Shown: positions 1 through 64,000 of the stretch, one piece after another
How the letters are laid out: each line of letters starts with the position of its first letter
Numbering within the stretch: the stretch's first letter is position 1
DNA from: Parahoeflea alexandrii
GTDB lineage: Bacteria; Pseudomonadota; Alphaproteobacteria; Rhizobiales; Rhizobiaceae
Direction: 5' to 3'
DNA length: 64,000 nucleotides
NCBI RefSeq assembly: GCF_027214025.1
Contig: NZ_JAPWHB010000008.1
Coordinates: 124,001 to 188,000, forward strand
Notes under the pieces: generated by a model
Told to the model about the DNA's origin: nothing
Database searches by the model: none
Seen by the model: the letters and a program-made list of their open reading frames with translations, nothing else
Position numbers and translations under genes: made by a program

Positions 1-198
1 GTGCTGTTGAGATGTGTCATTTTGAGGATCGCTTCGTTTGGGCCTGATGGCCCGCGACCCTATTGCCGCGGACGTTGGCCTGGCCGGGAAGTGAAACCGG
101 TGACATCAATATAGACCGCTTCTGAAAATCGAACTCCAGCGGAAAGGACATGAACTGGCCGTTCCGCGACACCATTCGAGATCCGGATCCCGGCCCGA
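1..198. other. Window edge with no assignable gene
   Basis: No reading frame with recognisable protein similarity was found on either strand. A 51-codon minus-strand frame opens at about 167 but looks like nothing I know. The stretch lies downstream of the stop of the polyamine-type permease at 199 and may hold the end of that operon or the edge of a neighbouring gene outside the window. Confidence 0.4.
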
Positions 199-1053
199 TC
201 AGCCCGGGCTCAGGCCTCTCAGCCGCTCGGACCGCCGCCGCAGGAGCTCGAGGGTGGTCAGCAGCAGGATCGAGATGCCGACCAGGAGCGTCGCAACTGC
301 GAGAATGGTCGGCGATATCTGCTCGCGCAGACCGGTGAACATCTGCCAGGGAAGCGTCTTCTGCGAGGCCGAACCGAGAAAGAGCACGACCACGACTTCG
401 TCGAACGAGGTGATGAAGGCGAATAGCGCGCCGGAAATCACGCCCGGCAGGATAAGCGGCATCTGCACCTTGAAGAAGGTGGTCACCGGATTTGCGCCCA
501 TGGAGGCCGATGCCCGGATCAGGGAGCGGTCAAAACCCACGAGCGTGGCTGTCACCGTGATGATCACGAACGGTGTTCCCAGCGCTGCATGGGCCAGCAC
601 GACACCCCAGTAGGTGCCCTGCAGGCCGATGCGCGAATAGAAGAAGTACATGCCGGCCGCTGAAATGATCAGCGGCACGATCATTGGTGAAATCAGGATG
701 GCCATGATTGCCGACTTGAACGGCACATGGCTCTGGCTCAAACCGATGGCGGCCAGGGTTCCGAGGCATGTGGCGACGATGGTCGCCACCGGAGCGATCG
801 ACACCGAATTCCACAGCGCCTGCTGCCAATCGGGATTGGTGAAGAAGTCCTGGTAGTGCTTGAGTGAATAGCCTTCGGGATCAAGCGCCAGCATCTTCGG
901 TGTGAAGGTGAAGAAATTCTCGGCGTTGAAGGACAGGGGCATGATCACGATGATCGGGAAGATCAGGAAAAAGAAGATCAGGCCGCAGATCGCGCGGAAC
1001 GTATAGTGCCAGGTGATCTGGGCTTTGGAGGCATAGGGTGGCAGTGCGGACAT
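199..1053 (-). CDS. Polyamine-type ABC transporter permease, PotC/PotI family
   Basis: This is the second inner-membrane permease of a spermidine/putrescine-type importer and is last in a four-gene minus-strand operon. The 284-residue protein has about six hydrophobic segments, the first at residues 17-40. The cytoplasmic EAA-type loop is visible around residues 180-200 (RASASMGANP), the site that docks the ATPase. Length matches PotC relatives. The start at 1053 has a good ribosome site (GAGGGAG) a few bases upstream and sits 10 bases after the stop of the preceding permease, so the two are probably translationally linked. Family assignment is firm; the exact substrate (putrescine, spermidine or a related amine) cannot be read from the permease. 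Confidence 0.9.
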   Translation of the reverse strand: MSALPPYASKAQITWHYTFRAICGLIFFFLIFPIIVIMPLSFNAENFFTFTPKMLALDPEGYSLKHYQDFFTNPDWQQALWNSVSIAPVATIVATCLGTLAAIGLSQSHVPFKSAIMAILISPMIVPLIISAAGMYFFYSRIGLQGTYWGVVLAHAALGTPFVIITVTATLVGFDRSLIRASASMGANPVTTFFKVQMPLILPGVISGALFAFITSFDEVVVVLFLGSASQKTLPWQMFTGLREQISPTILAVATLLVGISILLLTTLELLRRRSERLRGLSPG

Positions 1054-1063
1054 GGTGGCTCCC

Positions 1064-2335
1064 TCAACCCAGCTTCACATTGTCGATGCCGACGATCTTG
1101 TCGTAGACGTAGAACAGCAGCATCACCAGCGCCAGCAGGATGGTGCCGAGCGCCGCTGCCAGTCCCCAGTTCAGCGACGTCGATATGTGGTAGGCGATGC
1201 GGTTCGAGATGAAGATGCCGCTGGTGCCGCCAACCAGTTCCGGGGTGATGTAGTAGCCGATGGACAGGATGAAGACGAGAATCGCGCCTGCGCCGATGCC
1301 GGGAATGGACTGCGGAAAATAGACTTTCCAGAATGCGGTCCAGTCGTTGGCGCCAAGGCTCTTGGCGGCACGCACATAGTTCGGCGAAATGGTTTTCATC
1401 ACCGAGAACAGCGGCAGGATCATGAAAGGCAGCAGGATATGTGTCATCGCGACAATGGTGCCGAACTGGTTGTTGATCATGATCAGCCGGTCGGCATCAT
1501 TGACCAGTCCGATCCAGACCAGGAAGTCATTGACGACGCCCTGTTGCTGAAGCAGCACCTTCCATGCCGACGTGCGCACCAGAAGCGATGTCCAGAACGG
1601 CAGCAGCACGAGAATCATCAGCATGTTGGATGACCTGAGCGGCAGGCTGGCGAGCAGGAATGCGATCGGATAGCCGAGCAGCAGGCAGGACATCGTGATC
1701 ACGATCGAGAGGAACATGGTCCGGCCGAAAAGGAACAGATAGATCCGCTCGTTTTCAGGCACCATTTCTATCCCTTTGGCCGTGCGATGCGCATCGACGG
1801 CGTTGAGAAAGTAGCCGTCCGTATAGGCAGGACTTGCCTGCTTGATCACAGCCCAGGTCTCGACCGTACCCCAGTCTTCGTCGACCTTGATGAATGCCTC
1901 CTTGTAGGGCGGCTGCATTTTTGTCGAAGGCCGTCCGGTCTTGCGGAAGAGACCCGACATGCCGGGTTCATCATAGTTCAGGCGCAAACCGAGCCGGGTG
2001 TGTTTCTTGTCCTTGAAAGCCTGGACAAAATCGGCGTGGAAGGCTGCGAACACTTCCTCGCCGGGCGCCTCGCCCGATGCAGGATCCCACTCCTTGAGCG
2101 CGACCACCGTCAGGGGAATGGTCTCCTCGACGATCTGGTTTTCCACGGAGCGGAACAGCATGTCCGCGATCGGCATGATAAAGCTCAGGACGATGAAGGC
2201 AAGCAAGGGCAGGATCAGCAGGAAGCTGCGGAGCTTTTCGCGCCGGAGCGCGCGGTTGAGCCTTTGTTTCAGGGGCGTTCCATCAGCAGCCCGCACGACG
2301 CCGTCACTGGCCGGGTCTGAAATTGTGCTGCTCAT
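1064..2335 (-). CDS. Polyamine-type ABC transporter permease, PotB/PotH family
   Basis: First permease of the importer. From the ATG at 2335 the protein has 423 residues, longer than the usual 280-320 of PotB. The extra length is a large periplasmic insertion of about 130 residues between the first membrane segment (about residues 35-60) and the second. Such insertions are known in a subset of alphaproteobacterial PotB/PotH proteins. The EAA loop is visible (RAAKSLGAND). I chose 2335 rather than an upstream start because GAGGGG lies at the right distance and an upstream start would run into the hairpin at 2363-2391. Neighbours are the binding protein upstream and the second permease downstream. 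Confidence 0.88.
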   Translation of the reverse strand: MSSTISDPASDGVVRAADGTPLKQRLNRALRREKLRSFLLILPLLAFIVLSFIMPIADMLFRSVENQIVEETIPLTVVALKEWDPASGEAPGEEVFAAFHADFVQAFKDKKHTRLGLRLNYDEPGMSGLFRKTGRPSTKMQPPYKEAFIKVDEDWGTVETWAVIKQASPAYTDGYFLNAVDAHRTAKGIEMVPENERIYLFLFGRTMFLSIVITMSCLLLGYPIAFLLASLPLRSSNMLMILVLLPFWTSLLVRTSAWKVLLQQQGVVNDFLVWIGLVNDADRLIMINNQFGTIVAMTHILLPFMILPLFSVMKTISPNYVRAAKSLGANDWTAFWKVYFPQSIPGIGAGAILVFILSIGYYITPELVGGTSGIFISNRIAYHISTSLNWGLAAALGTILLALVMLLFYVYDKIVGIDNVKLG

Positions 2336-2362
2336 GGAATGCCCCTCATTCACTATCTTGAT

Positions 2363-2391
2363 TGATGCGGCGGCAATGAGCCGCCGCATCA
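2363..2391 (-). terminator. Intercistronic hairpin between binding protein and permease genes
   Basis: A perfect 12-base inverted repeat (TGATGCGGCGGC with its complement) encloses a 5-base loop. It lies 16 bases after the binding-protein stop and 27 bases before the permease start. No T-run follows on the transcribed strand. It is therefore better read as an mRNA-stabilising or partial-termination element than as a full terminator. Such elements let a binding protein be made in excess over its permeases. Confidence 0.7.
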
Positions 2392-2406
2392 GGATTCAGC
2401 AAAGGC

Positions 2407-3534
2407 TTACTTGGCGAGCCAGGCCTGGAACTTCGCATCGACGTCGTCGGCATAGTTCGCCCACCATTCGATGTTGTTGACCAGGATATTGCCCATGTTG
2501 GCCGGATCGGTCGGCATGTGCGGCGCCATGTCGATGCCGAGCTCTTCATGCTTGCCGACGAGCGGTGCGGAGGAGGCGCGGGCAGGGCCGTAGGAGATGT
2601 ACTTGGCCTGATCGGCGAGGCGCTGTGTATCGGTCGCAAACTTGAGGAAGTGCTTGACGCGGTTCAGACGATCCTCAGGCAAGCCGGCCGGGATGATCCA
2701 GCCGTCGAAATCGAAGACCTGATAGTCCCACAGCATGGCGACCGGCTGCTTCTGTTCTTCGATAACCGAGAAGAGACGGCCGTTGTAGGTCGATCCAATC
2801 ACGATTTCGCCGTCGGCGAGAAGCTGCGGGGTGTCCGCACCGGCCGACCACCAGATCACGTCATCCTTGATGGTGTCGAGCTTGGCGAGCGCGCGATCAA
2901 TGCCCTCGTCGGTTTCCATGACATTGTAGAGTTCGGCCTTCGATACGCCGTCGCAGAGCAGCGCCCACTCGATGTTCTTCTTCGGGCGCTTTTCCAGAGC
3001 GCGCTTGCCCGGGAATTTTTCAAGATCGAAGACGTCGCAGACCGAGGTTGGCGTCGCGCCGTTCCAGGCAGCCACATCGGTGCGGTAGCCAAAGGTGGTC
3101 GAGAACACGATCTGGGGGATGAAACAGCCGGAGATCAGCGATTCGCCGAAGTCCTTCGATGCAGGCGTCCCGTCGGGGGCCGCTGCAAGGTCCTCATCCG
3201 CGTTGATTTCCATGGCCAGGCCTTCGTCACAGAGGCGAACCGCATCCGGGCCTTCGACGTCGACCAGATCCCAGGTCACGTTGCCGGCTTCGTTCATGGC
3301 GCGGAGCTTGGCAACGGCCTCGTTGGATGATTCATCATAGATGAACTTGACACCGGTCATCGCTGCATAGGGATCCGAGTAGGCCTTGACCTGAGAGTTC
3401 TGGTAAGCCCCACCCCAGGAAACGACGGTCATTTCACTGGCGCAATTGTCACAGGCCGGGAGTTCGTCCGACTGAACCGGCGCTGCAAAGGTGAAGCCGC
3501 TGGCGGCGGCTAGAAGCAGTAGTCTGAGTTTCAT
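2407..3534 (-). CDS. Polyamine-type extracellular solute-binding protein, PotD/PotF family
   Basis: Periplasmic binding protein of the importer, 375 residues from the ATG at 3534, which has GGGAG upstream. Residues 1-20 form a Sec signal peptide ending near SDELPAC. The mature part opens with a strand typical of this family (MTVVSWGGAYQNSQ) and later carries the WWSAGADTPQLLADGE block seen in PotD-like proteins that bind amine ligands. It lies between the ATPase gene upstream and the permeases downstream, so the operon order is ATPase, binding protein, permease, permease. Two cysteines close together near the mature N-terminus (CDNC) could form a disulfide. The ligand is not certain. Confidence 0.9.
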   Translation of the reverse strand: MKLRLLLLAAASGFTFAAPVQSDELPACDNCASEMTVVSWGGAYQNSQVKAYSDPYAAMTGVKFIYDESSNEAVAKLRAMNEAGNVTWDLVDVEGPDAVRLCDEGLAMEINADEDLAAAPDGTPASKDFGESLISGCFIPQIVFSTTFGYRTDVAAWNGATPTSVCDVFDLEKFPGKRALEKRPKKNIEWALLCDGVSKAELYNVMETDEGIDRALAKLDTIKDDVIWWSAGADTPQLLADGEIVIGSTYNGRLFSVIEEQKQPVAMLWDYQVFDFDGWIIPAGLPEDRLNRVKHFLKFATDTQRLADQAKYISYGPARASSAPLVGKHEELGIDMAPHMPTDPANMGNILVNNIEWWANYADDVDAKFQAWLAK

Positions 3535-3623
3535 GATATTCTCCCTTGAGTGAAGGTTTGACAGAGACTGCTCCGCCAAATCCGTTTTGCCGCAGTGCCT
3601 TTCGGTCACAGCAAAAGCCTGTG

Positions 3624-4718
3624 TCAGCCGACGGCATCGAGTGCCTTGCAATCGCCGGCGGCCCAGCCGATCGGGACGATGTCGCCGGCGGCGATTTTCC
3701 GGCGCTCGCCCCGGTTTCGAACCTTGACGACGAATTCGCTGTTTCCGGCGACACTCATGCGAACGCGGATGTGATCGCCGAGATAGATCAACTCCTCGAT
3801 CTTGCCGTCGACCATGTTGTCCATGGGCTTTTCCGGTTGAAGCTCGACCCTTTCGGGGCGCAGCGACAAGGTGGTCTTGCTGCCGATACCCGCAATGTTG
3901 ACCGGGTCTGCGCGCAGCTTGATGCCGCCGGCCACCTCGACCATGCATTCACCGCCGCCGATTTCAGTAACGTTGCCGTTGAGCTTGTTGTTCTCGCCGA
4001 TGAACTGGGCGACGAACGAGTTCTGCGGGCTTTCATAGAGCATGTCAGGCGGAGACAATTGCTGGATCACGCCATCATTGAAGACGGCCACGCGGTCCGA
4101 CATTGTCAGGGCCTCGGTCTGGTCGTGGGTCACGTAGACGATGGTCACGCCCAGATTGTCGTGAATGTGCTTGATCTCGTACTGCATCTGCTCGCGCAGC
4201 TGCTTGTCGAGCGCGCCCAGCGGCTCGTCCATCAGCACCAGCTCAGGATCGAAGACCAAAGCCCGGGCAACGGCGACGCGCTGCTGCTGGCCGCCCGAAA
4301 GCTGGGCCGGACGGCGCGACCCGAAGGCGCCGAGTTCGACCATGTCCAGCGCCCGCTTGATGCGGCTTTCCTGCTCGGACTTGTCCATGCCGCGAACCTG
4401 AAGCGGAAAGGCCAGGTTCTCCGCTACCGACATGTGGGGAAACAGCGCATAGTTCTGGAAGACCATGCCGATACCGCGCTTGTGCGGAGGGACATTGTTG
4501 ATCGGATTGTCGTTGAGATAGATCTCGCCGTGAGTTGCCGGTTCGAAGCCGGCAAGCATCATCAAGCAGGTGGTCTTGCCGGAGCCTGACGGTCCAAGCA
4601 TTGTCAGGAATTCACCTCGAGCAATATCGAGATTGAGGTTCTTTACGACGAGTGTTTCCCCGTCATAACTTTTCTGCACGCTGTCATACCGTACGGCTGC
4701 GCCCCGGTTCTCGCTCAT
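3624..4718 (-). CDS. Polyamine-type ABC transporter ATP-binding protein, PotA/PotG family
   Basis: Cytoplasmic ATPase that powers the importer; 364 residues, the usual family length. Visible in order are Walker A (GPSGSGKT, about residues 42-49), the Q-loop ([10 protein letters not shown]), the signature LSGGQQQR, Walker B (LVLMDEP), the H-loop (VTHDQ) and a C-terminal TOBE/OB-type regulatory domain of about 120 residues. The start at 4718 has AGGGGA upstream. It is first in the operon; the promoter should lie in the AT-richer stretch at about 4760-4920. All catalytic motifs are intact. Confidence 0.93.
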
Positions 4719-5241
4719 AAGGTCCCCTGCCTGTTGCCGCTCGTCTTCGTGGATGAGCGTTGTCTCTAGGTCTTATCCTTATGAAAGCGATTGTCGCCAC
4801 TGCTTGTAAAGGCAAAAATTCCATCCAGGTGAGGATTGTGCAAAAACGCCGGAAAATTGCTCCTAATGATGCAAAGAAGGGCAATTTGGTCCAGGTGCAG
4901 ACAAAATTTTTATCAAAAGTTCAAAGGCGGTTCCCACGAACCTGCCAATGATTGCAACCGCCTTCCTCACAGCCCGGCTCCGCCGCAAATGACAATCGGT
5001 GACTTCGTTTGAAGAAAGTCTCGAGGAGACCCGGCATACGGATCAACTTGCGACACCTGAGTGCGAGGGGATATAGCTGCTGAGTGTGGATCCGGCCATG
5101 CATCCGGATGCCCGCGGTAGCGGCAATGATCCGCTTGTTCCGATTTCGGGGCAGATATTCCGGGGGGCGATGACCTGCGTCGTGCTGGGAGGGATCATCA
5201 CGGGCACAGCACGGCAGCTGCATAGGAGCGTCAATCCCGGT
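4719..5241. other. Intergenic region upstream of the polyamine-type operon
   Basis: No supported gene in 523 bases. The part from 4790 to 4920 is clearly more AT-rich than its surroundings and would hold the operon promoter, but I cannot place -35 and -10 boxes with confidence. Short frames here have no recognisable protein character. Confidence 0.5.
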
Positions 5242-6417
5242 TCAGGCCGATTGGCCGGTGACAAGTTCGGCGTTCCGGTGGGTCTCGAGCCCTGACGTGA
5301 ACTCCTCGATCAGGGATTTGACGACCTCTTTCTGGGCTTCCTTGGTGCTGGCGCCGCCGGCGACCGCGGTTGCGTAGACAGAGCGTTGCCGGTCCGCGCT
5401 TGTGCCGGTTTCGACAATCCGGCGTGCTGACTGGACCTCGGACCAACAGCCAAGCGCGATCGCATCTTCGCGAACGAGCTCGATCAGTTCCTTGAGCAGG
5501 TCAGCGAAATCGACGACGGATCCCTTGCCGAAATCGATCAATCCGTTGGAGACGCCATAGCGCTGCGCCCGCCAGCGGTTTTCTCCGACCAGAAACCGGT
5601 CATGGATGCGCCATCTCTGGTTCTTCGTCCGCAGCCGCCACAGCATGTGCATGATCGACTGGGTCAGAGCGACAATGGCCAGCGTGTCATCCAGCCGGGG
5701 AGAAACGTCGCAAATTCGCGATTCCAGCGTCGGGAACCTGTCGGACGGGCGAAGGTCCCACCAGATCTTGGTGCAATCCTCTATCAGGCCTGTGTCGATG
5801 ATGATCTGAACGGACCGCCGGTACTCGGACCAGGAGGAAAAACGTGGCGGCAAACCGGTTCTGGGTAGGTTGTCGAAGACTGTCAGCCGGTACGAATTCA
5901 GGCCGGTATCGTCCCCCTTCCAATAGGGCGACGAGGTCGACAGTGCCAGAAGATGCGGCAGGAAATAGGGGAACTGCGCCATCAGATCGATGCGGGTATC
6001 ATCATCGTCAATGCCGACATGGACATGCATGCCGCAAATCAGCATGCGCCGGGCAACGCCGCCGAGATCGCGTTCGAGCTCGCGGTAGCGCTGCTTGTCG
6101 GTGAAGTGCTGCTTGTGCCAGTCGGCAAAAGGATGACAGGACACGGCAAGTGGCGCCATGCCGTAATTGCCGGCAATTCGCGATATCACAGACCGCAGGT
6201 GCGCCAGATCCCTGCCGGCTTCTGCGACCGTCTTGCAGACCCGGGTTCCGACCTCGATCTGGCACTGCAGGAATTCGGGGCTGACCTGCCCTTCAAGCTC
6301 CGCTGCGCAATCGGCCATCAGGGATTCGGGTGCGGCAACGAGATCGAACGTCTCGCGATCGACAAGCAGATATTCCTCTTCGACGCCGAGGGTGAAGCTG
6401 GGTCCAGAGTAGCTCAT
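5242..6417 (-). CDS. Carboxylate-amine ligase, YbdK / glutamate-cysteine ligase family 2
   Basis: Member of the GCS2 family (YbdK), ATP-dependent enzymes related to glutamate-cysteine ligase that join an amino acid carboxylate to an amine; E. coli YbdK shows only weak gamma-glutamylcysteine synthesis. The 391-residue protein begins with the family hallmark [11 protein letters not shown] (residues 10-20) and carries the metal-binding GMHVHVGID block near residues 131-139, followed by the [12 protein letters not shown] segment. Length is normal. It is a single minus-strand gene whose upstream side abuts a decayed TRAP gene, and its ribosome site is weak. The in vivo substrate is unknown for most members, so no specific function is claimed. 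Confidence 0.85.
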
Positions 6418-6460
6418 GGACGGATTTGAACCTGAAAATGGTGAAGGCGCAAGATGGGTC

Positions 6461-6814
6461 GGTGATCTGTTTGTCGAACCAGCTCGAGGGCTGTGCGGGC
6501 ATCGGTGAATTGAACAAGGACACGACGTTCAGCCGTAGCTCGGCCATCAGTTCGTCAAACAGTTCCTGGCCATCACCGTAGCAGATCCAGCCCAACGCCT
6601 CGTTGCTCGACCAGCCAAAGCAAGGGCCGGTACCGAACAGCGATGCGGTCTTGGCCTTGCCGTACCAGCAGGCGGTCACACAGTGCGCTGCGTCGAGAAC
6701 ACCGTGGTGGACCGTGTCCTGCATCTTGAGGGCAGTCGTTGCGTTCCGGGGGATAGCCGGGGTGGCGAGAGCGGCGGCACCAGCAACAGCGGAGCCGCGC
6801 TGAAATCTCCTGTG
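6461..6814 (-). pseudogene. Decayed TRAP transporter substrate-binding protein gene (SmoM/TakP-like)
   Basis: In one minus-strand frame a twin-arginine signal remnant (HRRFQRGSAVAGAAALATPAI) is followed after only a few residues by a block typical of the middle of TRAP binding proteins: DAAHCVTACWYGK, SLFGTGPCFGW and [13 protein letters not shown]. The roughly 60-80 residues that normally separate signal and this block are missing, and similarity stops at about 6461, so the C-terminal two thirds are gone. No start codon is found in frame near the signal remnant. I read this as a gene with an internal deletion and a lost 3' end. It is unrelated in sequence to the intact dctP at 42513. No associated DctQ/DctM remnants are seen. 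Confidence 0.7.
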
Positions 6815-6844
6815 ATTGACTTCGCTTATGGTCGCACAGGACGG

Positions 6845-8005
6845 CTACTGCTTGCCGATGCGGCGAATGGCTATCTGTGTGAGAAAGGGACCGGCCAGTT
6901 CGAATGCAATGGTGCTGGCGACTGCGACGGCAAGCAGATCCTCGCCGATTTCGGGAAACCGTTCACTGGCAACCAGCGCCATGCCGATCGCAACGCCCGC
7001 CTGCGGCATCAGACCGAGGCCGGTCAGTCTGCTTTCGCGATGTGGCAGGCCCGCGAGGCGACCACCGGCCCAACCGCCGAGCAGACGGGCAAGGGCGCGC
7101 AGAATGAAATAGGCGAAGCAGATATACCCGACTTCAGTCAGGTTGCCGGTTTCCAGCGATGCTCCCGCCATGACGAAAAACAGCAGCATGAAAGGCCATT
7201 CTATGCGCTCGATCTCGTGAAATGGCCGCTCATGGTGGCGGGCAAGATTGACGATGGTTGCACCGCAGACCATGCCCGTGAGCAGGAACGAGAATCCGAA
7301 ATGCAGCGCCAGACCGGCGCATAGAAACACCAGGCCCACCGCCTCGATCAGCGTTGGTTCGCCCGGCCTTATCCGTCCTGTCAGAAATGCCGCGGGCAAG
7401 CCGATTGCCAACCCAAGCGCGATGGCTCCACCGACCTCTCGCCCGCCATGCACCATTGCCACCAGGGCGTCCTGGTCGGCCATGATGCCGGCGAAGGTCA
7501 ATGCCATCGAAAAGGCCAGCAGGCCCCAGGCATCGTCGATGGCAACAATGCCAAGCAGGTTGGTGGCAAAGCGTCCCTTGGCGCCAGCCTGGGTAATGAC
7601 ATCATGCGTGGCGGCAGGATCGGTGGCGGCGGACATTCCGCCCAGTAACACCGCAATTGCGACCGGCAGTCCGATCAGCCAGAGCCCTGTCGCGACAACC
7701 ACGACCGAAACCGCGACCAGCGTCAGCGATATGATCATGATCTCGCGGCCATGGGTTTTCAATGTTTCGGGGCTCAGCGTGCCGCCGAGCAGGAAGGCCA
7801 CCATCGTCAGCGCCGTCGGGGCATAGAACTCGTTGGATTCATTGAAGCTGCCAGGCAGCAGGTCCATGACCGGCGGACCGATGATGGCGCCGAGCAGGAT
7901 CAACAGGGTGACGCGGGGAACATGGACGATCCGACCGATCTTGTCGAGCAGAAGGCCGGCCAGAAACAGAACGCCGACCGCGATAAGGACGTCAGAGTTG
8001 GCCAT
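6845..8005 (-). CDS. Sodium:proton antiporter, CPA (Kef/NhaP-like) family
   Basis: Integral membrane monovalent cation/proton antiporter, 386 residues with about 12 hydrophobic segments. The ion-binding region is visible as SAATDPAATHDVI and the later LGIVAIDDAWGL carries paired aspartates as in CPA2 proteins. There is no C-terminal TrkA-N or USP domain, so it is a short form. I prefer the ATG at 8005 (GGGTGAG upstream) over the GTG two codons earlier. It follows the pentaheme cytochrome gene on the same strand with a strong hairpin between, so it may be its operon partner. Transported ion (Na+ or K+) is inferred from family only. Confidence 0.85.
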   Translation of the reverse strand: MANSDVLIAVGVLFLAGLLLDKIGRIVHVPRVTLLILLGAIIGPPVMDLLPGSFNESNEFYAPTALTMVAFLLGGTLSPETLKTHGREIMIISLTLVAVSVVVVATGLWLIGLPVAIAVLLGGMSAATDPAATHDVITQAGAKGRFATNLLGIVAIDDAWGLLAFSMALTFAGIMADQDALVAMVHGGREVGGAIALGLAIGLPAAFLTGRIRPGEPTLIEAVGLVFLCAGLALHFGFSFLLTGMVCGATIVNLARHHERPFHEIERIEWPFMLLFFVMAGASLETGNLTEVGYICFAYFILRALARLLGGWAGGRLAGLPHRESRLTGLGLMPQAGVAIGMALVASERFPEIGEDLLAVAVASTIAFELAGPFLTQIAIRRIGKQ

Positions 8006-8051
8006 TGTCACTCACCCGACACGATGCGGTTTCCTGCGGACTGTCATGATC

Positions 8052-8089
8052 AATCGCCAGCCCGGCAAACAGGTTCCGGGCTGGTGATT
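8052..8089 (-). terminator. Hairpin after the pentaheme cytochrome gene
   Basis: Inverted repeat with 14-base arms (AATCGCCAGCCCGG paired with CCGGGCTGGTGATT, one G-T pair) around a 10-base loop, 18 bases downstream of the cytochrome stop. No T-run follows on the minus strand, so it may attenuate rather than fully stop transcription into the antiporter gene. Confidence 0.65.
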
Positions 8090-8107
8090 GCAAGGTTATG
8101 GCTTCCA

Positions 8108-9196
8108 TCAGGGCCGTGTCATGCCGGCCATGTCGACCGCGGTGGCCTTGGATGCCAAGTCCTCAAGGCTGTCATAGGCGAGTTGAATGGCGTAGCGCGG
8201 ATTGTGCGCATAGGCACCGGGCTCCTTGGCCAGGAACTGGTAGTTGTAGGCAGCGCGCAAAAGCCGTGGCGTCCAGCTCTTGTAGCTGTTGGGGAACTTG
8301 GCTTCGTCGGGGTCAGCCGTGCCGTTTCCATTCAGGTCGTTGAAGAAGTAGGGATAGGCGTGACTGTCATAGGCCACAGGCTTGCCGCTCACGTCCTTTG
8401 CATAGAGCCGGATAGCGTCGCCGAGCTTTTCATGCAGGGTGCTGATTTCGGCGCCGATGCCTTCTGTGGCGTTGCCGTCGCCATCGACATCCGCCGGAGT
8501 GGTGCGTATGTCGCGCACGGTTTCTGCGCCCTTGTGGCAGGTCACGCATTGATCGATGGCGACGACCTTGGTCGTGTGCGGATTGTGGCACGTGGTGCAG
8601 GTGTTGAAGTCGGGCACGTGCGCAAAGCGCTCGGCGTAGGCCTTGCCTTCATACTGGTAACCGCCGCGAACCGAACCGCCGAACATGGTTGCTGCCGAGG
8701 CGGCGTAATGCACATTGACGAAGCCGAGATCGCCGTTGACGGTGTCGTCCTCCGCGCCTGCGATCGCCGCATTGACGCTGTCGCTTGAAGCGCGGCCCTG
8801 GTGGCAGACCATGCAGATCGCCGACGGGCTGGCTTCCGTCATGACTTCCCCCGATGGGAAGGTGATCTGTTTGAGATCATGGGCCGCCTGGTTGTGGCAG
8901 GCGACGCAATCGACCGAGGAGCCGATTGATGCCGGGGCATCCACCTTGCCTGCCGCCGATCCGTCAGCGCCAAGGAAATCGAGCATTCCGGACGAGGAAT
9001 GACATGTGGCGCAATCCTCTGGTACCGCGCCTTCCTTGTTCCAGTGAACGAAAGCTTCGGCTTTCCTGTCGCCGTGCGGCGAGGCCATCCAGCTTTCGAC
9101 GATCGCAGTGACGGGTGATGTTTGCTGCGCCTGGGTGACCGGGATGCCGACAAAGACCAGTGGCAACAGGGATATCAGGGTACGGATGTAGGACAT
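8108..9196 (-). CDS. Periplasmic pentaheme c-type cytochrome
   Basis: The 362-residue protein starts with a Sec signal peptide (residues 1-23, cleavage near TQA/QQ). It has five CXXCH heme-attachment motifs: C62-H66, C97-H101, C128-H132, C200-H204 and C217-H221. It should therefore be exported, receive five hemes and act as a periplasmic electron carrier. Spacing is irregular, with three hemes in the first 130 residues and a pair near 200-220, and the C-terminal 140 residues have no heme motif. I do not recognise a named family such as NapC, NrfA or OTR. The start has GGAGG at the right distance. It is transcribed divergently from nqrA, 229 bases away, and precedes the antiporter gene. Its redox partner is unknown. 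Confidence 0.88.
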   Translation of the reverse strand: MSYIRTLISLLPLVFVGIPVTQAQQTSPVTAIVESWMASPHGDRKAEAFVHWNKEGAVPEDCATCHSSSGMLDFLGADGSAAGKVDAPASIGSSVDCVACHNQAAHDLKQITFPSGEVMTEASPSAICMVCHQGRASSDSVNAAIAGAEDDTVNGDLGFVNVHYAASAATMFGGSVRGGYQYEGKAYAERFAHVPDFNTCTTCHNPHTTKVVAIDQCVTCHKGAETVRDIRTTPADVDGDGNATEGIGAEISTLHEKLGDAIRLYAKDVSGKPVAYDSHAYPYFFNDLNGNGTADPDEAKFPNSYKSWTPRLLRAAYNYQFLAKEPGAYAHNPRYAIQLAYDSLEDLASKATAVDMAGMTRP

Positions 9197-9289
9197 GGCA
9201 GACCTCCAGCGGTTCAGTCAAATTGGCTTTGCGGCAATTCGGGATGCTCTTCTTGTGCCGTGATTATGACGTCGGATCGCGCGCCCGCA

Positions 9290-9303
9290 TTGATCTCGCT
9301 CAA
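9290..9303. promoter_or_regulatory. FNR/FixK-like box in the cytochrome-nqr divergent region
   Basis: TTGATCTCGCTCAA matches the TTGAT-N4-ATCAA consensus of FNR/FixK/Anr regulators at nine of ten defined bases. It lies 94 bases upstream of the cytochrome start and 123 bases upstream of the proposed nqrA start. Position is compatible with oxygen control of either or both units; one mismatch means it could be chance. Confidence 0.4.
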
Positions 9304-9425
9304 TGGATGTCCGGTCTCATCCTGATAGGGTTTCCCCACGAAGGGTCTAGGGGCTCTGGTTGTGTGTTCAATGCAATGGCCCGATTCGTGGCAATCAGGC
9401 TGATGAAACAAGGTGGTGTCGGAAA

Positions 9426-10688
9426 GTGTTGCCATGGTTCAGGACTGAACATGCGCGGTTGCCCGAACAGACGGTCCATGATGGAGCGCCTGTCGGACGG
9501 ATCGCCTTGCTGGGTGCCGATCTGCCCGGCCTGCGGCCGAAACTGCTTTGTGAACAGGGCAGCCGGATCAAGCGTGGCCAGGCGGTGTTTCATGACCGCG
9601 CCCATCCGGAAGTTGTTTTCGCCTCACCGATTTCCGGTGTTGTCGAATCGATCACACTCGGGCCGCGCCGCAGCCTGTCGGCTCTGGTGATCCGCCGGGA
9701 GACCGGGCATCATGAGCCGGATCCGGTCAAGATGGCCATGTCGTCGGCCACCGCGGTGCGCGCGGCACTTCTGGCGAATGGCTTCTGGCCTGCTTTCCTG
9801 ACTCGCCCCTTCGGCCGCATCCCGGCTCCCGACGCCGCACCGGAAGCGATCTTCGTCACGGTGACCGCCGATAATCCGCATGCGCCCGATCCCAGGGTGG
9901 TGCTTGCCGGGCAGCATGAGGTGTTTGCGGCGGGTCTGAAGGCGCTGGCCCTCCTGACCGACGGGACGGTGCATGTTTGCCAGTCGCAGGGGGCGGATAT
10001 CGCGGCGGGGCTTGGCGACCGCATTCGCGGCGCCTTCTTTTCCTCTGGCGCCGCTTCCGGTCTTGCCGGAACCCATATTCACCGGCTGCATCCGGTCGGC
10101 TGGGGCCGGTCGGTTTGGAGCATCGGTTATCAGGATGTGCTGTCGATCGGAAGGCTGATCGAGACCGGTATTCCTGATTGCAGCCGCGTTGTCGCCATTG
10201 TGGGTCCGCGGGCAAAGCAACCGAGATTGCTCAGGACGGTTGCTGGGGCGAGTCTGCAGGAGTTGATCCGCGAGGAGACCGTGACGGGCACCGGTGGTGC
10301 TCCGCTTTGCGTGCTTTCCGGGTCGGCGGAAAATGGACGCAAGGCTTCCTGGCTCGGACGTTACCACCATCAGATTACCCTGCTTGATGATGCACCCAAG
10401 CCTGTCAATACTCCGGAACGAGGGGTGATGGCACGTTTCCGGCGGGCTTCCTCAATGCCCGCACCGCTGGTTCCCACTGCAGCACTTGAGCGTGCGCTTT
10501 CCTTGGATGTTCCGGTCGTGCCGTTCCTGCGCGCCCTGAGCGTTGGCGACGCGGAAACCGCCAGCCGTCTGGGATGCCTGGAAATGGTCGAAGAGGATCT
10601 GGCGGCCGTCTCGCTTGCCTGCACCAGCGGCGCGGATTACCGGCGGATGCTGCGCCATGTGCTCGATGAACTTGCGGAGGATGCATGA
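9426..10688 (+). CDS. nqrA: Na+-translocating NADH:quinone reductase subunit A
   Basis: Peripheral cytoplasmic subunit of the NQR complex, the subunit linked to ubiquinone binding. Family blocks are clear: VGRIALLGADLPGLRP near the N-terminus, the biotinyl-like hairpin FASPISGVVESI, AIFVTVTADNPHAPDP, GLAGTHIHRLHPV, SIGYQDVLSIGRL and the C-terminal LGCLEMVEEDLA. I propose the GTG at 9426 because AAGGTGG lies 10 bases upstream and the N-terminus then matches other NqrA proteins; an earlier TTG at 9360 would add 22 unsupported residues. The 420-residue length is slightly below the usual 446. It overlaps nqrB by four bases (ATGA), starting a tightly packed operon. Confidence 0.9.
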   Translation: MLPWFRTEHARLPEQTVHDGAPVGRIALLGADLPGLRPKLLCEQGSRIKRGQAVFHDRAHPEVVFASPISGVVESITLGPRRSLSALVIRRETGHHEPDPVKMAMSSATAVRAALLANGFWPAFLTRPFGRIPAPDAAPEAIFVTVTADNPHAPDPRVVLAGQHEVFAAGLKALALLTDGTVHVCQSQGADIAAGLGDRIRGAFFSSGAASGLAGTHIHRLHPVGWGRSVWSIGYQDVLSIGRLIETGIPDCSRVVAIVGPRAKQPRLLRTVAGASLQELIREETVTGTGGAPLCVLSGSAENGRKASWLGRYHHQITLLDDAPKPVNTPERGVMARFRRASSMPAPLVPTAALERALSLDVPVVPFLRALSVGDAETASRLGCLEMVEEDLAAVSLACTSGADYRRMLRHVLDELAEDA

Positions 10689-11503
10689 CCGGCTGGCTCC
10701 TCGATTCCCATCTCATGCAACAGCGCAGCGGATGGACACCTGCGCGGGTTACGCTGGCCCAGTTGGTTGCGTTGGTCGTGCCCATGGGCGTAAGTCTGGC
10801 CGAGCGCGGGTCTGCGCAAATAGCGGTGCTGGTCACCGCGTCGATTACCTGCCTGGTCTGGGAGCTCGCCTTTGATCTGATCCGTGGCCGATCCCTGAGC
10901 TTCCACACGGTGACGACTGCGCTGATTGTATCGGTTCTGGTGCCGGCGACGGTGCCGCTCTGGCAGATCGCCATGGCCGCGAGCTTCGGGGTGGTGTTCG
11001 GCGAACTGGTGTTCGGCGGAAGGGGCTATGGAATTGTGTCGGCAGCCGCCGCGGCAGCCGGATTCCTGGTGTTTTCCTTTGCCGGTGCCGGCTTGTCCGA
11101 GCCGAGTGAATCCATGGCGCTGGCAACCCTACCGGGCGCCGTGCTGCTGCTTTGGGGCGGACTGATATCCTGGCGCGTACTGGCATCCGCGGCTGCCGCG
11201 CTGATCGCCGCGGAACTTACCCGGCAAGGGGCGAGCGGGCTGCCAACGGTTCTGGCAACCGCCCCGTTCGGGCTTGTTTTCCTCGTCTCAGATCCCGTAG
11301 CTGCCGCGTCCACGCAATGGGGCCGCTGGGTGTACGGTGTTCTGGCCGGGCTGCTGATCGTGCTCTTCGATACGCTTGCAGGGTCCGCGATCGCGCCGGC
11401 GGCCATCGTGTTCGCATCGCTTCTTGCAAGCCTGTTTGCACCGCTGATTGATCATGTCACGGTAACGCTGATCGTCGGACGGCGGGGGAGGCGGCATGGC
11501 TGA
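10685..11503 (+). CDS. nqrB: Na+-translocating NADH:quinone reductase subunit B, short and lacking the FMN motif
   Basis: Membrane subunit of NQR, here only 272 residues against about 410 in Vibrio. Recognisable blocks are VLVPATVPLWQIAM (residues 85-98), FGVVFGELVFGG (101-112), VFLVSDPVAAASTQWGRWVYGVLAG (198-222) and the C-terminal FAPLIDHV. Most of the N-terminal region of the classical protein is missing. The NPALAGRAF segment is replaced by an alanine-rich stretch (residues 118-126). The DxxSGAT motif that carries the covalent FMN threonine is absent: no SGAT or TGAT occurs anywhere. The frame is continuous through conserved blocks on both sides of the loss, so this is not a simple frameshift. 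Overlaps nqrA and nqrC. Confidence 0.85.
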   Translation: MTGWLLDSHLMQQRSGWTPARVTLAQLVALVVPMGVSLAERGSAQIAVLVTASITCLVWELAFDLIRGRSLSFHTVTTALIVSVLVPATVPLWQIAMAASFGVVFGELVFGGRGYGIVSAAAAAAGFLVFSFAGAGLSEPSESMALATLPGAVLLLWGGLISWRVLASAAAALIAAELTRQGASGLPTVLATAPFGLVFLVSDPVAAASTQWGRWVYGVLAGLLIVLFDTLAGSAIAPAAIVFASLLASLFAPLIDHVTVTLIVGRRGRRHG

Positions 11504-12296
11504 ACTGTTGTCACCCATTCGAAAATTCTTCGCCCGCTCGAATGACGATCTGGTCAAGATCATCGGCATGGCAGTCCTCGTCGCGCTGGTCTCGTCTGCG
11601 GCGGTGTCGGTGACAGCGGTCATGTTGAGGCCCTACCAGGAGGCCAACCGGGCGGCCGAACGGCAGGCACGTATCGACCAGATGCTCGATACGCTGCCGG
11701 GCATGCGTGACCTGATGATGGAATCCGGGGTCGATACGCTGGAAACGCGGCTGGTCAACCTGGACGACGGCAGTTTCGCGAGCGGCGAGGATCCCGCCGG
11801 TTTTGATCTCGAAGCGGCGCTGCAGGACCCGGACGCCAGCGTAGCACTTGATGCAGAGGCAGACATTGCCGGCATCAAGCGGCGGGCCAACCAGTCGCCT
11901 GTCTATCTGCTGCAGAAGGATGGCGACCTGAAGCTGATCGTGTTGCCGGTCTATGGCGCCGGATATCAATCCACCATTCGTGCAGCTTTGGCGATCGAGG
12001 CGGATCTGACCACCATTGCCGCGCTGGCGATTGTCGAACAGGGCGATACGCCCGGATTTGGCGCCCGGATCGAGGAACCGGAATGGCTGGCGCTCTGGCC
12101 TGGCAAGAAGATTGCCGACGAGACCGGAACTGTCCGCATCGAACTGGTGCGTGGCGGGGCTTCCACGCCCTATGAAGTCGACGGGATTTCCGGCGCGACG
12201 CGCACCAGCAACGGGATCACCAACATGTTGCGGTTCTGGCTGGGGGACAAGGGGTTTGGCCCGTTCCTGACCAGGCTCAGGCAGGAGGGTCTCTAG
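11496..12296 (+). CDS. nqrC: Na+-translocating NADH:quinone reductase subunit C
   Basis: Single-span membrane subunit with a periplasmic FMN domain, 266 residues, the normal size. A membrane helix lies at about residues 20-45. The flavinylation motif DGISGAT ends in T235, the residue expected to receive FMN from ApbE; the surrounding VDGISGATRTSNGI matches the family closely. The PGFGARIEEPEW segment near residues 186-197 is also typical. The start overlaps nqrB by 8 bases and the stop is followed one base later by nqrD, so expression is strongly coupled. With the FMN site gone from NqrB, this is the only covalent FMN site visible in the complex. Confidence 0.92.
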   Translation: MAELLSPIRKFFARSNDDLVKIIGMAVLVALVSSAAVSVTAVMLRPYQEANRAAERQARIDQMLDTLPGMRDLMMESGVDTLETRLVNLDDGSFASGEDPAGFDLEAALQDPDASVALDAEADIAGIKRRANQSPVYLLQKDGDLKLIVLPVYGAGYQSTIRAALAIEADLTTIAALAIVEQGDTPGFGARIEEPEWLALWPGKKIADETGTVRIELVRGGASTPYEVDGISGATRTSNGITNMLRFWLGDKGFGPFLTRLRQEGL

Positions 12297-12297
12297 G

Positions 12298-12951
12298 ATG
12301 TCGCTCAAACACCATCTCATTAGCCCGCTGATCGGCAACAACCCGGTCACCCTGCAGATCCTGGGCATTTGCTCTGCTCTGGCTGTGACCACCACGCTGT
12401 CCACGGCAATCACCATGTCGGTGGCGCTGACCGTGGTGCTCTGCCTGTCGGGCGGTGTGATCAGCCTGATGCGGCATCATATTCCGCCCTCGATCCGGCT
12501 GATCATCCAGATCACCATCGTGGCTTCGATCGTCATCGTGATCGACCAGTTCATGCAGGCCTTCATGTTCGAGATGAGCAAGCGGCTGTCAATCTTTGTC
12601 GGGCTGATCGTGACCAATTGCCTGGTACTTGGCCGTGCGGAGGCCTTCGCCATGCGCAATCCGGTGCTGCCGAGCGTGCTCGACGGGCTTGGAAACGGCC
12701 TCGGCTACAGCCTGATCCTGCTGATTGTCGGGGCTTTGCGGGAGTTTCTTGGAACCGGCGGGTTGATGGGCGTTCCGCTGGTCTCGACCGTAGCCGAGGG
12801 CGGCTGGTTCGAGCCGCTTGGCCTGATGCAACTGGCGCCGAGTGCGTTCTTCATCCTCGGGCTTCTGGTCTGGCTGGTGCGGGTTCTGCGTCCCGAGCAA
12901 GTGGAGCAGCCTGAGTTCCGTCTGAAGGCCGCGGAGGACCGCCGGCCATGA
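12298..12951 (+). CDS. nqrD: Na+-translocating NADH:quinone reductase subunit D
   Basis: Integral membrane subunit, 217 residues, about six transmembrane helices. The two cysteines that with NqrE hold the intramembrane [2Fe-2S] cluster are present, C25 ([10 protein letters not shown]) and C108 ([15 protein letters not shown]). The family block [19 protein letters not shown] is intact. Length is close to the usual 210. It sits between nqrC and nqrE with one base and four bases of spacing or overlap. Nothing unusual apart from the partner NqrB. Confidence 0.93.
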
Positions 12952-13547
12952 GCGAGTTGCTGATCAAATCCATCTTTCAGGAAAATCTTGCGCTGTCGTT
13001 CTTCCTGGGGATGTGCACCTTTCTGGCCGTCTCCAAACGGGTGGATACGGCTGTCGGCCTCGGGCTGGCGGTCATCGTCGTGCAGGCAATTACCGTCCCG
13101 GTCAACTACCTGATCTTCAATTTGCTGCTGATCGAGGGCGCATGGGCCTGGGCCGGGCTGCCGGATATCGATCTGACCTTCCTGAAGCTGGTGAGCTTCA
13201 TCGGCGTCATTGCCGCGATGGTGCAGATCCTGGAGATGACGCTGGACCGCTTTGCGCCGCGGCTCTACCGGGCGCTCGGCATCTTCCTGCCGCTGATCAC
13301 GGTCAACTGCGCCATCCTCGGTGGCAGCCTGTTCATGGTCGAGCGCCATTATGATTTCGAGCAATCGGTCGTCTACGGTATCGGCAGCGGGGTGGGCTGG
13401 GCGTTGGCGATCATCATCTTCGCGGCCATTCGCGAGAGGCTCAAGTACAGCGACATGCCGAAGGGTGTCGAGGGACTGGCCAGTGCCTTCATCGTCACCG
13501 GCCTGATGTCCCTCGGTTTCTCGGCCTTCTCTCTGGTGACGCCATGA
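12948..13547 (+). CDS. nqrE: Na+-translocating NADH:quinone reductase subunit E
   Basis: Integral membrane subunit, 199 residues with about six helices, inverted in topology to NqrD in the known complex. Cluster cysteines are conserved at C23 ([12 protein letters not shown]) and C121 ([13 protein letters not shown]). It starts four bases inside nqrD and its last four bases overlap the nqrF start, as in a translationally coupled operon. Typical length is 198, so the subunit appears complete. Confidence 0.93.
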
Positions 13548-14764
13548 CTGAGATTGTTCTTGGCATTGTCCTGCTGACGGTGATCGTGCTCGTGCTTGCG
13601 GTCACGGTGATGTTTGCCCGTTCGATCCTGTCGCCGTCGCGCCCGGCTGTGCTGACCGTGAACGGATCGAGCAGGTTTGACACCAGCACCGGGGTCAAGC
13701 TGCTGTCTGCGCTGAACGAGAATGGTATCCTCGTGCCATCGGCCTGTGCAGGTGCGGGCACCTGCGGCCTGTGCCGGGTCAAGATCCTCAAGGGCGGTTC
13801 CGCGCCGCTGCCGACGGAGGCCGCTCGGCTGACCAAGGCGGACCTCCGCGATCATTACCATCTCGCCTGCCAGGTGGTGATGCGCGGCGACATGGAAGTC
13901 GAAGTCGACAACGACCTGATGTCGGCGGAAAAATTCGTCTGCACGGTTGAAAGCGTGCGGGCGTTGACGCCGTTGATCCGGGAAATCGTGTTGCGTCAGC
14001 CCGACGGCATGAAGCTCGATATCGAGGCCGGGTCCTTCGTGCAGGTGACCGCCCCGCCGTTCGAGCAGAATTACTCGGAGATCGACGTGCCCGATGCCCA
14101 CGCGGCGGTCTGGCAGACACTTAGGGCGCTCAAGGTGTCCAGTCCCGCACCGGTGACGCGGGCCTACTCGGTCTCCAACCGGCCGGAGGATACCGAAGCC
14201 GGACGGATCGTGCTCAACATCCGGCTGGCGCTGCCACCGCCGTCGCTTCCCGACGTGATGCCCGGCGTGGTTTCCTCCTGGCTGTTTTCGCTCAAGCCGG
14301 GAGACAGGGTCGATACTTCCGGGCCGTTCGGCAGCTTCCGGGCCCAACCCGGCGAGGCTGAAATGATCTTTATCGGCGGCGGTGTCGGCATGGCGCCGCT
14401 GCGCGCGATCATCTTCGACCAGCTGGAGCGGCTGAAGAGCAACCGCCGCATCAGCTATTGGTACGGCGCGCGCAACAAAGCCGATCTGCCCTATCAGGAC
14501 GAGTTTGATGCGCTGGCCGAAAAGCATCCGAACTTCGGCTGGACGGTGGCGCTTTCCGACCCGCGCCCCGAAGACAACTGGCAGGGAAGCACCGGTTTTG
14601 TGCACATGGTGGCCTGGGAGAAGCATCTCCGGGATCATCCGGCGCCGGAGGCTTGCGAGTACTATCTCTGCGGACCGCCGATGATGATCCGGGCGGTGCT
14701 GGCGATGCTGGATGATGCCGGCGTCGACAAGTCCCATATCTTCACTGATGATTTCGGAGTCTGA
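13544..14764 (+). CDS. nqrF: Na+-translocating NADH:quinone reductase subunit F
   Basis: NADH-oxidising subunit, 406 residues. In order: an N-terminal membrane helix (residues 4-27), a ferredoxin domain with [2Fe-2S] ligands C68, C74, C77 and C109, the FAD-binding motif RAYSVSN at 206-212, and an NAD domain with [10 protein letters not shown] at 278-287 and YLCGPPMM near the C-terminus. All ligands are intact, so the electron entry side of the complex should work. It overlaps nqrE by four bases and is followed at once by apbE. Confidence 0.94.
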
Positions 14765-14768
14765 TGCC

Positions 14769-15734
14769 ATGCGGATGACACGACGCCAATTCCTTGTCTC
14801 GACCGCGGCTGCGGTGGCCTGCACCACGCTTCCGGCGAATGCCGGAACGACCGGTATCGGCGGTCCGGCATTTGGAAGCACCTGGCGGGCGGTGCTGCCT
14901 GATGAAAGCAGATCGGCCGCTGTGCTCAAGCTGGTGGCTTCAGTCGTTGCCGAGATCAATCAGGCAATGTCGCCGTATCAGCAGCAATCGGAACTCTCTG
15001 CCTTCAATCGCGCGGAGACGCTTGACTGGCAGGGCTGCTCGAGACCGCTTGCCAATGTCGCGGCGCATGCGCTCGAGATGTCGCGTTTTACCGATGGCGC
15101 GTTCGATCCGACGATCGGTCCGCTGGTCAACCGTTTCGGATTTGGCCCCATCCACGGTGACCGGGTACATCCGGAAGACCTGTCGGTCTCGGCCAGCGGA
15201 TTGCGCAAGCGAGTGCCCGGCCTGACGCTGGATTTGTGCGGGATCGCCAAGGGTTACGCGCTCGACAGGATCATTGAAGGCTTGCCGGCCGCCGGGGTGG
15301 AGACGGCCCTATTCGAACTTGGCGGCGAGGTCCGTACGCTCGGGCACCATCCGGACGGGCGGTCCTGGCAGGTCGGCATCGAACGGCCCGATGCCGAACC
15401 GGGTGTCATGGAGCGCATCGTTGCGCCCGGTCCGCTGGCACTGGCGACATCGGGAACCGGCAGGCAGAATATCAGCCTTGGCGGGGGCGGGGTCAGTCAC
15501 CTGATCGACCCGCGGTCCGGTCGTCCGGTCGACGCCCTGCCGGCATCGGTGTCGGTGCTGGACTCCGCGGCGATGCGCGCCGACGCCCTGGCGACCGCGC
15601 TGATGGTCATGGGGATGGAGCGGGGGGCGGCGTTCGCCGAGACCCATTCCATCCCGGCGCTGTTTGTCCGGTTTGAGAAGGGCCGCAGCCAGGAGATCAT
15701 GACCGGTGGATTCGACGCTTACGTGACCGCCTAG
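14769..15734 (+). CDS. apbE: FAD:protein FMN transferase
   Basis: ApbE-family flavin transferase that attaches FMN to threonine in DxxS/TGAT motifs, needed to mature NqrC. From the ATG at 14769 the protein has 321 residues and starts with a signal carrying RRQFLVSTAAAVA, resembling a TAT or Sec leader for periplasmic action. Family blocks are visible: LDLCGIAKGYALDRI, LATSGTGRQN, HLIDPRSGRPVD and the metal-binding MRADALATALMVMG. An upstream in-frame ATG inside nqrF is less likely because it would bury the signal peptide. It lies four bases after nqrF and 12 bases before nqrM. Confidence 0.92.
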   Translation: MRMTRRQFLVSTAAAVACTTLPANAGTTGIGGPAFGSTWRAVLPDESRSAAVLKLVASVVAEINQAMSPYQQQSELSAFNRAETLDWQGCSRPLANVAAHALEMSRFTDGAFDPTIGPLVNRFGFGPIHGDRVHPEDLSVSASGLRKRVPGLTLDLCGIAKGYALDRIIEGLPAAGVETALFELGGEVRTLGHHPDGRSWQVGIERPDAEPGVMERIVAPGPLALATSGTGRQNISLGGGGVSHLIDPRSGRPVDALPASVSVLDSAAMRADALATALMVMGMERGAAFAETHSIPALFVRFEKGRSQEIMTGGFDAYVTA

Positions 15735-15746
15735 GAGGAACAGACG

Positions 15747-15911
15747 ATGGAGACATTTCTGCTCGCATTCGGATTGATTCTGCTCTCCGTGCTCGGGCTG
15801 GCGCTGGGGGTTATCTTCGGACGTTCACCGCTGAAGGGATCGTGCGGGGGCCTGGCTTGCGCCAGCGGACTTTCCTGCAGCGGCTGCCGCAAGGGCCAGA
15901 CCCATGAGTGA
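15747..15911 (+). CDS. nqrM: NQR maturation protein NqrM (DUF539 family)
   Basis: A 54-residue protein starting with a membrane helix (residues 4-24) followed by a cysteine-rich tail with C33, C38, C44 and C47 after the family hallmark GSCGGL. NqrM is known to be required for assembly of the NqrD/NqrE iron-sulfur centre. AGGAGG lies nine bases upstream of the ATG. It follows apbE in the same order as in Vibrio-type operons and overlaps the next gene by 8 bases. Short length makes it easy to miss, but context, spacing and sequence agree. Confidence 0.88.
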   Translation: METFLLAFGLILLSVLGLALGVIFGRSPLKGSCGGLACASGLSCSGCRKGQTHE

Positions 15912-16302
15912 GCGACCCCGGATCAGGACCTATATGAGCCGTGAGCTGATCACGCTGACGCCCGAGATGGAGATCAACCGGGCCATGAACCTTCTGATCG
16001 ACAACCGGATCTCCGGCGCGCCGGTCCTCGATGCGACAGGAAACCTGGTCGGCATGCTGTCTCAGAAGGACTGTCTAAAGGCGGCGCTGCACGCGAGCTA
16101 TTTCAGGGAATGGGGCGACACCGTCGCCGACTACATGTCTTCAGAACCGGTGTCCCTGGATGCGGAACTCGATCTCGTGGAGGCTGCAGAAGCGTTTCTG
16201 GCGAGCAGCTTCCGGCGATTTCCGGTGATGTCCGAGGGACGGCTGGTCGGCCAGATCAGCCGGTCGGACCTGCTCCGGGCGCTGGCCGGCAACTGGCAAT
16301 AG
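15904..16302 (+). CDS. CBS-domain pair protein at the end of the nqr operon
   Basis: A 132-residue cytoplasmic protein consisting almost only of two CBS repeats (about residues 5-62 and 72-130). The first begins IRTYMSRELITLTPEMEINRA and the second VADYMSSEPVSLDAE, each ending in a G-x-x-S-x-x-D type nucleotide-contact segment (MLSQKDCL, QISRSDLL). CBS pairs usually sense adenosine nucleotides or NAD-type ligands. It overlaps nqrM by 8 bases, so it is made with the complex. A role in regulating NQR activity by energy state is plausible but only inferred. Confidence 0.85.
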   Translation: MSERPRIRTYMSRELITLTPEMEINRAMNLLIDNRISGAPVLDATGNLVGMLSQKDCLKAALHASYFREWGDTVADYMSSEPVSLDAELDLVEAAEAFLASSFRRFPVMSEGRLVGQISRSDLLRALAGNWQ

Positions 16303-16308
16303 GCTAAA

Positions 16309-17469
16309 TCACCCCAGCAGTCCGGCAATCGCCTGGGCGATGATCCGCTCTTCGTCCGCCTCGACGATAAAGGCGTGGTGCGCGCTTTCTATAGCTGTCA
16401 GCCGGCCCGCTCCAGCGGCATTGGCTTCCGCGTCCAGGTCGAAGCCGAGCCATGCGAGCCTTTCGAGAACCATGGCGCGGATGGGCGCGGCGTTCTCGCC
16501 GATGCCGCCGGAGAAGACCAGTGCATCGATACCGCCGAGACCAGCCGCCGCTCCGCCGATCTCCTGGACCAGCCGGTCGACGAACATTTCGACCGCGAAG
16601 GCGGCATCGGGCTGATCGCTGGCAAGAAGTGTTCGCATGTCGCCCGACAGGCCGGACACACCCGACAACCCGCTCTGGTGATAGAACAGCTTGCCGACGG
16701 CGGCTGTGTCGCCGCCATGCTTTTCGACCAGCCAGAGGACCGCGCCGGGATCGAGCCGACCGGGGCGCTGGCCCATCATCAGGCCGTCGAGCGGGGTGAA
16801 GCCCATCGAGGTCCAGAGGCTTTTTCCATCGATCATGCCGCAGATCGAGCAGCCATTGCCAAGATGACAGGCAATCACCCGGCCCGGGGAGAGGCCAAGG
16901 CCGGGCAGGCTCGCGGCGACATGCTCGTAGGACAGTCCGTGGAAGCCATAGCGAATGAGCCCATCCCTGGCGTAGCTCCGGGGAAGCGGCATTTCGCGGC
17001 GCACCGCGGCGATGCCGGTGTGGAACGCGGTGTCGAAGCAGGCGATCTGCGGAACGCCGGGAAGGGCTCGCGTGGCTGCGTCAATTCCGGCCAGATTATG
17101 CGGCTGGTGTCCTGGGGCCAGAGGAATGAGCTCGGCAATGCCCGCCCGGATGTCAGGATCGACGATAACGGGGGCGTTGAACCGCTCGCCGCCGTGGACG
17201 ATGCGATGGCCGACACCCATGATCGTTCCGGCGCGGGGAAGGATGATTTCATTGATCAGGCGCGGCAGCACTCCGGCATGGCCTTGATCGGGCCCGCCAA
17301 AGTCCATCCGGTCGCCGGTCGATGTCTTCAGCTTAGGCGTCTGGCCGTGCCCGATCGCTTCGATGAGGCCGGAGAAACTGCGCTCGAATATCGGGGAGAA
17401 GACGGCGAACTTGATGGAGGACGAGCCGCAATTGAGCGCCAGCAGATTTCCATTCAAGCCGTCGGTCAT
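16309..17469 (-). CDS. ackA: Acetate kinase
   Basis: Cytoplasmic ATP:acetate phosphotransferase, 386 residues from the ATG at 17469, which has AAGGAGG upstream. Family blocks are clear: LALNCGSSSIKFAVF at the N-terminus, VGHRIVHGG, CHLGNGCSICGMIDGKS, GQRPGRLDPG and SGGIGENAAPIR. Length matches the family (about 395). It converges on the nqr operon with only six bases between stops. No phosphotransacetylase or phosphoketolase gene is adjacent, so its acetyl phosphate source must be encoded elsewhere. Confidence 0.93.
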   Translation of the reverse strand: MTDGLNGNLLALNCGSSSIKFAVFSPIFERSFSGLIEAIGHGQTPKLKTSTGDRMDFGGPDQGHAGVLPRLINEIILPRAGTIMGVGHRIVHGGERFNAPVIVDPDIRAGIAELIPLAPGHQPHNLAGIDAATRALPGVPQIACFDTAFHTGIAAVRREMPLPRSYARDGLIRYGFHGLSYEHVAASLPGLGLSPGRVIACHLGNGCSICGMIDGKSLWTSMGFTPLDGLMMGQRPGRLDPGAVLWLVEKHGGDTAAVGKLFYHQSGLSGVSGLSGDMRTLLASDQPDAAFAVEMFVDRLVQEIGGAAAGLGGIDALVFSGGIGENAAPIRAMVLERLAWLGFDLDAEANAAGAGRLTAIESAHHAFIVEADEERIIAQAIAGLLG

Positions 17470-17681
17470 CCAGATCCCCTCCTTACCTGTTGGCCGGCTC
17501 CGGGCCGGATATTGGGCCGATGTTACCGTTGTGCCGGATCGGGCGTGAGACGCAACCGAAAATCGGCGCTGGTCTGGCGGGTGCGCCGGTTTTGGCATGA
17601 TCGACGGGAAGGAAGATGATTGTTCAAGGGGTGTGCACAGCAAGTATTACGCTGTTGCCAAGGCGGGACGCGCGTTTTATC

Positions 17682-17693
17682 TTTTGGTCAAAA
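17682..17693. promoter_or_regulatory. Candidate operator upstream of the BMP-type transporter
   Basis: TTTTGGTCAAAA, two 5-base complementary arms around GT, lies 47 bases before the binding-protein start in an AT-rich patch of the 270-base region shared with ackA. It resembles a dimeric repressor site, but no regulator gene is adjacent and the match could be chance. Confidence 0.3.
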
Positions 17694-17739
17694 ATAACGA
17701 CGGGTGCAGCTTAATCTTTGTCAAACAGGAGCGTCAGCC

Positions 17740-18777
17740 ATGACAAGAACGACCATGTCCAGCCATTCCAATCTCCTCAAGCGCCGTCAGGTTCTCGCCG
17801 GCGCCGCTGCCGGCGCCGCCGCGCTGACCATGCCTGGTTTCATCGGCCGGGCGCGCGCCGAAGGGCCGCTCAAGGTCGCTGCGATCTACACCGTTCCGGT
17901 CGAACAGCAGTGGGTGAGCCGCATTCACAAGGCCGCCAATGCCGCCGTCGCCCGCGGCGACATCGAGTATGTGTTTTCCGAAAATACCTCGAACAACGAC
18001 TACGAGCGCGTGATGCGCGAATATGCCGAGGCGGGTCACGATCTGATCGTTGGTGAGGTCTTCGGCGTCGAGGATGCTGCCCGGCAGGTCGCCGCGGACT
18101 ATCCGGAAACCGCATTTCTGATGGGTTCGAGCTTCCTGCCCAAGGACGATGCACCGAACTTCGCGGTGTTCGACAACTACATCCAGGACGCATCCTACCT
18201 GTCCGGCATCATTGCCGGCGCGATGACCAAGTCGAACAATATGGGCTTGGTCGGCGGCTTCCCGATTCCGGAAGTCAATCGCCTGATGCATGCCTTCATG
18301 GCCGGCGTGAAGGAAACCGCGCCCGACACCAAGTTCCAGGTAGCCTTCATCGGCTCATGGTTCGACCCGCCGAAGGCAAAGGAAACCGCGTTCGCGCAGA
18401 TCGATGGCGGTGCGGACATTCTCTATGCGGAACGCTTCGGTGTTTCGGATGCCGCCAAGGAAAAGGGCGTACTGGCAATCGGAAACGTGATCGACACGCA
18501 GACAGACTATCCCGAAACGGTGGTGGCTTCGGCCCTGTGGCATTTCGAGCCGACGCTCGACCATGCCATCGCGATGGTCAAGGCCGGCACGTTCAAGGCC
18601 GAGAATTACGGGGTCTATTCCTTCATGAAGGAAGGCGGCTGTTCGCTGGCGCCGCTCGGGACATTCGAGGGCAAGGTTCCTGAAGAAGCGATGAAGCTCG
18701 TCGCCGAGCGCGAAGCCGCGATCAAGGACGGCTCCTTCGTGGTCGAGATCAATGACGAAGAGCCCAAGTCCAACTGA
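17740..18777 (+). CDS. BMP-family ABC transporter substrate-binding protein
   Basis: Periplasmic binding protein of the Bmp/Med (PnrA-like) family, whose known ligands are purine and pyrimidine nucleosides or related bases. From the ATG at 17740 (CAGGAG upstream) it has 345 residues. The N-terminus carries a twin-arginine leader (KRRQVLAGAAAGAAAL) cleaved near ARA. The mature part starts KVAAIYTVPVEQQW and contains NDYERVMREYAEAGHDLIVG and the DNYIQDASYLSGIIAG segment diagnostic of the family. Its stop overlaps the start of the ATPase gene, opening a five-gene operon that ends with a cytosine deaminase-like enzyme. Confidence 0.9.
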   Translation: MTRTTMSSHSNLLKRRQVLAGAAAGAAALTMPGFIGRARAEGPLKVAAIYTVPVEQQWVSRIHKAANAAVARGDIEYVFSENTSNNDYERVMREYAEAGHDLIVGEVFGVEDAARQVAADYPETAFLMGSSFLPKDDAPNFAVFDNYIQDASYLSGIIAGAMTKSNNMGLVGGFPIPEVNRLMHAFMAGVKETAPDTKFQVAFIGSWFDPPKAKETAFAQIDGGADILYAERFGVSDAAKEKGVLAIGNVIDTQTDYPETVVASALWHFEPTLDHAIAMVKAGTFKAENYGVYSFMKEGGCSLAPLGTFEGKVPEEAMKLVAEREAAIKDGSFVVEINDEEPKSN

Positions 18778-20327
18778 TGGACGCCAACAATGGCCAGGAG
18801 GCGGAGGCCGTTCTCCGCCTCACGGGCATCACCAAGAGATTTGGCCCGCTGGTTGCCAATGACGCCATTTCACTGTCGCTCAAGCGCGGCGAGGTGGTTG
18901 CGCTGCTCGGCGAGAACGGCGCGGGCAAGACCACGCTGATGAACATCCTGTTCGGCCATTACACCGCCGACGAAGGAGACATCGAGGTTTTTGGCAAGAC
19001 GCTGCCGCCGGGGGATCCGCATGCCGCACTCGCGGCCGGCATCGGCATGGTGCATCAGCACTTCACGCTGGCCGACCAGATGACGGTGCTTGAAAACATC
19101 GTGCTGGGCACGCAGCCGCTCTGGTCGTTCAATCTGGGCAAAGGTGCGGCAAGGGAGAAGATCCGGCGGCTGGCAGCGGATTACGGGCTTGAGGTCGATC
19201 CGGACCGGATGATCACCGAGCTGTCGGTTGGCGAGCGGCAGCGGGTCGAGATCCTCAAGGCGCTCTATCGCGAGGCGCGGATCCTCATTCTCGACGAACC
19301 GACCGCGGTGCTCACGCCGATGGAAACCGAGGCGCTTTTCGCCACGCTGGCAAAGCTCGTGGCGGCGGGGCTTTCGGTGATCTTCATCTCGCACAAGCTT
19401 GGCGAAGTGCAGTCGGTTTCGGACCGGGTGGTGGTGCTGCGCGGCGGCAAGCTTGCCGGCGAGCGCAAGACCGCTGACGCGACACGGCGCGAACTGGCGG
19501 AACTGATGGTCGGTGGGCAATTGCCGGTCAACGAGATCGGTCCGTCCTCACCGCGCGAGTGTCTGTTCGAGCTCAAGGGAATTTCCACGCGCAGCCTGGG
19601 CGGTGCGGCGCTCAGGCAGGTTTCGATGCAGTTGCGCGGTGGCGAGATCACTGGTCTCGCCGGCATTTCCGGAAACGGGCAGGCGGCATTGGCGGCGCTT
19701 ATATCGGGCACGCTGGAACCGGTAGAGGGCGAGATCATCGTGCATGGCGAAAAGGTCGAGCGATGGTCGCCGGGCGCCGCGCTGGAGCGTGGCCTTGGCC
19801 GCATCCCGGAAGATAGACACGCCACCGGCATGATCGGCGACATGAGCGTCGCCGAGAACGTGATATCCGAAGCCTATCGCAGCTCGCGTTTCTCGCGGTT
19901 CGGGTTTCTGGACTGGAAGGCAGCGGCTACCTTCGCCAATGACATCATCAAGGCCTACGACGTCAAATGTCCTTCGCCGGATGCGCGGGTGCGGCTCTTG
20001 TCCGGAGGCAACATGCAGAAGCTGATCCTTGGCCGGGCTCTGGACGGGGATCCCGATATCATCCTCGCCAGCCAGCCGACGCGGGGGCTGGACGTCGGAG
20101 CGGTGGCTTATGTTCATGCCCGCCTGATCGAGGCGCGCGACCGGGGAGCTGCGGTTCTGCTGATTTCAGAGGATCTCGATGAGATCCAGACCCTTTCCGA
20201 CCGGATCCTGGTGATCCACCGCGGACAGCTTTCCAGGCCGTCGCTGCGTGGGGAGCTCAGCGTGATGGAACTGGGCGAACTGATGGCCGGGCACGGACAC
20301 GACGAAGGGGCGAGCCATGCGGCTTGA
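18777..20327 (+). CDS. BMP-type ABC transporter ATP-binding protein, two ABC domains
   Basis: Tandem ATPase of 516 residues like those of sugar and nucleoside importers. Domain one has Walker A GENGAGKT (about residues 43-50), the modified signature LSVGERQR and Walker B LILDEPTAVLTP. Domain two has a degenerate Walker A (GISGNGQA) but a good signature LSGGNMQK, the usual asymmetry of this family. The start codon overlaps the stop of the binding-protein gene by one base; its end overlaps the first permease by 11 bases. All context points to nucleoside/base import. Confidence 0.9.
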   Translation: MDANNGQEAEAVLRLTGITKRFGPLVANDAISLSLKRGEVVALLGENGAGKTTLMNILFGHYTADEGDIEVFGKTLPPGDPHAALAAGIGMVHQHFTLADQMTVLENIVLGTQPLWSFNLGKGAAREKIRRLAADYGLEVDPDRMITELSVGERQRVEILKALYREARILILDEPTAVLTPMETEALFATLAKLVAAGLSVIFISHKLGEVQSVSDRVVVLRGGKLAGERKTADATRRELAELMVGGQLPVNEIGPSSPRECLFELKGISTRSLGGAALRQVSMQLRGGEITGLAGISGNGQAALAALISGTLEPVEGEIIVHGEKVERWSPGAALERGLGRIPEDRHATGMIGDMSVAENVISEAYRSSRFSRFGFLDWKAAATFANDIIKAYDVKCPSPDARVRLLSGGNMQKLILGRALDGDPDIILASQPTRGLDVGAVAYVHARLIEARDRGAAVLLISEDLDEIQTLSDRILVIHRGQLSRPSLRGELSVMELGELMAGHGHDEGASHAA

Positions 20328-21366
20328 ACCGAGACCTGCCTCATCTGTTGCGGCCAGCATCCTCTGGCCGGCGGGAGCGATCCTGGCGACGGTGGTGTTT
20401 TCGTCGCTCCTTGTGATGATCGCCGGTGCGTCGCCGCTCACGGTGTTCTGGCTGGTGTTGAAGGGGGCTGCTGGCTCGCAGTTTGCGGCACTGGAAACGC
20501 TGACTCGGGCGACGCCGCTGATCTTCACCGGGCTTGCGGTGGCGGTGGCTTTCCGGGCCAAGCTCTGGAACATCGGGGCCGAAGCACAACTCTATCTGGG
20601 CGCGGTGATGACAGTGGTGATCGGCACCGGTGCGGTGACCCTGCCATCGGCGGGCCTGATCCCGCTGATCATGATCGCCGCGATGCTGACCGGTGCGCTC
20701 GCCCTGCTCGGTCCGGCTGTTCTCAAGACAAAATTCGGCGTGGACGAGGTGGTGACCACGCTGCTGCTCAACTTCATCGTTCTGCTGTTCGTCTCGATGC
20801 TGCTCGAAGGACCCCTGAAGGACCCGACGGGACTTGGCTGGCCCCAGTCCAAGCGGGTGATTGCGGACGCGCAATTGCCGCGGCTGATCAAGGGCAAGCG
20901 GCTGCATTTCGGTTTCATCCTGGCCATTATCTCGGCGATCGTGGTCTGGGTGATCATGAAGAAGACCACGCTCGGCTACGAGATGCGCGCCGTCGGGCAC
21001 AACGCGGAAGCCGCGCGGTTTGCCGGCATCCCGGTCAATCGGGTGATCGTCAAGACGGCGTTGCTCTCGGGCGGGCTTGCGGCGCTGGCCGGGTTTTCCG
21101 AAGTGGCGGGGCTGAAGGGTAACCTGACGCTCGACCTGTCGCCGGGCTATGGTTACACCGGTATTGTCGTCGCCATGCTGGCCATGCTGAACCCGCTCGG
21201 CGTGATTGCCGCCGCGATCTTCGTGGCGGGCATCTTTGTCGGCGCCGACGCGATGAGCCGCAGCGCCAATGTGCCGAGCTACATTGCCGAGGTCATGGTG
21301 GCGACGTCGCTTCTGACCATGGTCGCGGCAATCATGCTGATGCGCTACCGCGTGCGCTGGAGGTGA
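20317..21366 (+). CDS. BMP-type ABC transporter permease 1
   Basis: Inner-membrane permease, 349 residues with about nine hydrophobic segments. Typical blocks are ATPLIFTGLAVAVAFRAKLWNIGAEAQLYLGA and the later VGHNAEAARFAGIPVNR, which is the ATPase docking loop of this family. It overlaps the ATPase gene upstream by 11 bases and is followed one base later by the second permease. Full length; nothing odd. Confidence 0.9.
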   Translation: MRLEPRPASSVAASILWPAGAILATVVFSSLLVMIAGASPLTVFWLVLKGAAGSQFAALETLTRATPLIFTGLAVAVAFRAKLWNIGAEAQLYLGAVMTVVIGTGAVTLPSAGLIPLIMIAAMLTGALALLGPAVLKTKFGVDEVVTTLLLNFIVLLFVSMLLEGPLKDPTGLGWPQSKRVIADAQLPRLIKGKRLHFGFILAIISAIVVWVIMKKTTLGYEMRAVGHNAEAARFAGIPVNRVIVKTALLSGGLAALAGFSEVAGLKGNLTLDLSPGYGYTGIVVAMLAMLNPLGVIAAAIFVAGIFVGADAMSRSANVPSYIAEVMVATSLLTMVAAIMLMRYRVRWR

Positions 21367-21367
21367 C

Positions 21368-22312
21368 ATGAACGAAGCGCTTGAGATTCTGTTCACCGCC
21401 AGCTTCTGGGTTGCCGCGATCCGGATCGCCTCGCCGCTGATCTTCGCCACCATGGGAGAGCTTATCTGCGAGCGGGCGGGTGTGCTCAACCTGGGGATCG
21501 AGGGGATCATGGTGGCCGGCGCCTTCACCGGTTGGTTCACGGTCTATATGGGCGGGGATCTGTGGACCGGCGTGCTCGTCGCCGCGCTGACGGGTGCCAT
21601 GTTCGGGCTGCTGCACGGCTTCCTCACCGTGCCTCTGGGGCTGTCGCAGCATGTCACCGGGATCGGGATCACGCTGCTTGCCTCGAGCCTGACCTATTTC
21701 ACCTACCGGATCCTGCTGCCCGAAGTTTCCTCGCCGCCGAAGATCGAGCCGTTCCAGCCCTTCGCGGTCCCCGTATTGTCTGACATTCCGGTGTTGGGGC
21801 CGACGCTTTTCAACCAGACGCCGCTCACCTACCTCGCCTATTTCACCGTCGCGGCAGTTGCCTTCGTCTTCTACCGGACGCCGGTGGGCGTGGCGGTGCG
21901 GGCGGTGGGCGAAAATCCGTCAGCGGTCGAGGCGCAGGGCATTTCGGTGACCGCCGTACGGATCGGGGCCGTCATGGTGGGCTCGGCGCTGATGGCGATC
22001 GGCGGTGCGTTTCTCACCATGTCGGCCTTCAACTCGTTCTTCTTCGAGATGATCAACGGGCGTGGCTGGATCGCCATCGCACTGGTGGTGTTCGGCTCCT
22101 GGCGGCCGGGCAAGGCGCTGATTGGCGCCATCCTGTTTGCCGCCTTCGACGCCTATCAGGTGCGGCTGCAGCAGATTACCGGCGGCGTCATTCCCTACCA
22201 GATCTTCCTGATGATGCCGTTCGTGCTGTCGATCGTGGCGCTGGTCGTCGTCGCCCGGCGCGCGACCTATCCGAAGGCGCTGATGATCCCCTACCAGAAA
22301 GGCGAGAGATGA
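21368..22312 (+). CDS. BMP-type ABC transporter permease 2
   Basis: Second inner-membrane permease, 314 residues. The family block CERAGVLNLGIEGIMVAGAF is near the N-terminus and VGENPSAVEAQGISV forms the coupling loop. It makes a heteromeric channel with permease 1. The stop overlaps the start of the deaminase-like gene by four bases (ATGA), which ties uptake to the first catabolic step. Confidence 0.9.
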   Translation: MNEALEILFTASFWVAAIRIASPLIFATMGELICERAGVLNLGIEGIMVAGAFTGWFTVYMGGDLWTGVLVAALTGAMFGLLHGFLTVPLGLSQHVTGIGITLLASSLTYFTYRILLPEVSSPPKIEPFQPFAVPVLSDIPVLGPTLFNQTPLTYLAYFTVAAVAFVFYRTPVGVAVRAVGENPSAVEAQGISVTAVRIGAVMVGSALMAIGGAFLTMSAFNSFFFEMINGRGWIAIALVVFGSWRPGKALIGAILFAAFDAYQVRLQQITGGVIPYQIFLMMPFVLSIVALVVVARRATYPKALMIPYQKGER

Positions 22313-23598
22313 GCTTTGACACCTTGCTAAAGGGCGGCGTGCTGCCCGACGGGACGACCGCGGATATCGCCATCAGCGACGGGCGGATCGCAGCGATTGC
22401 GCCGGCGATCGAAGCCGAGGCGGGCGAAACCATCGATATCGCCGGCAACCTGGTGTCGCCGCCATTCGTCGATCCGCATTTTCACATGGATGCGACGCTG
22501 TCCTACGGTCTGCCGCGGATCAATGCATCGGGTACGCTGCTCGAAGGCATCGGCCTCTGGGGTGAGCTCAAGCCGCTTCTGACCCATGAGGCAGTGAAGG
22601 AGAGGGCGCTCGCCTATTGCGATTGGGCCGCCTCGATGGGGCTGCTCGCCATCCGCACCCATGTCGATGTCTGCGATGACCGGTTGCTTGCTGTCGAGGC
22701 ACTGCTCGAGGTCAGACAAGAGATCGCCTCCTACATCGATCTGCAACTGGTCGCGTTTCCACAGGACGGTCTTTACCGGTCTCCCGGCGCCCGGGAAAAT
22801 ACCATCCGGGCGCTTGATCTCGGCGTCGATGTTGTCGGCGGCATTCCGCATTTCGAGCGCACGATGGCGGACGGGCGCGCCTCGGTGACCGAGCTCTGCG
22901 AAATTGCGGCCGAGCGCGGGTTGATGGTCGACATGCACTGCGATGAGACCGACGATCCGTTGTCGCGGCATATCGAACAATTGGCCTATGAGACCCAGCG
23001 GCTCGGACTGCAGGGACGGGTGGCGGGATCGCATCTGACCTCGATGCACTCGATGGACAATTACTATGTCTCAAAGCTGCTGCCGCTGATCGCCGAGGCA
23101 GAAGTGGCGGCGATCCCCAATCCGCTGATCAACATCACGCTGCAAGGGCGTCACGACACCTATCCGAAACGGCGCGGAATGACGCGGGTGCCGGAAATGC
23201 TCAAGCACGGCATCCGGGTCGGGTTCGGGCAGGATTGCGTGCTCGATCCCTGGTATTCGCTGGGCACAGCCGACATGCTGGATGTCGCCTTCATGGGGCT
23301 GCACGTGGCGCAGATGACCAGCCCGGATGACATGCGGCGCTGCTACAATATGGTGACCACCGAAAGTGCCGCGATCATGGGGCTTGAGGACTATGGCCTG
23401 GAAGTAGGCAAGCGCGCCGATCTGGTCGTGCTCGACGCCGGCAATCCGATCGAGGCGATCCGCTTGCGGGCGACGCGGCTGATGGTGATGGCGCGCGGCA
23501 AGGTGATCGCCCGGCGCCAGCGATCCCCGATGCGGCTGGAGATCCCCGGAAGGCAAGCCGACATTGATCGCCGTTTCAGAATTCCGGATCCGACCTGA
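22309..23598 (+). CDS. Cytosine deaminase-like amidohydrolase
   Basis: Metal-dependent hydrolase of the CodA group, which deaminates cytosine and related ring compounds. 429 residues. Visible are the metal ligands H57 and H59 (DPHFHMDATLS), a third histidine near residue 209 (VDMHCDETDDP), H-containing SHLTSMHS, the CodA-typical NPLINITLQGRHDTYPKRRGMTRVPE stretch in pieces, and the catalytic aspartate in GQDCVLDPWY. Overall resemblance to E. coli CodA is strong through the C-terminal half. It is the last gene of the BMP transporter operon, so its substrate is probably a base delivered or released by that importer. Other ring amides cannot be excluded. Confidence 0.85.
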   Translation: MSFDTLLKGGVLPDGTTADIAISDGRIAAIAPAIEAEAGETIDIAGNLVSPPFVDPHFHMDATLSYGLPRINASGTLLEGIGLWGELKPLLTHEAVKERALAYCDWAASMGLLAIRTHVDVCDDRLLAVEALLEVRQEIASYIDLQLVAFPQDGLYRSPGARENTIRALDLGVDVVGGIPHFERTMADGRASVTELCEIAAERGLMVDMHCDETDDPLSRHIEQLAYETQRLGLQGRVAGSHLTSMHSMDNYYVSKLLPLIAEAEVAAIPNPLINITLQGRHDTYPKRRGMTRVPEMLKHGIRVGFGQDCVLDPWYSLGTADMLDVAFMGLHVAQMTSPDDMRRCYNMVTTESAAIMGLEDYGLEVGKRADLVVLDAGNPIEAIRLRATRLMVMARGKVIARRQRSPMRLEIPGRQADIDRRFRIPDPT

Positions 23599-23695
23599 TC
23601 CGGATTGAAGCACAGCTTAATAAACAGGGTTAATACTTACGTAAGGGCGTTTGGCTACACTAAGCAGAGTTGTTCTGCGTCAAGGGTATCCAGTT

Positions 23696-24361
23696 ATGGC
23701 AGCCGCCAAGCGTAAATTATCCCATGCTTTCCGAATTTCCCGCAAGCTTGCTTTGCTTTCAGGTGGATTTCTGTTCGTCCTCGGCGCATCCGGTACCGCC
23801 GCACTGGTTTTTGCTCCGGCGAACATGATCCCGGGCTTCAAGGAGGAGACCCGGGGGCACTGCAAGACGGTCTACCAGTCCGAATTCAGGCGCGGCAAGG
23901 AGAAGCGCCTGATCGCTGTCATCTCCGGCGATGATCTTGAGCCAAGGGAACGGGTGAAGACCGGCCTGCGGGTGGCGCGCCATCTTTCCGAAACGGTCAA
24001 TTCCGATCTCGTCATCGTCCAGGTGGCCGACCATCGCGGCCCGACGGCGAGAGCCCAGCTTCGCGGTGCCGCTATCGGCGCCGAAATCGTTTACGCCCCG
24101 GTCCCGACGAAGTCGCTTGCGGTGACGCAGCCGTGGGAGGTGCGTTTCGTCAACACTCTACCTGCAAGCACCGGCTATTATTTTGGCGAACGCGTGGACA
24201 TGCCGCAGTCCGACATCGAAGCCATCATCCACGAAATCGAAAAGGTCGAGGGATGTGACGGCGATGTGGTCGAAGAAGAGGCCAAGACCGCTTCCGCCGC
24301 TGGTCACGGCGAACCGGCAAAGGCAGGCCATGGCGAGCCGGCGAAGCCGGCTGGCCACTGA
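23696..24361 (+). CDS. Unrecognised membrane-anchored protein with C-terminal repeats
   Basis: I do not recognise a family. From the ATG at 23696 it has 221 residues: a basic N-terminus, one hydrophobic segment at about residues 17-41 that could be a signal anchor, a soluble middle part with a VAR/LSETVNSDLVIVQVADHRG stretch, and a short C-terminal tail with repeated GHGEPAK units rich in alanine, histidine and proline. Two cysteines (about residues 56 and 182) could pair in the periplasm. It stands alone, 11 bases from the end of lysS on the other strand. Codon use resembles its neighbours. Confidence 0.7.
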   Translation: MAAAKRKLSHAFRISRKLALLSGGFLFVLGASGTAALVFAPANMIPGFKEETRGHCKTVYQSEFRRGKEKRLIAVISGDDLEPRERVKTGLRVARHLSETVNSDLVIVQVADHRGPTARAQLRGAAIGAEIVYAPVPTKSLAVTQPWEVRFVNTLPASTGYYFGERVDMPQSDIEAIIHEIEKVEGCDGDVVEEEAKTASAAGHGEPAKAGHGEPAKPAGH

Positions 24362-24372
24362 TCCCTGCGGAT

Positions 24373-25869
24373 TTATTCGCCGCGCGACTTGCGGGCGGGG
24401 AACAGGATCACGTCCCGGATTGACGGCGCGTTGGTCAGAAGCATGATCAGCCGGTCGACGCCGATGCCCAGGCCACCTGCCGGAGGCATGCCTTGGTCGA
24501 TGGCATCGAGGAATTCCTCGTCGAGCTGCTTCTCGATCTCGCCGCGCGCATGCGCCTGCTCGAGCTGCTCGACCATGCGCTTGCGTTGTTCTTCCGGGTC
24601 GTTGAGCTCGGAGAACGCGTTGCCCAGTTCCCAGGCGTTGCAATAGGTCTCGAACCGCTCGACCAGGCGCGGTTCGCCCGGCACTTCCTTTGCGAAAGGT
24701 GAGATGTCCTTGGGGAAATCGATCACGTGTGTCGGCTGGATCAGTGTAGCCTCGACCTTTTCCTCGAAGATGAAAGCCAGGCACTCACCCCAGGTCCAGT
24801 CGTCCTCGATCTCGAAACCGGCCGCCTTCGATGCCGCGCGGGCTTCCTCGTCGGTGGCAATCGCGCGGAAATCGATGCCGGTCGCTTCCTTGACCGCGTC
24901 CGGCATGGCAACCCGGCGGAACGGACCCTTGAAGGACATGGTGGTCTCGCCATAGATCACGTCGGTCGATCCGTGGATCGACAAGGCCAGCTTCTCGAAC
25001 AGCCGTTCCACCAGACCCATGATGTCCTCATAGTCGGCATAGGCCCAGTAGCATTCAAGCATGGTGAATTCGGGATTGTGCCGGGTCGACACGCCTTCGT
25101 TGCGGAAGTTGCGGTTGACCTCGAACACCTTGTCGGTCAGGCCGGAGACCAGCGCGCGCTTGAGATAGAGTTCCGGCGCGATGCGCAGGTACATGTCGAG
25201 CTTGAGCGTGTTGTGATGGGTCTTGAAAGGCTCCGCCGTGGCCCCGCCATAGACGGAATGCAGCATCGGCGTCTCGATCTCCATGAAGCCTTCGTCTTCC
25301 ATGAAGCGGCGGATGCCCGAGACGATCTTCGAGCGCTGCTGGAAACGGAGCTTCGAATCCTCGTTGCTGAGAATATCGAGATGGCGCTTGCGGTAGCGAA
25401 GTTCGATGTCGGAAACGCCATGCCATTTTTCCGGCATCGGCAGCAGCGACTTGGTCAGCATGGTGATTTCGTGGGCGTTGACCGTCAGCTCGCCGCGCTT
25501 GGTGCGGCGGACTTCGCCGGTGACACCGATGATGTCGCCCATGTCGATCAGCGGCAGCAGCGCGCGGGCGTCTTCCGGCGTGGTGTCCTTGTGGCTGAAG
25601 ATCTGAACCTTGCCGGAGGCATCATGGATATCCATGAACATGCCCGAATTGCGCGACGAATAAACCCGTCCTGCGACCGTGATGATGTCGCCAGTCAGCG
25701 TATCGGGCTCGATGTCGGCGTATTTTTCCGCAAGTTCCTGGTTGGTCATGGTGCGGTGAAAATGCGCCGGGTAAACCTCGGCAACCATCTCGCGCAGCTT
25801 GGCGAGCTTCTGCGCGCGCACTTCGGTGACGTCGGACGAGAGGCCGGGTTCGGTTGTCTTGTCGTTCAT
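24373..25869 (-). CDS. lysS: Lysyl-tRNA synthetase, class II
   Basis: Charges tRNA-Lys in the cytoplasm. 498 residues, usual length. An N-terminal OB-fold anticodon-binding domain (about residues 55-150) is followed by the class II catalytic core with motif 2 (FRNEGVSTRHNPEFTMLE) and motif 3 (GLGIGVDRLIMLL). It follows gltX with only four bases between, so the two synthetases form one unit. Confidence 0.95.
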   Translation of the reverse strand: MNDKTTEPGLSSDVTEVRAQKLAKLREMVAEVYPAHFHRTMTNQELAEKYADIEPDTLTGDIITVAGRVYSSRNSGMFMDIHDASGKVQIFSHKDTTPEDARALLPLIDMGDIIGVTGEVRRTKRGELTVNAHEITMLTKSLLPMPEKWHGVSDIELRYRKRHLDILSNEDSKLRFQQRSKIVSGIRRFMEDEGFMEIETPMLHSVYGGATAEPFKTHHNTLKLDMYLRIAPELYLKRALVSGLTDKVFEVNRNFRNEGVSTRHNPEFTMLECYWAYADYEDIMGLVERLFEKLALSIHGSTDVIYGETTMSFKGPFRRVAMPDAVKEATGIDFRAIATDEEARAASKAAGFEIEDDWTWGECLAFIFEEKVEATLIQPTHVIDFPKDISPFAKEVPGEPRLVERFETYCNAWELGNAFSELNDPEEQRKRMVEQLEQAHARGEIEKQLDEEFLDAIDQGMPPAGGLGIGVDRLIMLLTNAPSIRDVILFPARKSRGE

Positions 25870-25873
25870 TGTT

Positions 25874-27346
25874 CTACCCGTTGTTTGCTTGGGCCGCGTC
25901 GACGCCGGCCTTGACCGCTGTTTCAGCCTGCTTCAGGCGCTGGCGCACGACAGACCGTCCGAGAATGGACATGGAATCGAAAAGCGGCAAGGACCGCGAA
26001 GAGCCGGAGACAGCAATGAAAAGCGGCGCCAGCAGGTTTCTGAGCTTGATGTCGCTGCGCTCGGAAATGGCGCGGAGTTCGGCCTCGATGCTTTCCGCGT
26101 TCCATTCGAAGATCTTCTCCAGATCAGGCTGAACCGTCTGCAGGATCTGGAGGACGTCTTCGAGCGAGACTTTCTTGATGTTGGCAAAGTCGGCTGCCGT
26201 CAGTCCCAGGTCGCCCTTCAGCAGGAAGCCGGTCAGGTCGGGAAGATCCGACAGCTTGGTGATGCGCGACTGCGCCAGCTTCATGCCTTCGCGGAAACGA
26301 CCGTTTTCCTGGGCCCAGGCCAAGACGCGGGAGATGAAATCCTCTTCGGACACGCTCTCGCGCAGCCAGCGGCCGTTGAGCCAGTCGAGCTTCTGCAGGT
26401 CGAAGATCGCGCCGGCCTTGGACAGGTTCTCCGGATCGAAGTTTTCGACCAGCTGATCCATTGTCAGCAGTTCCTCGCCCTCGGCGATCTGGATGAAGAA
26501 CAGGCCGAGGAAGTTCATCAGCGCTTCGGGCAGGAAACCCAGCGCCGCATAGTAGGAAATCGAGGTCGGGTTCTTGCGCTTGGACAGCTTCGACTTGTCG
26601 GCGTTGCGCATCAGCGAAAGATGCATGAACACCGGCGGCTCGAGGCCCAGATACTGGTAGATCAGGATGTGCTTGGGCACCGAAGCCAGCCATTCCTCGC
26701 CACGGGCAACATGGGTGATCTTCATCAGGTGGTCGTCAACCACATTGGCCATGTGATAGGTCGGCATGCCGTCGGCCTTGAGCAAGACCTGCATGTCGAC
26801 GGCTTCCCAGGGAATTTCGACCTCGCCGTAGACGCCGTCGACAAACTTGCAGGCGCCTTCGGTGGGGATCTTCATCCGCACCACTGATGGTTCGCCCGCA
26901 TTCATGCGGGTGGTGACTTCCTCCGCCGTGAGGCTCAGGCAGCGGCCGTCATATTTCGGCGGCTTGCCGGCCGCGCGCTGGGCGGCGCGCATCTCGTCGA
27001 GACGCTCGGGCGTGCAGAAGCAGCGGAAGCCGTGACCGTTTTCAACGATCTTGTCGACATAGGGACGGTAGATGTCCTTGCGTTCGCTCTGCCGGTAAGG
27101 TCCGTAGGGGCCGCCGATATCGGGGCCTTCCGACCATGAAAGGCCGCACCATTTCAGCGCGTCGAGAACCTTCTGTTCAAACTCCGGCGTCGAGCGGGCG
27201 GCATCGGTGTCCTCGATGCGAAGAATGAATTCGCCGCCGTTCTTCTTTGCAAACAGATAGTTGAACAGCGCGATGTAGGCGGTTCCGACATGCGGCTCGC
27301 CAGTCGGAGACGGTGCGATGCGCACCCGCGTTGCAGTGTTGGCCAT
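25874..27346 (-). CDS. gltX: Glutamyl-tRNA synthetase
   Basis: Class I synthetase for tRNA-Glu, 490 residues from the ATG at 27346. The HIGH-type motif is PSPTGEPHVGTAY (residues 10-22) and the KMSKS-type motif is KLSKRKNPTS, the variant normal in alphaproteobacteria. The C-terminal anticodon domain is complete. A longer upstream reading is rejected because the conserved N-terminus begins right after this ATG. It precedes lysS and is divergent from the LacI-type gene at 27621. Many alphaproteobacteria carry two gltX copies; I cannot tell which one this is. Confidence 0.93.
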   Translation of the reverse strand: MANTATRVRIAPSPTGEPHVGTAYIALFNYLFAKKNGGEFILRIEDTDAARSTPEFEQKVLDALKWCGLSWSEGPDIGGPYGPYRQSERKDIYRPYVDKIVENGHGFRCFCTPERLDEMRAAQRAAGKPPKYDGRCLSLTAEEVTTRMNAGEPSVVRMKIPTEGACKFVDGVYGEVEIPWEAVDMQVLLKADGMPTYHMANVVDDHLMKITHVARGEEWLASVPKHILIYQYLGLEPPVFMHLSLMRNADKSKLSKRKNPTSISYYAALGFLPEALMNFLGLFFIQIAEGEELLTMDQLVENFDPENLSKAGAIFDLQKLDWLNGRWLRESVSEEDFISRVLAWAQENGRFREGMKLAQSRITKLSDLPDLTGFLLKGDLGLTAADFANIKKVSLEDVLQILQTVQPDLEKIFEWNAESIEAELRAISERSDIKLRNLLAPLFIAVSGSSRSLPLFDSMSILGRSVVRQRLKQAETAVKAGVDAAQANNG

Positions 27347-27620
27347 GTTGTGTTCGCCCGCTTTCAGGTCCGGTTGAATGATGCGCGCGGCGGCTTTTGC
27401 CGGCTGCGATCGCTGTCCGGTAACGCTGCAGCCAGGCAAGGCGCGGCGGAGACCGGCAGGCGGTGCCTTAGGCCATATTGTGCCGGTGGCGTCAAGTATA
27501 ACGGTTTTCGCGCGATATGCCGCACCGTGATTGGCGCGCCGCACCGGCAGCGCCGGCCTCCCGCAATTTTTGATTTACGTACCTCAGAAATTCATTTAGA
27601 AAACACCTCAGGAGGAGACA

Positions 27621-28643
27621 ATGCGACCGACCGTACATGATATTGCGGCTGAAGCTGGCGTCAGTCTGGCGACCGTCGACCGGGTGCTCAATGCCCGGCC
27701 GGGCGTGCGGCAGAAGACCGTCGCCAAGGTCGAGGCCGCGGTGGAGCGGCTCGGGTATGTGCGCGACGTCACGGCCGCGAACCTGGCGAAGAAGCGGATC
27801 TATCCGCTCGTTTTCATCCTGCCGGAAGGTCCGAACAGCTTCATGCGCGGGCTTGAAGCGGAGATTCGCGCCGCCATGCAGCGGTCGCCCGCGGAACGGA
27901 CGTCGATCCGGATTGAAACCGTGCCGCCCTTCGATGCGAAGGCTATCGTCAACATTCTCGATTCACTCGATCCTGCAGAGGTTACGGGTGTGGCCCTGGT
28001 CGCAACCGATACGCCCGATGTGACCGCCGCGGTGGGCCGTCTGGTCGAAAACGGCGTTCATGTCGCCACACTGGTGTCCGACCTGCCGGGATCGCAACGG
28101 ATTCATTACTGCGGCATTGACAACCTGGCGGCCGGGCGGACTGCCGGCGGGCTGATCGGACGGTTCCGCGGCGGCCGCGCCGGAAAGGTGCTGGTGGTGG
28201 CCGGTTCGATGAAACTGTCGGACCACATGGACCGCGCGTCAGGCTTTGCCGAAGTCCTGGCAGCCGAGTTCCCGGAGCTCGAAATCGTCGGGCCGGTGGA
28301 GACCAATGATGATGCGGACGCGGTCAGGCAGGCGGTCACGGCCGCGCTCGAGGCCGACGCCGGCATCACGGCGATCTACAGTCTCGGCGCCGGCACGCGC
28401 GGGCTGATCGAAGCCCTGGCCGGTCAGGCGTCGCGGAAGCTCACCGTCGTTGCGCACGAAGTGACCGAGCATTCGCGCCAGGCGCTTGCCGACGGCCTGT
28501 TCGATGCCGTCATCAACCAGGATTGCGGGCATGAAGTGCGCAGCGCGATCCGCGTGTTGAAAGCCCGCTCGGACGGATTGATGCCCATCAGTGCGCAGGA
28601 GCGAATTCGCATCGATATTTTCCTCAGGGACAATCTGCCGTGA
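27621..28643 (+). CDS. LacI-family regulator of the xylose genes
   Basis: DNA-binding repressor with periplasmic-binding-protein-like sensor domain, 340 residues. The helix-turn-helix is at residues 4-25 (VHDIAAEAGVSLATVDRVLN), followed by the hinge helix segment around residue 50-58. The start has AGGAGG at good distance. It lies directly upstream of xylB-xylA on the same strand (48 bases to xylB), so control of xylose use is likely; the effector is inferred from neighbours. No clear palindromic operator was found in the 275 bases shared with gltX. Confidence 0.88.
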   Translation: MRPTVHDIAAEAGVSLATVDRVLNARPGVRQKTVAKVEAAVERLGYVRDVTAANLAKKRIYPLVFILPEGPNSFMRGLEAEIRAAMQRSPAERTSIRIETVPPFDAKAIVNILDSLDPAEVTGVALVATDTPDVTAAVGRLVENGVHVATLVSDLPGSQRIHYCGIDNLAAGRTAGGLIGRFRGGRAGKVLVVAGSMKLSDHMDRASGFAEVLAAEFPELEIVGPVETNDDADAVRQAVTAALEADAGITAIYSLGAGTRGLIEALAGQASRKLTVVAHEVTEHSRQALADGLFDAVINQDCGHEVRSAIRVLKARSDGLMPISAQERIRIDIFLRDNLP

Positions 28644-28691
28644 CCGGCTGTCCCGAGCCAATCCCGCATATTGCTGAAAGGATCCGCCGCC

Positions 28692-30146
28692 ATGTATCTC
28701 GGACTTGATCTCGGAACCTCGTCGCTGAAGGCGCTGCTGATTGATGACAATCAGCGCATCCTCGGCTCGGCCAGTGCGCCACTGACCGTCGAGCGGCCGC
28801 ATCATGGTTGGTCGGAACAGGATCCCGACAGCTGGATCCAGGCGACCCGGGTGGCGCTCGTGGAGCTTGGCAAGACCCATGCTGCGGACCTGGCCAAGGT
28901 GCGCGGCATAGGGCTGTCGGGTCACATGCATGGCGCGACGACCATCGACCGCGACGGAAAGGTGATCCGGCCATGCATCCTGTGGAATGATACGCGCAGC
29001 TACAAGGAAGCGGCGGAACTCGATGCCAATCCGATATTCCGGCGCCTGACCGGCAATATCGTTTTCCCAGGTTTCACGGCGCCGAAACTGAAATGGATGG
29101 CGGCCAACGAGCCGGAAGCCTTCGCCCGCGTGGCAAAAGTGTTGTTGCCCAAGGATTACCTGCGGCTCTGGCTGACCGGCGAGGCCATTTCCGAGATGTC
29201 GGACTCGGCCGGAACGTCCTGGCTCGACACCGGCAAGCGCGCCTGGGACGACAGTCTTCTTTCCGCCACCGGTCTTGACCGCAGCCACATGCCTTCATTG
29301 GTCGAGGGCACCGAGCGTGCCGGCGCGTTGCGCGCCGAGGTGGCTGAGGATCTCGGCTTGCCGGCGGGGATCCCGATCGCGGGAGGGGCGGGCGACAATG
29401 CAGCCTCCGCCTGCGGCATGGGTACGGTGGGCGACAATCACGCCTTTGCCTCGCTCGGCACCTCGGGCGTGCTGTTTGCCGCCAACAACCGGTATCTTCC
29501 CAACCCCGACAGCGCCGTGCATGCATTCTGCCATGCGCTGCCGGGAACCTGGCACCAGATGGGGGTGATCCTGTCGGCGACGGATTCGCTCAACTGGCTG
29601 GCCGGCATCACTTCGACAAAGCCTTCAGCGCTGACATCGGAGCTGGGCGACACCCTGCTGGCGCCCGGTTCGGTGATGTTCCTGCCCTATCTTTCCGGTG
29701 AGCGGACACCGCACAACGACGCCTCCATTCGCGGCGGTTTTGCCGGACTCGAACACGAGTCCGATCGCGCCGCGCTGACGCGCGCCGTGCTCGAAGGCGT
29801 CTGCTTTGCCTTCCGCGACAGCCTGGCAGCACTTGCACAGGCGGGCACATCGCTGACCCGGGTGACCGCGATTGGCGGCGGATCGAAGTCGGACTACTGG
29901 CTGCAGGCGCTGGCCACCGTGCTGGACCTGCCGGTGGACATACCCGAAGGCGGTGATTTCGGCGCGGCATTCGGGGCAGCCCGGCTCGGCCTGATCGCGG
30001 CGGAAAACGCCGATCCGCTCGCCGTGTGCACGCAGCCGGCCACGGAAAGAACCATTCACCCCAATCGCGATCTCTCGGCAGCCTTCGACGAGGCATACCT
30101 GAAGTATCGTGCCCTTTATCCCGCAATCAAAGGAGCCATGTCATGA
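28692..30146 (+). CDS. xylB: Xylulokinase
   Basis: FGGY-family kinase that phosphorylates D-xylulose, second step of the isomerase xylose pathway. 484 residues from the ATG at 28692 (AAAGGAT upstream). Visible are the N-terminal phosphate loop [16 protein letters not shown], the MHGATTID segment, the catalytic aspartate region [12 protein letters not shown] and the C-terminal [13 protein letters not shown] adenosine motif. It overlaps the xylA start by four bases (ATGA). Confidence 0.93.
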
Positions 30147-31456
30147 GCACAGGATTTTTCGGAGACGTCACCAGGATCAAGTATGAGGGGCCGGAGAGCA
30201 GCAATCCGCTGGCCTTCCGCCACTACAATGCCGACGAGATGGTCATGGGCAAGCGGATGGAAGACCATCTGCGCTTTGCCGTTGCCTACTGGCATTCCTT
30301 TGCCTGGGAGGGCGGCGACCCGTTTGGCGGACGCACCTTCGACCGTCCCTGGTTTCCGGCCGATTCGATGGATCTCGCCAAGCTGAAGGCCGACGTCGCT
30401 TTCGAAATGTTCTCAGCGCTGGGTGCACCTTTCTACTGCTTCCACGATGCCGACGTGCGTCCGGAGGGCTCCAACTTTGCCGAGAATACGAAGAACCTCG
30501 AAGAGATCGTCGACTATTTCGCAGGCAAGCAGGAAGCCACCGGCGTGAAGCTGTTGTGGGGCACGGCCAACCTGTTCTCCAACCGGCGCTACATGTCGGG
30601 TGCTGCGACCAATCCGGATCCGGATGTCTTCGCCTTCGCCGCGGCGACCGTGAAGACCTGCATCGACGCCACCCACAAGCTTGGCGGCGCCAACTACGTG
30701 CTGTGGGGCGGGCGCGAAGGCTACGAGACCCTGCTCAACACCGACCTCAAGCGCGAAGACAACCAGCTTGGCCGTTTCCTCAATCTGGTGGTCGAGTACA
30801 AGCACAAGATCGGCTTCAAGGGCACCATCCTGATCGAGCCGAAGCCGCAAGAGCCGACCAAGCACCAGTATGATTATGACGTTGCCACCGTCTACGGCTT
30901 CCTCAAGCGGCACGGGCTCGAAAACGAGGTCAAGGTCAATATCGAGCAGGGGCATGCGATCCTTGCCGGCCATTCCTTCGAGCACGAACTGGAACTGGCG
31001 CAGGCTCTGGGGATCTTCGGATCGATCGACATGAACCGCAACGACTATCAGTCGGGCTGGGATACCGACCAGTTCCCCAACAATGTGCCCGAGATGGCGC
31101 TCGCCTATTATGCCATCCTCAAGGGCGGCGGTTTCTCCACCGGCGGTACCAATTTCGACGCAAAGCTGCGTCGTCAGTCGCTCGATCCCGAAGACCTGCT
31201 CTACGCCCATATCGGTGGCATGGATACCTGTGCGCGGGCGCTGAAGGCGGCGGCGAAGATGGTCGAGGACGGGGTGCTGACGAGCTTTGTCGAGGACCGC
31301 TATGCCGGCTGGAATGGTGCCGAAGCCAAGAAGATGCTCGACGGCGGTTTCTCGCTGGCGGAGATCGAAGCGTGGGTGCGCAAGGCCGACATCAACCCGC
31401 AGCCGAAATCCGGACGGCAGGAACACCTGGAGAACATCGTCAATCGCTACGTCTAA
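30143..31456 (+). CDS. xylA: Xylose isomerase
   Basis: Converts D-xylose to D-xylulose; 437 residues from the ATG at 30143, which has AAAGGAG upstream. Metal and catalytic blocks are intact: [41 protein letters not shown] and [18 protein letters not shown]. Length is standard for the longer class II isomerases. It forms a unit with the LacI-type gene and xylB. No xylose ABC transporter (xylFGH) is in this stretch, so uptake must be encoded elsewhere or shared. Confidence 0.95.
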
Positions 31457-31487
31457 CCGGCGCGCCTTGCGACATTGGATTGACGAG

Positions 31488-31517
31488 GGCGGCGGCTCAT
31501 GCCGATGGGCCGCCGCC
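31488..31517 (+). terminator. GC-rich hairpin after xylA
   Basis: Nine-base perfect arms (GGCGGCGGC and complement) around a 12-base loop, 31 bases downstream of the xylA stop. A T-run is not immediately adjacent (TTTTG appears 14 bases later), so this may be a weak or Rho-assisted terminator. Confidence 0.55.
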
Positions 31518-31607
31518 TGATCGAACAGCGTTTTGTTTGCGTGCCGGCGTTCGGTCGCGTAAATCAGGCATCCAGTCTGACAGATCATCCCGGAAGGAAG
31601 CCTCGCC

Positions 31608-32405
31608 ATGCAATTTGCCCGCCTGAACGGTGTCGTGATCCATCACCAGGTGATCGGAGCCGCCCCGGACAAGCCCACGATCGTCTTCGCCAATTCGCTT
31701 GGAACGGATTACCGGATCTGGCGCGACGTGATCGTCCGGATGGTCGGGGACTACAGCATCATCGCCTATGACAAGCGTGGCCACGGTCTGTCGGAACTGG
31801 GTGACGCCGAAATCACCATGGATGACCACATCAATGACCTGATTGCGCTGATCGAGCATTTCGAAGCCAAAAATGTCATTATCTGCGGGCTTTCGGTTGG
31901 CGGCATGATCGCCCAGGGCGTGGCGGCCAAGAGGCCCGATCTGGCACGGGCGTTGATCCTCTGCGACACCGGCCACAAGATCGGAACGCCGGATATGTGG
32001 AATGCGCGCATCACGGCGATCAGGGAACAGGGAATCGCGGCGATTTCGGATGTGATCCTGGAACGCTGGTTCACCAAGGACTACCGCAGCGCGGACAATG
32101 CCGAGTTTACCGGCTACCGGATGATGCTCGAACGGACACCGGTGGAGGGCTATGTCGGGACCTGCGCAGCGATCCGCGACAGCGATTTCACCAAGTCGAG
32201 TTCGGAACTGGTAATGCCGGTCATCTGCGTGGTGGGAACCGAGGACGGTTCGACCCCGCCGTCGCTGGTGGGCGAAATGGCGCGGCTGATCCCGGGCGCG
32301 ATGTACCAGGAGATCCCCGGAAGCGCGCATCTGCCCTGCATCGAGAAGCCGGCGGAATTGAGCGAGATCATCAAGGCCTTTACCGAGCGGCTTTCGACAA
32401 ACTGA
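31608..32405 (+). CDS. Alpha/beta hydrolase, 3-oxoadipate enol-lactonase-like
   Basis: 265-residue alpha/beta hydrolase closest in feel to PcaD, which opens 3-oxoadipate enol-lactone. The nucleophile elbow is GLSVGG with S96, the oxyanion-side segment FANSLGTDYRIW is PcaD-like, and the C-terminal histidine lies in GSAHLPCIEKP. Start has GGAAGGAAG upstream. No other protocatechuate-pathway gene is nearby; instead it sits between xylA and a GH1 glucosidase. It could therefore act on a sugar-derived or other lactone, so I leave the symbol blank. Confidence 0.8.
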   Translation: MQFARLNGVVIHHQVIGAAPDKPTIVFANSLGTDYRIWRDVIVRMVGDYSIIAYDKRGHGLSELGDAEITMDDHINDLIALIEHFEAKNVIICGLSVGGMIAQGVAAKRPDLARALILCDTGHKIGTPDMWNARITAIREQGIAAISDVILERWFTKDYRSADNAEFTGYRMMLERTPVEGYVGTCAAIRDSDFTKSSSELVMPVICVVGTEDGSTPPSLVGEMARLIPGAMYQEIPGSAHLPCIEKPAELSEIIKAFTERLSTN

Positions 32406-32444
32406 ATTGCGCCTCTGAAACAGCATCACCGAAACGGGACCGAC

Positions 32445-33812
32445 ATGACATCCGAGACTTCGCCGCAGAAACTGGCCCGCCGGTTCCCGGACAGCTTCCT
32501 GTTCGGGGTGGCAACGGCCTCCTACCAGATCGAGGGAGCGGCGACCGCGGACGGCCGCAAGCCGTCGATCTGGGATGCGTTCTCCCACATGCCCGGGCGG
32601 GTCAAGGGCGGGGACACAGGCGACGAGGCCTGCGATCATTACAACAGGCTCGAGGCCGATCTCGACCTGATGGCCGAACTGGGGGCGGAAGCATACCGGT
32701 TTTCCGTTGCCTGGCCGCGGATCCTTCCCGATGGCACCGGGGCGATCAACGCGAAGGGACTGGATTTCTACGATTGCCTGCTCGACGGTCTGAAAGCGCG
32801 CGGCATCAAAGCGTTCGCGACACTCTATCACTGGGACTTGCCGCTGGCACTGATGGGGCGCGGTGGCTGGACCGACCGGGCGACCGCGGATGCCTTTGCC
32901 GACTATGCCGGGCTCGTTACCCGGCGTCTCGGGGACCGGCTCGACACGGTCGTCACCTTTAACGAGCCCTGGTGTTCGGTCTATCTCGGCCACCTGATGG
33001 GTGTGCATGCTCCAGGCGAGCGGTCGATGCAAGCGGCGATGGCGGCGCTGCATGTGACCAATCTGGCGCATGGACTCGGCGTGCAGGCAATCAGGGCGGA
33101 GCGGCACGATCTGCCGGTCGGCATCGTCCTCAACGCGATGAGCGTCATGGCGGCCAGCGACAGCGATGCTGACCGCAAGGCGGCAGAACGGGCGAACGAT
33201 TTCCACAACGGGGTGTTCTTCGGACCGCTGTTCAAGGGATCCTATCCGCACTCCGTACTCGAGGGATGTCCGGATCTTGAGGCTCATATCAGGGACGGCG
33301 ATCTCGAGACGATCCACCAGTCGCTGGATTTCTGGGGGCTGAATTACTACACGCCGATGCGGGTGAGCGACGATGCATCCGTGCCGTTTCCGCACGTGGC
33401 CAACGCACCTGCGGTCCGGCCGGAGAAGACCGACATCGGCTGGGAAATCGAGCCGCTGGGCCTGTCGCACGTGGTCAAGGATCTCTATGGCCGCTACACG
33501 CTGCCGGACTTCTACATCACCGAGAACGGGGCCGCCGACAACACGGATGTCGAGAACGGCGCCGTCAGCGACACGATGCGGCTCGATTACATTGCAAGCC
33601 ATCTCTCGGTGGCTGCCGAGCTGATTGCCGAGAACTATCCGCTGAAGGGCTATTTCGCCTGGAGCCTGATGGACAATTTCGAATGGGCCGAAGGCTATTC
33701 GCAGCGTTTCGGCATCGTCCATGTCGACTATGAAACCCAGAGACGCACCATCAAGCAGTCAGGCTACTGGTACCAGTCGCTGATCGCCGCGCACAACGCG
33801 GGCGGAAGCTGA
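32445..33812 (+). CDS. Beta-glucosidase, glycoside hydrolase family 1
   Basis: Retaining glycosidase of family GH1, 455 residues, usual length. The acid/base glutamate lies in TFNEPW near residue 173 and the nucleophile in YITENG near residue 359; the N-terminal FLFGVATASYQIEGA is the family signature. No signal peptide, so it acts on imported disaccharides in the cytoplasm. It lies 39 bases after the lactonase-like gene. Its stop codon abuts the reversed stop codon of the epimerase on the other strand, forming TGATCA. Confidence 0.92.
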   Translation: MTSETSPQKLARRFPDSFLFGVATASYQIEGAATADGRKPSIWDAFSHMPGRVKGGDTGDEACDHYNRLEADLDLMAELGAEAYRFSVAWPRILPDGTGAINAKGLDFYDCLLDGLKARGIKAFATLYHWDLPLALMGRGGWTDRATADAFADYAGLVTRRLGDRLDTVVTFNEPWCSVYLGHLMGVHAPGERSMQAAMAALHVTNLAHGLGVQAIRAERHDLPVGIVLNAMSVMAASDSDADRKAAERANDFHNGVFFGPLFKGSYPHSVLEGCPDLEAHIRDGDLETIHQSLDFWGLNYYTPMRVSDDASVPFPHVANAPAVRPEKTDIGWEIEPLGLSHVVKDLYGRYTLPDFYITENGAADNTDVENGAVSDTMRLDYIASHLSVAAELIAENYPLKGYFAWSLMDNFEWAEGYSQRFGIVHVDYETQRRTIKQSGYWYQSLIAAHNAGGS

Positions 33813-34817
33813 TCACCGAACCACGAAACCGTGGGCGAAAGGGTCTTCCTCGTCATCGATGGTGATGGTGTTCAGTCCTGTTTCGACAGCCCAGCCGGCG
33901 ACCGATGGAACGATCGCGGGCTTGCCCGCCACTTCGGCTGCAGCCTCGACCCGGCCGTGGAACAGCGATCCGATGATGCTCTCGTGGACGAAGTCATCGC
34001 CGGGCTTGAGCTTGCCTTTCGCCGCCCATTGCGCCATGCGGGCCGACGTGCCGGTGCCACAGGGCGAACGGTCGATGGCCTTGTCGCCATAGAAGACGGC
34101 GTTGCGGGCGTGGGCCTCGGGCCGGGTCGGCGCTCCGGTCCAGAGAATGTGGCTGAGCCCGCGGATATCGGGCTTTTCCGGATGGATGAATTCGTGCTCG
34201 TTGTTGATGCGCTCTCTCAGGGCCGGGCTCATGCGGACCAGATCCGCGGCCGAGAAGTTCGCCATGTCGGCGAAATTTTCCTGCGCATCGACGATGGCGT
34301 AGAAATTGCCGCCATAGGCGACGTCCACCGTGATCTCGCCCAGTCCTTCGCACCAGGTCTTGATGCCGGTTGAATGCAGGAAGGCCGGAACATTGGTCAG
34401 CCGCACTTCGGTGACCTTGCGGCCGGACTGCTGGTAGCGGGCGACGATCCTGCCGGCCGGCGTGTCGATCGCCAGAACGCCAGGCTCGCGCGGACTGACA
34501 AGCCCGTTCTCGATCGCCATCGTCACCGTGCCGATGGTGCCATGACCACACATCGGCAGGCATCCGGAGGTCTCGATGAACAGAAAGGCGATGTCGCAAT
34601 CGTCTCGCGTCGGCGGATAGAGGATGGCGCCCGACATCATGTCATGGCCGCGCGGCTCAAACATCAGACCGGTGCGGATCCAGTCATACTCGGCGAGAAA
34701 ATGCGCGCGGCGCTCGAGCATGGTGGCGCCTTCGAGCTGCGGGCCGCCACCGGTGACGACGCGGACGGGGTTGCCGCAGGTGTGGCCGTCGATGCAGAAG
34801 AAACGATTGCGCGCCAT
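33813..34817 (-). CDS. 4-hydroxyproline 2-epimerase (proline racemase family)
   Basis: Cofactor-free epimerase converting trans-4-hydroxy-L-proline to cis-4-hydroxy-D-proline. 334 residues. Both catalytic cysteines are present, C90 (LPMCGHGTIGT) and C253 (DRSPCGTGTSAR), which separates it from the hydroxyproline dehydratases that lack one. The next gene on the strand is a D-amino-acid dehydrogenase-like enzyme, the next step of the pathway. The later pathway genes (cis-4-hydroxy-D-proline downstream deaminase, dehydratase) are not in the window. Proline racemase activity cannot be fully ruled out. Confidence 0.88.
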   Translation of the reverse strand: MARNRFFCIDGHTCGNPVRVVTGGGPQLEGATMLERRAHFLAEYDWIRTGLMFEPRGHDMMSGAILYPPTRDDCDIAFLFIETSGCLPMCGHGTIGTVTMAIENGLVSPREPGVLAIDTPAGRIVARYQQSGRKVTEVRLTNVPAFLHSTGIKTWCEGLGEITVDVAYGGNFYAIVDAQENFADMANFSAADLVRMSPALRERINNEHEFIHPEKPDIRGLSHILWTGAPTRPEAHARNAVFYGDKAIDRSPCGTGTSARMAQWAAKGKLKPGDDFVHESIIGSLFHGRVEAAAEVAGKPAIVPSVAGWAVETGLNTITIDDEEDPFAHGFVVR

Positions 34818-34839
34818 GGCTTGCTCTCACTACGGGGTT

Positions 34840-36084
34840 TCAAAAACGGTCGGGCCGGCAGGCGGCGATGTCAATACTCGGAGTCCGGTTGCCCGCCAGA
34901 TCAGCGATCAGCCGTCCCATGGCCGCCGATTGGGTCAGCCCGAGATGGCCATTGCCGAAGCCGAGCAGGACTGACGGGTCCTCGGGCAGCGCGCCGATGA
35001 CCGGCAGGCTGTCGGGCAATGAAGGGCGGAATCCCATCCATTCGACGCCGCCGGCGGTTTTCAGTCCGGGCAGGAAGGTTGCCGCCTTCTCAAGCATGGA
35101 TTTCGAGCGGGCGTAATTGGGCGGCAGGTCGAGGCCGCCGAGTTCAACCGCGCCGCCGACCCGGACACCGGTTTCCAGGGGCGTCATGACGAACCCATGA
35201 TTGCCGAAGATCAGCTGGCGCTTGAGATCGAATGCGCCCCTGGGCAGCGTGGTGTTGTAGCCGCGCTCGGTGTCGAGCGGAATGCGCAGCCGTGTGACCG
35301 GGTTGATCAGGCGTGTCGACCAGGCGCCGGCGCAGATGACGATGCGGTCGGCGTCGCGGGTTGTGCCGTCGGCAAGCCTGACAGAGGGGCCTGCCGCAGA
35401 ACGATCCAGACCCGCAACCTCGGCCTTCTCGAAGGTTGCACCGCAGCGTTCCGCATGGGCCCAGAGCGCCAGGGCAAAGGCCTGCGGCTCGGACACGGTC
35501 TTCCAACCGGGCACGAAGGTGCCGGCGACAAAGCGCGATGACAGGCCGGGCTGAAGTTCGGCCAGTCTCTCGCCGCGGACATGTTCGAAAGCGATGCCTG
35601 CCTGTTCGCGCTGCCGCCATCCAGCAGAAGCGGCGTTGAACTCGGCTTCGCTTTCGTAAAGCTCCAGCGAGCCGTCATGGCGCACCATGCCGGCAATGCC
35701 GGCGCGGTCGACCAGCGCCATCATCTCGGCTTCGGCAAGCCGCATCAGCGCTGTCTGTGTTTCAATCGAAGCCCGGTAGCGGGCAGGAAGGCTGGCCTTC
35801 CAGAATTGCCACAGCCAGGGCGTGAGCCTTGGCAGATAGGAGGGGCGGATGGTCAGCGGCCCAAGCGGATCCATGAGCCATTTCGGGGCCTTGAGCAGGA
35901 TCTTCGGCGAGGCCAGCGGCATGATGTCGGAAAACGCAAGTGCGGCGGCATTGCCCTTGCTGGTTTCCTGCGCCAGGCCGGACCTGTCGATCACGCTGAC
36001 CTTGTGCCCGGCTTCCGCCAGCAGCACGGCCGTGGCGATGCCGACCACTCCGCCGCCAACGATGATGATCCTGCTGGGGCTCAT
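34840..36084 (-). CDS. FAD-dependent D-amino-acid (D-hydroxyproline) dehydrogenase, DadA-like
   Basis: Flavoprotein of the DAO/DadA fold, 414 residues. N-terminal Rossmann motif [21 protein letters not shown] at residues 5-25 in pieces; the C-terminal FAD segment [22 protein letters not shown] is typical. With the epimerase immediately downstream on the same strand it most likely oxidises cis-4-hydroxy-D-proline, passing electrons to the membrane chain. It starts four bases inside the 3' end of trhO, so it is translationally coupled to an apparently unrelated gene. Confidence 0.85.
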
Positions 36085-37091
36085 GCGTTTTCAGCGTCGG
36101 CGCGCGCGGCGGCACGTTCGGCCAGCATCTGCTGGTGGCGCATGCGAAAGCGGATGCGATCTTCCTCGCTGCGGCTGTGGTAGCAGTGGGGGCAGGAAGC
36201 GCCTTCCTCGTAGAGCGGCGACGCCTGCTCTTCGGGGGTCACCGGATTGCGGCAGGCGCGGCACAGAATCTCGTCGCCTTCGCGCAGGCCGTGGGTGACC
36301 GCGACACGTTCGTCGAAGACAAAGCAGGAGCCCTGCCAGAGGCTTTCCTCTTCCGGAACATTCTCGAGGTATTTCAGGATGCCGCCCTTGAGATGATAGA
36401 CATTCTCATAGCCCTGGGCGCGCATGAAGGCGGTTGCCTTCTCGCAGCGGATGCCGCCGGTGCAGAACATGGCGATGGGCTTGCTCTTGTCCTCGATCCC
36501 GGCTCTCTCCACCCAGCCCGGGAACTCCCGGAAGGTCTGGGTCTTGGGATTGATGGCTCCCTTGAACGTGCCGATGCCGACTTCGTAGTCGTTGCGGGTG
36601 TCGATCAGAATCGTGTCGGGATCAGAAATCAGCTTGTTCCAGTCCGCCGGGTCGACATAGGCTCCCACACCCTCCAGAGGGTCGATGTCGGGAACGCCCA
36701 TCGTGACGATTTCCTTCTTCAGCCGCACCTTCATGCGCCTGAACGGCATTCTGTGGGCGCTGCTTTCCTTGTGTTCCAGCGTTTCGAGACCGGGAATTGC
36801 CCGAAGATGCGCAAGCACCGCGTCAATGGCGGAACGGGAGCCGGCGATGGTGCCGTTGACGCCTTCGCGGGCCAGCAGCAAGGTGCCCTTGACGCCCTGT
36901 TCCTCGCACAATTCGGCGAGCGGCGGCTGCAGCGCTTCATGCTCTGCCAGGCGTGCGAAATGGTACAGCGCGGCGACCACGACCGGCTGGTTCGGAACGG
37001 GTGTTTTTACAGGTGTCTTCATGTCTGCGGGAATAGCGCGTTCGGGCAAATCCCGCAATCGGTCTGTGGTGTTGGGTTGGGTTCTCAGCAT
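36081..37091 (-). CDS. trhO: tRNA uridine(34) hydroxylase, rhodanese family
   Basis: Rhodanese-like enzyme of the UPF0176/YceA group, known to hydroxylate uridine 34 of certain tRNAs with oxygen. 336 residues from the ATG at 37091 (TAGGA upstream). N-terminal acylphosphatase-like domain ([14 protein letters not shown]), central rhodanese domain with the active cysteine in [12 protein letters not shown], and C-terminal zinc-binding part with CRACRNP and CPHC. A start at 37022 is an alternative but has no ribosome site. The gene's stop overlaps the start of the next minus-strand gene. Confidence 0.9.
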
Positions 37092-37155
37092 GGACAATCC
37101 TAAGACGAAAGGCTATTCCGGGCGCTCCTGTTGATGACGCGAAAGGACAAGCGCC

Positions 37156-37794
37156 ATGGGCGAAAAAACCCAAGCCCTCATTTCCATTCTGAAATTGCAG
37201 CCTGTCGTCCCCGTGCTCGTCATCAAGGATCTCGCCCATGCGGTGCCGCTGGCGCGCGCACTGGTCGCAGGCGGCCTGAAGGCCATCGAGATCACCATGC
37301 GGACGCCGGTGGCGCTTGAGGCGATCCGCGCTGTGGCCGATGAGGTCGAGGACGCGGTCCCAGGCGCCGGTACGGTGCTCAATGCGAAGCAGTATCACCA
37401 GGCAGTCGAGGCCGGATCGCAGTTCATCGTCTCGCCCGGAACGACGCTTGAACTGCTGGATGTCGCCCGCAAGTCGCCGGTGCCGCTGTTGCCGGGTGCC
37501 GCGACCCCCAGCGAAGTGATGGCGCTCCGGGAAGAAGGTTACGAGGTCCTCAAGTTCTTCCCGGCTGAACAGGCCGGAGGCGCTGCCTACCTCAAATCGC
37601 TTTCATCACCGCTGGCCGGAATGCTGTTCTGCCCGACCGGCGGGATCACCCCGGACAATGCGCGCGACTATCTCTCGCTGCCCAACGTGGTCTGCGTCGG
37701 CGGTTCCTGGGTCGCGCCCAATGCGCTGGTTGAGGCAGGCGATTGGGACGGAATTACGCGGTTGGCGATGGAAGCGTCGCGGCTCGCGGCTTAA
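37156..37794 (+). CDS. eda: 2-dehydro-3-deoxy-phosphogluconate aldolase
   Basis: KDPG/KHG aldolase of the Entner-Doudoroff pathway, giving pyruvate and glyceraldehyde 3-phosphate. 212 residues. The catalytic glutamate is in IEITMRTP (near residue 46), the Schiff-base lysine in EVLKFFPAEQAGG, and the phosphate site in CPTGGITPDN. AAGGA precedes the ATG. It stands alone, with edd and zwf not in this window. Confidence 0.94.
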   Translation: MGEKTQALISILKLQPVVPVLVIKDLAHAVPLARALVAGGLKAIEITMRTPVALEAIRAVADEVEDAVPGAGTVLNAKQYHQAVEAGSQFIVSPGTTLELLDVARKSPVPLLPGAATPSEVMALREEGYEVLKFFPAEQAGGAAYLKSLSSPLAGMLFCPTGGITPDNARDYLSLPNVVCVGGSWVAPNALVEAGDWDGITRLAMEASRLAA

Positions 37795-37833
37795 GGCCAC
37801 CATCCGAAGAAATTTGTGCCGGGTTTATGGAGC

Positions 37834-37856
37834 GGCGGTCATCGTGGATGGCCGCC
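37834..37856 (+). terminator. Hairpin after eda
   Basis: Ten-base arms (GGCGGTCATC with GATGGCCGCC, one G-T pair) around a 3-base loop, 39 bases after the stop. Followed by TTCGG rather than a T-run; a moderate terminator candidate. Confidence 0.5.
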
Positions 37857-37969
37857 GTTCGGTCTCGTGCGGCCTGAGAGCCGTTTGAAAGCGGATTGCT
37901 GAATTCCTATCTAAACGTGGAAGCGGCCGGATGGCGCTGCCACATCGAGGAAGACAAGGACCCACCATC

Positions 37970-38668
37970 ATGTTCGATCCCAAAGCCCTGCTTGACCAGT
38001 TTCTCGGCTCCAACATTCCCGGCACCCAGGGAACCGTGCGTGACCAGGCCAGCAAGGCCACCCAGCTTGCCAAGGAAAATCCGCTTGCGACCGGCGCCAT
38101 TGTCGCGGTGCTTCTCGGGACCGGAGCAGGCCGGGCAATCGGTGGATCGGCATTGAAACTCGGCGGCATGGCCGCGATCGCCGGCCTTGGCTACCAGGCC
38201 TGGAAGAACTACCAGGCCGGCAAGGCGCCGGGTGACGGGGAGGCTGCGAAGCAACCTGAAATGCTGGCGCCGCCTTCGGACTCGGATTTCTCGGCAGAGC
38301 CAGCGCATGTGGATAGCGATTTCGCACTTTCGCTGATCAGGATCATGATTGCCGCGGCACGGGCGGACGGTCATGTCGATGATGCCGAGCGCGCCCGCAT
38401 TCACGACAAGCTTGCCCTGTCGGGACTGGGCGAGGACGCAATCGCTTTCCTCGACGATGAACTGTCCAAACCTGTCGACATGGACGGCATCATTGCCGCA
38501 GCGTCGAGCGAAGCGCAGAAGATCGAGATGTTTACCGCCGCGCGGCTTGCGATAGACCCCGACACCCGGGCCGAGCGCGGGTTCCTTGATCTCCTGGCGG
38601 GCCGTCTCGGACTTGCCGATCCCCTGGTCGACCATATCGAGGCAACGGTTGCGGCTGCAAAGGTCTGA
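37970..38668 (+). CDS. DUF533 / TerB-like protein
   Basis: A 232-residue protein like the YebE/DUF533 group. The N-terminal 55 residues are helical and polar, followed by a glycine-rich hydrophobic segment (GAGRAIGGSALKLGGMAAIAGLGYQAW, read in part) that may associate with membrane. The C-terminal 140 residues form a TerB-like helical domain beginning FALSLIRIMIAAARADGHVDDAERARI, where acidic residues could bind metal. Function of the family is not established. It is a single gene with ATG at 37970. Confidence 0.8.
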   Translation: MFDPKALLDQFLGSNIPGTQGTVRDQASKATQLAKENPLATGAIVAVLLGTGAGRAIGGSALKLGGMAAIAGLGYQAWKNYQAGKAPGDGEAAKQPEMLAPPSDSDFSAEPAHVDSDFALSLIRIMIAAARADGHVDDAERARIHDKLALSGLGEDAIAFLDDELSKPVDMDGIIAAASSEAQKIEMFTAARLAIDPDTRAERGFLDLLAGRLGLADPLVDHIEATVAAAKV

Positions 38669-38994
38669 ACCTGGAGCCGATCCTCTTTAGATGGATTCGT
38701 CTGGACGCCGGGATTTCGTGATCTGGCCAGGAGCGGGAGGCGACGCGGCGCGAGCGCCGTTAGCCTCGCGCGACGCAGTCCAGAGCGCGAAAGGCCCAGT
38801 TCAGACGATTGCGATGGATCTTACTTTTCGGCCAGCCTTCCGGTTTCGCCAGGCTTGGGCGTCTTCTCCGCGCCAGCGTCGTCAAAATCCTCGCACGATG
38901 CGCTGCATCGCGCTTGCGGTTTTCCTAGCTGGCACGAAAAACCCTGTCCACCAAACCGCTTCCAGCTAAAGATGATTGGCTCTAAAGTCCGGCG
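38669..38994. other. Intergenic region upstream of dctB
   Basis: No supported gene in 326 bases. A short GC hairpin (CGGCGC-GA-GCGCCG) is visible at about 38743-38762. No ribosome site precedes the dctB ATG. The stretch should contain the dctBD promoter, which I cannot place. Confidence 0.4.
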
Positions 38995-40791
38995 ATGCAG
39001 TCGCGCGTCGCCATAGAGAAACAGTTCCGCCTGACCAGAATCGGTCTTTTTGTCGTCTGGGCGATCCTGTCGGCCATCATCGTGGCATGGTCGGTCAGTT
39101 CGGCCAAGGAGCGGGCGCTCTCGGACGTCATGCAGAAGGCGGGAGAGACGCTGTCGGTGCAGACCGAGATTCTCTCCGGGGTTCTCGACAAGTACCGCTT
39201 GCTGCCGCCGCTGCTTTCGCGCCAATCGTCGATCAGGGCGCTCTTCGTGCGGGATGTCGAGGGCAACGCCCAGTCCATCAATGCGCGCCGGGTGGCGGAA
39301 GCGACGAGCGGCATGTCAGCGGCGATGGATGTGGCGTTTTTCTTTCCGGATGGGGAAATGCTGGCGAACGCCCGCGGCTCGGTTGCCGAGCGGTCCGAAG
39401 GTCTGCCGCAACTGATCGAAGCCGCCATGCAAGGCCGGCTCGGCCGCGCTGCCCTGTCGAACGACCGGGGCGAGCGGACATATGCCTTTTCGTCCGGCGT
39501 GCGCCGTGAGGGAAAGTTTGCCGGCGTTGTCATCGTCTATGTCGATTTCTATCGGGTCGAGGCTGCTTGGGCGCTATCGGCGCGCCGCATCTTCGTGACC
39601 GATAAGAGCGGTACGGTGTTTCTGGCCAATGATCCCGACTGGCGGCTCAAATCGCTCTCGGACCTGCGCCAGTCGGGAGCGGTTGATCGCTACCTGATCA
39701 ATGGCCGGTTTGAAGACCGGCTGGATCTGGTGCGTCGCTTGCCGTTGCTCGAGTGGGATCTGCATGTGCTCGCCGACCCTGCGCCGGTTGCCGCGGCGCG
39801 ATTGAGTGCAGCCACCATCGCAACCCTGGCCAGTCTGCTGGCCGGCATGATTGCCCTGGTCGTGCTTCGGCGAAACGAGGGACTGACCATCAAGGCCCGC
39901 ACCGACCGGGCGATCGCGCTTCGGCTCGAACGGGTGGTGCGGGACCGGACGCGGGCACTTTCGATCACCAACCAGACGCTCAGCAAGGAAGTCCAGGTTC
40001 GCCGCGAGGCGGAAGAGCGATTGCGCAAGACGCAGGATGAACTGGTTCAAACCGCCAAGCTGGCTGCACTCGGACAGATGTCGACAGCCTTGAGCCATGA
40101 ATACAATCAGCCGCTGGCCGCCATCAGGTCCTATGCGGACAATGCGCTTCGGTTTCTCGATCGCGGTGCGTTGTCCGAGGTCTCGGGCAACCTGTCGCGC
40201 ATCAACGGCCTGGTTGAACGGATGGCCGAACTGTCGAGGACATTGCTGTCATTCTCGCGCAAGCCAGGCGCCAGCATTGGGCCGGTTCCGCTGGGCACGA
40301 TCATCGATGAGGCATTGTTGCTGGCGCGCCCGCGGGCGCGTGCAGCGGGCATCGCCGACATCCAGGTCGGCGCGGGCGTATTGAGTGTTCATGTGCTGGG
40401 CGGCCGGATCAGGCTCGGACAGGTCTTCGTCAATCTCGTCAACAACGCAATCGACGCCTTGTCGGGACGCGCCGACGCGCGAGTGGAGATTGACGCCCGG
40501 CTGGAAGGCGACCGCGTGTTCGTGACCGTCATCGACAACGGTCCGGGGATCGAGCCTGAGCGGTTGCACAAGGTGTTCGAGCCGTTCTTCACCACAAAGG
40601 GGGTCGGTGAGGGGATCGGGATCGGGCTTTCCATCGTGGACAATATCATCCGGGACTTCGGCGGCACAATCACGGTATCGAACCGGCCCGAGGGCGGGGC
40701 CTGTTTCACGATCGATTTGCAGGCCGCAGATGGCCCGGACGAGATGCTTGAGGGCAAATTGCTTCCAACTTCCGCCAGCGCAGCCGTGTGA
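38995..40791 (+). CDS. dctB: C4-dicarboxylate sensor histidine kinase
   Basis: Membrane sensor kinase of 598 residues. It has two membrane helices (about residues 15-38 and 268-290) flanking a large periplasmic sensor region like the tandem PAS domain of DctB, then a coiled coil (residues 315-345) and the kinase core. The H box is ALSHEYNQPLAAIRSYADNA with the histidine near residue 368; N, G1 and G2 boxes are NLVNNAIDAL, DNGPGIEP and GIGIGLSIV. dctD follows 66 bases later, and dctPQM further on, so it probably senses dicarboxylates for this TRAP system. Confidence 0.9.
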   Translation: MQSRVAIEKQFRLTRIGLFVVWAILSAIIVAWSVSSAKERALSDVMQKAGETLSVQTEILSGVLDKYRLLPPLLSRQSSIRALFVRDVEGNAQSINARRVAEATSGMSAAMDVAFFFPDGEMLANARGSVAERSEGLPQLIEAAMQGRLGRAALSNDRGERTYAFSSGVRREGKFAGVVIVYVDFYRVEAAWALSARRIFVTDKSGTVFLANDPDWRLKSLSDLRQSGAVDRYLINGRFEDRLDLVRRLPLLEWDLHVLADPAPVAAARLSAATIATLASLLAGMIALVVLRRNEGLTIKARTDRAIALRLERVVRDRTRALSITNQTLSKEVQVRREAEERLRKTQDELVQTAKLAALGQMSTALSHEYNQPLAAIRSYADNALRFLDRGALSEVSGNLSRINGLVERMAELSRTLLSFSRKPGASIGPVPLGTIIDEALLLARPRARAAGIADIQVGAGVLSVHVLGGRIRLGQVFVNLVNNAIDALSGRADARVEIDARLEGDRVFVTVIDNGPGIEPERLHKVFEPFFTTKGVGEGIGIGLSIVDNIIRDFGGTITVSNRPEGGACFTIDLQAADGPDEMLEGKLLPTSASAAV

Positions 40792-40857
40792 TGCTGGACA
40801 AGATGGCGGCTTCATGATTTCAGGCATTGCGAATATAAAGCCGGGAGGAGCCCGCCA

Positions 40858-42225
40858 TTGGAAGACAATTCCGCGCTGAAGCTGCAGGACAGGATTGTGC
40901 ATCTGGTCGATGACGATGCCGACCTGAGGCATGCGCTCAAGCAATCGCTGGAGCTCGAGGGGCTGAGTGTGGTTTGCCACTCAAGCGCGGACGATGTCGG
41001 CGATCTGCCTCTGCGCAGTCTCTACGGCGTCGTCGTGTCCGACATAAGGATGCCCGGAATCGACGGATTGACGCTCATGCGGCGCATCCTGGGCATCGAT
41101 CCGACAATGCCGGTGGTGCTGATCACCGGCCATGGCGACGTGCAGATGGCGGTGGAAGCGATGCGTGCCGGCGCCTACGACTTCATCGAGAAACCGTTTG
41201 CCGCAAACCGCCTGTTCTCGGTGGTCGAGCGGGCGCTCGAAAAGCGTCGGCTGGTGCTCGAGAACCGTTCTCTGCGCAATGCGCTCGAAGGCAGTGACGA
41301 TCTCTCCTCGCGGCTGGTGGGCCGCAATCCGGCCATCCAGCGGCTGCGGGCGCAGATCTCGGCCGTTGCCGATACAGATGCCGATGTGTTGATTACCGGC
41401 GAAACCGGAACCGGCAAGGAGGTGGTGGCTCGGGCGCTCCACGATTTCGGACCGCGGAGCAAGGGGAATTTCGTCGCCATCAATTGCGCGGCGCTGCCGG
41501 CGGACATTTTCGAATCCGAATTGTTCGGACATGAGGCGGGCGCGTTCACCGGGGCGCAGAAACTCAGGATCGGAAAGCTAGAGCATGCCAATGGCGGCAC
41601 CGTGTTCCTGGACGAGATCGAATCCATGCCGATCGATCTGCAGGCCAAGCTGCTGCGCGCGATCGAGGAGAGGTCGATCGAGCGGCTCGGGTCGAACCGG
41701 CAAGTGGCGCTCAACGTGCGTTTCGTGGCGGCGACCAAGGCCGATCTGAACAACAACCCGGCTTTCCGCACGGACCTTTATTACCGGCTCAACGTGATCA
41801 CGCTGGAAATCCCGGCTCTCCGGGCCCGCCGGGATGATATTCCGCTGTTGTTCTTTCACCTGGCGCGCGAGGCCCGTGCCCGCTATCGCCGAGAGATTCC
41901 GGATATCCCGCCACATATCGAAGCAGGGCTGCTTGCCCACGACTGGCCCGGCAATGTGCGCGAATTGCGAAATGTCGCTGACCGGTTCGTCCTGGGTATG
42001 TGGGCGGGTTTCGGGGCAGATCCGGATCAGAGCCTCGAGATCGGAACCGGCAGCCTTTCGGAGCGGATGGATGCCTTTGAAAGGGACGTCATCAGGGCCG
42101 AGATCAGCCGCAATGGCGGCGCCCTGAAGCCGACTTACGAAAACCTCGGCGTTTCCCGCAAGGGATTGTATGAGAAAATGCGGCGGCTGGGCATTTCATC
42201 CGGCGATTCAGACGATGGGTCGTAG
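40858..42225 (+). CDS. dctD: Sigma-54-dependent response regulator of C4-dicarboxylate transport
   Basis: NtrC-type activator, 455 residues. Receiver domain with phosphoacceptor D62 (VVSDIRMPG), AAA+ domain with Walker A GETGTGKE near residue 181, the sigma-54 contact loop GAFTGA near residues 227-232 and Walker B GGTVFLDEIES, then a Fis-type helix-turn-helix at the C-terminus (YENLGVSRKGLYEKMRRL). I take the TTG at 40858 as start because GGGAGGAG lies seven bases upstream and the receiver domain begins right after. It should activate the -24/-12 promoter at 42360. Confidence 0.92.
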   Translation: MEDNSALKLQDRIVHLVDDDADLRHALKQSLELEGLSVVCHSSADDVGDLPLRSLYGVVVSDIRMPGIDGLTLMRRILGIDPTMPVVLITGHGDVQMAVEAMRAGAYDFIEKPFAANRLFSVVERALEKRRLVLENRSLRNALEGSDDLSSRLVGRNPAIQRLRAQISAVADTDADVLITGETGTGKEVVARALHDFGPRSKGNFVAINCAALPADIFESELFGHEAGAFTGAQKLRIGKLEHANGGTVFLDEIESMPIDLQAKLLRAIEERSIERLGSNRQVALNVRFVAATKADLNNNPAFRTDLYYRLNVITLEIPALRARRDDIPLLFFHLAREARARYRREIPDIPPHIEAGLLAHDWPGNVRELRNVADRFVLGMWAGFGADPDQSLEIGTGSLSERMDAFERDVIRAEISRNGGALKPTYENLGVSRKGLYEKMRRLGISSGDSDDGS

Positions 42226-42307
42226 AATGCCCATTCGAGGCCGCGGACGGGTAGTTTGATGCCCTACCGGAGGCCGGATTCCGGGTCGCTGACCGCTTCC
42301 AACAGGC

Positions 42308-42346
42308 CTTGAGGCCGAATCCTGGACGTTTCCGCGGCTTGAGGCC
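42308..42346 (+). promoter_or_regulatory. Candidate DctD enhancer site pair
   Basis: CTTGAGGCC occurs at 42308-42316 and again at 42338-42346, 30 bases apart (about three helical turns). The first copy lies in a near-palindrome GGCCT-TG-AGGCC. The pair ends 14 bases before the sigma-54 promoter, closer than most enhancer sites, so the assignment is tentative. Confidence 0.35.
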
Positions 42347-42359
42347 ATCCGTGCAAAGT

Positions 42360-42375
42360 TGGCACGTGGTTTGCT
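42360..42375 (+). promoter_or_regulatory. Sigma-54 (-24/-12) promoter of dctPQM
   Basis: TGGCACGTGGTTTGCT matches the sigma-54 consensus TGGCACG-N4-TTGCT at all defined positions, with GG and GC twelve bases apart. Transcription should start near 42386, leaving a 127-base leader before dctP. The dctD gene just upstream encodes the matching activator class. Confidence 0.88.
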
Positions 42376-42512
42376 AGATTGTACTGTTGAATGCGATGGA
42401 CGGGAGGACATCGCCGGGGGGTGCCGGGGCAATGGCCCGGACTTTCCGGTATTCTCCGGTCTCCGCTTCGCTTGACAAGTTCCGGGCATCTTGCCCCAGT
42501 GGAGGATATCTC

Positions 42513-43517
42513 ATGAAAAAGCTTCTTCTCGGCGCCGTTTCCGCCGCCGCACTCCTTTTCACCGCCAATGCCGCTTCGGCCAATTGCGACGATGGCGAAA
42601 TGGTCATCAAGTTCAGCCATGTGGTGGCCGCGACCGGTCACCCGAAGGGCGACGCCGCAACGCTCCTGGCCGAGCGGGTCAACTCGGAAATGAACGGCAA
42701 GGCCTGCATGGAAGTCTTCGCCAACTCGACGCTGTTCGACGATGACAAGGTTCTCGAAGCCCTGCTCTTGGGCGATGTCCAGCTCGCAGCACCGTCGCTG
42801 TCGAAGTTCGAGGCCTACACGCTGAAGTACCGGCTGTTCGACCTGCCGTTCCTGTTCGCCAGCCTCAAGGCGGTTGACGCTTTCACCCAGTCGGATGCCG
42901 GCAAGGGCTTGCTGACCGTGATGGAAGACGTTGGCTACACCGGCCTGGGCTACTGGTCTTCGGGCCTCAAGCAGTTCTCGGCAAACAAGCCATTGCTGGT
43001 CCCTTCCGATGCCAATGGCCTGAAGTTCCGCGTCCAGACCTCCGATGTCGCCGTGGCGATGATCGAAGCCATGGGCGGCTCGGCCCAGAAGCTCGCCTTC
43101 AAGGAAGTCTACGGCGCGCTACAGACCGGCGTTGTCGACGGACAGGAAAACTCCTGGTCGAACATCTACACCCAGAAGTTCTTCGAAGTGCAGGATGGCG
43201 TGACGGAAACCAACCACCAGCTTCTGGCCTATCTGCTGGTCACTTCGACCGAATGGCTCAACAGCCTCGAGCCCGACGTGCGTGACCAGTTCGTCACGAT
43301 CGCAAACGAAGTGACGATCGAAGCCAATGCTGCTGTTGCTGCAACGGAAGCCAAGAACCGCCAGAACATCCTCGATGCGGGCGGCACGATCCGCGAACTC
43401 AGCGCCGAGCAGCGCAAGGCCTGGGTCGACGCCATGAAGCCGGTCTGGACCAAGTTCGAAGGCGACATCGGCGCCGATCTGATCGACGCTGCAGTGGCCT
43501 CAAACGACGCCAGCTAA
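42513..43517 (+). CDS. dctP: TRAP transporter solute-binding protein
   Basis: Periplasmic DctP-family binding protein for organic acids, 334 residues from the ATG at 42513 (GGAGG upstream). Signal peptide residues 1-23 ends ANAASA. Mature sequence starts CDDGEMVIKFSHVVAATGHPKG, typical of dicarboxylate-type DctP; the carboxylate-binding arginine region is LKFRVQTSDV, and the block YGALQTGVVDGQENSWSNI is diagnostic. dctQ and dctM follow. The dctBD genes next door suggest C4-dicarboxylates as ligands. Confidence 0.92.
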   Translation: MKKLLLGAVSAAALLFTANAASANCDDGEMVIKFSHVVAATGHPKGDAATLLAERVNSEMNGKACMEVFANSTLFDDDKVLEALLLGDVQLAAPSLSKFEAYTLKYRLFDLPFLFASLKAVDAFTQSDAGKGLLTVMEDVGYTGLGYWSSGLKQFSANKPLLVPSDANGLKFRVQTSDVAVAMIEAMGGSAQKLAFKEVYGALQTGVVDGQENSWSNIYTQKFFEVQDGVTETNHQLLAYLLVTSTEWLNSLEPDVRDQFVTIANEVTIEANAAVAATEAKNRQNILDAGGTIRELSAEQRKAWVDAMKPVWTKFEGDIGADLIDAAVASNDAS

Positions 43518-43525
43518 GCATGCCA

Positions 43526-43557
43526 GGTGGATCCGGGGGGCAACTCCCGGATCCACC
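43526..43557 (+). terminator. Intercistronic hairpin between dctP and dctQ
   Basis: Perfect 12-base arms (GGTGGATCCGGG and complement) around an 8-base loop, starting 9 bases after the dctP stop. No T-run follows. It probably protects the dctP message or causes partial termination, so that more binding protein than membrane subunits is made. Confidence 0.72.
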
Positions 43558-43597
43558 GAACTGACTGCCGGCGGCATCCGGCAACTGGGGGGACGCC

Positions 43598-44278
43598 ATG
43601 AATACCTACTTGCCTTATCTCATCATGATCGTGGTGATTGCGCTGTTCTGGCTTGCAGAGCGCCGCAATCCCGACTCGGTCACCCGGTTTGAGGAAAATG
43701 TCCTCGGCGTCATCCTGGCGCTGATCACCATAGTCTCGTTTACGCAGGTCGTCGCCCGTTATGGCTTCAACAGCGGCTGGGGCGGCGCACTTGAGTTCAC
43801 CCGGATCCTGTTTGCCTGGATGATCCTGTTCGGCATGAGTTACGGTCTGAAGCAGGGCATGCATCTGGGTGTCGATGCGCTGTTGCGGCTTTTCCCCAAG
43901 CCGGTGTTTCGTTTCTTCGCCATCTTCGGCGCGGTCTGCGCCTTTCTCTATGCAGCGATCCTGATCAATTCGACCTGGCTCGGGATCTTCGGCGCGGATA
44001 CCAGCGGCGGAGCAATGGTCTACTGGTCGAAAATGTACCAGATCGGCATCGGCCTCGATGACCTGCGCTATCCGGAGTGGATGCAGGATACATTCGGGGT
44101 CAAGGAGCGCGTGCAGCGCTGGATTGCCTATCTGATCCTCCCCATCGGACTGGGCCTGTTCGGCTTCCGTGCGCTGCAGGCGATGGTCGCGATCTGGCGC
44201 GGTGAGCGTGAACTGATCATTGCCGGACATGAGGCCGAAGACCTCGTTGCCGAAAACCGCAACGTGTTGAAGGACTGA
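43598..44278 (+). CDS. dctQ: TRAP transporter small membrane subunit
   Basis: DctQ-type subunit, 226 residues, at the long end for the family (usually 160-220). Four hydrophobic segments are visible, with the family segment LEFTRILFAWMILFGMSYGLKQGMHLGVDAL in the middle. A loop of about 50 residues (residues 125-170) separates the third and fourth helices. It starts after GGGGGA and is followed six bases after its stop by dctM. Confidence 0.9.
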   Translation: MNTYLPYLIMIVVIALFWLAERRNPDSVTRFEENVLGVILALITIVSFTQVVARYGFNSGWGGALEFTRILFAWMILFGMSYGLKQGMHLGVDALLRLFPKPVFRFFAIFGAVCAFLYAAILINSTWLGIFGADTSGGAMVYWSKMYQIGIGLDDLRYPEWMQDTFGVKERVQRWIAYLILPIGLGLFGFRALQAMVAIWRGERELIIAGHEAEDLVAENRNVLKD

Positions 44279-44284
44279 TCCGCC

Positions 44285-45901
44285 ATGGAAACCGCAATCC
44301 TGTTTGTTCTCGTTCTCGGACTGTTGTTCGTCGGCGTACCGGTGGCCGTGTCGCTGGGGCTCTCGTCGATCATTCTGATCGCCTTTTTCTCAAAAGACTC
44401 GATGTCCTCGGTGGCCATCCAGTTGTTCACGGCATCGCAGAACTATACACTGCTGGCCATCCCGTTCTTTGTGTTGGCATCGGCGTTCATGTCGACCGGC
44501 GGCGTGGCCAAGCGCATCATCCGCTTCGCCATCGCAACGGTCGGGCATTTCCGCGGCGGGCTGGCCATGGCCAGCGTGCTCGCCTGCATGCTGTTTGCGG
44601 CCTTGTCCGGATCGTCGCCCGCCACCGTGGTCGCCATCGGCACCATCGCAATCGCCGGCATGCGGCAGGTGGGATATTCCAAGGAGTTCGCGGCCGGCAT
44701 CATTGCCAATGCCGGAACGCTGGGCATTCTCATTCCGCCTTCGATCGTCATGGTGGTCTATGCCGCGGCAACCGACGTGTCCGTCGGGCGGATGTTCCTT
44801 GCCGGCGTGATCCCGGGAGTTGTCGCGGGTCTCATGTTGATGATCGCGATCTACGTGGTGGCGCGGGTCAAGGGACTGCCATCCGAGCCCTGGCGCGGGT
44901 TTGGCGAGATCGTCGCTGGCGGCAAGGATGCGGGCTGGGGTCTTTTCCTGATCATCATCATCATCGGCGGCATTTATGGCGGGGTCTTCACCCCGACCGA
45001 GGCTGCCGCCGTGGCGGCGGTCTATTCCTTCTTTATCGCGATCTTCATCTATCGCGACATGGGGCCGATGGCCGGAATTACGTGGGTTAACGACACGGAT
45101 TCGCGCCGGGCGCGGGCCGGGTTTTCCGGCGTGGTCTATGCGGTGGCCTTCTATTTCGTCTGGATGATCCTGTCGTTCTTTGCCACCAGCAATTCCGAGA
45201 CGGTTACCTTTGCCGGCCGCTCCAATCTCGGTCTTGCCATCTCGTTTGCTATCCTGGTCGCCTATACGGCCTGGCGTGGCGAGAAGGGTCTCGCCGGGGT
45301 GCCTTCGGCGCTGGCAGCGGGCCTGCCGATCTGGGGCCGCAACCTGTCGCTCATGGGCCGCAATTTCGGCAAGGCCTTCTTCAACGAAGATACGCGCAAG
45401 GTAATGGTGGACGCATCCAAGACCACCATCATGCTGATGTTCATCATCGTCAACGCCCTGCTGTTTGCCCATGTGCTGACCTCCGAGCGGATCCCCGACG
45501 CGATCACAGACCTGATGCTGGGCTACGGCTTTACCTGGTTCACCTTCCTGATTGCCGTCAACGTGCTGCTGTTGATAGGCGGTCAGTTCATGGAACCCTC
45601 GGGCCTGCTTCTGATTGTGGCGCCGGTGGTGTTCCCGATCGCGATGGAGTTGGGCGTCGATCCGGTGCATCTCGGCATCATCATGGTGGTCAATATGGAG
45701 ATCGGCATGATCACGCCGCCGATCGGGCTCAACTTGTTCGTCACCTCCGGAATCACCGGCATGAGCCTGGTACAGGTGGTGCGCGCGGCGCTGCCATTCG
45801 TTGCGGTGCTGTTCCTGTTCCTGATCATCGTGACCTATGTGCCGGCGATGTCGACATGGTTGCCCTACAGCCTGATGGGGCCGGAGATCGTCACCAGATA
45901 G
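44285..45901 (+). CDS. dctM: TRAP transporter large membrane subunit with central insertion
   Basis: DctM-type permease, 538 residues against about 430 normally. N- and C-terminal blocks are typical (FALSGSSPATVVAIGTI-like segment near residue 115, GGIYGGVFTPTEAAAVAAVYSF, and the C-terminal EIGMITPPIGLNLFV). The extra length is an insertion of roughly 110 residues after the GVFTPTEA block, beginning near residue 260 and containing two hydrophobic stretches and a basic segment. The frame is open throughout. Related long DctM forms occur in marine alphaproteobacteria. Ends in a strong terminator 43 bases later. Confidence 0.9.
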   Translation: METAILFVLVLGLLFVGVPVAVSLGLSSIILIAFFSKDSMSSVAIQLFTASQNYTLLAIPFFVLASAFMSTGGVAKRIIRFAIATVGHFRGGLAMASVLACMLFAALSGSSPATVVAIGTIAIAGMRQVGYSKEFAAGIIANAGTLGILIPPSIVMVVYAAATDVSVGRMFLAGVIPGVVAGLMLMIAIYVVARVKGLPSEPWRGFGEIVAGGKDAGWGLFLIIIIIGGIYGGVFTPTEAAAVAAVYSFFIAIFIYRDMGPMAGITWVNDTDSRRARAGFSGVVYAVAFYFVWMILSFFATSNSETVTFAGRSNLGLAISFAILVAYTAWRGEKGLAGVPSALAAGLPIWGRNLSLMGRNFGKAFFNEDTRKVMVDASKTTIMLMFIIVNALLFAHVLTSERIPDAITDLMLGYGFTWFTFLIAVNVLLLIGGQFMEPSGLLLIVAPVVFPIAMELGVDPVHLGIIMVVNMEIGMITPPIGLNLFVTSGITGMSLVQVVRAALPFVAVLFLFLIIVTYVPAMSTWLPYSLMGPEIVTR

Positions 45902-45944
45902 GCAGTTGGGTGCCTTGGACAAAGAAAACCCAAACCAGACTGAC

Positions 45945-45969
45945 CGGGGCGCGAAAGCGCCCCGTTTTT
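45945..45969 (+). terminator. Rho-independent terminator of the dctPQM operon
   Basis: CGGGGCGC-GAAA-GCGCCCCG followed by TTTTT: 8-base perfect stem, stable GAAA loop and a T-run, 43 bases after the dctM stop. Confidence 0.93.
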
Positions 45970-46113
45970 CGTGCATGGCCGATATGCGCCATTCTGCCGG
46001 TGTTGGCTGGACGGCGCTCTTCTCCTGATCAACTCCGGTGATGGCTGGCTTCAGAAAAAGTCATTGGTCGCCGCGTTGTGCTTGCCCCTGTCCGATGCCA
46101 TGCTGGCCTAACG

Positions 46114-46734
46114 ATGAGCGATATCAACTTTCCCCTGATCATGACCGCGGCGCTGCTGGCGACCGCCAGCCCGGGACCGTCCACTCTGGCGATAGCCGGA
46201 ACCGCGATGGCGCACGGGCGACGACAGGCGCTGGCACTGGTAGCCGGCATCGTTTGCGGCTCCTGGAGTTGGTCGGTGGCTGCGGCGCTCGGACTTGGCG
46301 CCGTCATGCAGGCCAATGCTTGGGTCTTCGAAGTGCTGCGCTATTGTGGCGCCGGGTACCTGCTGTTTCTGGCCTATAAAAGCGCTCGCAGCGCCCTTTC
46401 GCCGGTCCAGGCGAAACTCCGTTCGGTTTCCGCGGGAAGTTACAGGTCCGCCTATGGCAAGGGGTTGGCGATGCATCTGACCAATCCCAAGGCGATCCTG
46501 TTCTTCGGAGCCTTGTTTTCGGTCGGTGTTCCGGTTTCCGCATCGCCGCTGGAAATCGGTTCGGTGGTTATTGTTGTCGGACTGCAGAGCCTGATGGTCT
46601 TTGTGGCCTATGCGCTGCTGTTTTCCAGCGGCCGGATCGTGGCGGTCTATCTGCGCCTCCGGCGATGGTTCGAGGGCGTGTTCGCTGTTGCCTTTGGACT
46701 TGCCGGATTAACCCTTCTGACCAGAAGGCTGTGA
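46114..46734 (+). CDS. LysE-family amino-acid exporter
   Basis: 206-residue membrane protein with about six helices, start at the ATG 46114. The family signature is near the N-terminus (ATASPGPSTLAIAGTAM, residues 17-33). A second family block, HLTNPKAILFFGALF, lies in the middle. Members export lysine, threonine, homoserine or similar compounds; the substrate is not predictable. It converges on the aminotransferase gene. Confidence 0.85.
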   Translation: MSDINFPLIMTAALLATASPGPSTLAIAGTAMAHGRRQALALVAGIVCGSWSWSVAAALGLGAVMQANAWVFEVLRYCGAGYLLFLAYKSARSALSPVQAKLRSVSAGSYRSAYGKGLAMHLTNPKAILFFGALFSVGVPVSASPLEIGSVVIVVGLQSLMVFVAYALLFSSGRIVAVYLRLRRWFEGVFAVAFGLAGLTLLTRRL

Positions 46735-46909
46735 TTGCACGGCATCGCCCTGACCGGTCAGGACAAGTAATTCGTGACGCGGAACTGCCACGATTGTGCA
46801 GCGGCGGGTCAAAAAAGGCTATTTCCCGTTTAGACATCGTTAACTTTTAAAGCGCACCCTGATGATCAGACATGCCACTTCACTCCTCCCAAGAACGGCA
46901 TGACGGATG

Positions 46910-46929
46910 AGGGCGGCGAAAGCCGCCCT
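46910..46929 (+). terminator. Terminator between the LysE exporter and the aminotransferase
   Basis: AGGGCGGC-GAAA-GCCGCCCT followed by TTTAT on the plus strand. It lies 175 bases after the exporter stop and just beyond the end of the convergent aminotransferase gene, so it could serve both directions. Confidence 0.65.
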
Positions 46930-46937
46930 TTATCTGT

Positions 46938-48161
46938 TCAGGGTCTGGTTGTTCTCAGAAACTCGCCGATCCGCAAGATTGCGCTTTCGATGTTGTTGTC
47001 GGAATTGGCGCAGGATACCCGGATGTAGCCCTCCCCAAGAATGCCGAAATCCGGACCTCCGATCAGCGCAACCCCGGCCTCTTCCAGCAGCGCACTGGCA
47101 AGCTTCTTGGCTTTCCAGCCGGTGGCCGAGATGTTGGGGAATGCGTAGAAAGCGCCCTTGGGCAGGATGCATGACACACCCGGCAAGCCGTTGAGCAGAT
47201 CGGTGACCAGCCGGCGGCGGCGGTCGAACGCCGTGAGCATCTCGGCCACGGCATCCTGCGGACCGTCGATTGCGGCAATGCCGGCAAATTGCGACGGCGC
47301 GTTGACGCAGGACCAGCAGTTGACGGCAAGCTTGCGAACATAACCGATCAGACAGTCCGGCCAGATCGACCAGCCCATGCGCCAACCGGTCATGGCCCAG
47401 GTCTTGGACCAGCCGTTGAGAACGATCAGCCGGTCGCGGATCTCCGGATAGGCGAGCAGCGAGGTGTGCTTCTCGCCGTCATAGGTCATGACATCGTAGA
47501 TTTCATCCGACAGGATGGCGACCTGAGGGTGCGCGGCTAGGCCGGCGACAAGCTTGTCGATTTCTGCTTTCGGCGTAACGCCGCCGGTGGGGTTTGCCGG
47601 AGAATTCAGGATGAGCAGCCGTGTTTGCGGTGTTATCAGGGACAGGGTTTCTTCGGCGGAAAAAGCGAAACCGTTCTCTTCGCGCATCGGCACGGGGATC
47701 GGGTTGGCGCCGACATGCTCGATCATAGAGCGGTAGATCGGAAAGCCGGGGTCGGGATAGAGAATATCGACACCCGATTCGCCAAGCATGCGGATTGCGG
47801 CGTACATGGTAGGCTTGCCGCCGGGCATGATCATCACGCTGTCGGGCGAAATCTCGACGCCGGTCATGGAAAGCGTTCTGCGGCACACGGCCTCGCGGGT
47901 GGCGAGCAGGCCATTGGCCGGGGTGTAGCCATGATGGCCGTCGCGCAAGGCCTTGACCGCGGCCTCGACAATATGGGCCGGTGTCTTGAAGTCCGGCTGG
48001 CCGATGCCGAGATTGATGATGTCCCGTCCCTGGTTGGCAAGTTCGGTGGCGCGCGCGAGAACGGCGAAGGCATTCTCCTCGCCGATGCGGTCAAAGGCTG
48101 CAACTGGATGGATCATCGAGATTTTCCTGCCGAAGGTGGTTGTCTTGTCCAGTGAACTCAT
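46938..48161 (-). CDS. PLP-dependent aminotransferase, class I/II
   Basis: Fold-type I aminotransferase of 407 residues in the aspartate/aromatic aminotransferase group. The Schiff-base lysine is in NGWSKTWAMTGWRMGW, the substrate arginine near the C-terminus in YIRVSCANSDNNI. The ATG at 48161 is used; an internal ATG at 48116 (MIHPVAAFDRIGEE) is equally plausible because conserved similarity begins there. It is divergent from the GNAT gene at 48200 with only 38 bases between starts. The amino-acid substrate is unknown. Confidence 0.87.
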   Translation of the reverse strand: MSSLDKTTTFGRKISMIHPVAAFDRIGEENAFAVLARATELANQGRDIINLGIGQPDFKTPAHIVEAAVKALRDGHHGYTPANGLLATREAVCRRTLSMTGVEISPDSVMIMPGGKPTMYAAIRMLGESGVDILYPDPGFPIYRSMIEHVGANPIPVPMREENGFAFSAEETLSLITPQTRLLILNSPANPTGGVTPKAEIDKLVAGLAAHPQVAILSDEIYDVMTYDGEKHTSLLAYPEIRDRLIVLNGWSKTWAMTGWRMGWSIWPDCLIGYVRKLAVNCWSCVNAPSQFAGIAAIDGPQDAVAEMLTAFDRRRRLVTDLLNGLPGVSCILPKGAFYAFPNISATGWKAKKLASALLEEAGVALIGGPDFGILGEGYIRVSCANSDNNIESAILRIGEFLRTTRP

Positions 48162-48199
48162 GTCCTATCCCGGCGCGAATTTCAATTCAGGTGACATCA

Positions 48200-48880
48200 A
48201 TGCGTGATTTGAGCAAATGGACGGCGCGGCAGGCGCCGACGGGTTTTTCTTCGACCGGGCGGTACGTGATGATCGAGCCGTACCGGCGGGATGTGCATGA
48301 AACGGCCCTGTGGCAGGCCCTGGGCGGGGCCTCCGTCAGCGACCTGATCCGCTACTTTCCGAACGGGCCCTATGCGCATTCATCCGAACTTTGCGACTGG
48401 CTGGATCGTTCCGGGCGGGAATCGGGCTGGGTCACCTGCATCTTCCGCAGCCGCCGCACCGGAGATGTTGTCGGCATGGCATCGCTGATGCGGCCGGATC
48501 CGGCAAACGGTGTGGTGGAAGTCGGCTCGGTGGCGCATGGCGCCGCGATGGCGAGGACGCCGATGTCGACCGAGGCGCATTACCTGATGGCGCGGCACGT
48601 GTTCGAGGATCTCGACTACCGCCGCTACGAGTGGAAATGCCACAATGAGAACGGGCCTTCCAAGGTCACCGCCGTACGCTTCGGCTTCCAGTTCGAGGGG
48701 GTTTTCCGCCAGCACATCGTCTCGAAGGGTGGTAATCGCGACACGGCCTGGTTCTCGATGATCGATGGCGAGTGGCCGAGCCTCAAGCAGGCTTTCGAAG
48801 CGTGGCTTGATCCGTCCAACTTCGGGCCGGATGGCCGACAGAAAATGCGCCTTGAGGATATGAGAGAAGCGCAAGCATGA
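48200..48880 (+). CDS. GNAT acetyltransferase, RimJ/RimL-like
   Basis: 226-residue N-acetyltransferase. The segment RRYEWKCHNENGPSKVTAVRFGFQFEGVFRQH is typical of RimL-like proteins that modify protein N-termini or small molecules. Start ATG at 48200 has AGGTGA upstream. It overlaps the next GNAT gene by four bases (ATGA). Target unknown. Confidence 0.83.
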   Translation: MRDLSKWTARQAPTGFSSTGRYVMIEPYRRDVHETALWQALGGASVSDLIRYFPNGPYAHSSELCDWLDRSGRESGWVTCIFRSRRTGDVVGMASLMRPDPANGVVEVGSVAHGAAMARTPMSTEAHYLMARHVFEDLDYRRYEWKCHNENGPSKVTAVRFGFQFEGVFRQHIVSKGGNRDTAWFSMIDGEWPSLKQAFEAWLDPSNFGPDGRQKMRLEDMREAQA

Positions 48881-49329
48881 TTGAGTTGCAGCGGGCCTCG
48901 GCATTCGACCGGCAGCGTATCGAGGAATTCCAGCGGGCTGCCTATGCACGAACAGAGGCCATAGTCGGTGCGCGGGCGATCCCGCTTGAATGGGACTATG
49001 GCCAGGTTCTGGAAGAATGCGAAGTGTGGCTGGATGAAAGCGGCGGTTCGCTCAGGGGCGTGCTCATTCTTCGCATTCGTCAGGACGATGTGTTTCTTGA
49101 GTCGATTGCCACCGCGCCAGAAGCGTCTGGTTCGGGACGTGCACGTCTGCTTATGGATGCAACCTTCGAGCGGGCGCGTGAACTCCGCTTGAATCGTGTC
49201 GGACTGATTACCAACAGCCTCAACCCGGCGCTTGCGTGGTACAAGCGGATGGGATTCATGGTTGACCTTGAAGAAGTGCAACCAAAGCGCAGTGTCATTC
49301 ACATGTCGATGCCGGTTCCGGATGCCTGA
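48877..49329 (+). CDS. GNAT acetyltransferase
   Basis: 150-residue single-domain acetyltransferase. The acetyl-CoA loop lies in IATAPEASGSGRARLLMDATFERA, where a variant Q/RxxGxG/A is seen as ASGSGRA; the C-terminal LNPALAWYKRMGFMVD is typical of GNATs. It is translationally coupled to the preceding GNAT. Substrate unknown. Confidence 0.82.
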   Translation: MIELQRASAFDRQRIEEFQRAAYARTEAIVGARAIPLEWDYGQVLEECEVWLDESGGSLRGVLILRIRQDDVFLESIATAPEASGSGRARLLMDATFERARELRLNRVGLITNSLNPALAWYKRMGFMVDLEEVQPKRSVIHMSMPVPDA

Positions 49330-49446
49330 AACAGGCTGTTGCAGAAAACTGACGGCGCTGGATTGTCACAGGTTGAGCGCAGGTGTTGCAGTGATTGCGA
49401 AAAAGCCTATCTGGGGAATGATCGCAGAATTTGGAGGTACAGGCCT

Positions 49447-49671
49447 GTGAGCGAACCAACGACATCGAACCGCTCTTCAGCCATCGCAGCGGCGGTGATT
49501 CTCCTGGGTACCGGGCTTGTTTTCTATTACATGCCGGCGATGATGATGTCGCTGTCGGAAATATCGCCGTGGCTGTCCTATGCGGTGGGGATTTTCTTCG
49601 TGCTGGCCTTCTTTGCTGTCTTCTGGCTGCGCGGCAGACGTCAGCGCAGGGATGAGAACAATCCCGATTAG
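49447..49671 (+). CDS. Small two-helix membrane protein
   Basis: A 74-residue protein starting with GTG at 49447 after GGAGG (11 bases). Two hydrophobic helices (about residues 10-28 and 37-58) and a basic then acidic tail (RGRRQRRDENNPD). I do not recognise a family. The good ribosome site and clean membrane pattern support a real gene. Confidence 0.6.
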   Translation: MSEPTTSNRSSAIAAAVILLGTGLVFYYMPAMMMSLSEISPWLSYAVGIFFVLAFFAVFWLRGRRQRRDENNPD

Positions 49672-49695
49672 GAAGTTCAGGCCCGAGTAGGACGT

Positions 49696-50733
49696 TCAGG
49701 CTTGCAGCGAAGCCGCAAGCAACAGCAATCCAAGCGCTAAGACGGTGGCCGCGCCAAGGATCTCGATGGTCGTGCCTACCGCACCTCCCATCGAGGCGCC
49801 AGCCAGACGCACCGCAGCACCCTTGGCCATGACCGCCAGAGTCGCCAGTGCCGAAACCGTGATCGCAGTGCCCAATGCCATGGCGAAGGCAGAGACAATG
49901 CCGGCTATCCAGAGGCCGTTCAGCATCGAGAAGGTGAGCACGATGAGAGCCCCGGAACAGGGTCTCAGCCCGACCGCCACCACCGCGCTCCAGGCTTCGC
50001 GCACGCTGAAATCACGGCCCGAAATCAGTTTCGGATCGGGCACGTGAGCATGGCCGCATGAGGCGCAGACTTCTCCGTGAGCGTGCTCATGGTGGTCGTG
50101 CCCGTGATGATCATGATGGTGATGATGATCGTGACCTGTTTCGTGGTGGTGCCCGCCATGAGTATGGACATGGGCGACGCTCAATGCGGGGCTGGTCCGC
50201 AAGGAGAGCAGCTTCCGGCTGAGAAGCCAGAGGCCGAAAGCGGCAATCAGCGCATAGCTGGCAATCTCCATGAAATGCGTGGCCTCGGTCATGGAAACGG
50301 AGAGACCGCGCAGCAGGTAGTAGGCGACGCCGACCACGGTTACGGCGGTGAGAGCCTGCAGCATGGACGACAGCAGCGCGAGCACCACACCGCGCTTCAG
50401 CGCCACTTCATTGGCGATCATGTAGGATGAGATCACCGCCTTGCCGTGGCCCGGTCCGGCCGCATGGAAGACGCCATAGAGAAAGGAGAGACTGACCAGC
50501 CCCCACATTTGCCAGGGATCCGAACGCATGGCCTTCAGCGCACCGGTCAGGGACCGGTAGAAAGCCTGCTGCTGCTGATTGACCCACTGCAGGATGGAAC
50601 CGCCAAAACCGGTTGGCGTTATCGCCGGCTCGGCCGATCCGATGCCCAAGGAGGATTGGGCGTGCGCCGCGCCTGCCAGCAGGGCAAGCGCGATCGCCGT
50701 GGTCAGAACCAAACGCGCGGAACCTGATTTCAT
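49696..50733 (-). CDS. Nickel/cobalt transporter, NicO/RcnA family
   Basis: Membrane metal transporter, 345 residues from the ATG at 50733. Signal-like N-terminus (ALLAGAAHA), then six or more helices; the metal motif GVFHAAGPGHGKAV and the second block VGLRPCSGALIVL are diagnostic. Between helices is a very histidine-rich loop (about residues 190-232) ending in CASCGHAH. The start overlaps the DUF1007 stop by four bases. Direction of transport (import or export) and metal are not certain. Confidence 0.88.
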   Translation of the reverse strand: MKSGSARLVLTTAIALALLAGAAHAQSSLGIGSAEPAITPTGFGGSILQWVNQQQQAFYRSLTGALKAMRSDPWQMWGLVSLSFLYGVFHAAGPGHGKAVISSYMIANEVALKRGVVLALLSSMLQALTAVTVVGVAYYLLRGLSVSMTEATHFMEIASYALIAAFGLWLLSRKLLSLRTSPALSVAHVHTHGGHHHETGHDHHHHHDHHGHDHHEHAHGEVCASCGHAHVPDPKLISGRDFSVREAWSAVVAVGLRPCSGALIVLTFSMLNGLWIAGIVSAFAMALGTAITVSALATLAVMAKGAAVRLAGASMGGAVGTTIEILGAATVLALGLLLLAASLQA

Positions 50734-51389
50734 TTGCAATCGAGCTCCAGCCGTGTGGCAAGCAGTTTTGACAAATCGCTGCTCTGGGTGGTTTCAAAGA
50801 AGGCTTCGGTGAGCGAGGCCTGATTCTGGGCAATGATTTCGTCCGGATCAGGGCGCACAACCTTGCTGGCGCATTGGCCGGTCGACCCGCCTGTCACCAT
50901 CATGTCCTCATCATTGATGAAATCCAGCGCCGCATACATGGTCGGATCGAACACGCCGACGGCAATCTTGCCGCTCAACTGCAGTTCCTTCGCGGGGACA
51001 ACGGCGAAGAACATCAGCAACTGCCCGTCCTGGTAATCGACCTTGATTGCTTCGGGCAACGCGATGGCTGCATCCTTCCCGTCGACGGAGACATTGATAT
51101 AGTAATCGAACTCGGCGAGGGACTGGGTGACCATGTCGCTGATGCTTGCGAGTTCGCCGGCGTCGAGCTTGAGATCGGCGTTTTCGTCAAAATCAAGAAT
51201 CACGCTTGCGGAAAAGACCTCGTCGAACCGCCAGACGTTGCGCAGTTCGGTGACGCGGCCGTCAGCCGAAGTGTCAATTTCCAGGCGGGCTTCGGCGAAC
51301 ACATGGGGATGAGCCGATGCGGGGCCGGACAAAAACAAGCCTGCAACCGCCGCCATAGCCGGTAATCGCCACATCGTAAGACTGTTCAT
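50730..51389 (-). CDS. DUF1007-family periplasmic protein
   Basis: 219 residues with a signal peptide cleaved near ASA/HPHVFAEA (residues 1-26). DUF1007 proteins are nearly always encoded next to NicO-type metal transporters, as here, and are thought to help periplasmic metal handling; the HPH at the mature N-terminus could bind metal. The sequence runs in one domain to a C-terminal cysteine. Its stop overlaps the transporter start (ATGA). Confidence 0.85.
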   Translation of the reverse strand: MNSLTMWRLPAMAAVAGLFLSGPASAHPHVFAEARLEIDTSADGRVTELRNVWRFDEVFSASVILDFDENADLKLDAGELASISDMVTQSLAEFDYYINVSVDGKDAAIALPEAIKVDYQDGQLLMFFAVVPAKELQLSGKIAVGVFDPTMYAALDFINDEDMMVTGGSTGQCASKVVRPDPDEIIAQNQASLTEAFFETTQSSDLSKLLATRLELDCK

Positions 51390-51505
51390 GGTTTCCCGAC
51401 CTGTCCGTGGTTCTGTGGTGTTGGTTCAGTCCTCGTCGCATTGAATATGGTCGAAATTTCGGCACGCACCAGACCCCCGCGACAATTGGAATCACCGGGC
51501 TTAAA

Positions 51506-52399
51506 TCACTGGGCGTTCTTGAACCACTGGGTCAGATAATCGACGAAGGCGCGAACCTTGGCCGGCAGATAGCGGCGATGTGGGTAGATGGCGTAGATTC
51601 CGCGGTCGTTCGATCGATAATCCTCGAGAATGGGCACCAGCGTGCCGCTTGGCTGGCGTTCCCGGAAAATGAAGTCCGGCAGGACAGCAACCCCGAGTCC
51701 GGCTTCGGCGGCGCGCATGGCCGTGAGCGGGCTGTTGACCTCAAGGCGTCCGTGAACGGTCACCGGGATGGTGGAGCCGTCAGGGGCGTCAAAACGCCAG
51801 TTGTTGAGGAACCTGCCATTGGTGTCGATGATACAGGGAATGCCGGAGAGCTGTGAGGGGTGGGTGATTGGGCCATATTTCTCGATAAACTCGGGCGACG
51901 CACACGGAATCAGCGAAAACGCCGACAGCTTGCGGGCGATCAGTCCCGAATCCTCGAGCTTGGTGATGCGGATCGCCACATCATAGCCTTCCTCGACAAG
52001 ATCGACAAAACGGTCGTCGGAGATGACTTCGAGCGTGATGTCGGGGTGTGCCGCGGCAAAATCGATCAGCGACCGTCCAATAGCCGCGTCGGCGAAGGTA
52101 CGCGGGGCCGAAACACGGATCCGGCCCTTGAGGTCGGTTGCACCTTCGCGCACCAGATCGGCGAGATTGTCGATTTCCTTGAGGATGTCGGAGGCGGTGC
52201 GATAGTAGGTGTGTCCGGCCTCGGTCAGCGAAAATTGCCGGGTTGTGCGGTTGAGCAGCAAAGCCCCCAGATCGTCTTCCAGTTCGCGGACATATTTCGA
52301 CAATAGCGCCTTGGAGCGTCCGACCTTTCGCGCCGCGGCTGAAAATCCCTCCGCCTCGACCACATCGATGAAAGCGCGGATCCGTGTCAATGTGTCCAT
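51506..52399 (-). CDS. LysR-family transcriptional regulator
   Basis: 297-residue regulator from the ATG at 52399. The N-terminal winged helix-turn-helix is MDTLTRIRAFIDVVEAEGFSAAARKVGRSKALLSKYVRELEDDL in parts; the C-terminal effector domain follows. It belongs to the CrgA-like group whose members often control oxidoreductase or drug genes next door. An upstream in-frame start would add 24 polar residues and is not favoured. Divergent from the ornithine decarboxylase unit, but any link is only positional. Confidence 0.88.
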   Translation of the reverse strand: MDTLTRIRAFIDVVEAEGFSAAARKVGRSKALLSKYVRELEDDLGALLLNRTTRQFSLTEAGHTYYRTASDILKEIDNLADLVREGATDLKGRIRVSAPRTFADAAIGRSLIDFAAAHPDITLEVISDDRFVDLVEEGYDVAIRITKLEDSGLIARKLSAFSLIPCASPEFIEKYGPITHPSQLSGIPCIIDTNGRFLNNWRFDAPDGSTIPVTVHGRLEVNSPLTAMRAAEAGLGVAVLPDFIFRERQPSGTLVPILEDYRSNDRGIYAIYPHRRYLPAKVRAFVDYLTQWFKNAQ

Positions 52400-52619
52400 A
52401 TGCTGCTGGTCCTTGCGGTTCGCGCCGGCCTGTTCACTAAAACCGTCATCATTGTTTGAACGATAGGGCATATTCGTTCAGCAAACATGTTTTTCAAGGG
52501 CAGCGTGAGAAAACACTTGATTGCGACAGTTGAAAACCATACATGCGTGTTGCCCAAAGTCGCACGTGCCTGTGGGTGTCCGCCGACCCTCGTTATGGTG
52601 AGGAATCGGTAAGGTACCT

Positions 52620-52943
52620 GGAACTAACCCCTCCAGTCGTTTCTCCGGCCATCCGGAAGAGCGAGGACATCTTGAAGCAACGACGGTGCGGGCCTTTCTG
52701 GTGTCTGCCGGCTTTCCAACAGCCGGGGTTACTGAAGAGGCACACCTTCATTGCCGGAAGTGCGGTCGGGTTCTCCCTCCAATCCAAGGCAGACAAGAGC
52801 GAACCAACGCCCTGACCGGCGTGGTTTACCGACGCATCAAGCGTACACTCAGTGCTCCGGTTCCTCCAAAGGCCGGGTCTGCAAGTGGCCGTACGATGCT
52901 CTGTCTAGATATGGCCCGAAAAGGGCCGGGAACGGAGCACCCG
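52620..52943 (+). ncRNA. Candidate structured leader of the ornithine decarboxylase gene (speF-type)
   Basis: The 470-base gap before the decarboxylase start has no convincing gene but several hairpins: CCGGCT/AGCCGG at 52708-52726 and GGCCC-GAAAA-GGGCC at 52913-52927, the latter ending only six bases before the ribosome site. Alphaproteobacterial ornithine decarboxylase genes are known to carry the conserved speF leader motif (Rfam speF). I infer that this is such a leader; I cannot confirm the covariance model by eye. Confidence 0.45.
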
Positions 52944-54077
52944 ATGACGACTGCACGCATTCTCGATTTCATTCGCACCCGACGTCCTGACGGCCCCTGC
53001 CTGGTGGTCGACCTCGATGTGGTGCGCGACAATTTCCAGTCATTCCGCAAGGCATTGCCGGACAGCGCGATCTTCTATGCGGTGAAAGCCAACCCCGCGC
53101 CGGAAATCCTGCGCTTGCTTGCCAACCTGGGTTCTAACTTCGATTGCGCTTCCGTGGCCGAAATCGAAATGGCGCTCAAGGCCGGTGCAACCGCCAACCG
53201 GGTTTCCTATGGCAACACCATCAAGAAAGAACGCGACATTGCGCGTGCCCATGCACTTGGCGTTTCGATGTTTGCCGTCGACAGCCACGAGGAAGTCGAA
53301 AAGATCGCTCGCGCCGCCCCCGGCGCACGGGTGTTCTGCCGGGTCCTGACCGACGGAGAAGGCGCCGAGTGGCCGCTTTCGCGCAAGTTCGGCTGCGTTC
53401 CGCAGATGGCTGTCGATGTGCTCGTCTATGCCCACCAGCTCGGCCTGGTCTCCCACGGCGTCTCGTTCCATGTCGGCTCGCAGATGACCAAGCTCGATGC
53501 CTGGGATTCAGCGCTCGGCGACGCAAAGCGCGTGTTCGACAAGCTGGCGCAGCAGGGCATCTTCCTCAAGATGGTCAACATGGGCGGCGGCTTCCCGACC
53601 CGTTACCTCAAGGACATTCCGACCGCACAGGCCTACGGACAGTCGATCTTTGCCTCGCTGCGCAAGCATTTCGGCAACCAGCTGCCCGAAACCATCATCG
53701 AGCCGGGTCGCGGCATGGTCGGCAATGCCGGCGCCATCAAGGCGGAAGTGGTGCTGGTGTCGCGCAAGTCCGACGAGGATGACGTGCGCTGGGTGTTTCT
53801 CGACATCGGCAAGTTCGGCGGGCTGGCTGAAACGATGGATGAAGCCATCCGCTATTCGATCGTGACTGCGCGCGATGGCGACGCGATGGAGCCCTGCGTG
53901 CTCGCCGGCCCGACCTGCGATTCCGCCGACGTGCTCTACGAGAAGACCCCCTATCCGATGCCGGTTTCGCTGACCATCGGTGACGAGGTGTTGATCGAAG
54001 GCACCGGTGCGTACACCACGACCTATTCGGCGGTTGCCTTCAACGGCTTCGAACCTCTCCGATCCTACGTGATCTGA
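52944..54077 (+). CDS. Ornithine (or lysine/ornithine) decarboxylase, eukaryotic-type
   Basis: PLP-dependent fold-type III decarboxylase making putrescine (or cadaverine), 377 residues from the ATG at 52944. The PLP lysine is K48 (FYAVKANPAPEIL), the glycine-rich phosphate site is GGGFPTRY, and the active cysteine region is GPTCDSADVLYE near residue 326, as in eukaryotic ODC. The polyamine importer at 199-4718 handles the same class of compound. An upstream open frame from 52686 is rejected: it has no protein-like character and lies in the structured leader. Ends with a hairpin overlapping its stop codon. Confidence 0.92.
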   Translation: MTTARILDFIRTRRPDGPCLVVDLDVVRDNFQSFRKALPDSAIFYAVKANPAPEILRLLANLGSNFDCASVAEIEMALKAGATANRVSYGNTIKKERDIARAHALGVSMFAVDSHEEVEKIARAAPGARVFCRVLTDGEGAEWPLSRKFGCVPQMAVDVLVYAHQLGLVSHGVSFHVGSQMTKLDAWDSALGDAKRVFDKLAQQGIFLKMVNMGGGFPTRYLKDIPTAQAYGQSIFASLRKHFGNQLPETIIEPGRGMVGNAGAIKAEVVLVSRKSDEDDVRWVFLDIGKFGGLAETMDEAIRYSIVTARDGDAMEPCVLAGPTCDSADVLYEKTPYPMPVSLTIGDEVLIEGTGAYTTTYSAVAFNGFEPLRSYVI

Positions 54078-54098
54078 ACGGATTTTTCCGTTCAGATC
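54071..54098 (+). terminator. Perfect hairpin at the end of the ornithine decarboxylase gene
   Basis: GATCTGAACGGA and its exact complement around TTTT, overlapping the last codons and stop. No T-run follows, and the next gene starts 40 bases on, so it may only attenuate transcription into that gene. Confidence 0.6.
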
Positions 54099-54138
54099 AG
54101 CCCTTCCGCGTGCATGCAGTGCTTGCGGAGGGGCAACT

Positions 54139-54756
54139 GTGTCCCGTTTTCATGGTGCCGTGGCCGAGGATCCGCCGATGACATCCGATCTCATGATTTT
54201 CAGTGAAACAAGCTTTGTCATCGAGGATGAAGCTGAAGGCGATGTTCTGGCGCGTGAAGCCCTGCTTGATCGCGCGATGGGTCCGGGCCGGCGGCGGAAG
54301 AGTTCCGAGAAACTCCGCCGCGGCAGGCTGCCTTCGGCCGAGCTCGCATTTGTCGCGCGCAACGGGCCCAGGCAGGTCATCGGCAGTGTGCGGCTTTGGG
54401 ATGTTGCGGCAGGTGGCAAATCATTGCTCCTCCTCGGCCCGCTCGCTGTCGACGCCTCGATCGAGGGGAAGGGTGTCGGCTCCGCGCTGATGCGGCATGC
54501 CATCACCCGGGCGAAAGTACAGGGCCATGGCGCCATCATTCTGGTGGGCGATGCGCCTTACTACCGGCGGTTCGGATTTACAGCCGAAACGACCGGCGCG
54601 CTGATCATGCCGGGTCCGGTCGAACGAGATCGTTTTCTGGGCCTCGAACTCAAGTCGGGCTATCTCGACCTGCCGGCAGGTTTGCTCGAGGCTTCGGGCC
54701 AGCGACTTTCGCGCCGGGTCGCCCGGGACAAAGCCGCACAGCTGCAGGCTGCCTGA
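54139..54756 (+). CDS. GNAT acetyltransferase, YhbS-like
   Basis: 205-residue acetyltransferase with the YhbS-type arrangement: GPLAVDASIEGKGVGSALMRHA holds the acetyl-CoA loop (Q/RxxGxG variant EGKGVGSA), followed by VGDAPYYRRFGF. The GTG at 54139 has GGAGGGG five bases upstream, favouring it over the ATG at 54178. It lies just after the ornithine decarboxylase gene, a common alphaproteobacterial pairing; a role in polyamine acetylation is possible but unproven. Confidence 0.82.
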   Translation: MSRFHGAVAEDPPMTSDLMIFSETSFVIEDEAEGDVLAREALLDRAMGPGRRRKSSEKLRRGRLPSAELAFVARNGPRQVIGSVRLWDVAAGGKSLLLLGPLAVDASIEGKGVGSALMRHAITRAKVQGHGAIILVGDAPYYRRFGFTAETTGALIMPGPVERDRFLGLELKSGYLDLPAGLLEASGQRLSRRVARDKAAQLQAA

Positions 54757-54768
54757 CAGAACCGCGCG

Positions 54769-55026
54769 TCAGTATCCCTCGGGAGGCTTGTCACGGGCTA
54801 TGGTGATATTGCCCTTGCGGCACTTGTAGACACGTTGCGGCGCATTGCTTTCTGTGCCGTAGCGCTCGAATGCCGTGGTGCAATCCGGCGCTTCAGCGTT
54901 CCCGCTATCCTTGAAATCGACCGCCGAGCTGGTTTGCTGAACAGCGCCCGGCAGGTCCTTGAAGTTGAGATCCTGGGCGGTGCCCTGGCTGCAAAGCGAT
55001 CCAAGGAACAAGGCTGCCGATATCAA
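54769..55026 (-). CDS. Small secreted protein with two cysteines
   Basis: 85 residues from a TTG at 55026. The N-terminus resembles a signal peptide (ALFLGSLCSQGTAQ). The mature part carries two cysteines (C49 and C69) likely to pair, and a basic C-terminus. I do not recognise a family, but the composition is protein-like and unlike the surrounding shadows. The weak point is the start: no good ribosome site and no ATG. Confidence 0.5.
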   Translation of the reverse strand: MISAALFLGSLCSQGTAQDLNFKDLPGAVQQTSSAVDFKDSGNAEAPDCTTAFERYGTESNAPQRVYKCRKGNITIARDKPPEGY

Positions 55027-55135
55027 TCGGAGATGGGCGATGGCCTCGCTCCCTTCAGCTGTTCTGTCGAAGCAGAATAGGGGAACCCCGCGAAAATGGC
55101 CACTCAGTCTCCGGTCCCGCCTGAACGCCCTCCTG

Positions 55136-56752
55136 CTACTTGGCCGAGGCGGCGATTGCGTTGACGGACCGCAGCGCCAGTGCGGCGATCGTCAGCGTCG
55201 GGTTCGCCGTCGCTGAGGTCGGAAAGGTGCCTGATCCAAGCAGGAACAGGTTCGGATGGTCGAAACTGCGCTGGTCGGAATCGACGACGGCACTCGAAGC
55301 GTCGGCGCCCATCCTGACTGTGCCGATGATATGGCCTGCCCCCTGGATGTCGGGAGAGTGCCGGACGTTCTTTGCGCCCAAGGCCTGGAAGACCTCGTCA
55401 TGGGCTTTTTCGGCAGCCTCGAGACCCTTGCGGGTGTAGTCGTCGAAGTCGTAGTGGATCCGCGGCAGGGGAACGCCGTTGGCGTCTTTCTTTTCCGGGT
55501 CGAGAGTTACGCGGTTTTCGGCACTTGGCGACTGTTCCACCAGTGAGGCCAGCCGGATCTGCCGTGAGGCGGCGTCCTTGAGAGCCGCGTCCAGTTCCTC
55601 GCCGCGCAAACCCTGAGCGGCAAGATCCGCGGCGGTGCTGGTCGGTGCGCCTGTCGGCCAGCTGTGCCCGTCATTGCCGATCTCGATGCGGAATGCGCCG
55701 CGTTCCCTGCGGAAATCGCCATCGCGGAGATTTTCAATTCCCGAGGTCGAGAGCGGGCCACGATATGGAAACACGGGCTCGGCCGCTTCGGCCCAACTGA
55801 GCCGCGTGGGGTGATCCATGAGGTTGCGCCCAACCTGATCGGAGCTGTTGGCAACGCCGTTGGGGGCATTTTCCTGGGCCGAGTTCAGTAACAGCCGGGG
55901 CGTTTCAACAGCATGTGCGGCGACGATCACGATCTTGCCGGAAGCAGTTCCGGTGCTGCCATCGGCGCGCCGGAAATCGACGGATGCGATCTTTCCGTCA
56001 TTGCCGACATTCAGCCGGGTAGCGGTGGTTTCCGAATGAATCTGGGCGCCGGCGTTTTCGGCCTGGGCGACATGAACCGTTGCGTCGTACTTGGCCTGGA
56101 TCGGGCATATCGGGATGCAGGAATTGTTGCCGCAACATTCAGGCCGGTCCTCGCGGTAGACCGAGTTGCGCCCCTGGGGCGTGGACCGCACATGGTAGCG
56201 TGTCCCCTCCAGTGCGGAGGCAAAGTGCTTGTCGAGATAGGTCATTGGAATGTTCGGCATCGGGAAGTCGCCGGATCGAGGTGAGCCGAGGTCTTCATCT
56301 GAGTTGCCGGCCACGCCGATCTCGTTCTCTGCGGCCAGATAGAACGGCTCAAGATCGTCGTAACCGATCGGCCAGTCCACTGCATGACCGTAGAGCGTTT
56401 TCATCTTGAAGTCTGAAGGAAGGTTGCGCAGGGTCGTCCCCAGCCAATGCCAGGTGGTTCCGCCCACGACCTTGATATAGGTTGACTTGAACAGCTCGGG
56501 CCCTTGCTGCTGGTAGAAGTCCTCGATCCGGTGAGTGAGGGGGTGCGGGGCTTCCGGATCGTTCGGATAGGGCGATTCGGGAACCTTGATCTTCGCGTTC
56601 CAGAACTTCTCCACAGCATCGTAGCGCTCGATGCGCTTTCCGGACTCGAGGAAGGCTACGCTCAGGCCCTTGGCCGCGAGTTTTGCGCCAGCAATGGCTC
56701 CCGCCACGCCGGTTCCGATAATCAATACGTCTGCAGTGATGTCATTGGCCAT
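55136..56752 (-). CDS. GMC-family oxidoreductase, sugar/alcohol dehydrogenase large subunit type
   Basis: FAD enzyme of 538 residues. N-terminal Rossmann motif VLIIGTGVAGAIAGAKLA (residues 9-26). A cysteine cluster ECCGNNSCIPICP at about residues 209-221 matches that of membrane-bound fructose, glucose and sorbitol dehydrogenases, where it holds an iron-sulfur centre. The catalytic histidine block GAGHIIGTVRMG is present. The upstream minus-strand gene encodes the small TAT subunit of such complexes. The usual cytochrome c subunit is not adjacent. Substrate unknown. Confidence 0.88.
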   Translation of the reverse strand: MANDITADVLIIGTGVAGAIAGAKLAAKGLSVAFLESGKRIERYDAVEKFWNAKIKVPESPYPNDPEAPHPLTHRIEDFYQQQGPELFKSTYIKVVGGTTWHWLGTTLRNLPSDFKMKTLYGHAVDWPIGYDDLEPFYLAAENEIGVAGNSDEDLGSPRSGDFPMPNIPMTYLDKHFASALEGTRYHVRSTPQGRNSVYREDRPECCGNNSCIPICPIQAKYDATVHVAQAENAGAQIHSETTATRLNVGNDGKIASVDFRRADGSTGTASGKIVIVAAHAVETPRLLLNSAQENAPNGVANSSDQVGRNLMDHPTRLSWAEAAEPVFPYRGPLSTSGIENLRDGDFRRERGAFRIEIGNDGHSWPTGAPTSTAADLAAQGLRGEELDAALKDAASRQIRLASLVEQSPSAENRVTLDPEKKDANGVPLPRIHYDFDDYTRKGLEAAEKAHDEVFQALGAKNVRHSPDIQGAGHIIGTVRMGADASSAVVDSDQRSFDHPNLFLLGSGTFPTSATANPTLTIAALALRSVNAIAASAK

Positions 56753-56800
56753 AAAACTGGCTCCCGGTGGTCAAAATAACTTGCGGTGAAGATGTGTTGG

Positions 56801-57244
56801 TCAACCCGCCGGAGGTTCGGCCCAGTAACCCATCTCTCCGCCGCAGTAGCCCATCGGCTTGGTGAAACTCATCGCCTGCCACATCAGTGCATCCGTGTAG
56901 GTCAGGACTTCGCCGCTGTCGGGGTCGGGTGAGACACCGCTGTACCAGGCCGCCACTACCGCGTTGGCAAGCTCCTGATTGTCAGCTCCATCCGCAAGTG
57001 CGGAGAGCTCGTCCGCCTTGCCGGTTGCCTTGAAGGCTTCAAGCATGGCGGTTGCGATGTCACTGGAAAGGTCGTCGTGTCGTGTCAATTGTTTTGAGAG
57101 GGCAAGAAAATTCTCGGGATCGAGTTCCGCAGCGGAAGCGCTGCCGGGCCATTGCGCAAAGGCGGCCAGGGCGACGGCGGACCCACCGAGGAGAACATGG
57201 CGCCGGGTTGACGAAAACTGGCTGGGAATCGTGTCTCGGGGCAT
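56801..57244 (-). CDS. TAT-exported small subunit of a sugar dehydrogenase complex
   Basis: 147 residues from the ATG at 57244 (AAGGAG upstream). A twin-arginine signal (TRRHVLLGGSAVALAAFA) lies at residues 13-33, followed by a helical domain with FLALSKQLTRHDDLSSDIA and the C-terminal YTDALMWQAMSFTKPMGYCGGEMGYWAEPP typical of the small subunit family. Such subunits carry the flavoprotein partner across the membrane folded. It precedes the GMC gene by 48 bases, so the two are one unit. Confidence 0.85.
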   Translation of the reverse strand: MPRDTIPSQFSSTRRHVLLGGSAVALAAFAQWPGSASAAELDPENFLALSKQLTRHDDLSSDIATAMLEAFKATGKADELSALADGADNQELANAVVAAWYSGVSPDPDSGEVLTYTDALMWQAMSFTKPMGYCGGEMGYWAEPPAG

Positions 57245-57474
57245 GTTTTCTCCTTGCGTTTTCAGTTTGCCAACGCACGGAGACCTGAATGGTTCCCAAT
57301 CAGGCGGGAAGTCTCCGAAAGATTCTATTCGGGGCCTTGGGCCCCCGCTGTTTCGCTGTCGATTGACATTGTGCGCCGGGATCCCTATCTGGGCGTCTTC
57401 GGGTCTGGAGCCCCGGCCGTCCGCAGGCGTGAGCCATGGTGAAGTCTCCAGCTTTCGAGCAGTCACCTTTCTTG

Positions 57475-57526
57475 ATGACATGCCAGACGGTGGAATGCGG
57501 ACACCCCCAACTGTAAGGCATGTCAT
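57475..57526. promoter_or_regulatory. Ten-base perfect inverted repeat before the Glyoxalase_8-type gene
   Basis: ATGACATGCC at 57475-57484 and its exact complement GGCATGTCAT at 57517-57526, separated by 32 bases. The second arm ends 4 bases before the ribosome site (AGGAG) of the gene at 57542. It could be a looped operator or fold in the mRNA and hide the ribosome site. Confidence 0.5.
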
Positions 57527-57541
57527 GACAGGAGAACTGCC

Positions 57542-57988
57542 ATGCGTGATTCCACGCCACTGCCAAATCTTGGTACATTGAAGGATCAGGCGCGCCGCCT
57601 GAGAACACGCCTTGAAGCCAATGGAGACACCATTGGTCATTCCAAGGCACTGGAGCTGATCGCCGCACAATACGGGTTCAACGACTGGAACACGCTGCAT
57701 GCGGCGCTGGGCAACCGCCCCGGGCCGGAAAGTCTTGTTCCGGGCGCCCGGGTCACCGGCGCCTATCTCGGGCAGCCATTTTCAGCGCGCGTGGTCGGCA
57801 TTCAGGCGATCACCTCGGCTCCGGGAAATTTCCGGGTGTCGCTGGATCTGGATGAAGCCGTCGACGTGGTCACATTCGACAGCTTCTCGGCTTTCCGGAA
57901 GCGGGTCAACGGCGTCATCGGCAAGGATGGCGTCAGCCATGCCCGCACATCCAACGGCCGTCCGCAGCTGGAACTGTCCTGGTCCTGA
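57542..57988 (+). CDS. Glyoxalase-related protein domain (Glyoxalase_8-like)
   Basis: 148 residues. The N-terminal 55 residues (LKDQARRLRTRLEANGD, then HSKALELIAAQYGFNDWNTLHAAL) match the short helical domain found in glyoxalase-related proteins and in some toxin or plasmid-linked small proteins. The C-terminal part is a beta-rich domain of unknown function. ATG at 57542 follows a good ribosome site and the inverted repeat. Function is unknown; the domain alone does not imply glyoxalase activity. Confidence 0.72.
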   Translation: MRDSTPLPNLGTLKDQARRLRTRLEANGDTIGHSKALELIAAQYGFNDWNTLHAALGNRPGPESLVPGARVTGAYLGQPFSARVVGIQAITSAPGNFRVSLDLDEAVDVVTFDSFSAFRKRVNGVIGKDGVSHARTSNGRPQLELSWS

Positions 57989-57995
57989 CCGGGGG

Positions 57996-58985
57996 TTAAC
58001 CCGCAATGTCGACAACGCCACAATCGCCTGCTTGCGATCCAAACGCGAGCAGGCGGCCTGGCCGGTTCCAGGCCATGGCCGTGACCGGCCCCTTGCCGGG
58101 CCGACGCAGCAGGGCTTCCTTGCTGTCGGCAATGCGGACGGCAAGCACCATGCCGTCGCCGAACCCGATGGCGACAAGATCTTCCGCCGGGTGGCATGCA
58201 ACGCATGTCACCATGGTGTCGGCGCGCTGGCCGAGTTCCAGCGGGGCCTTGCCCATCGGTCCGTCCTTGCCGGAGAAAGGCCAGACGATCGCCGAGGATG
58301 CTCCCGACGAGGCGAGCCATTTGCCCTTGTTCGACCAGGACAGGGACTTGATCTTGGCCGGATAGCCGGTCATGCGCATGTGACGCTGTTCACCGCCGGG
58401 CTTGCCGTCGAGTTTCCATCCATGCAGCGCGTTTTCCTGCATGGCGGTGACCAGAAACCGCCCGTCGGGGCTGAAAGTCACCTGGTTGTGGGCGCCCTTC
58501 CACTCGAAATCGAGAGCCGGGGCGCTGCCCTGGACGAAGACGAGCGAGACGCCGTTGTAGCGCGCCATTGCCAGGCGCAGCCCCTTGGGCGCAAAGGCAA
58601 GCCCCTCGATGGTGCGGGCTTCCTCGAAGCTCCGCTCAGTTCCGTCAGAAAGAAGCACCGTTGCCGTCCGCCCGTCGGCAAAGGCCACCGCGCCCTGTGG
58701 TCCCGCGGCCACGGCACTCACCCATTTGCGGGCCGGCGCGCGAAGTGTGGTCTCTGTTCCATCGGCATCGAGCCGCATAACCTTGCCGTCCTCGCCGCCG
58801 GTCACCAGGCTCTTGCCGTCCCAGCTGACCGCAGTGGCAAGCAGACCGTCGTGCAGGTCGTGGTGTTGGGTTCCATGGTCGAGACGGACCACCTGTCCTG
58901 AGGCCAGCGCAAAAACCGGAACATCGTCCAGAAACGCAGCGGCAAGGCAATGGTCGTCGAGATCTATCGGCGCGACAGTCGGCAT
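57996..58985 (-). CDS. WD40-repeat protein paired with a CobW GTPase
   Basis: 329-residue beta-propeller protein with about seven WD40-like repeats (e.g. ATAVSWDGKSLVTGGEDGKVMRLD, LSWSNKGKWLASSGASSAIVWPF). No signal peptide, so cytoplasmic. It follows the CobW GTPase gene by 13 bases in the same direction. WD40 proteins next to CobW genes recur in Rhizobiales, suggesting a scaffold or target for metal delivery, but no biochemical role is established. Confidence 0.85.
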   Translation of the reverse strand: MPTVAPIDLDDHCLAAAFLDDVPVFALASGQVVRLDHGTQHHDLHDGLLATAVSWDGKSLVTGGEDGKVMRLDADGTETTLRAPARKWVSAVAAGPQGAVAFADGRTATVLLSDGTERSFEEARTIEGLAFAPKGLRLAMARYNGVSLVFVQGSAPALDFEWKGAHNQVTFSPDGRFLVTAMQENALHGWKLDGKPGGEQRHMRMTGYPAKIKSLSWSNKGKWLASSGASSAIVWPFSGKDGPMGKAPLELGQRADTMVTCVACHPAEDLVAIGFGDGMVLAVRIADSKEALLRRPGKGPVTAMAWNRPGRLLAFGSQAGDCGVVDIAG

Positions 58986-58998
58986 GACAGGGCGTCCC

Positions 58999-60087
58999 TC
59001 AGGCTTGGCAGGCGAGGAAGGTTCGCTCGAGCTTCTCGCGATCAAGATCCCGGCCGATGAAGACGATGCGGCTTTCGCGCTTTTCGCCCTCCTTCCATGG
59101 CCGCTGATGGTCACCCTCGACAATCATGTGCACGCCCTGGATGACATAGCGGTCATCGTCTCCTTCGAACGCGATGATTCCCTTGAGCCTGAGAATGTTG
59201 GGGCCTTCCAGCTGGGTGATCTTTTCGATCCAGGGAAAAAACCGCTGCGGATTGACAGGTCCTGCGCGCAACGAAACCGACTGGATCGTCAGATCGTGGA
59301 TGTCGGAGGGAGCCGCGTGGTCATGGTGATCATGGCCGTGACCGTGATGGTCATGGGCATGATCGTGATGATGATGGTCGTGATCGCAATCCGGGCCGCA
59401 GGCATGGTCGGGGTGGTCATGATCGAGGAAATGCGGATCGTTCTCAAGCGCGCGGCTGAGGTCGAACGCCCCCCGGTCAAGCACGGCGTCAAGCGCTACC
59501 GCGGCTCGTTCGGTGCGGTGAATCCGGGCCGATGGATTGATTGCCCGCACGGTGCGTTCCACCGCCTCGAGCTCTTCGGGGCTCACCAGATCGGTCTTGT
59601 TCAGGATCACAACGTCGGCAAAGGCGATCTGGTCCTCGGCTTCGCGGCTGTCCTTGAGTCTTGCCGGCAGATGCCTTGCGTCCACGAGCGCGACGACGGC
59701 ATCGAGCCGGGTCTTGGCGCGGACATCATCATCCATGAAGAAAGTCTGGGCGACAGGCACCGGGTCGGCCAATCCGGTTGTCTCGACGATGATGGCGTCA
59801 AACCGGCCGGGGCGGCGCATCAGCCCTTCGACGACGCGGATCAGGTCGCCGCGCACGGTGCAGCAGACGCAGCCATTGTTCATCTCGTAGATTTCCTCGT
59901 CGGATTCGACGATCAGGTCATTGTCGATGCCGATTTCGCCGAATTCGTTGACGATCACCGCGTAGCGCTTGCCATGGGGTTCGGAAAGGATGCGGTTGAG
60001 CAGGGTGGTCTTTCCGGCACCGAGATAGCCGGTCAGGACGGTCACGGGGATGGGGGCCACGGGGCTGGATACTGGCGCTTCGCTCAT
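58999..60087 (-). CDS. CobW/ZNG1-family metallochaperone GTPase
   Basis: 362-residue G3E GTPase that delivers zinc or a related metal. Walker A GYLGAGKT at residues 20-27, the metal-binding GCVCCT at 72-77 with C73, C75 and C76, and NKTD for guanine binding. A very histidine/aspartate-rich loop lies between the GTPase and the C-terminal CobW domain (about residues 220-262) and would hold several metal ions. No zinc uptake or Zur gene is adjacent. It precedes the WD40 gene on the same strand. Confidence 0.9.
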
Positions 60088-60150
60088 CGGATCTCTCAGT
60101 CAGGAAGGAGTGTTGGACCCCATATAGGCGTTTCGCACGGCTTATGCCAC

Positions 60151-61116
60151 TCACAAGGACATGATGTGCCGGGCCAGAGCCTCTCCGGATTGATGTGCCG
60201 CCTCGGCGCGGCCGTCGATGCACCAGTCTCCACAGGCAAACAAGGTGTTCTCGGGGTTGCCGAGAAAGGGCTGATCCAACGGCGTTTCCACCAGGGCATA
60301 GAGCCAGCGATGAACCGCGAAGTGCGCCGGATCGGGCAGGCTTCCGCCAAGTCTGGTCTGCTCGCGCATGGCGTTGATCATTGCGGACTTAACTGCTTCG
60401 TGTTCGCCTTCCACATGTTCACGGCTCCATTGCGGTGCTGCATGAAGGATAAAGGTTTCGCCGGTTCTTGCGGGTTTTGAGCTGTTGCGCGCAATCAGCG
60501 ACAGCACGTCGGCTTGCTGGCCGCGGATCAGGTCCGGAATTCCCGCCAGACGGGTGTCGAATGCCAGCATGGCGGACCAGCAAGGGGCCATGGCGACCTT
60601 TTTCAATCGCACGAAAGCGGGATCAAGCGGAGTGAGCAGTTCCAGGGCCTGCGGCGCGGGGATCGCCGCGACAAGTCTCGACGTCAAATAGTCCGGCCCG
60701 GGTTCCGAGCGGTAATCGGTGTGGACCAGGAACTTTTGGCCCTGCTTCACAATCCCGGTCACCCTGGTGTCGTATTGAATGCCGAGATCACGGGCCATGG
60801 CCTGGCCAATTTCGGACATTCCTGGCTTGCCTACCCACCAGGGCCGGGCGCTGTCCTTCCCATCCGGGTTCCAGGGAGCCAGTTTTCCGTTTTGCGAAAG
60901 ATCGTTGAGCAATGCCGTGAATCCAGCGGTGCGGCTGGTCAGGTACTGAGCCCCGTGATCGAAACCGCCGAAATCGCTGCGGCGGGTTGAGAGGCGGCCG
61001 CCCGGAGACTTGGATTTTTCGAGGAGCAGGACCTTGTTGCCCAGGGTGGAAAGCTCCCGTGCCAGCGTCAGTCCCGCCAAGCCGGCGCCAATCACAAGGA
61101 TGTCGGTTTCGATCAT
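60151..61116 (-). CDS. FAD-dependent amine-oxidase-like / renalase-like protein
   Basis: 321-residue flavoprotein with an N-terminal Rossmann motif DILVIGAGLAGLTLARELS (residues 5-23), the GGRLSTRR segment and a C-terminal FAD block LFACGDWCIDGRAEAAHQSG. This is the renalase-like NAD(P)/FAD oxidoreductase group. ATG at 61116. Substrate unknown; stands alone. Confidence 0.83.
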   Translation of the reverse strand: MIETDILVIGAGLAGLTLARELSTLGNKVLLLEKSKSPGGRLSTRRSDFGGFDHGAQYLTSRTAGFTALLNDLSQNGKLAPWNPDGKDSARPWWVGKPGMSEIGQAMARDLGIQYDTRVTGIVKQGQKFLVHTDYRSEPGPDYLTSRLVAAIPAPQALELLTPLDPAFVRLKKVAMAPCWSAMLAFDTRLAGIPDLIRGQQADVLSLIARNSSKPARTGETFILHAAPQWSREHVEGEHEAVKSAMINAMREQTRLGGSLPDPAHFAVHRWLYALVETPLDQPFLGNPENTLFACGDWCIDGRAEAAHQSGEALARHIMSL

Positions 61117-61238
61117 GCTCAATGCTCCGTACTTTCCGAGCCGTAAAGCGGCGTTATCCGGCAACCAGAGAGCGCCTGCGCAATTCAAACCATGGGCGAG
61201 GCCGTCTCGGCAATCGAACAGCCTGCACCTCAGCAGCC

Positions 61239-62006
61239 TTAGTTGAACTCGTCAACGTCGAACGCGGCCATGTCGGCGAGCAATTCCGCCAGCCCGTTCA
61301 CTGCATGCGCAAGCAATGCCTCACCTTTCTGCGCGGTTGCCCTGCTGGCCTTGCCTGCCGCGCCTTGCGGATTGAGATCGGACATCTTCCACCCGAACGC
61401 GTGCGGGCCATAGGCGCGCAAATGCTTGAAACGTCTGGCGTAGTCCGCCTGACGGGATGGGAAATCCTGAACAGCGTCGAGGCGCACGATATCAGGGCGG
61501 ATGGCCAGCATCACCGAGGTCTCGATGTCGCCGGCATGGATGTCGTAGGCCTTGTCTTCGGGGGCGACGATGTGGGCCGGAATGCCAAACCGGGTCCAGC
61601 TTGTCGCGACCACCAGCATGTTGAACCGGACCCGCGCCTCGGTGGCGACAATGGTCAGCAGCGGGGAGTTGCCGCCATGCGCATTGAGCAGCATCAGCCG
61701 CCGAACGCCGCGCGCAGCGCAGTCCCCGGCAATACCGGTCCAGCGGTTGACCGCTTCATCAAAGCCAAGCGTTCGCGTACCTGACACATCCATGTGCTCG
61801 ATAGAATAGCCGATTGATTCGACCGGCAGGAGTTCGGGCTTGATTGCGGCGGGGGCTGCGTCGCAAAGCCGCTCGGCCACCTGTTGAGCAATCATTGAAT
61901 CGGTCTCGAACGGCAGGTGCGGACCATGCTGCTCATGAGCACCCAGAGGGAGTATCGCAATCGGTACGGGTTGTGGGGGCATAGGGTGGTTATTCCGATC
62001 AGGCAT
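61239..62006 (-). CDS. Creatininase-family amidohydrolase
   Basis: About 255 residues. Metal-binding blocks are intact: PLGAHEQHGPHLPFETD near the N-terminus, NAHGGN in the middle and DIHAGDIETSVM later. The family includes creatinine amidohydrolase and enzymes acting on cyclic amides or on a mycofactocin precursor. The start is uncertain because no ribosome site precedes the tandem ATG codons at 62006-62009. Substrate unknown. Confidence 0.8.
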   Translation of the reverse strand: MPDRNNHPMPPQPVPIAILPLGAHEQHGPHLPFETDSMIAQQVAERLCDAAPAAIKPELLPVESIGYSIEHMDVSGTRTLGFDEAVNRWTGIAGDCAARGVRRLMLLNAHGGNSPLLTIVATEARVRFNMLVVATSWTRFGIPAHIVAPEDKAYDIHAGDIETSVMLAIRPDIVRLDAVQDFPSRQADYARRFKHLRAYGPHAFGWKMSDLNPQGAAGKASRATAQKGEALLAHAVNGLAELLADMAAFDVDEFN

Positions 62007-62061
62007 CATTAGTGTCTGAACCGTAGGGTGATGGAAACAAGGCCGCAAGAAGGAGCTGTCC

Positions 62062-62634
62062 ATGTCCGCCAAAAAGAAGAACAGGAGCCAGAAGCCGAAA
62101 AAGGGCGACCACGCCGAAGCGCTGTCGATGATCACCCAGGTGGCGCGCAATGCACGGACCGCGCTATCCCGTCACCTGCTGGATCTGGGGCTCTATGCCG
62201 GACAGGATGGCGTCATGCTGGCGCTCGATGCCAGGGACGGCCAGACTCCAGGCGCCATCGCCGTTTCGCTCGGAGTGAAGGCGCCGACAATCACCAAGAC
62301 CATAGGCCGCCTTGCCGCTCAGGGCTTTCTGCGGCGTGAAGGCTCGCCCGACGACGGCCGGATGATGCTGGTGTTTCTGACCGAAGCGGGGTGGGATCAG
62401 ATCAAGTCAATTAGGAAATCCCAGCGAAAGACCGAGAAGGCGGCCTTCGCCGGCCTCAAGAAGAAGGAAGTTGCGGAACTTCTCAGGCTTCTTACGGCTG
62501 TGGATGCGAATATCTCGGATACGCTGCGACCGGCCGCCGTTTCGGCTTCCGACTCCGCCGAGGCCGCCGATGCAGAGGTGCCATTGACCGAAGAGCCGTC
62601 GGCTGACGGAAATGCAGGAGAGGACGCTGCCTGA
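62062..62634 (+). CDS. MarR-family transcriptional regulator
   Basis: 190 residues. Winged helix DNA-binding core at about residues 55-110 (GQTPGAIAVSLGVKAPTITKTIGRLAAQGFLRREGSPDDGRMMLV in part). The N-terminus is lysine-rich (KKKNRSQKPKKGD) and the C-terminal 35 residues are acidic and alanine-rich, an unusual tail for MarR proteins. Divergent from the creatininase-type gene by 55 bases, which it may control. Confidence 0.87.
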   Translation: MSAKKKNRSQKPKKGDHAEALSMITQVARNARTALSRHLLDLGLYAGQDGVMLALDARDGQTPGAIAVSLGVKAPTITKTIGRLAAQGFLRREGSPDDGRMMLVFLTEAGWDQIKSIRKSQRKTEKAAFAGLKKKEVAELLRLLTAVDANISDTLRPAAVSASDSAEAADAEVPLTEEPSADGNAGEDAA

Positions 62635-62644
62635 TTGCCAGTCC

Positions 62645-62654
62645 GGTTTAAACC
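62645..62654. promoter_or_regulatory. Candidate operator upstream of the LacI-type gene
   Basis: GGTTTAAACC, a perfect 10-base palindrome, lies 70 bases before the proposed start of the LacI-type gene in an AT-rich stretch that should hold its promoter. A second inverted repeat, CGGAGC-GGTGT-GCTCCG, is at 62681-62697 in the leader. Either could be an autoregulatory site. Confidence 0.3.
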
Positions 62655-62714
62655 TTTTAGATTTGTTTAATTGTTTGAATCGGAGCGGTGTGCTCCGTCA
62701 AGGGGAACCGGAAT

Positions 62715-63743
62715 TTGGCGCAGAAGATCAAGCTTTCAACGATTGCAGAGGCCCTTGGGCTTTCGACCGCGACCGTTTCTCTCGCATTGCGCGACAGTCC
62801 ACTGGTTGCGGATGTGACGCGAGACCGCATCAAGGAAAAGGCCATCGAGCTCGGTTATATCTACAACCGGCGCGCGGCCTCGCTCAGAACGTCGCGGTCG
62901 GGCATCATCGGGGTGGTCGTGCATGACATCATGAACCCGTTCTATGCCGAAATTCTCAAGGCCATCGAGACGGAACTCGATAGAAGCCGGCAGACCTTCA
63001 TTCTCTCCAACCACTATGATTCGGTCGACAAGCAGCGCAACTTCATCGAGACGCTGCTGCAGCTGGGCGGGGACGGCGTGATCATGTCGCCGGCGATCGG
63101 TACGCCAGCGTCCGATATCAGGCTGGCCGAGGACAACGGCATGCCGGCGATCCTGATTGCCCGCTCGGTGCCGGAAATTGATGTGCCCACCTTCCGCGGC
63201 GACGATGCTTACGGAACCGCGCTTGCGACCAATCATCTGATCAGCCTCGGGCACACCCGCATCGCCATGATCGGCGGTACGGATCACACCTCGACTGGCC
63301 GTGACCGCTATGCGGGATACGCCAATGCGTTGAAAAAGGCCGGCATCGAGGTGGATTCGCAACTGCGGATACCCGGGCCGCGAACCAAGCAGAGCGGCTT
63401 TGAAGCGGCGGTGAATTTTCTCGCCAATCCCTTGAAGCCGACTGCAGCGGTCTGCTGGAACGATCTGGTCGCCATCGGGTTGATGAACGGCATTGCACGT
63501 GCGGGGCTTGTGCCCGGAAAGGATATCTCTGTGACTGGTTATGACGATCTCGAGGAAGCGGCCATCGCCACGCCGGCGCTGACCACTGTCTGGAATGGAC
63601 AATCGGAAGTGGGCCGTTTTGCTGCGCGGGCTCTGCTCGACAAGCTCAACGGGTCAAGCGAGGCCGACGGACTTCACCTGATAAAACCGGAAATGCGGAT
63701 CCGGCAATCCACCTCGCCACTCAATCCAGGAGCAGGCCGATGA
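62715..63743 (+). CDS. LacI-family transcriptional regulator
   Basis: About 342 residues from the TTG at 62715, chosen because AAGGGGA lies eight bases upstream and the helix-turn-helix (LSTIAEALGLSTATVSLALRDS) begins at once; a GTG at 62688 would add nine residues inside a leader hairpin. Sensor domain follows. It overlaps a D-2-hydroxyacid dehydrogenase gene by four bases, so that enzyme is probably in its regulon. Confidence 0.88.
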   Translation: MAQKIKLSTIAEALGLSTATVSLALRDSPLVADVTRDRIKEKAIELGYIYNRRAASLRTSRSGIIGVVVHDIMNPFYAEILKAIETELDRSRQTFILSNHYDSVDKQRNFIETLLQLGGDGVIMSPAIGTPASDIRLAEDNGMPAILIARSVPEIDVPTFRGDDAYGTALATNHLISLGHTRIAMIGGTDHTSTGRDRYAGYANALKKAGIEVDSQLRIPGPRTKQSGFEAAVNFLANPLKPTAAVCWNDLVAIGLMNGIARAGLVPGKDISVTGYDDLEEAAIATPALTTVWNGQSEVGRFAARALLDKLNGSSEADGLHLIKPEMRIRQSTSPLNPGAGR

Positions 63744-64000
63744 ACACTTCACGTCCAACCGTTCTTCTTGCCGGCAAGGTCCATCCCCGGGTCAGGCAGC
63801 GGGTCGAGGCCGAATTCGAAGCCATTTCGATCGACGCCGCGAACCCTGCGCTTCTGGACGAGGATGCCCGCGCACGGATCCGCGGCCTGGCGGCCGCAAC
63901 GGCGATTTCAGCGGATTTCATCGATTCATTGCCGAACCTGGAAGTGATTGCAAATTTTGGTGTGGGCTACGACGCCGTTGACGCGGCTCATGCAGCAACA
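63740..64000 (+). CDS. D-2-hydroxyacid dehydrogenase, N-terminal part
   Basis: The window ends inside this gene; 87 codons are visible. The sequence VLLAGKVHPRVRQRVEAEFE and PNLEVIANFGVGYDAVDAAHA is typical of the substrate domain of glyoxylate/hydroxypyruvate reductase-like enzymes. Start overlaps the LacI-type stop (ATGA). The NAD domain and catalytic residues lie beyond the edge. Confidence 0.82.
   Translation, partial: MNTSRPTVLLAGKVHPRVRQRVEAEFEAISIDAANPALLDEDARARIRGLAAATAISADFIDSLPNLEVIANFGVGYDAVDAAHAAT

What the first reader, a model, noticed from the sequence alone, without database searches (positions are those of the whole stretch)
10685..11503. NqrB lacks the covalent-FMN motif and its N-terminal third
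The protein keeps the NqrB blocks around residues 85-112 and 198-260 but is 272 residues long instead of about 410, and no SGAT/TGAT motif exists in it. In known NQR complexes that threonine carries one of the two covalent FMN groups and is in the electron path. All other cofactor ligands visible in NqrC, D, E and F are intact, and the maturation genes apbE and nqrM are kept, so the operon does not look like a dying one. This suggests an NQR variant with a different internal electron route.
Basis: partly seen in the sequence, partly recalled or inferred. Interest (0 to 1): 0.72.

Follow-up and report, generated by a model that had tools for sequence, protein, structure and literature searches.

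The report
NQR variant wired to periplasmic cytochrome
A family of bacterial NADH-oxidising membrane complexes has lost the part that hands electrons to quinone and travels instead with a five-haem periplasmic cytochrome, so it probably sends electrons out of the cytoplasm rather than back to the membrane.

Summary
In detail: NqrB at 10685-11503 is an intact 272-residue protein without the FMN-carrying loop. It is neither an error nor a dying gene. 28 loci in several alphaproteobacterial families share it; 26 of 26 testable loci form one clade on NqrD+E+F, support 1.0; dN/dS is 0.12-0.31. Against 62 full-length NqrBs, 28 of 28 lack T236 and E157, 27 lack G140 by the quinone site, 21 lack each riboflavin asparagine. 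NqrA lost the segment that clasps the missing NqrB N-terminus. NqrC-F cofactor ligands are kept (26 of 26). A pentahaem cytochrome c gene lies beside 24 of 28 operons; genome-wide it is in 12 of 14 short-NqrB genomes and 0 of 32 with full-length NqrB/RnfD. Four same-genus genomes without NqrB pair that cytochrome with a ferric-reductase-type NAD(P)H transmembrane protein. Best reading: a transmembrane NADH-to-periplasmic-cytochrome reductase, NqrB mainly scaffold. Direction and final step are inferred. Nine literature searches showed nothing like it.

The parts
10685..11503 (+). nqrB, short form, 272 aa: no FMN loop, no N-terminal quinone helices
   Evidence: AlphaFold model pLDDT 89, pTM 0.86; Foldseek: the 15 hits with E <= 0.001 are all NqrB or RnfD
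9360..10688 (+). nqrA (first TTG at 9360; start uncertain, by comparison with relatives a GTG near 9426 looks likelier); segment facing the NqrB N-terminus shortened (31 residues against 50-51)
   Evidence: PF24836 and PF05896; alignment and segment lengths
11496..12296 (+). nqrC, SGAT flavinylation motif kept; the residues aligned to V. cholerae L145-W146 beside the FMN ring are Tyr-Gln
12298..12951 (+). nqrD, both [2Fe-2S] cysteines kept
12948..13547 (+). nqrE, both [2Fe-2S] cysteines kept
13544..14764 (+). nqrF, four ferredoxin-domain cysteines, FAD and NAD domains kept
14712..15734 (+). apbE, FMN transferase
   Evidence: PF02424 219.7 bits
15747..15911 (+). nqrM, 54 aa, maturation factor (diverged)
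   Evidence: sequence; PF04400 E 8.5e-4, below cut-off
15904..16302 (+). small two-CBS protein, linked to the operon in 27 of 28 short-NqrB loci (in the 28th, G008, the contig ends before it)
8108..9196 (-). divergent pentahaem cytochrome c: N-terminus that looks like a signal peptide (my reading), 5 CXXCH, 5 further invariant His
   Evidence: intact beside 24 of 28 operons
6845..8011 (-). Na+/H+ exchanger-family gene beside the cytochrome (neighbour; role in the system not shown)
   Evidence: PF00999 114.7 bits; seen near the cytochrome in 11 of the 28 loci, this one included

Best explanation
This is a six-subunit NQR remodelled into a transmembrane NADH:periplasmic-cytochrome reductase. NqrF takes electrons from NADH (FAD, [2Fe-2S]). 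The NqrD/E [2Fe-2S] cluster carries them through the membrane to the covalent FMN on NqrC in the periplasm. There, instead of docking on a flavin in NqrB and sending the electron back to quinone on the cytoplasmic side, NqrC passes it to the pentahaem cytochrome c encoded next door. NqrB is kept mainly as a docking scaffold, and NqrA as a peripheral part for which one relative shows no gene.

Shown here: the lost and kept residues, the single origin, the selection, the linkage and co-occurrence with the cytochrome, and the pairing of the same cytochrome with a NAD(P)H-type ferric-reductase protein in genomes without NqrB. Inferred: the NqrC-to-cytochrome step, the outward direction, and NqrB lacking any flavin in this organism. 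Whether Na+ is still moved (through NqrD/E, say) is open.
For: (1) Lost residues, 28 short against 62 full-length NqrBs: T236 absent 28/28 (T 61, S 1 of 62); E157 in 0/28 (62/62); Asp52 in 0/28, one has Glu (Asp in 61/62); G140 1/28 (62/62); N200 7/28 and N203 7/28 (62/62 each). Roles of these residues: PMC9325719 (passages), PMC10643135 (Results section), PMC4014512 for the helix-III glycines (passages).
(2) NqrA segment equivalent to about 330-380, which intertwines with the NqrB N-terminus (PMC9325719): 21-36 residues in 11 variants against 50-51 in 7 canonical.
(3) The NqrC flavin motif is kept (26/26) but ring contacts changed together: L145 to Y 26/26, W146 to Q 23/26 (Leu and Trp in 53/53 canonical). 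All iron-sulphur cysteines of D, E, F kept 26/26.
(4) Cytochrome intact beside 24 of 28 short-NqrB operons. In one search it is in 12/14 short-NqrB genomes against 0/32 others (Fisher 2e-9; the genomes are related, so this is not an independent-sample test). 0 of 64 canonical loci hold a relative of it or any ORF with 3 or more CXXCH (median locus 16.8 kb, some much shorter).
(5) Partner swap: four same-genus genomes without an NqrB-family gene pair the cytochrome (52-54% identical) divergently with a PF01794+FAD+NAD protein. In a midpoint-rooted tree these four fall among the NQR-linked cytochromes (support for the nesting itself was not printed).
(6) One clade, 26/26, support 1.0, on NqrD+E+F; dN/dS of nqrB 0.12-0.31 over 28 pairs of 8 genomes.
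(7) The NqrB fold is retained.
Against: Two intact short-NqrB operons, G660 and the deepest branch G176, have no such cytochrome beside the operon or anywhere in the genome, so it is not obligatory or was gained later. In G008 none was found either, but that genome is 75% complete and the contig ends at the operon.
Four members (G707, G638, G621, G543) keep all four riboflavin ligands; T162 is kept in 20/28 and D346 in 26/28, so a flavin may remain in NqrB in part of the clade. F338 and F342 of the proposed Na+ gate are mostly kept (22/28 and 24/28).
NqrA is retained in most loci although its known neighbours are the quinone-reducing parts.
The cytochrome family also has members with no NQR beside them.
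No complex could be modelled. The cytochrome model was useless (pLDDT 36), so contact between NqrC and the cytochrome is untested.
Confidence: 0.62

Rival explanations
1. Shortened internal route: NqrC FMN hands electrons directly to a riboflavin still bound in NqrB and on to quinone; only FMN-B is skipped (closest to the first reader's idea).
For: D346 kept 26/28, T162 kept 20/28, fold retained; four members keep all four riboflavin ligands; NqrA mostly kept.
Against: In this protein N200 is Gly and N203 is Ser. G140 is lost in 27/28, and the N-terminal quinone helices and NqrA clamp are lost. G176 keeps none of the four riboflavin ligands and no NqrA gene was found in it. It does not explain the cytochrome linkage.
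Confidence: 0.17
2. The system runs inward: the pentahaem cytochrome collects electrons from a periplasmic donor and the short NQR uses ion-motive force to reduce NAD+.
For: RNF relatives run in reverse on an ion gradient (PMC12174285, abstract and passages); multihaem cytochromes can carry electrons either way (general knowledge).
Against: The partner of the cytochrome in four sister genomes is of the ferric-reductase/NADPH-oxidase type, known for moving electrons outward from NAD(P)H (recalled). I saw no donor oxidase conserved beside the locus, but the flanks were compared only with the window's own genes and with CXXCH counts.
Confidence: 0.12
3. The cytochrome is a passive neighbour; the short NQR passes electrons from NqrC to another soluble or membrane acceptor.
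For: G660 and G176 keep the short operon without that cytochrome; G707 has it on the other side of the operon; relatives of the cytochrome occur without NQR.
Against: 24 of 28 loci across several families; absent from 32 genomes with full-length NqrB/RnfD and from 64 canonical loci. In the apparently decayed locus of G1008 the cytochrome is a fragment as well.
Confidence: 0.07
4. Degenerate or vestigial NQR on the way out.
For: One locus, G1008, has several genes only partial. 8 of 18 genomes of the genus have no NqrB-family gene.
Against: dN/dS 0.12-0.31 for nqrB and 0.05-0.11 for nqrC; ligands of C-F conserved 26/26; the clade spans several families.
Confidence: 0.02

Closest known systems
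[quoted passage not shown] V. cholerae
   Same: Same six subunits and gene order, NqrC FMN motif, NqrD/E and NqrF iron-sulphur ligands, apbE and nqrM.
   Different: NqrB without the FMN-B site, the N-terminal quinone helices and the conserved acids D52 and E157 of the proposed Na+ path; NqrA without its NqrB clamp; a linked pentahaem cytochrome.
Two-subunit 'Nqr/Rnf-like' complexes (PMC8238504, PMC11334425; passages seen)
   Same: NqrB/RnfD-like membrane part lacking the flavinylation site, an NqrC/RnfG-like flavoprotein, proposed one-way flow from NAD(P)H to the outside.
   Different: [quoted passage not shown] Here the six NQR subunits remain, with the NqrD/E cluster as the transmembrane path.
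Rnf with multihaem cytochrome MmcA in Methanosarcina acetivorans (PMC11024163, passages)
   Same: A multihaem cytochrome encoded with an NQR-family machine is its electron outlet.
   Different: Archaeal, ferredoxin-driven, heptahaem and related to octahaem tetrathionate reductases. Homology of that cytochrome to this one was not tested here.
Ferric-reductase/NADPH-oxidase-type transmembrane NAD(P)H oxidoreductases (PF01794+PF00175)
   Same: Paired, by gene order, with the same cytochrome in four sister genomes.
   Different: A different membrane family (PF01794); haem-based and not an ion pump by general knowledge.

Membership tests
Na+-NQR | Six subunits NqrA-F in one operon | tested here: met
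   in the relative G176 no NqrA was found
Na+-NQR | Covalent FMN site (T236 motif) in NqrB | tested here: not met
   absent in 28 of 28
Na+-NQR | Covalent FMN motif in NqrC | tested here: met
   26 of 26 examined
Na+-NQR | Riboflavin ligands in NqrB (T162, N200, N203, D346) | tested here: not met
   this protein keeps T162 and D346 only; all four kept in 4 of 28. Actual riboflavin content not testable here
Na+-NQR | [2Fe-2S] cysteines in NqrD/E and NqrF | tested here: met
   26 of 26 examined
Na+-NQR | Quinone site: NqrB N-terminal helices and glycine of helix III | tested here: not met
   N-terminal block median 5 of 43 residues filled; G140 in 1 of 28
Na+-NQR | Na+ translocation coupled to electron flow | not testable with these tools
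   in NqrB, E157 is lost in 28 of 28, Asp52 in 28 of 28 (one Glu), E274 aligned in 3 of 28; activity unknown
Nqr/Rnf-like two-subunit complex | NqrB/RnfD domain fused to NAD-binding domain | tested here: not met
   separate nqrB and nqrF genes
RNF | RnfB and RnfC as electron input and output subunits | tested here: not met
   the operon has NqrA and NqrF instead
MmcA-Rnf | Multihaem cytochrome linked to the complex as electron outlet | tested here: inconclusive
   a linked pentahaem cytochrome is present; electron transfer and homology to MmcA not tested

The most novel reading that the evidence does not exclude
An NQR subfamily has become a quinone-independent NADH:cytochrome c reductase that exports electrons across the membrane through the NqrD/E cluster, with NqrB stripped of its redox role. 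If it still pumps Na+, pumping cannot need FMN-B, the quinone or the NqrB acids, which would place coupling in NqrD/E.
Probability: 0.55. Interest if true: 0.87.

Novelty: new variant of a known kind. Interest (0 to 1): 0.74.

Why it matters
A 2025 review, comparing RNF and NQR structures, calls the cofactors of the NqrB/RnfD, NqrC/RnfG, NqrD/RnfE and NqrE/RnfA core strictly conserved (PMC12174285, figure legend seen as a passage). This clade breaks that for NqrB while the other ligands stay under selection. It is a natural deletion experiment on the open question of where Na+ is pumped, NqrB or NqrD/E, and it suggests a direct, quinone-free wire from cytoplasmic NADH to periplasmic cytochromes in several families of Alphaproteobacteria.

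Tried and rejected
Sequencing error or frameshift: rejected, the same architecture is in 28 loci. Motif shifted but present: rejected for the site. TGAS strings occur elsewhere in two of the first 14 short NqrBs (G008 at 133, G176 at 47), not at the FMN site and not conserved; this motif check was not repeated for the other 14. The four-letter motif is itself not universal in full-length NqrBs (a relaxed form is in 55 of 62), so the aligned position was used (T or S in 62 of 62). Second, normal NqrB/RnfD in the genome: none found. My first residue table with 14 short NqrBs overstated the loss of N200 and N203; the full set gives 7 of 28 kept for each. In one search one member showed Asp at 52, none: the alignment at that end is uncertain. 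nqrM absence: an artefact of the profile cut-off. The cytochrome model (pLDDT 36) was discarded and no fold search was run on it.

Rows dropped before counts: 2 of 60 genome-contig loci without a full NqrB frame. dN/dS used 8 of the 10 genomes of the genus with the gene for nqrB and 5 for nqrC, chosen for equal length; many pairs have dS above 1 and are rough. NqrA segment lengths were measured in 11 variants and 7 canonical. Start codons of the short NqrBs in other genomes were chosen by rule, so their lengths (254-321) are approximate. The class, order and phylum scans are samples and the phylum match list was cut by the tool, so absence outside Alphaproteobacteria is not shown.

Full report
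What is there. The window carries nqrA (9360-10688), nqrB (10685-11503), nqrC, nqrD, nqrE, nqrF, apbE, nqrM (15747-15911) and a CBS-domain gene, all on the + strand and closely packed. A divergent cytochrome gene lies at 8108-9196. nqrB overlaps the nqrA stop and its open frame is only 277 codons, so nothing is hidden upstream. The 272-aa product scores 127.9 bits to PF03116 in two pieces and falls below the cut-off of each of the six NCBIfam NqrB and RnfD/RsxD models it matches. No other NqrB/RnfD gene was found in the genome (5.54 Mb, 100% complete by the tool).

The loss is shared. Same-genus genomes: 10 of 18 have an NqrB-family gene, each matching in the same two pieces with an open frame of 267-288 codons. 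Class scan, 385 genomes: G000, G312 and G176 are short. Order scan, 297 genomes: 13 short, including G000. Phylum scan, 398 genomes, list cut by the tool: G986, G968 and G1008 were added. A named relative is a Boseongicola MAG, L024. L023 has the same length and matches as the G008 contig and was counted once. Altogether 28 loci were examined. Genes NqrD+E+F, which do not include the trait, put 26 of 26 usable short loci in one clade with FastTree support 1.0; the deepest branch is G176. Pairwise dN/dS within the genus is 0.12-0.31 for nqrB (28 pairs) and 0.05-0.11 for nqrC (10 pairs); pairs with dS above about 1 are rough.

What is missing. I compared 28 short with 62 full-length NqrBs, using V. 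cholerae numbering. The FMN threonine is absent in 28 of 28. E157 is gone in 28 of 28; Asp52 is in none, though one has Glu and the alignment there is uncertain. These two are side chains at the proposed Na+ entry. G140 of helix III survives in 1 of 28; G141 varies even in the canonical set (28 of 62 G, 33 of 62 L), so it says little. Riboflavin ligands N200 and N203 survive in 7 of 28 each, while T162 (20 of 28) and D346 (26 of 28) mostly stay. Four members keep all four ligands and G176 keeps none. So FMN-B and the quinone helices are lost throughout, and the riboflavin site is eroding. In this window's protein N200 is Gly and N203 is Ser. E274 aligned in 3 of 28, uncertainly. F338 and F342 are kept in 22 and 24 of 28. 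Residue roles come from PMC9325719 (passages), PMC10643135 (Results section) and PMC4014512 (passages).

The partners changed with it. NqrA's segment that intertwines with the NqrB N-terminus in the V. cholerae structure is 21-36 residues in 11 variants against 50-51 in 7 canonical NqrAs. In G176 (99% complete) the NqrA domain PF24836 is not found, and profiles of NqrA find none beside its operon. NqrC keeps its flavinylation motif in 26 of 26. The pair V. cholerae L145-W146, reported to touch the flavin ring, is Tyr in 26 of 26 and Gln in 23 of 26, against Leu-Trp in 53 of 53 canonical. All cluster cysteines of NqrD, E and F are kept in 26 of 26. The predicted NqrB fold (pLDDT 89) matches V. 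cholerae NqrB (TM 0.74-0.83 by query, rmsd 5.6-8.0) and RnfD (0.72-0.79, rmsd 3.3-4.8) best.

The cytochrome. The neighbouring gene has five CXXCH motifs in 31 of 31 homologues examined, an N-terminus that looks like a signal peptide (my reading), and five further histidines invariant in 28 of 28, which would suit bis-His ligation of five haems. It is intact in the flank of 24 of 28 short-NqrB loci (one search lists them), divergent from nqrA in 23 and downstream of the operon in G707. It is a fragment in G1008. It is missing in G660 and G176, genome-wide. For G008 the contig ends too soon, and a search found none in that 75% complete genome. In a genome search of 46 handles it is in 12 of 14 with short NqrB and 0 of 32 with full-length NqrB or RnfD. 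None of 64 canonical loci (median 16.8 kb, some under 6 kb) has a relative of it or an ORF with three or more CXXCH. In the class sample of 385 it is found only in G000 and G312.

The swap. Five same-genus genomes without an NqrB-family gene have the cytochrome or a paralogue. In four of them (G004, G005, G012, G014) it stands divergently beside a 487-509-aa protein with Ferric_reduct, FAD-binding and NAD-binding domains. These four cytochromes form one clade (support 1.0) that falls among the NQR-linked ones in a midpoint-rooted tree; support for the nesting was not printed, and the paralogues fall inside too, so the rooting is uncertain. G006, and second copies in G005 and G012, are paralogues; beside those of G006 and G005 lie other multihaem cytochromes. 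A cytochrome whose membrane partner is either a short NQR or a transmembrane NAD(P)H oxidoreductase is most simply an acceptor of NAD(P)H electrons in the periplasm.

Mechanism proposed. NADH, FAD and [2Fe-2S] in NqrF, [2Fe-2S] in NqrD/E, FMN in NqrC, then the pentahaem cytochrome. Steps up to NqrC follow from conserved ligands and the known NQR path. The last step is inference. Moving electrons outward favours reduction of periplasmic acceptors; whether Na+ moves with them is open. What the cytochrome then reduces is unknown; I did not annotate all flanking genes of the relatives.

Known or new. Two related ideas are in print: two-subunit Nqr/Rnf-like complexes without the NqrB flavin site and with one-way flow (PMC8238504, PMC11334425; passages), and a multihaem outlet on Rnf in Methanosarcina (PMC11024163; passages). 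A six-subunit NQR with this loss and this partner was not seen in the listings of searches (open-access PMC papers only; most subscription journals and preprints are not held) nor in the passages seen of PMC12174285, PMC4014512, PMC12052999 and PMC7399021. PDB entry titles list a V. cholerae NqrB-T236Y mutant structure, but no paper in the library holds that term.

Verdict. A real, selected, monophyletic NQR variant. Existence and anatomy: firm. Function as an NADH-to-periplasmic-cytochrome reductase: likely but unproved.

Noticed in passing
window 15904-16302; same place in 27 of 28 short-NqrB loci: A small two-CBS-domain protein is as tightly linked to the variant operon as apbE; possibly a regulator or sensor of the complex.
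   Followed up: partly
window 6845-8011: A Na+/H+ exchanger-family gene follows the cytochrome in this and most loci of the genus and in G057 and G621 (11 of 28 loci), hinting that sodium may still matter.
   Followed up: partly
L134 (G176): The deepest branch has a short NqrB but no NqrA found in the genome and no related cytochrome; a tetrahaem cytochrome gene lies about 1.8 kb upstream with what looks like an alanine dehydrogenase gene (my reading) between.
   Followed up: partly
L154 (G1008): A short-NqrB locus with several genes only partial (nqrA, nqrC, nqrF, cytochrome with 2 of 5 haem motifs): apparently decaying.
   Followed up: no
L139, L140, L141: Paralogues of the pentahaem cytochrome in the same genus; two of them (L139, L140) sit beside other multihaem cytochromes with 6 and 9 CXXCH.
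   Followed up: no
nqrF of the clade, window residues 216, 281, 288, 289: Changes in the NqrF reductase domain: E to D, A to V and S to A in 26 of 26 (canonical E 52, A 52, S 53 of 53), and H to mostly I/M at 289; meaning unknown.
   Followed up: no
G057 and G485 (same genus g41): One has the short NqrB with the cytochrome, the other a full-length NqrB (406-codon frame) without it: two NQR kinds within one genus.
   Followed up: no
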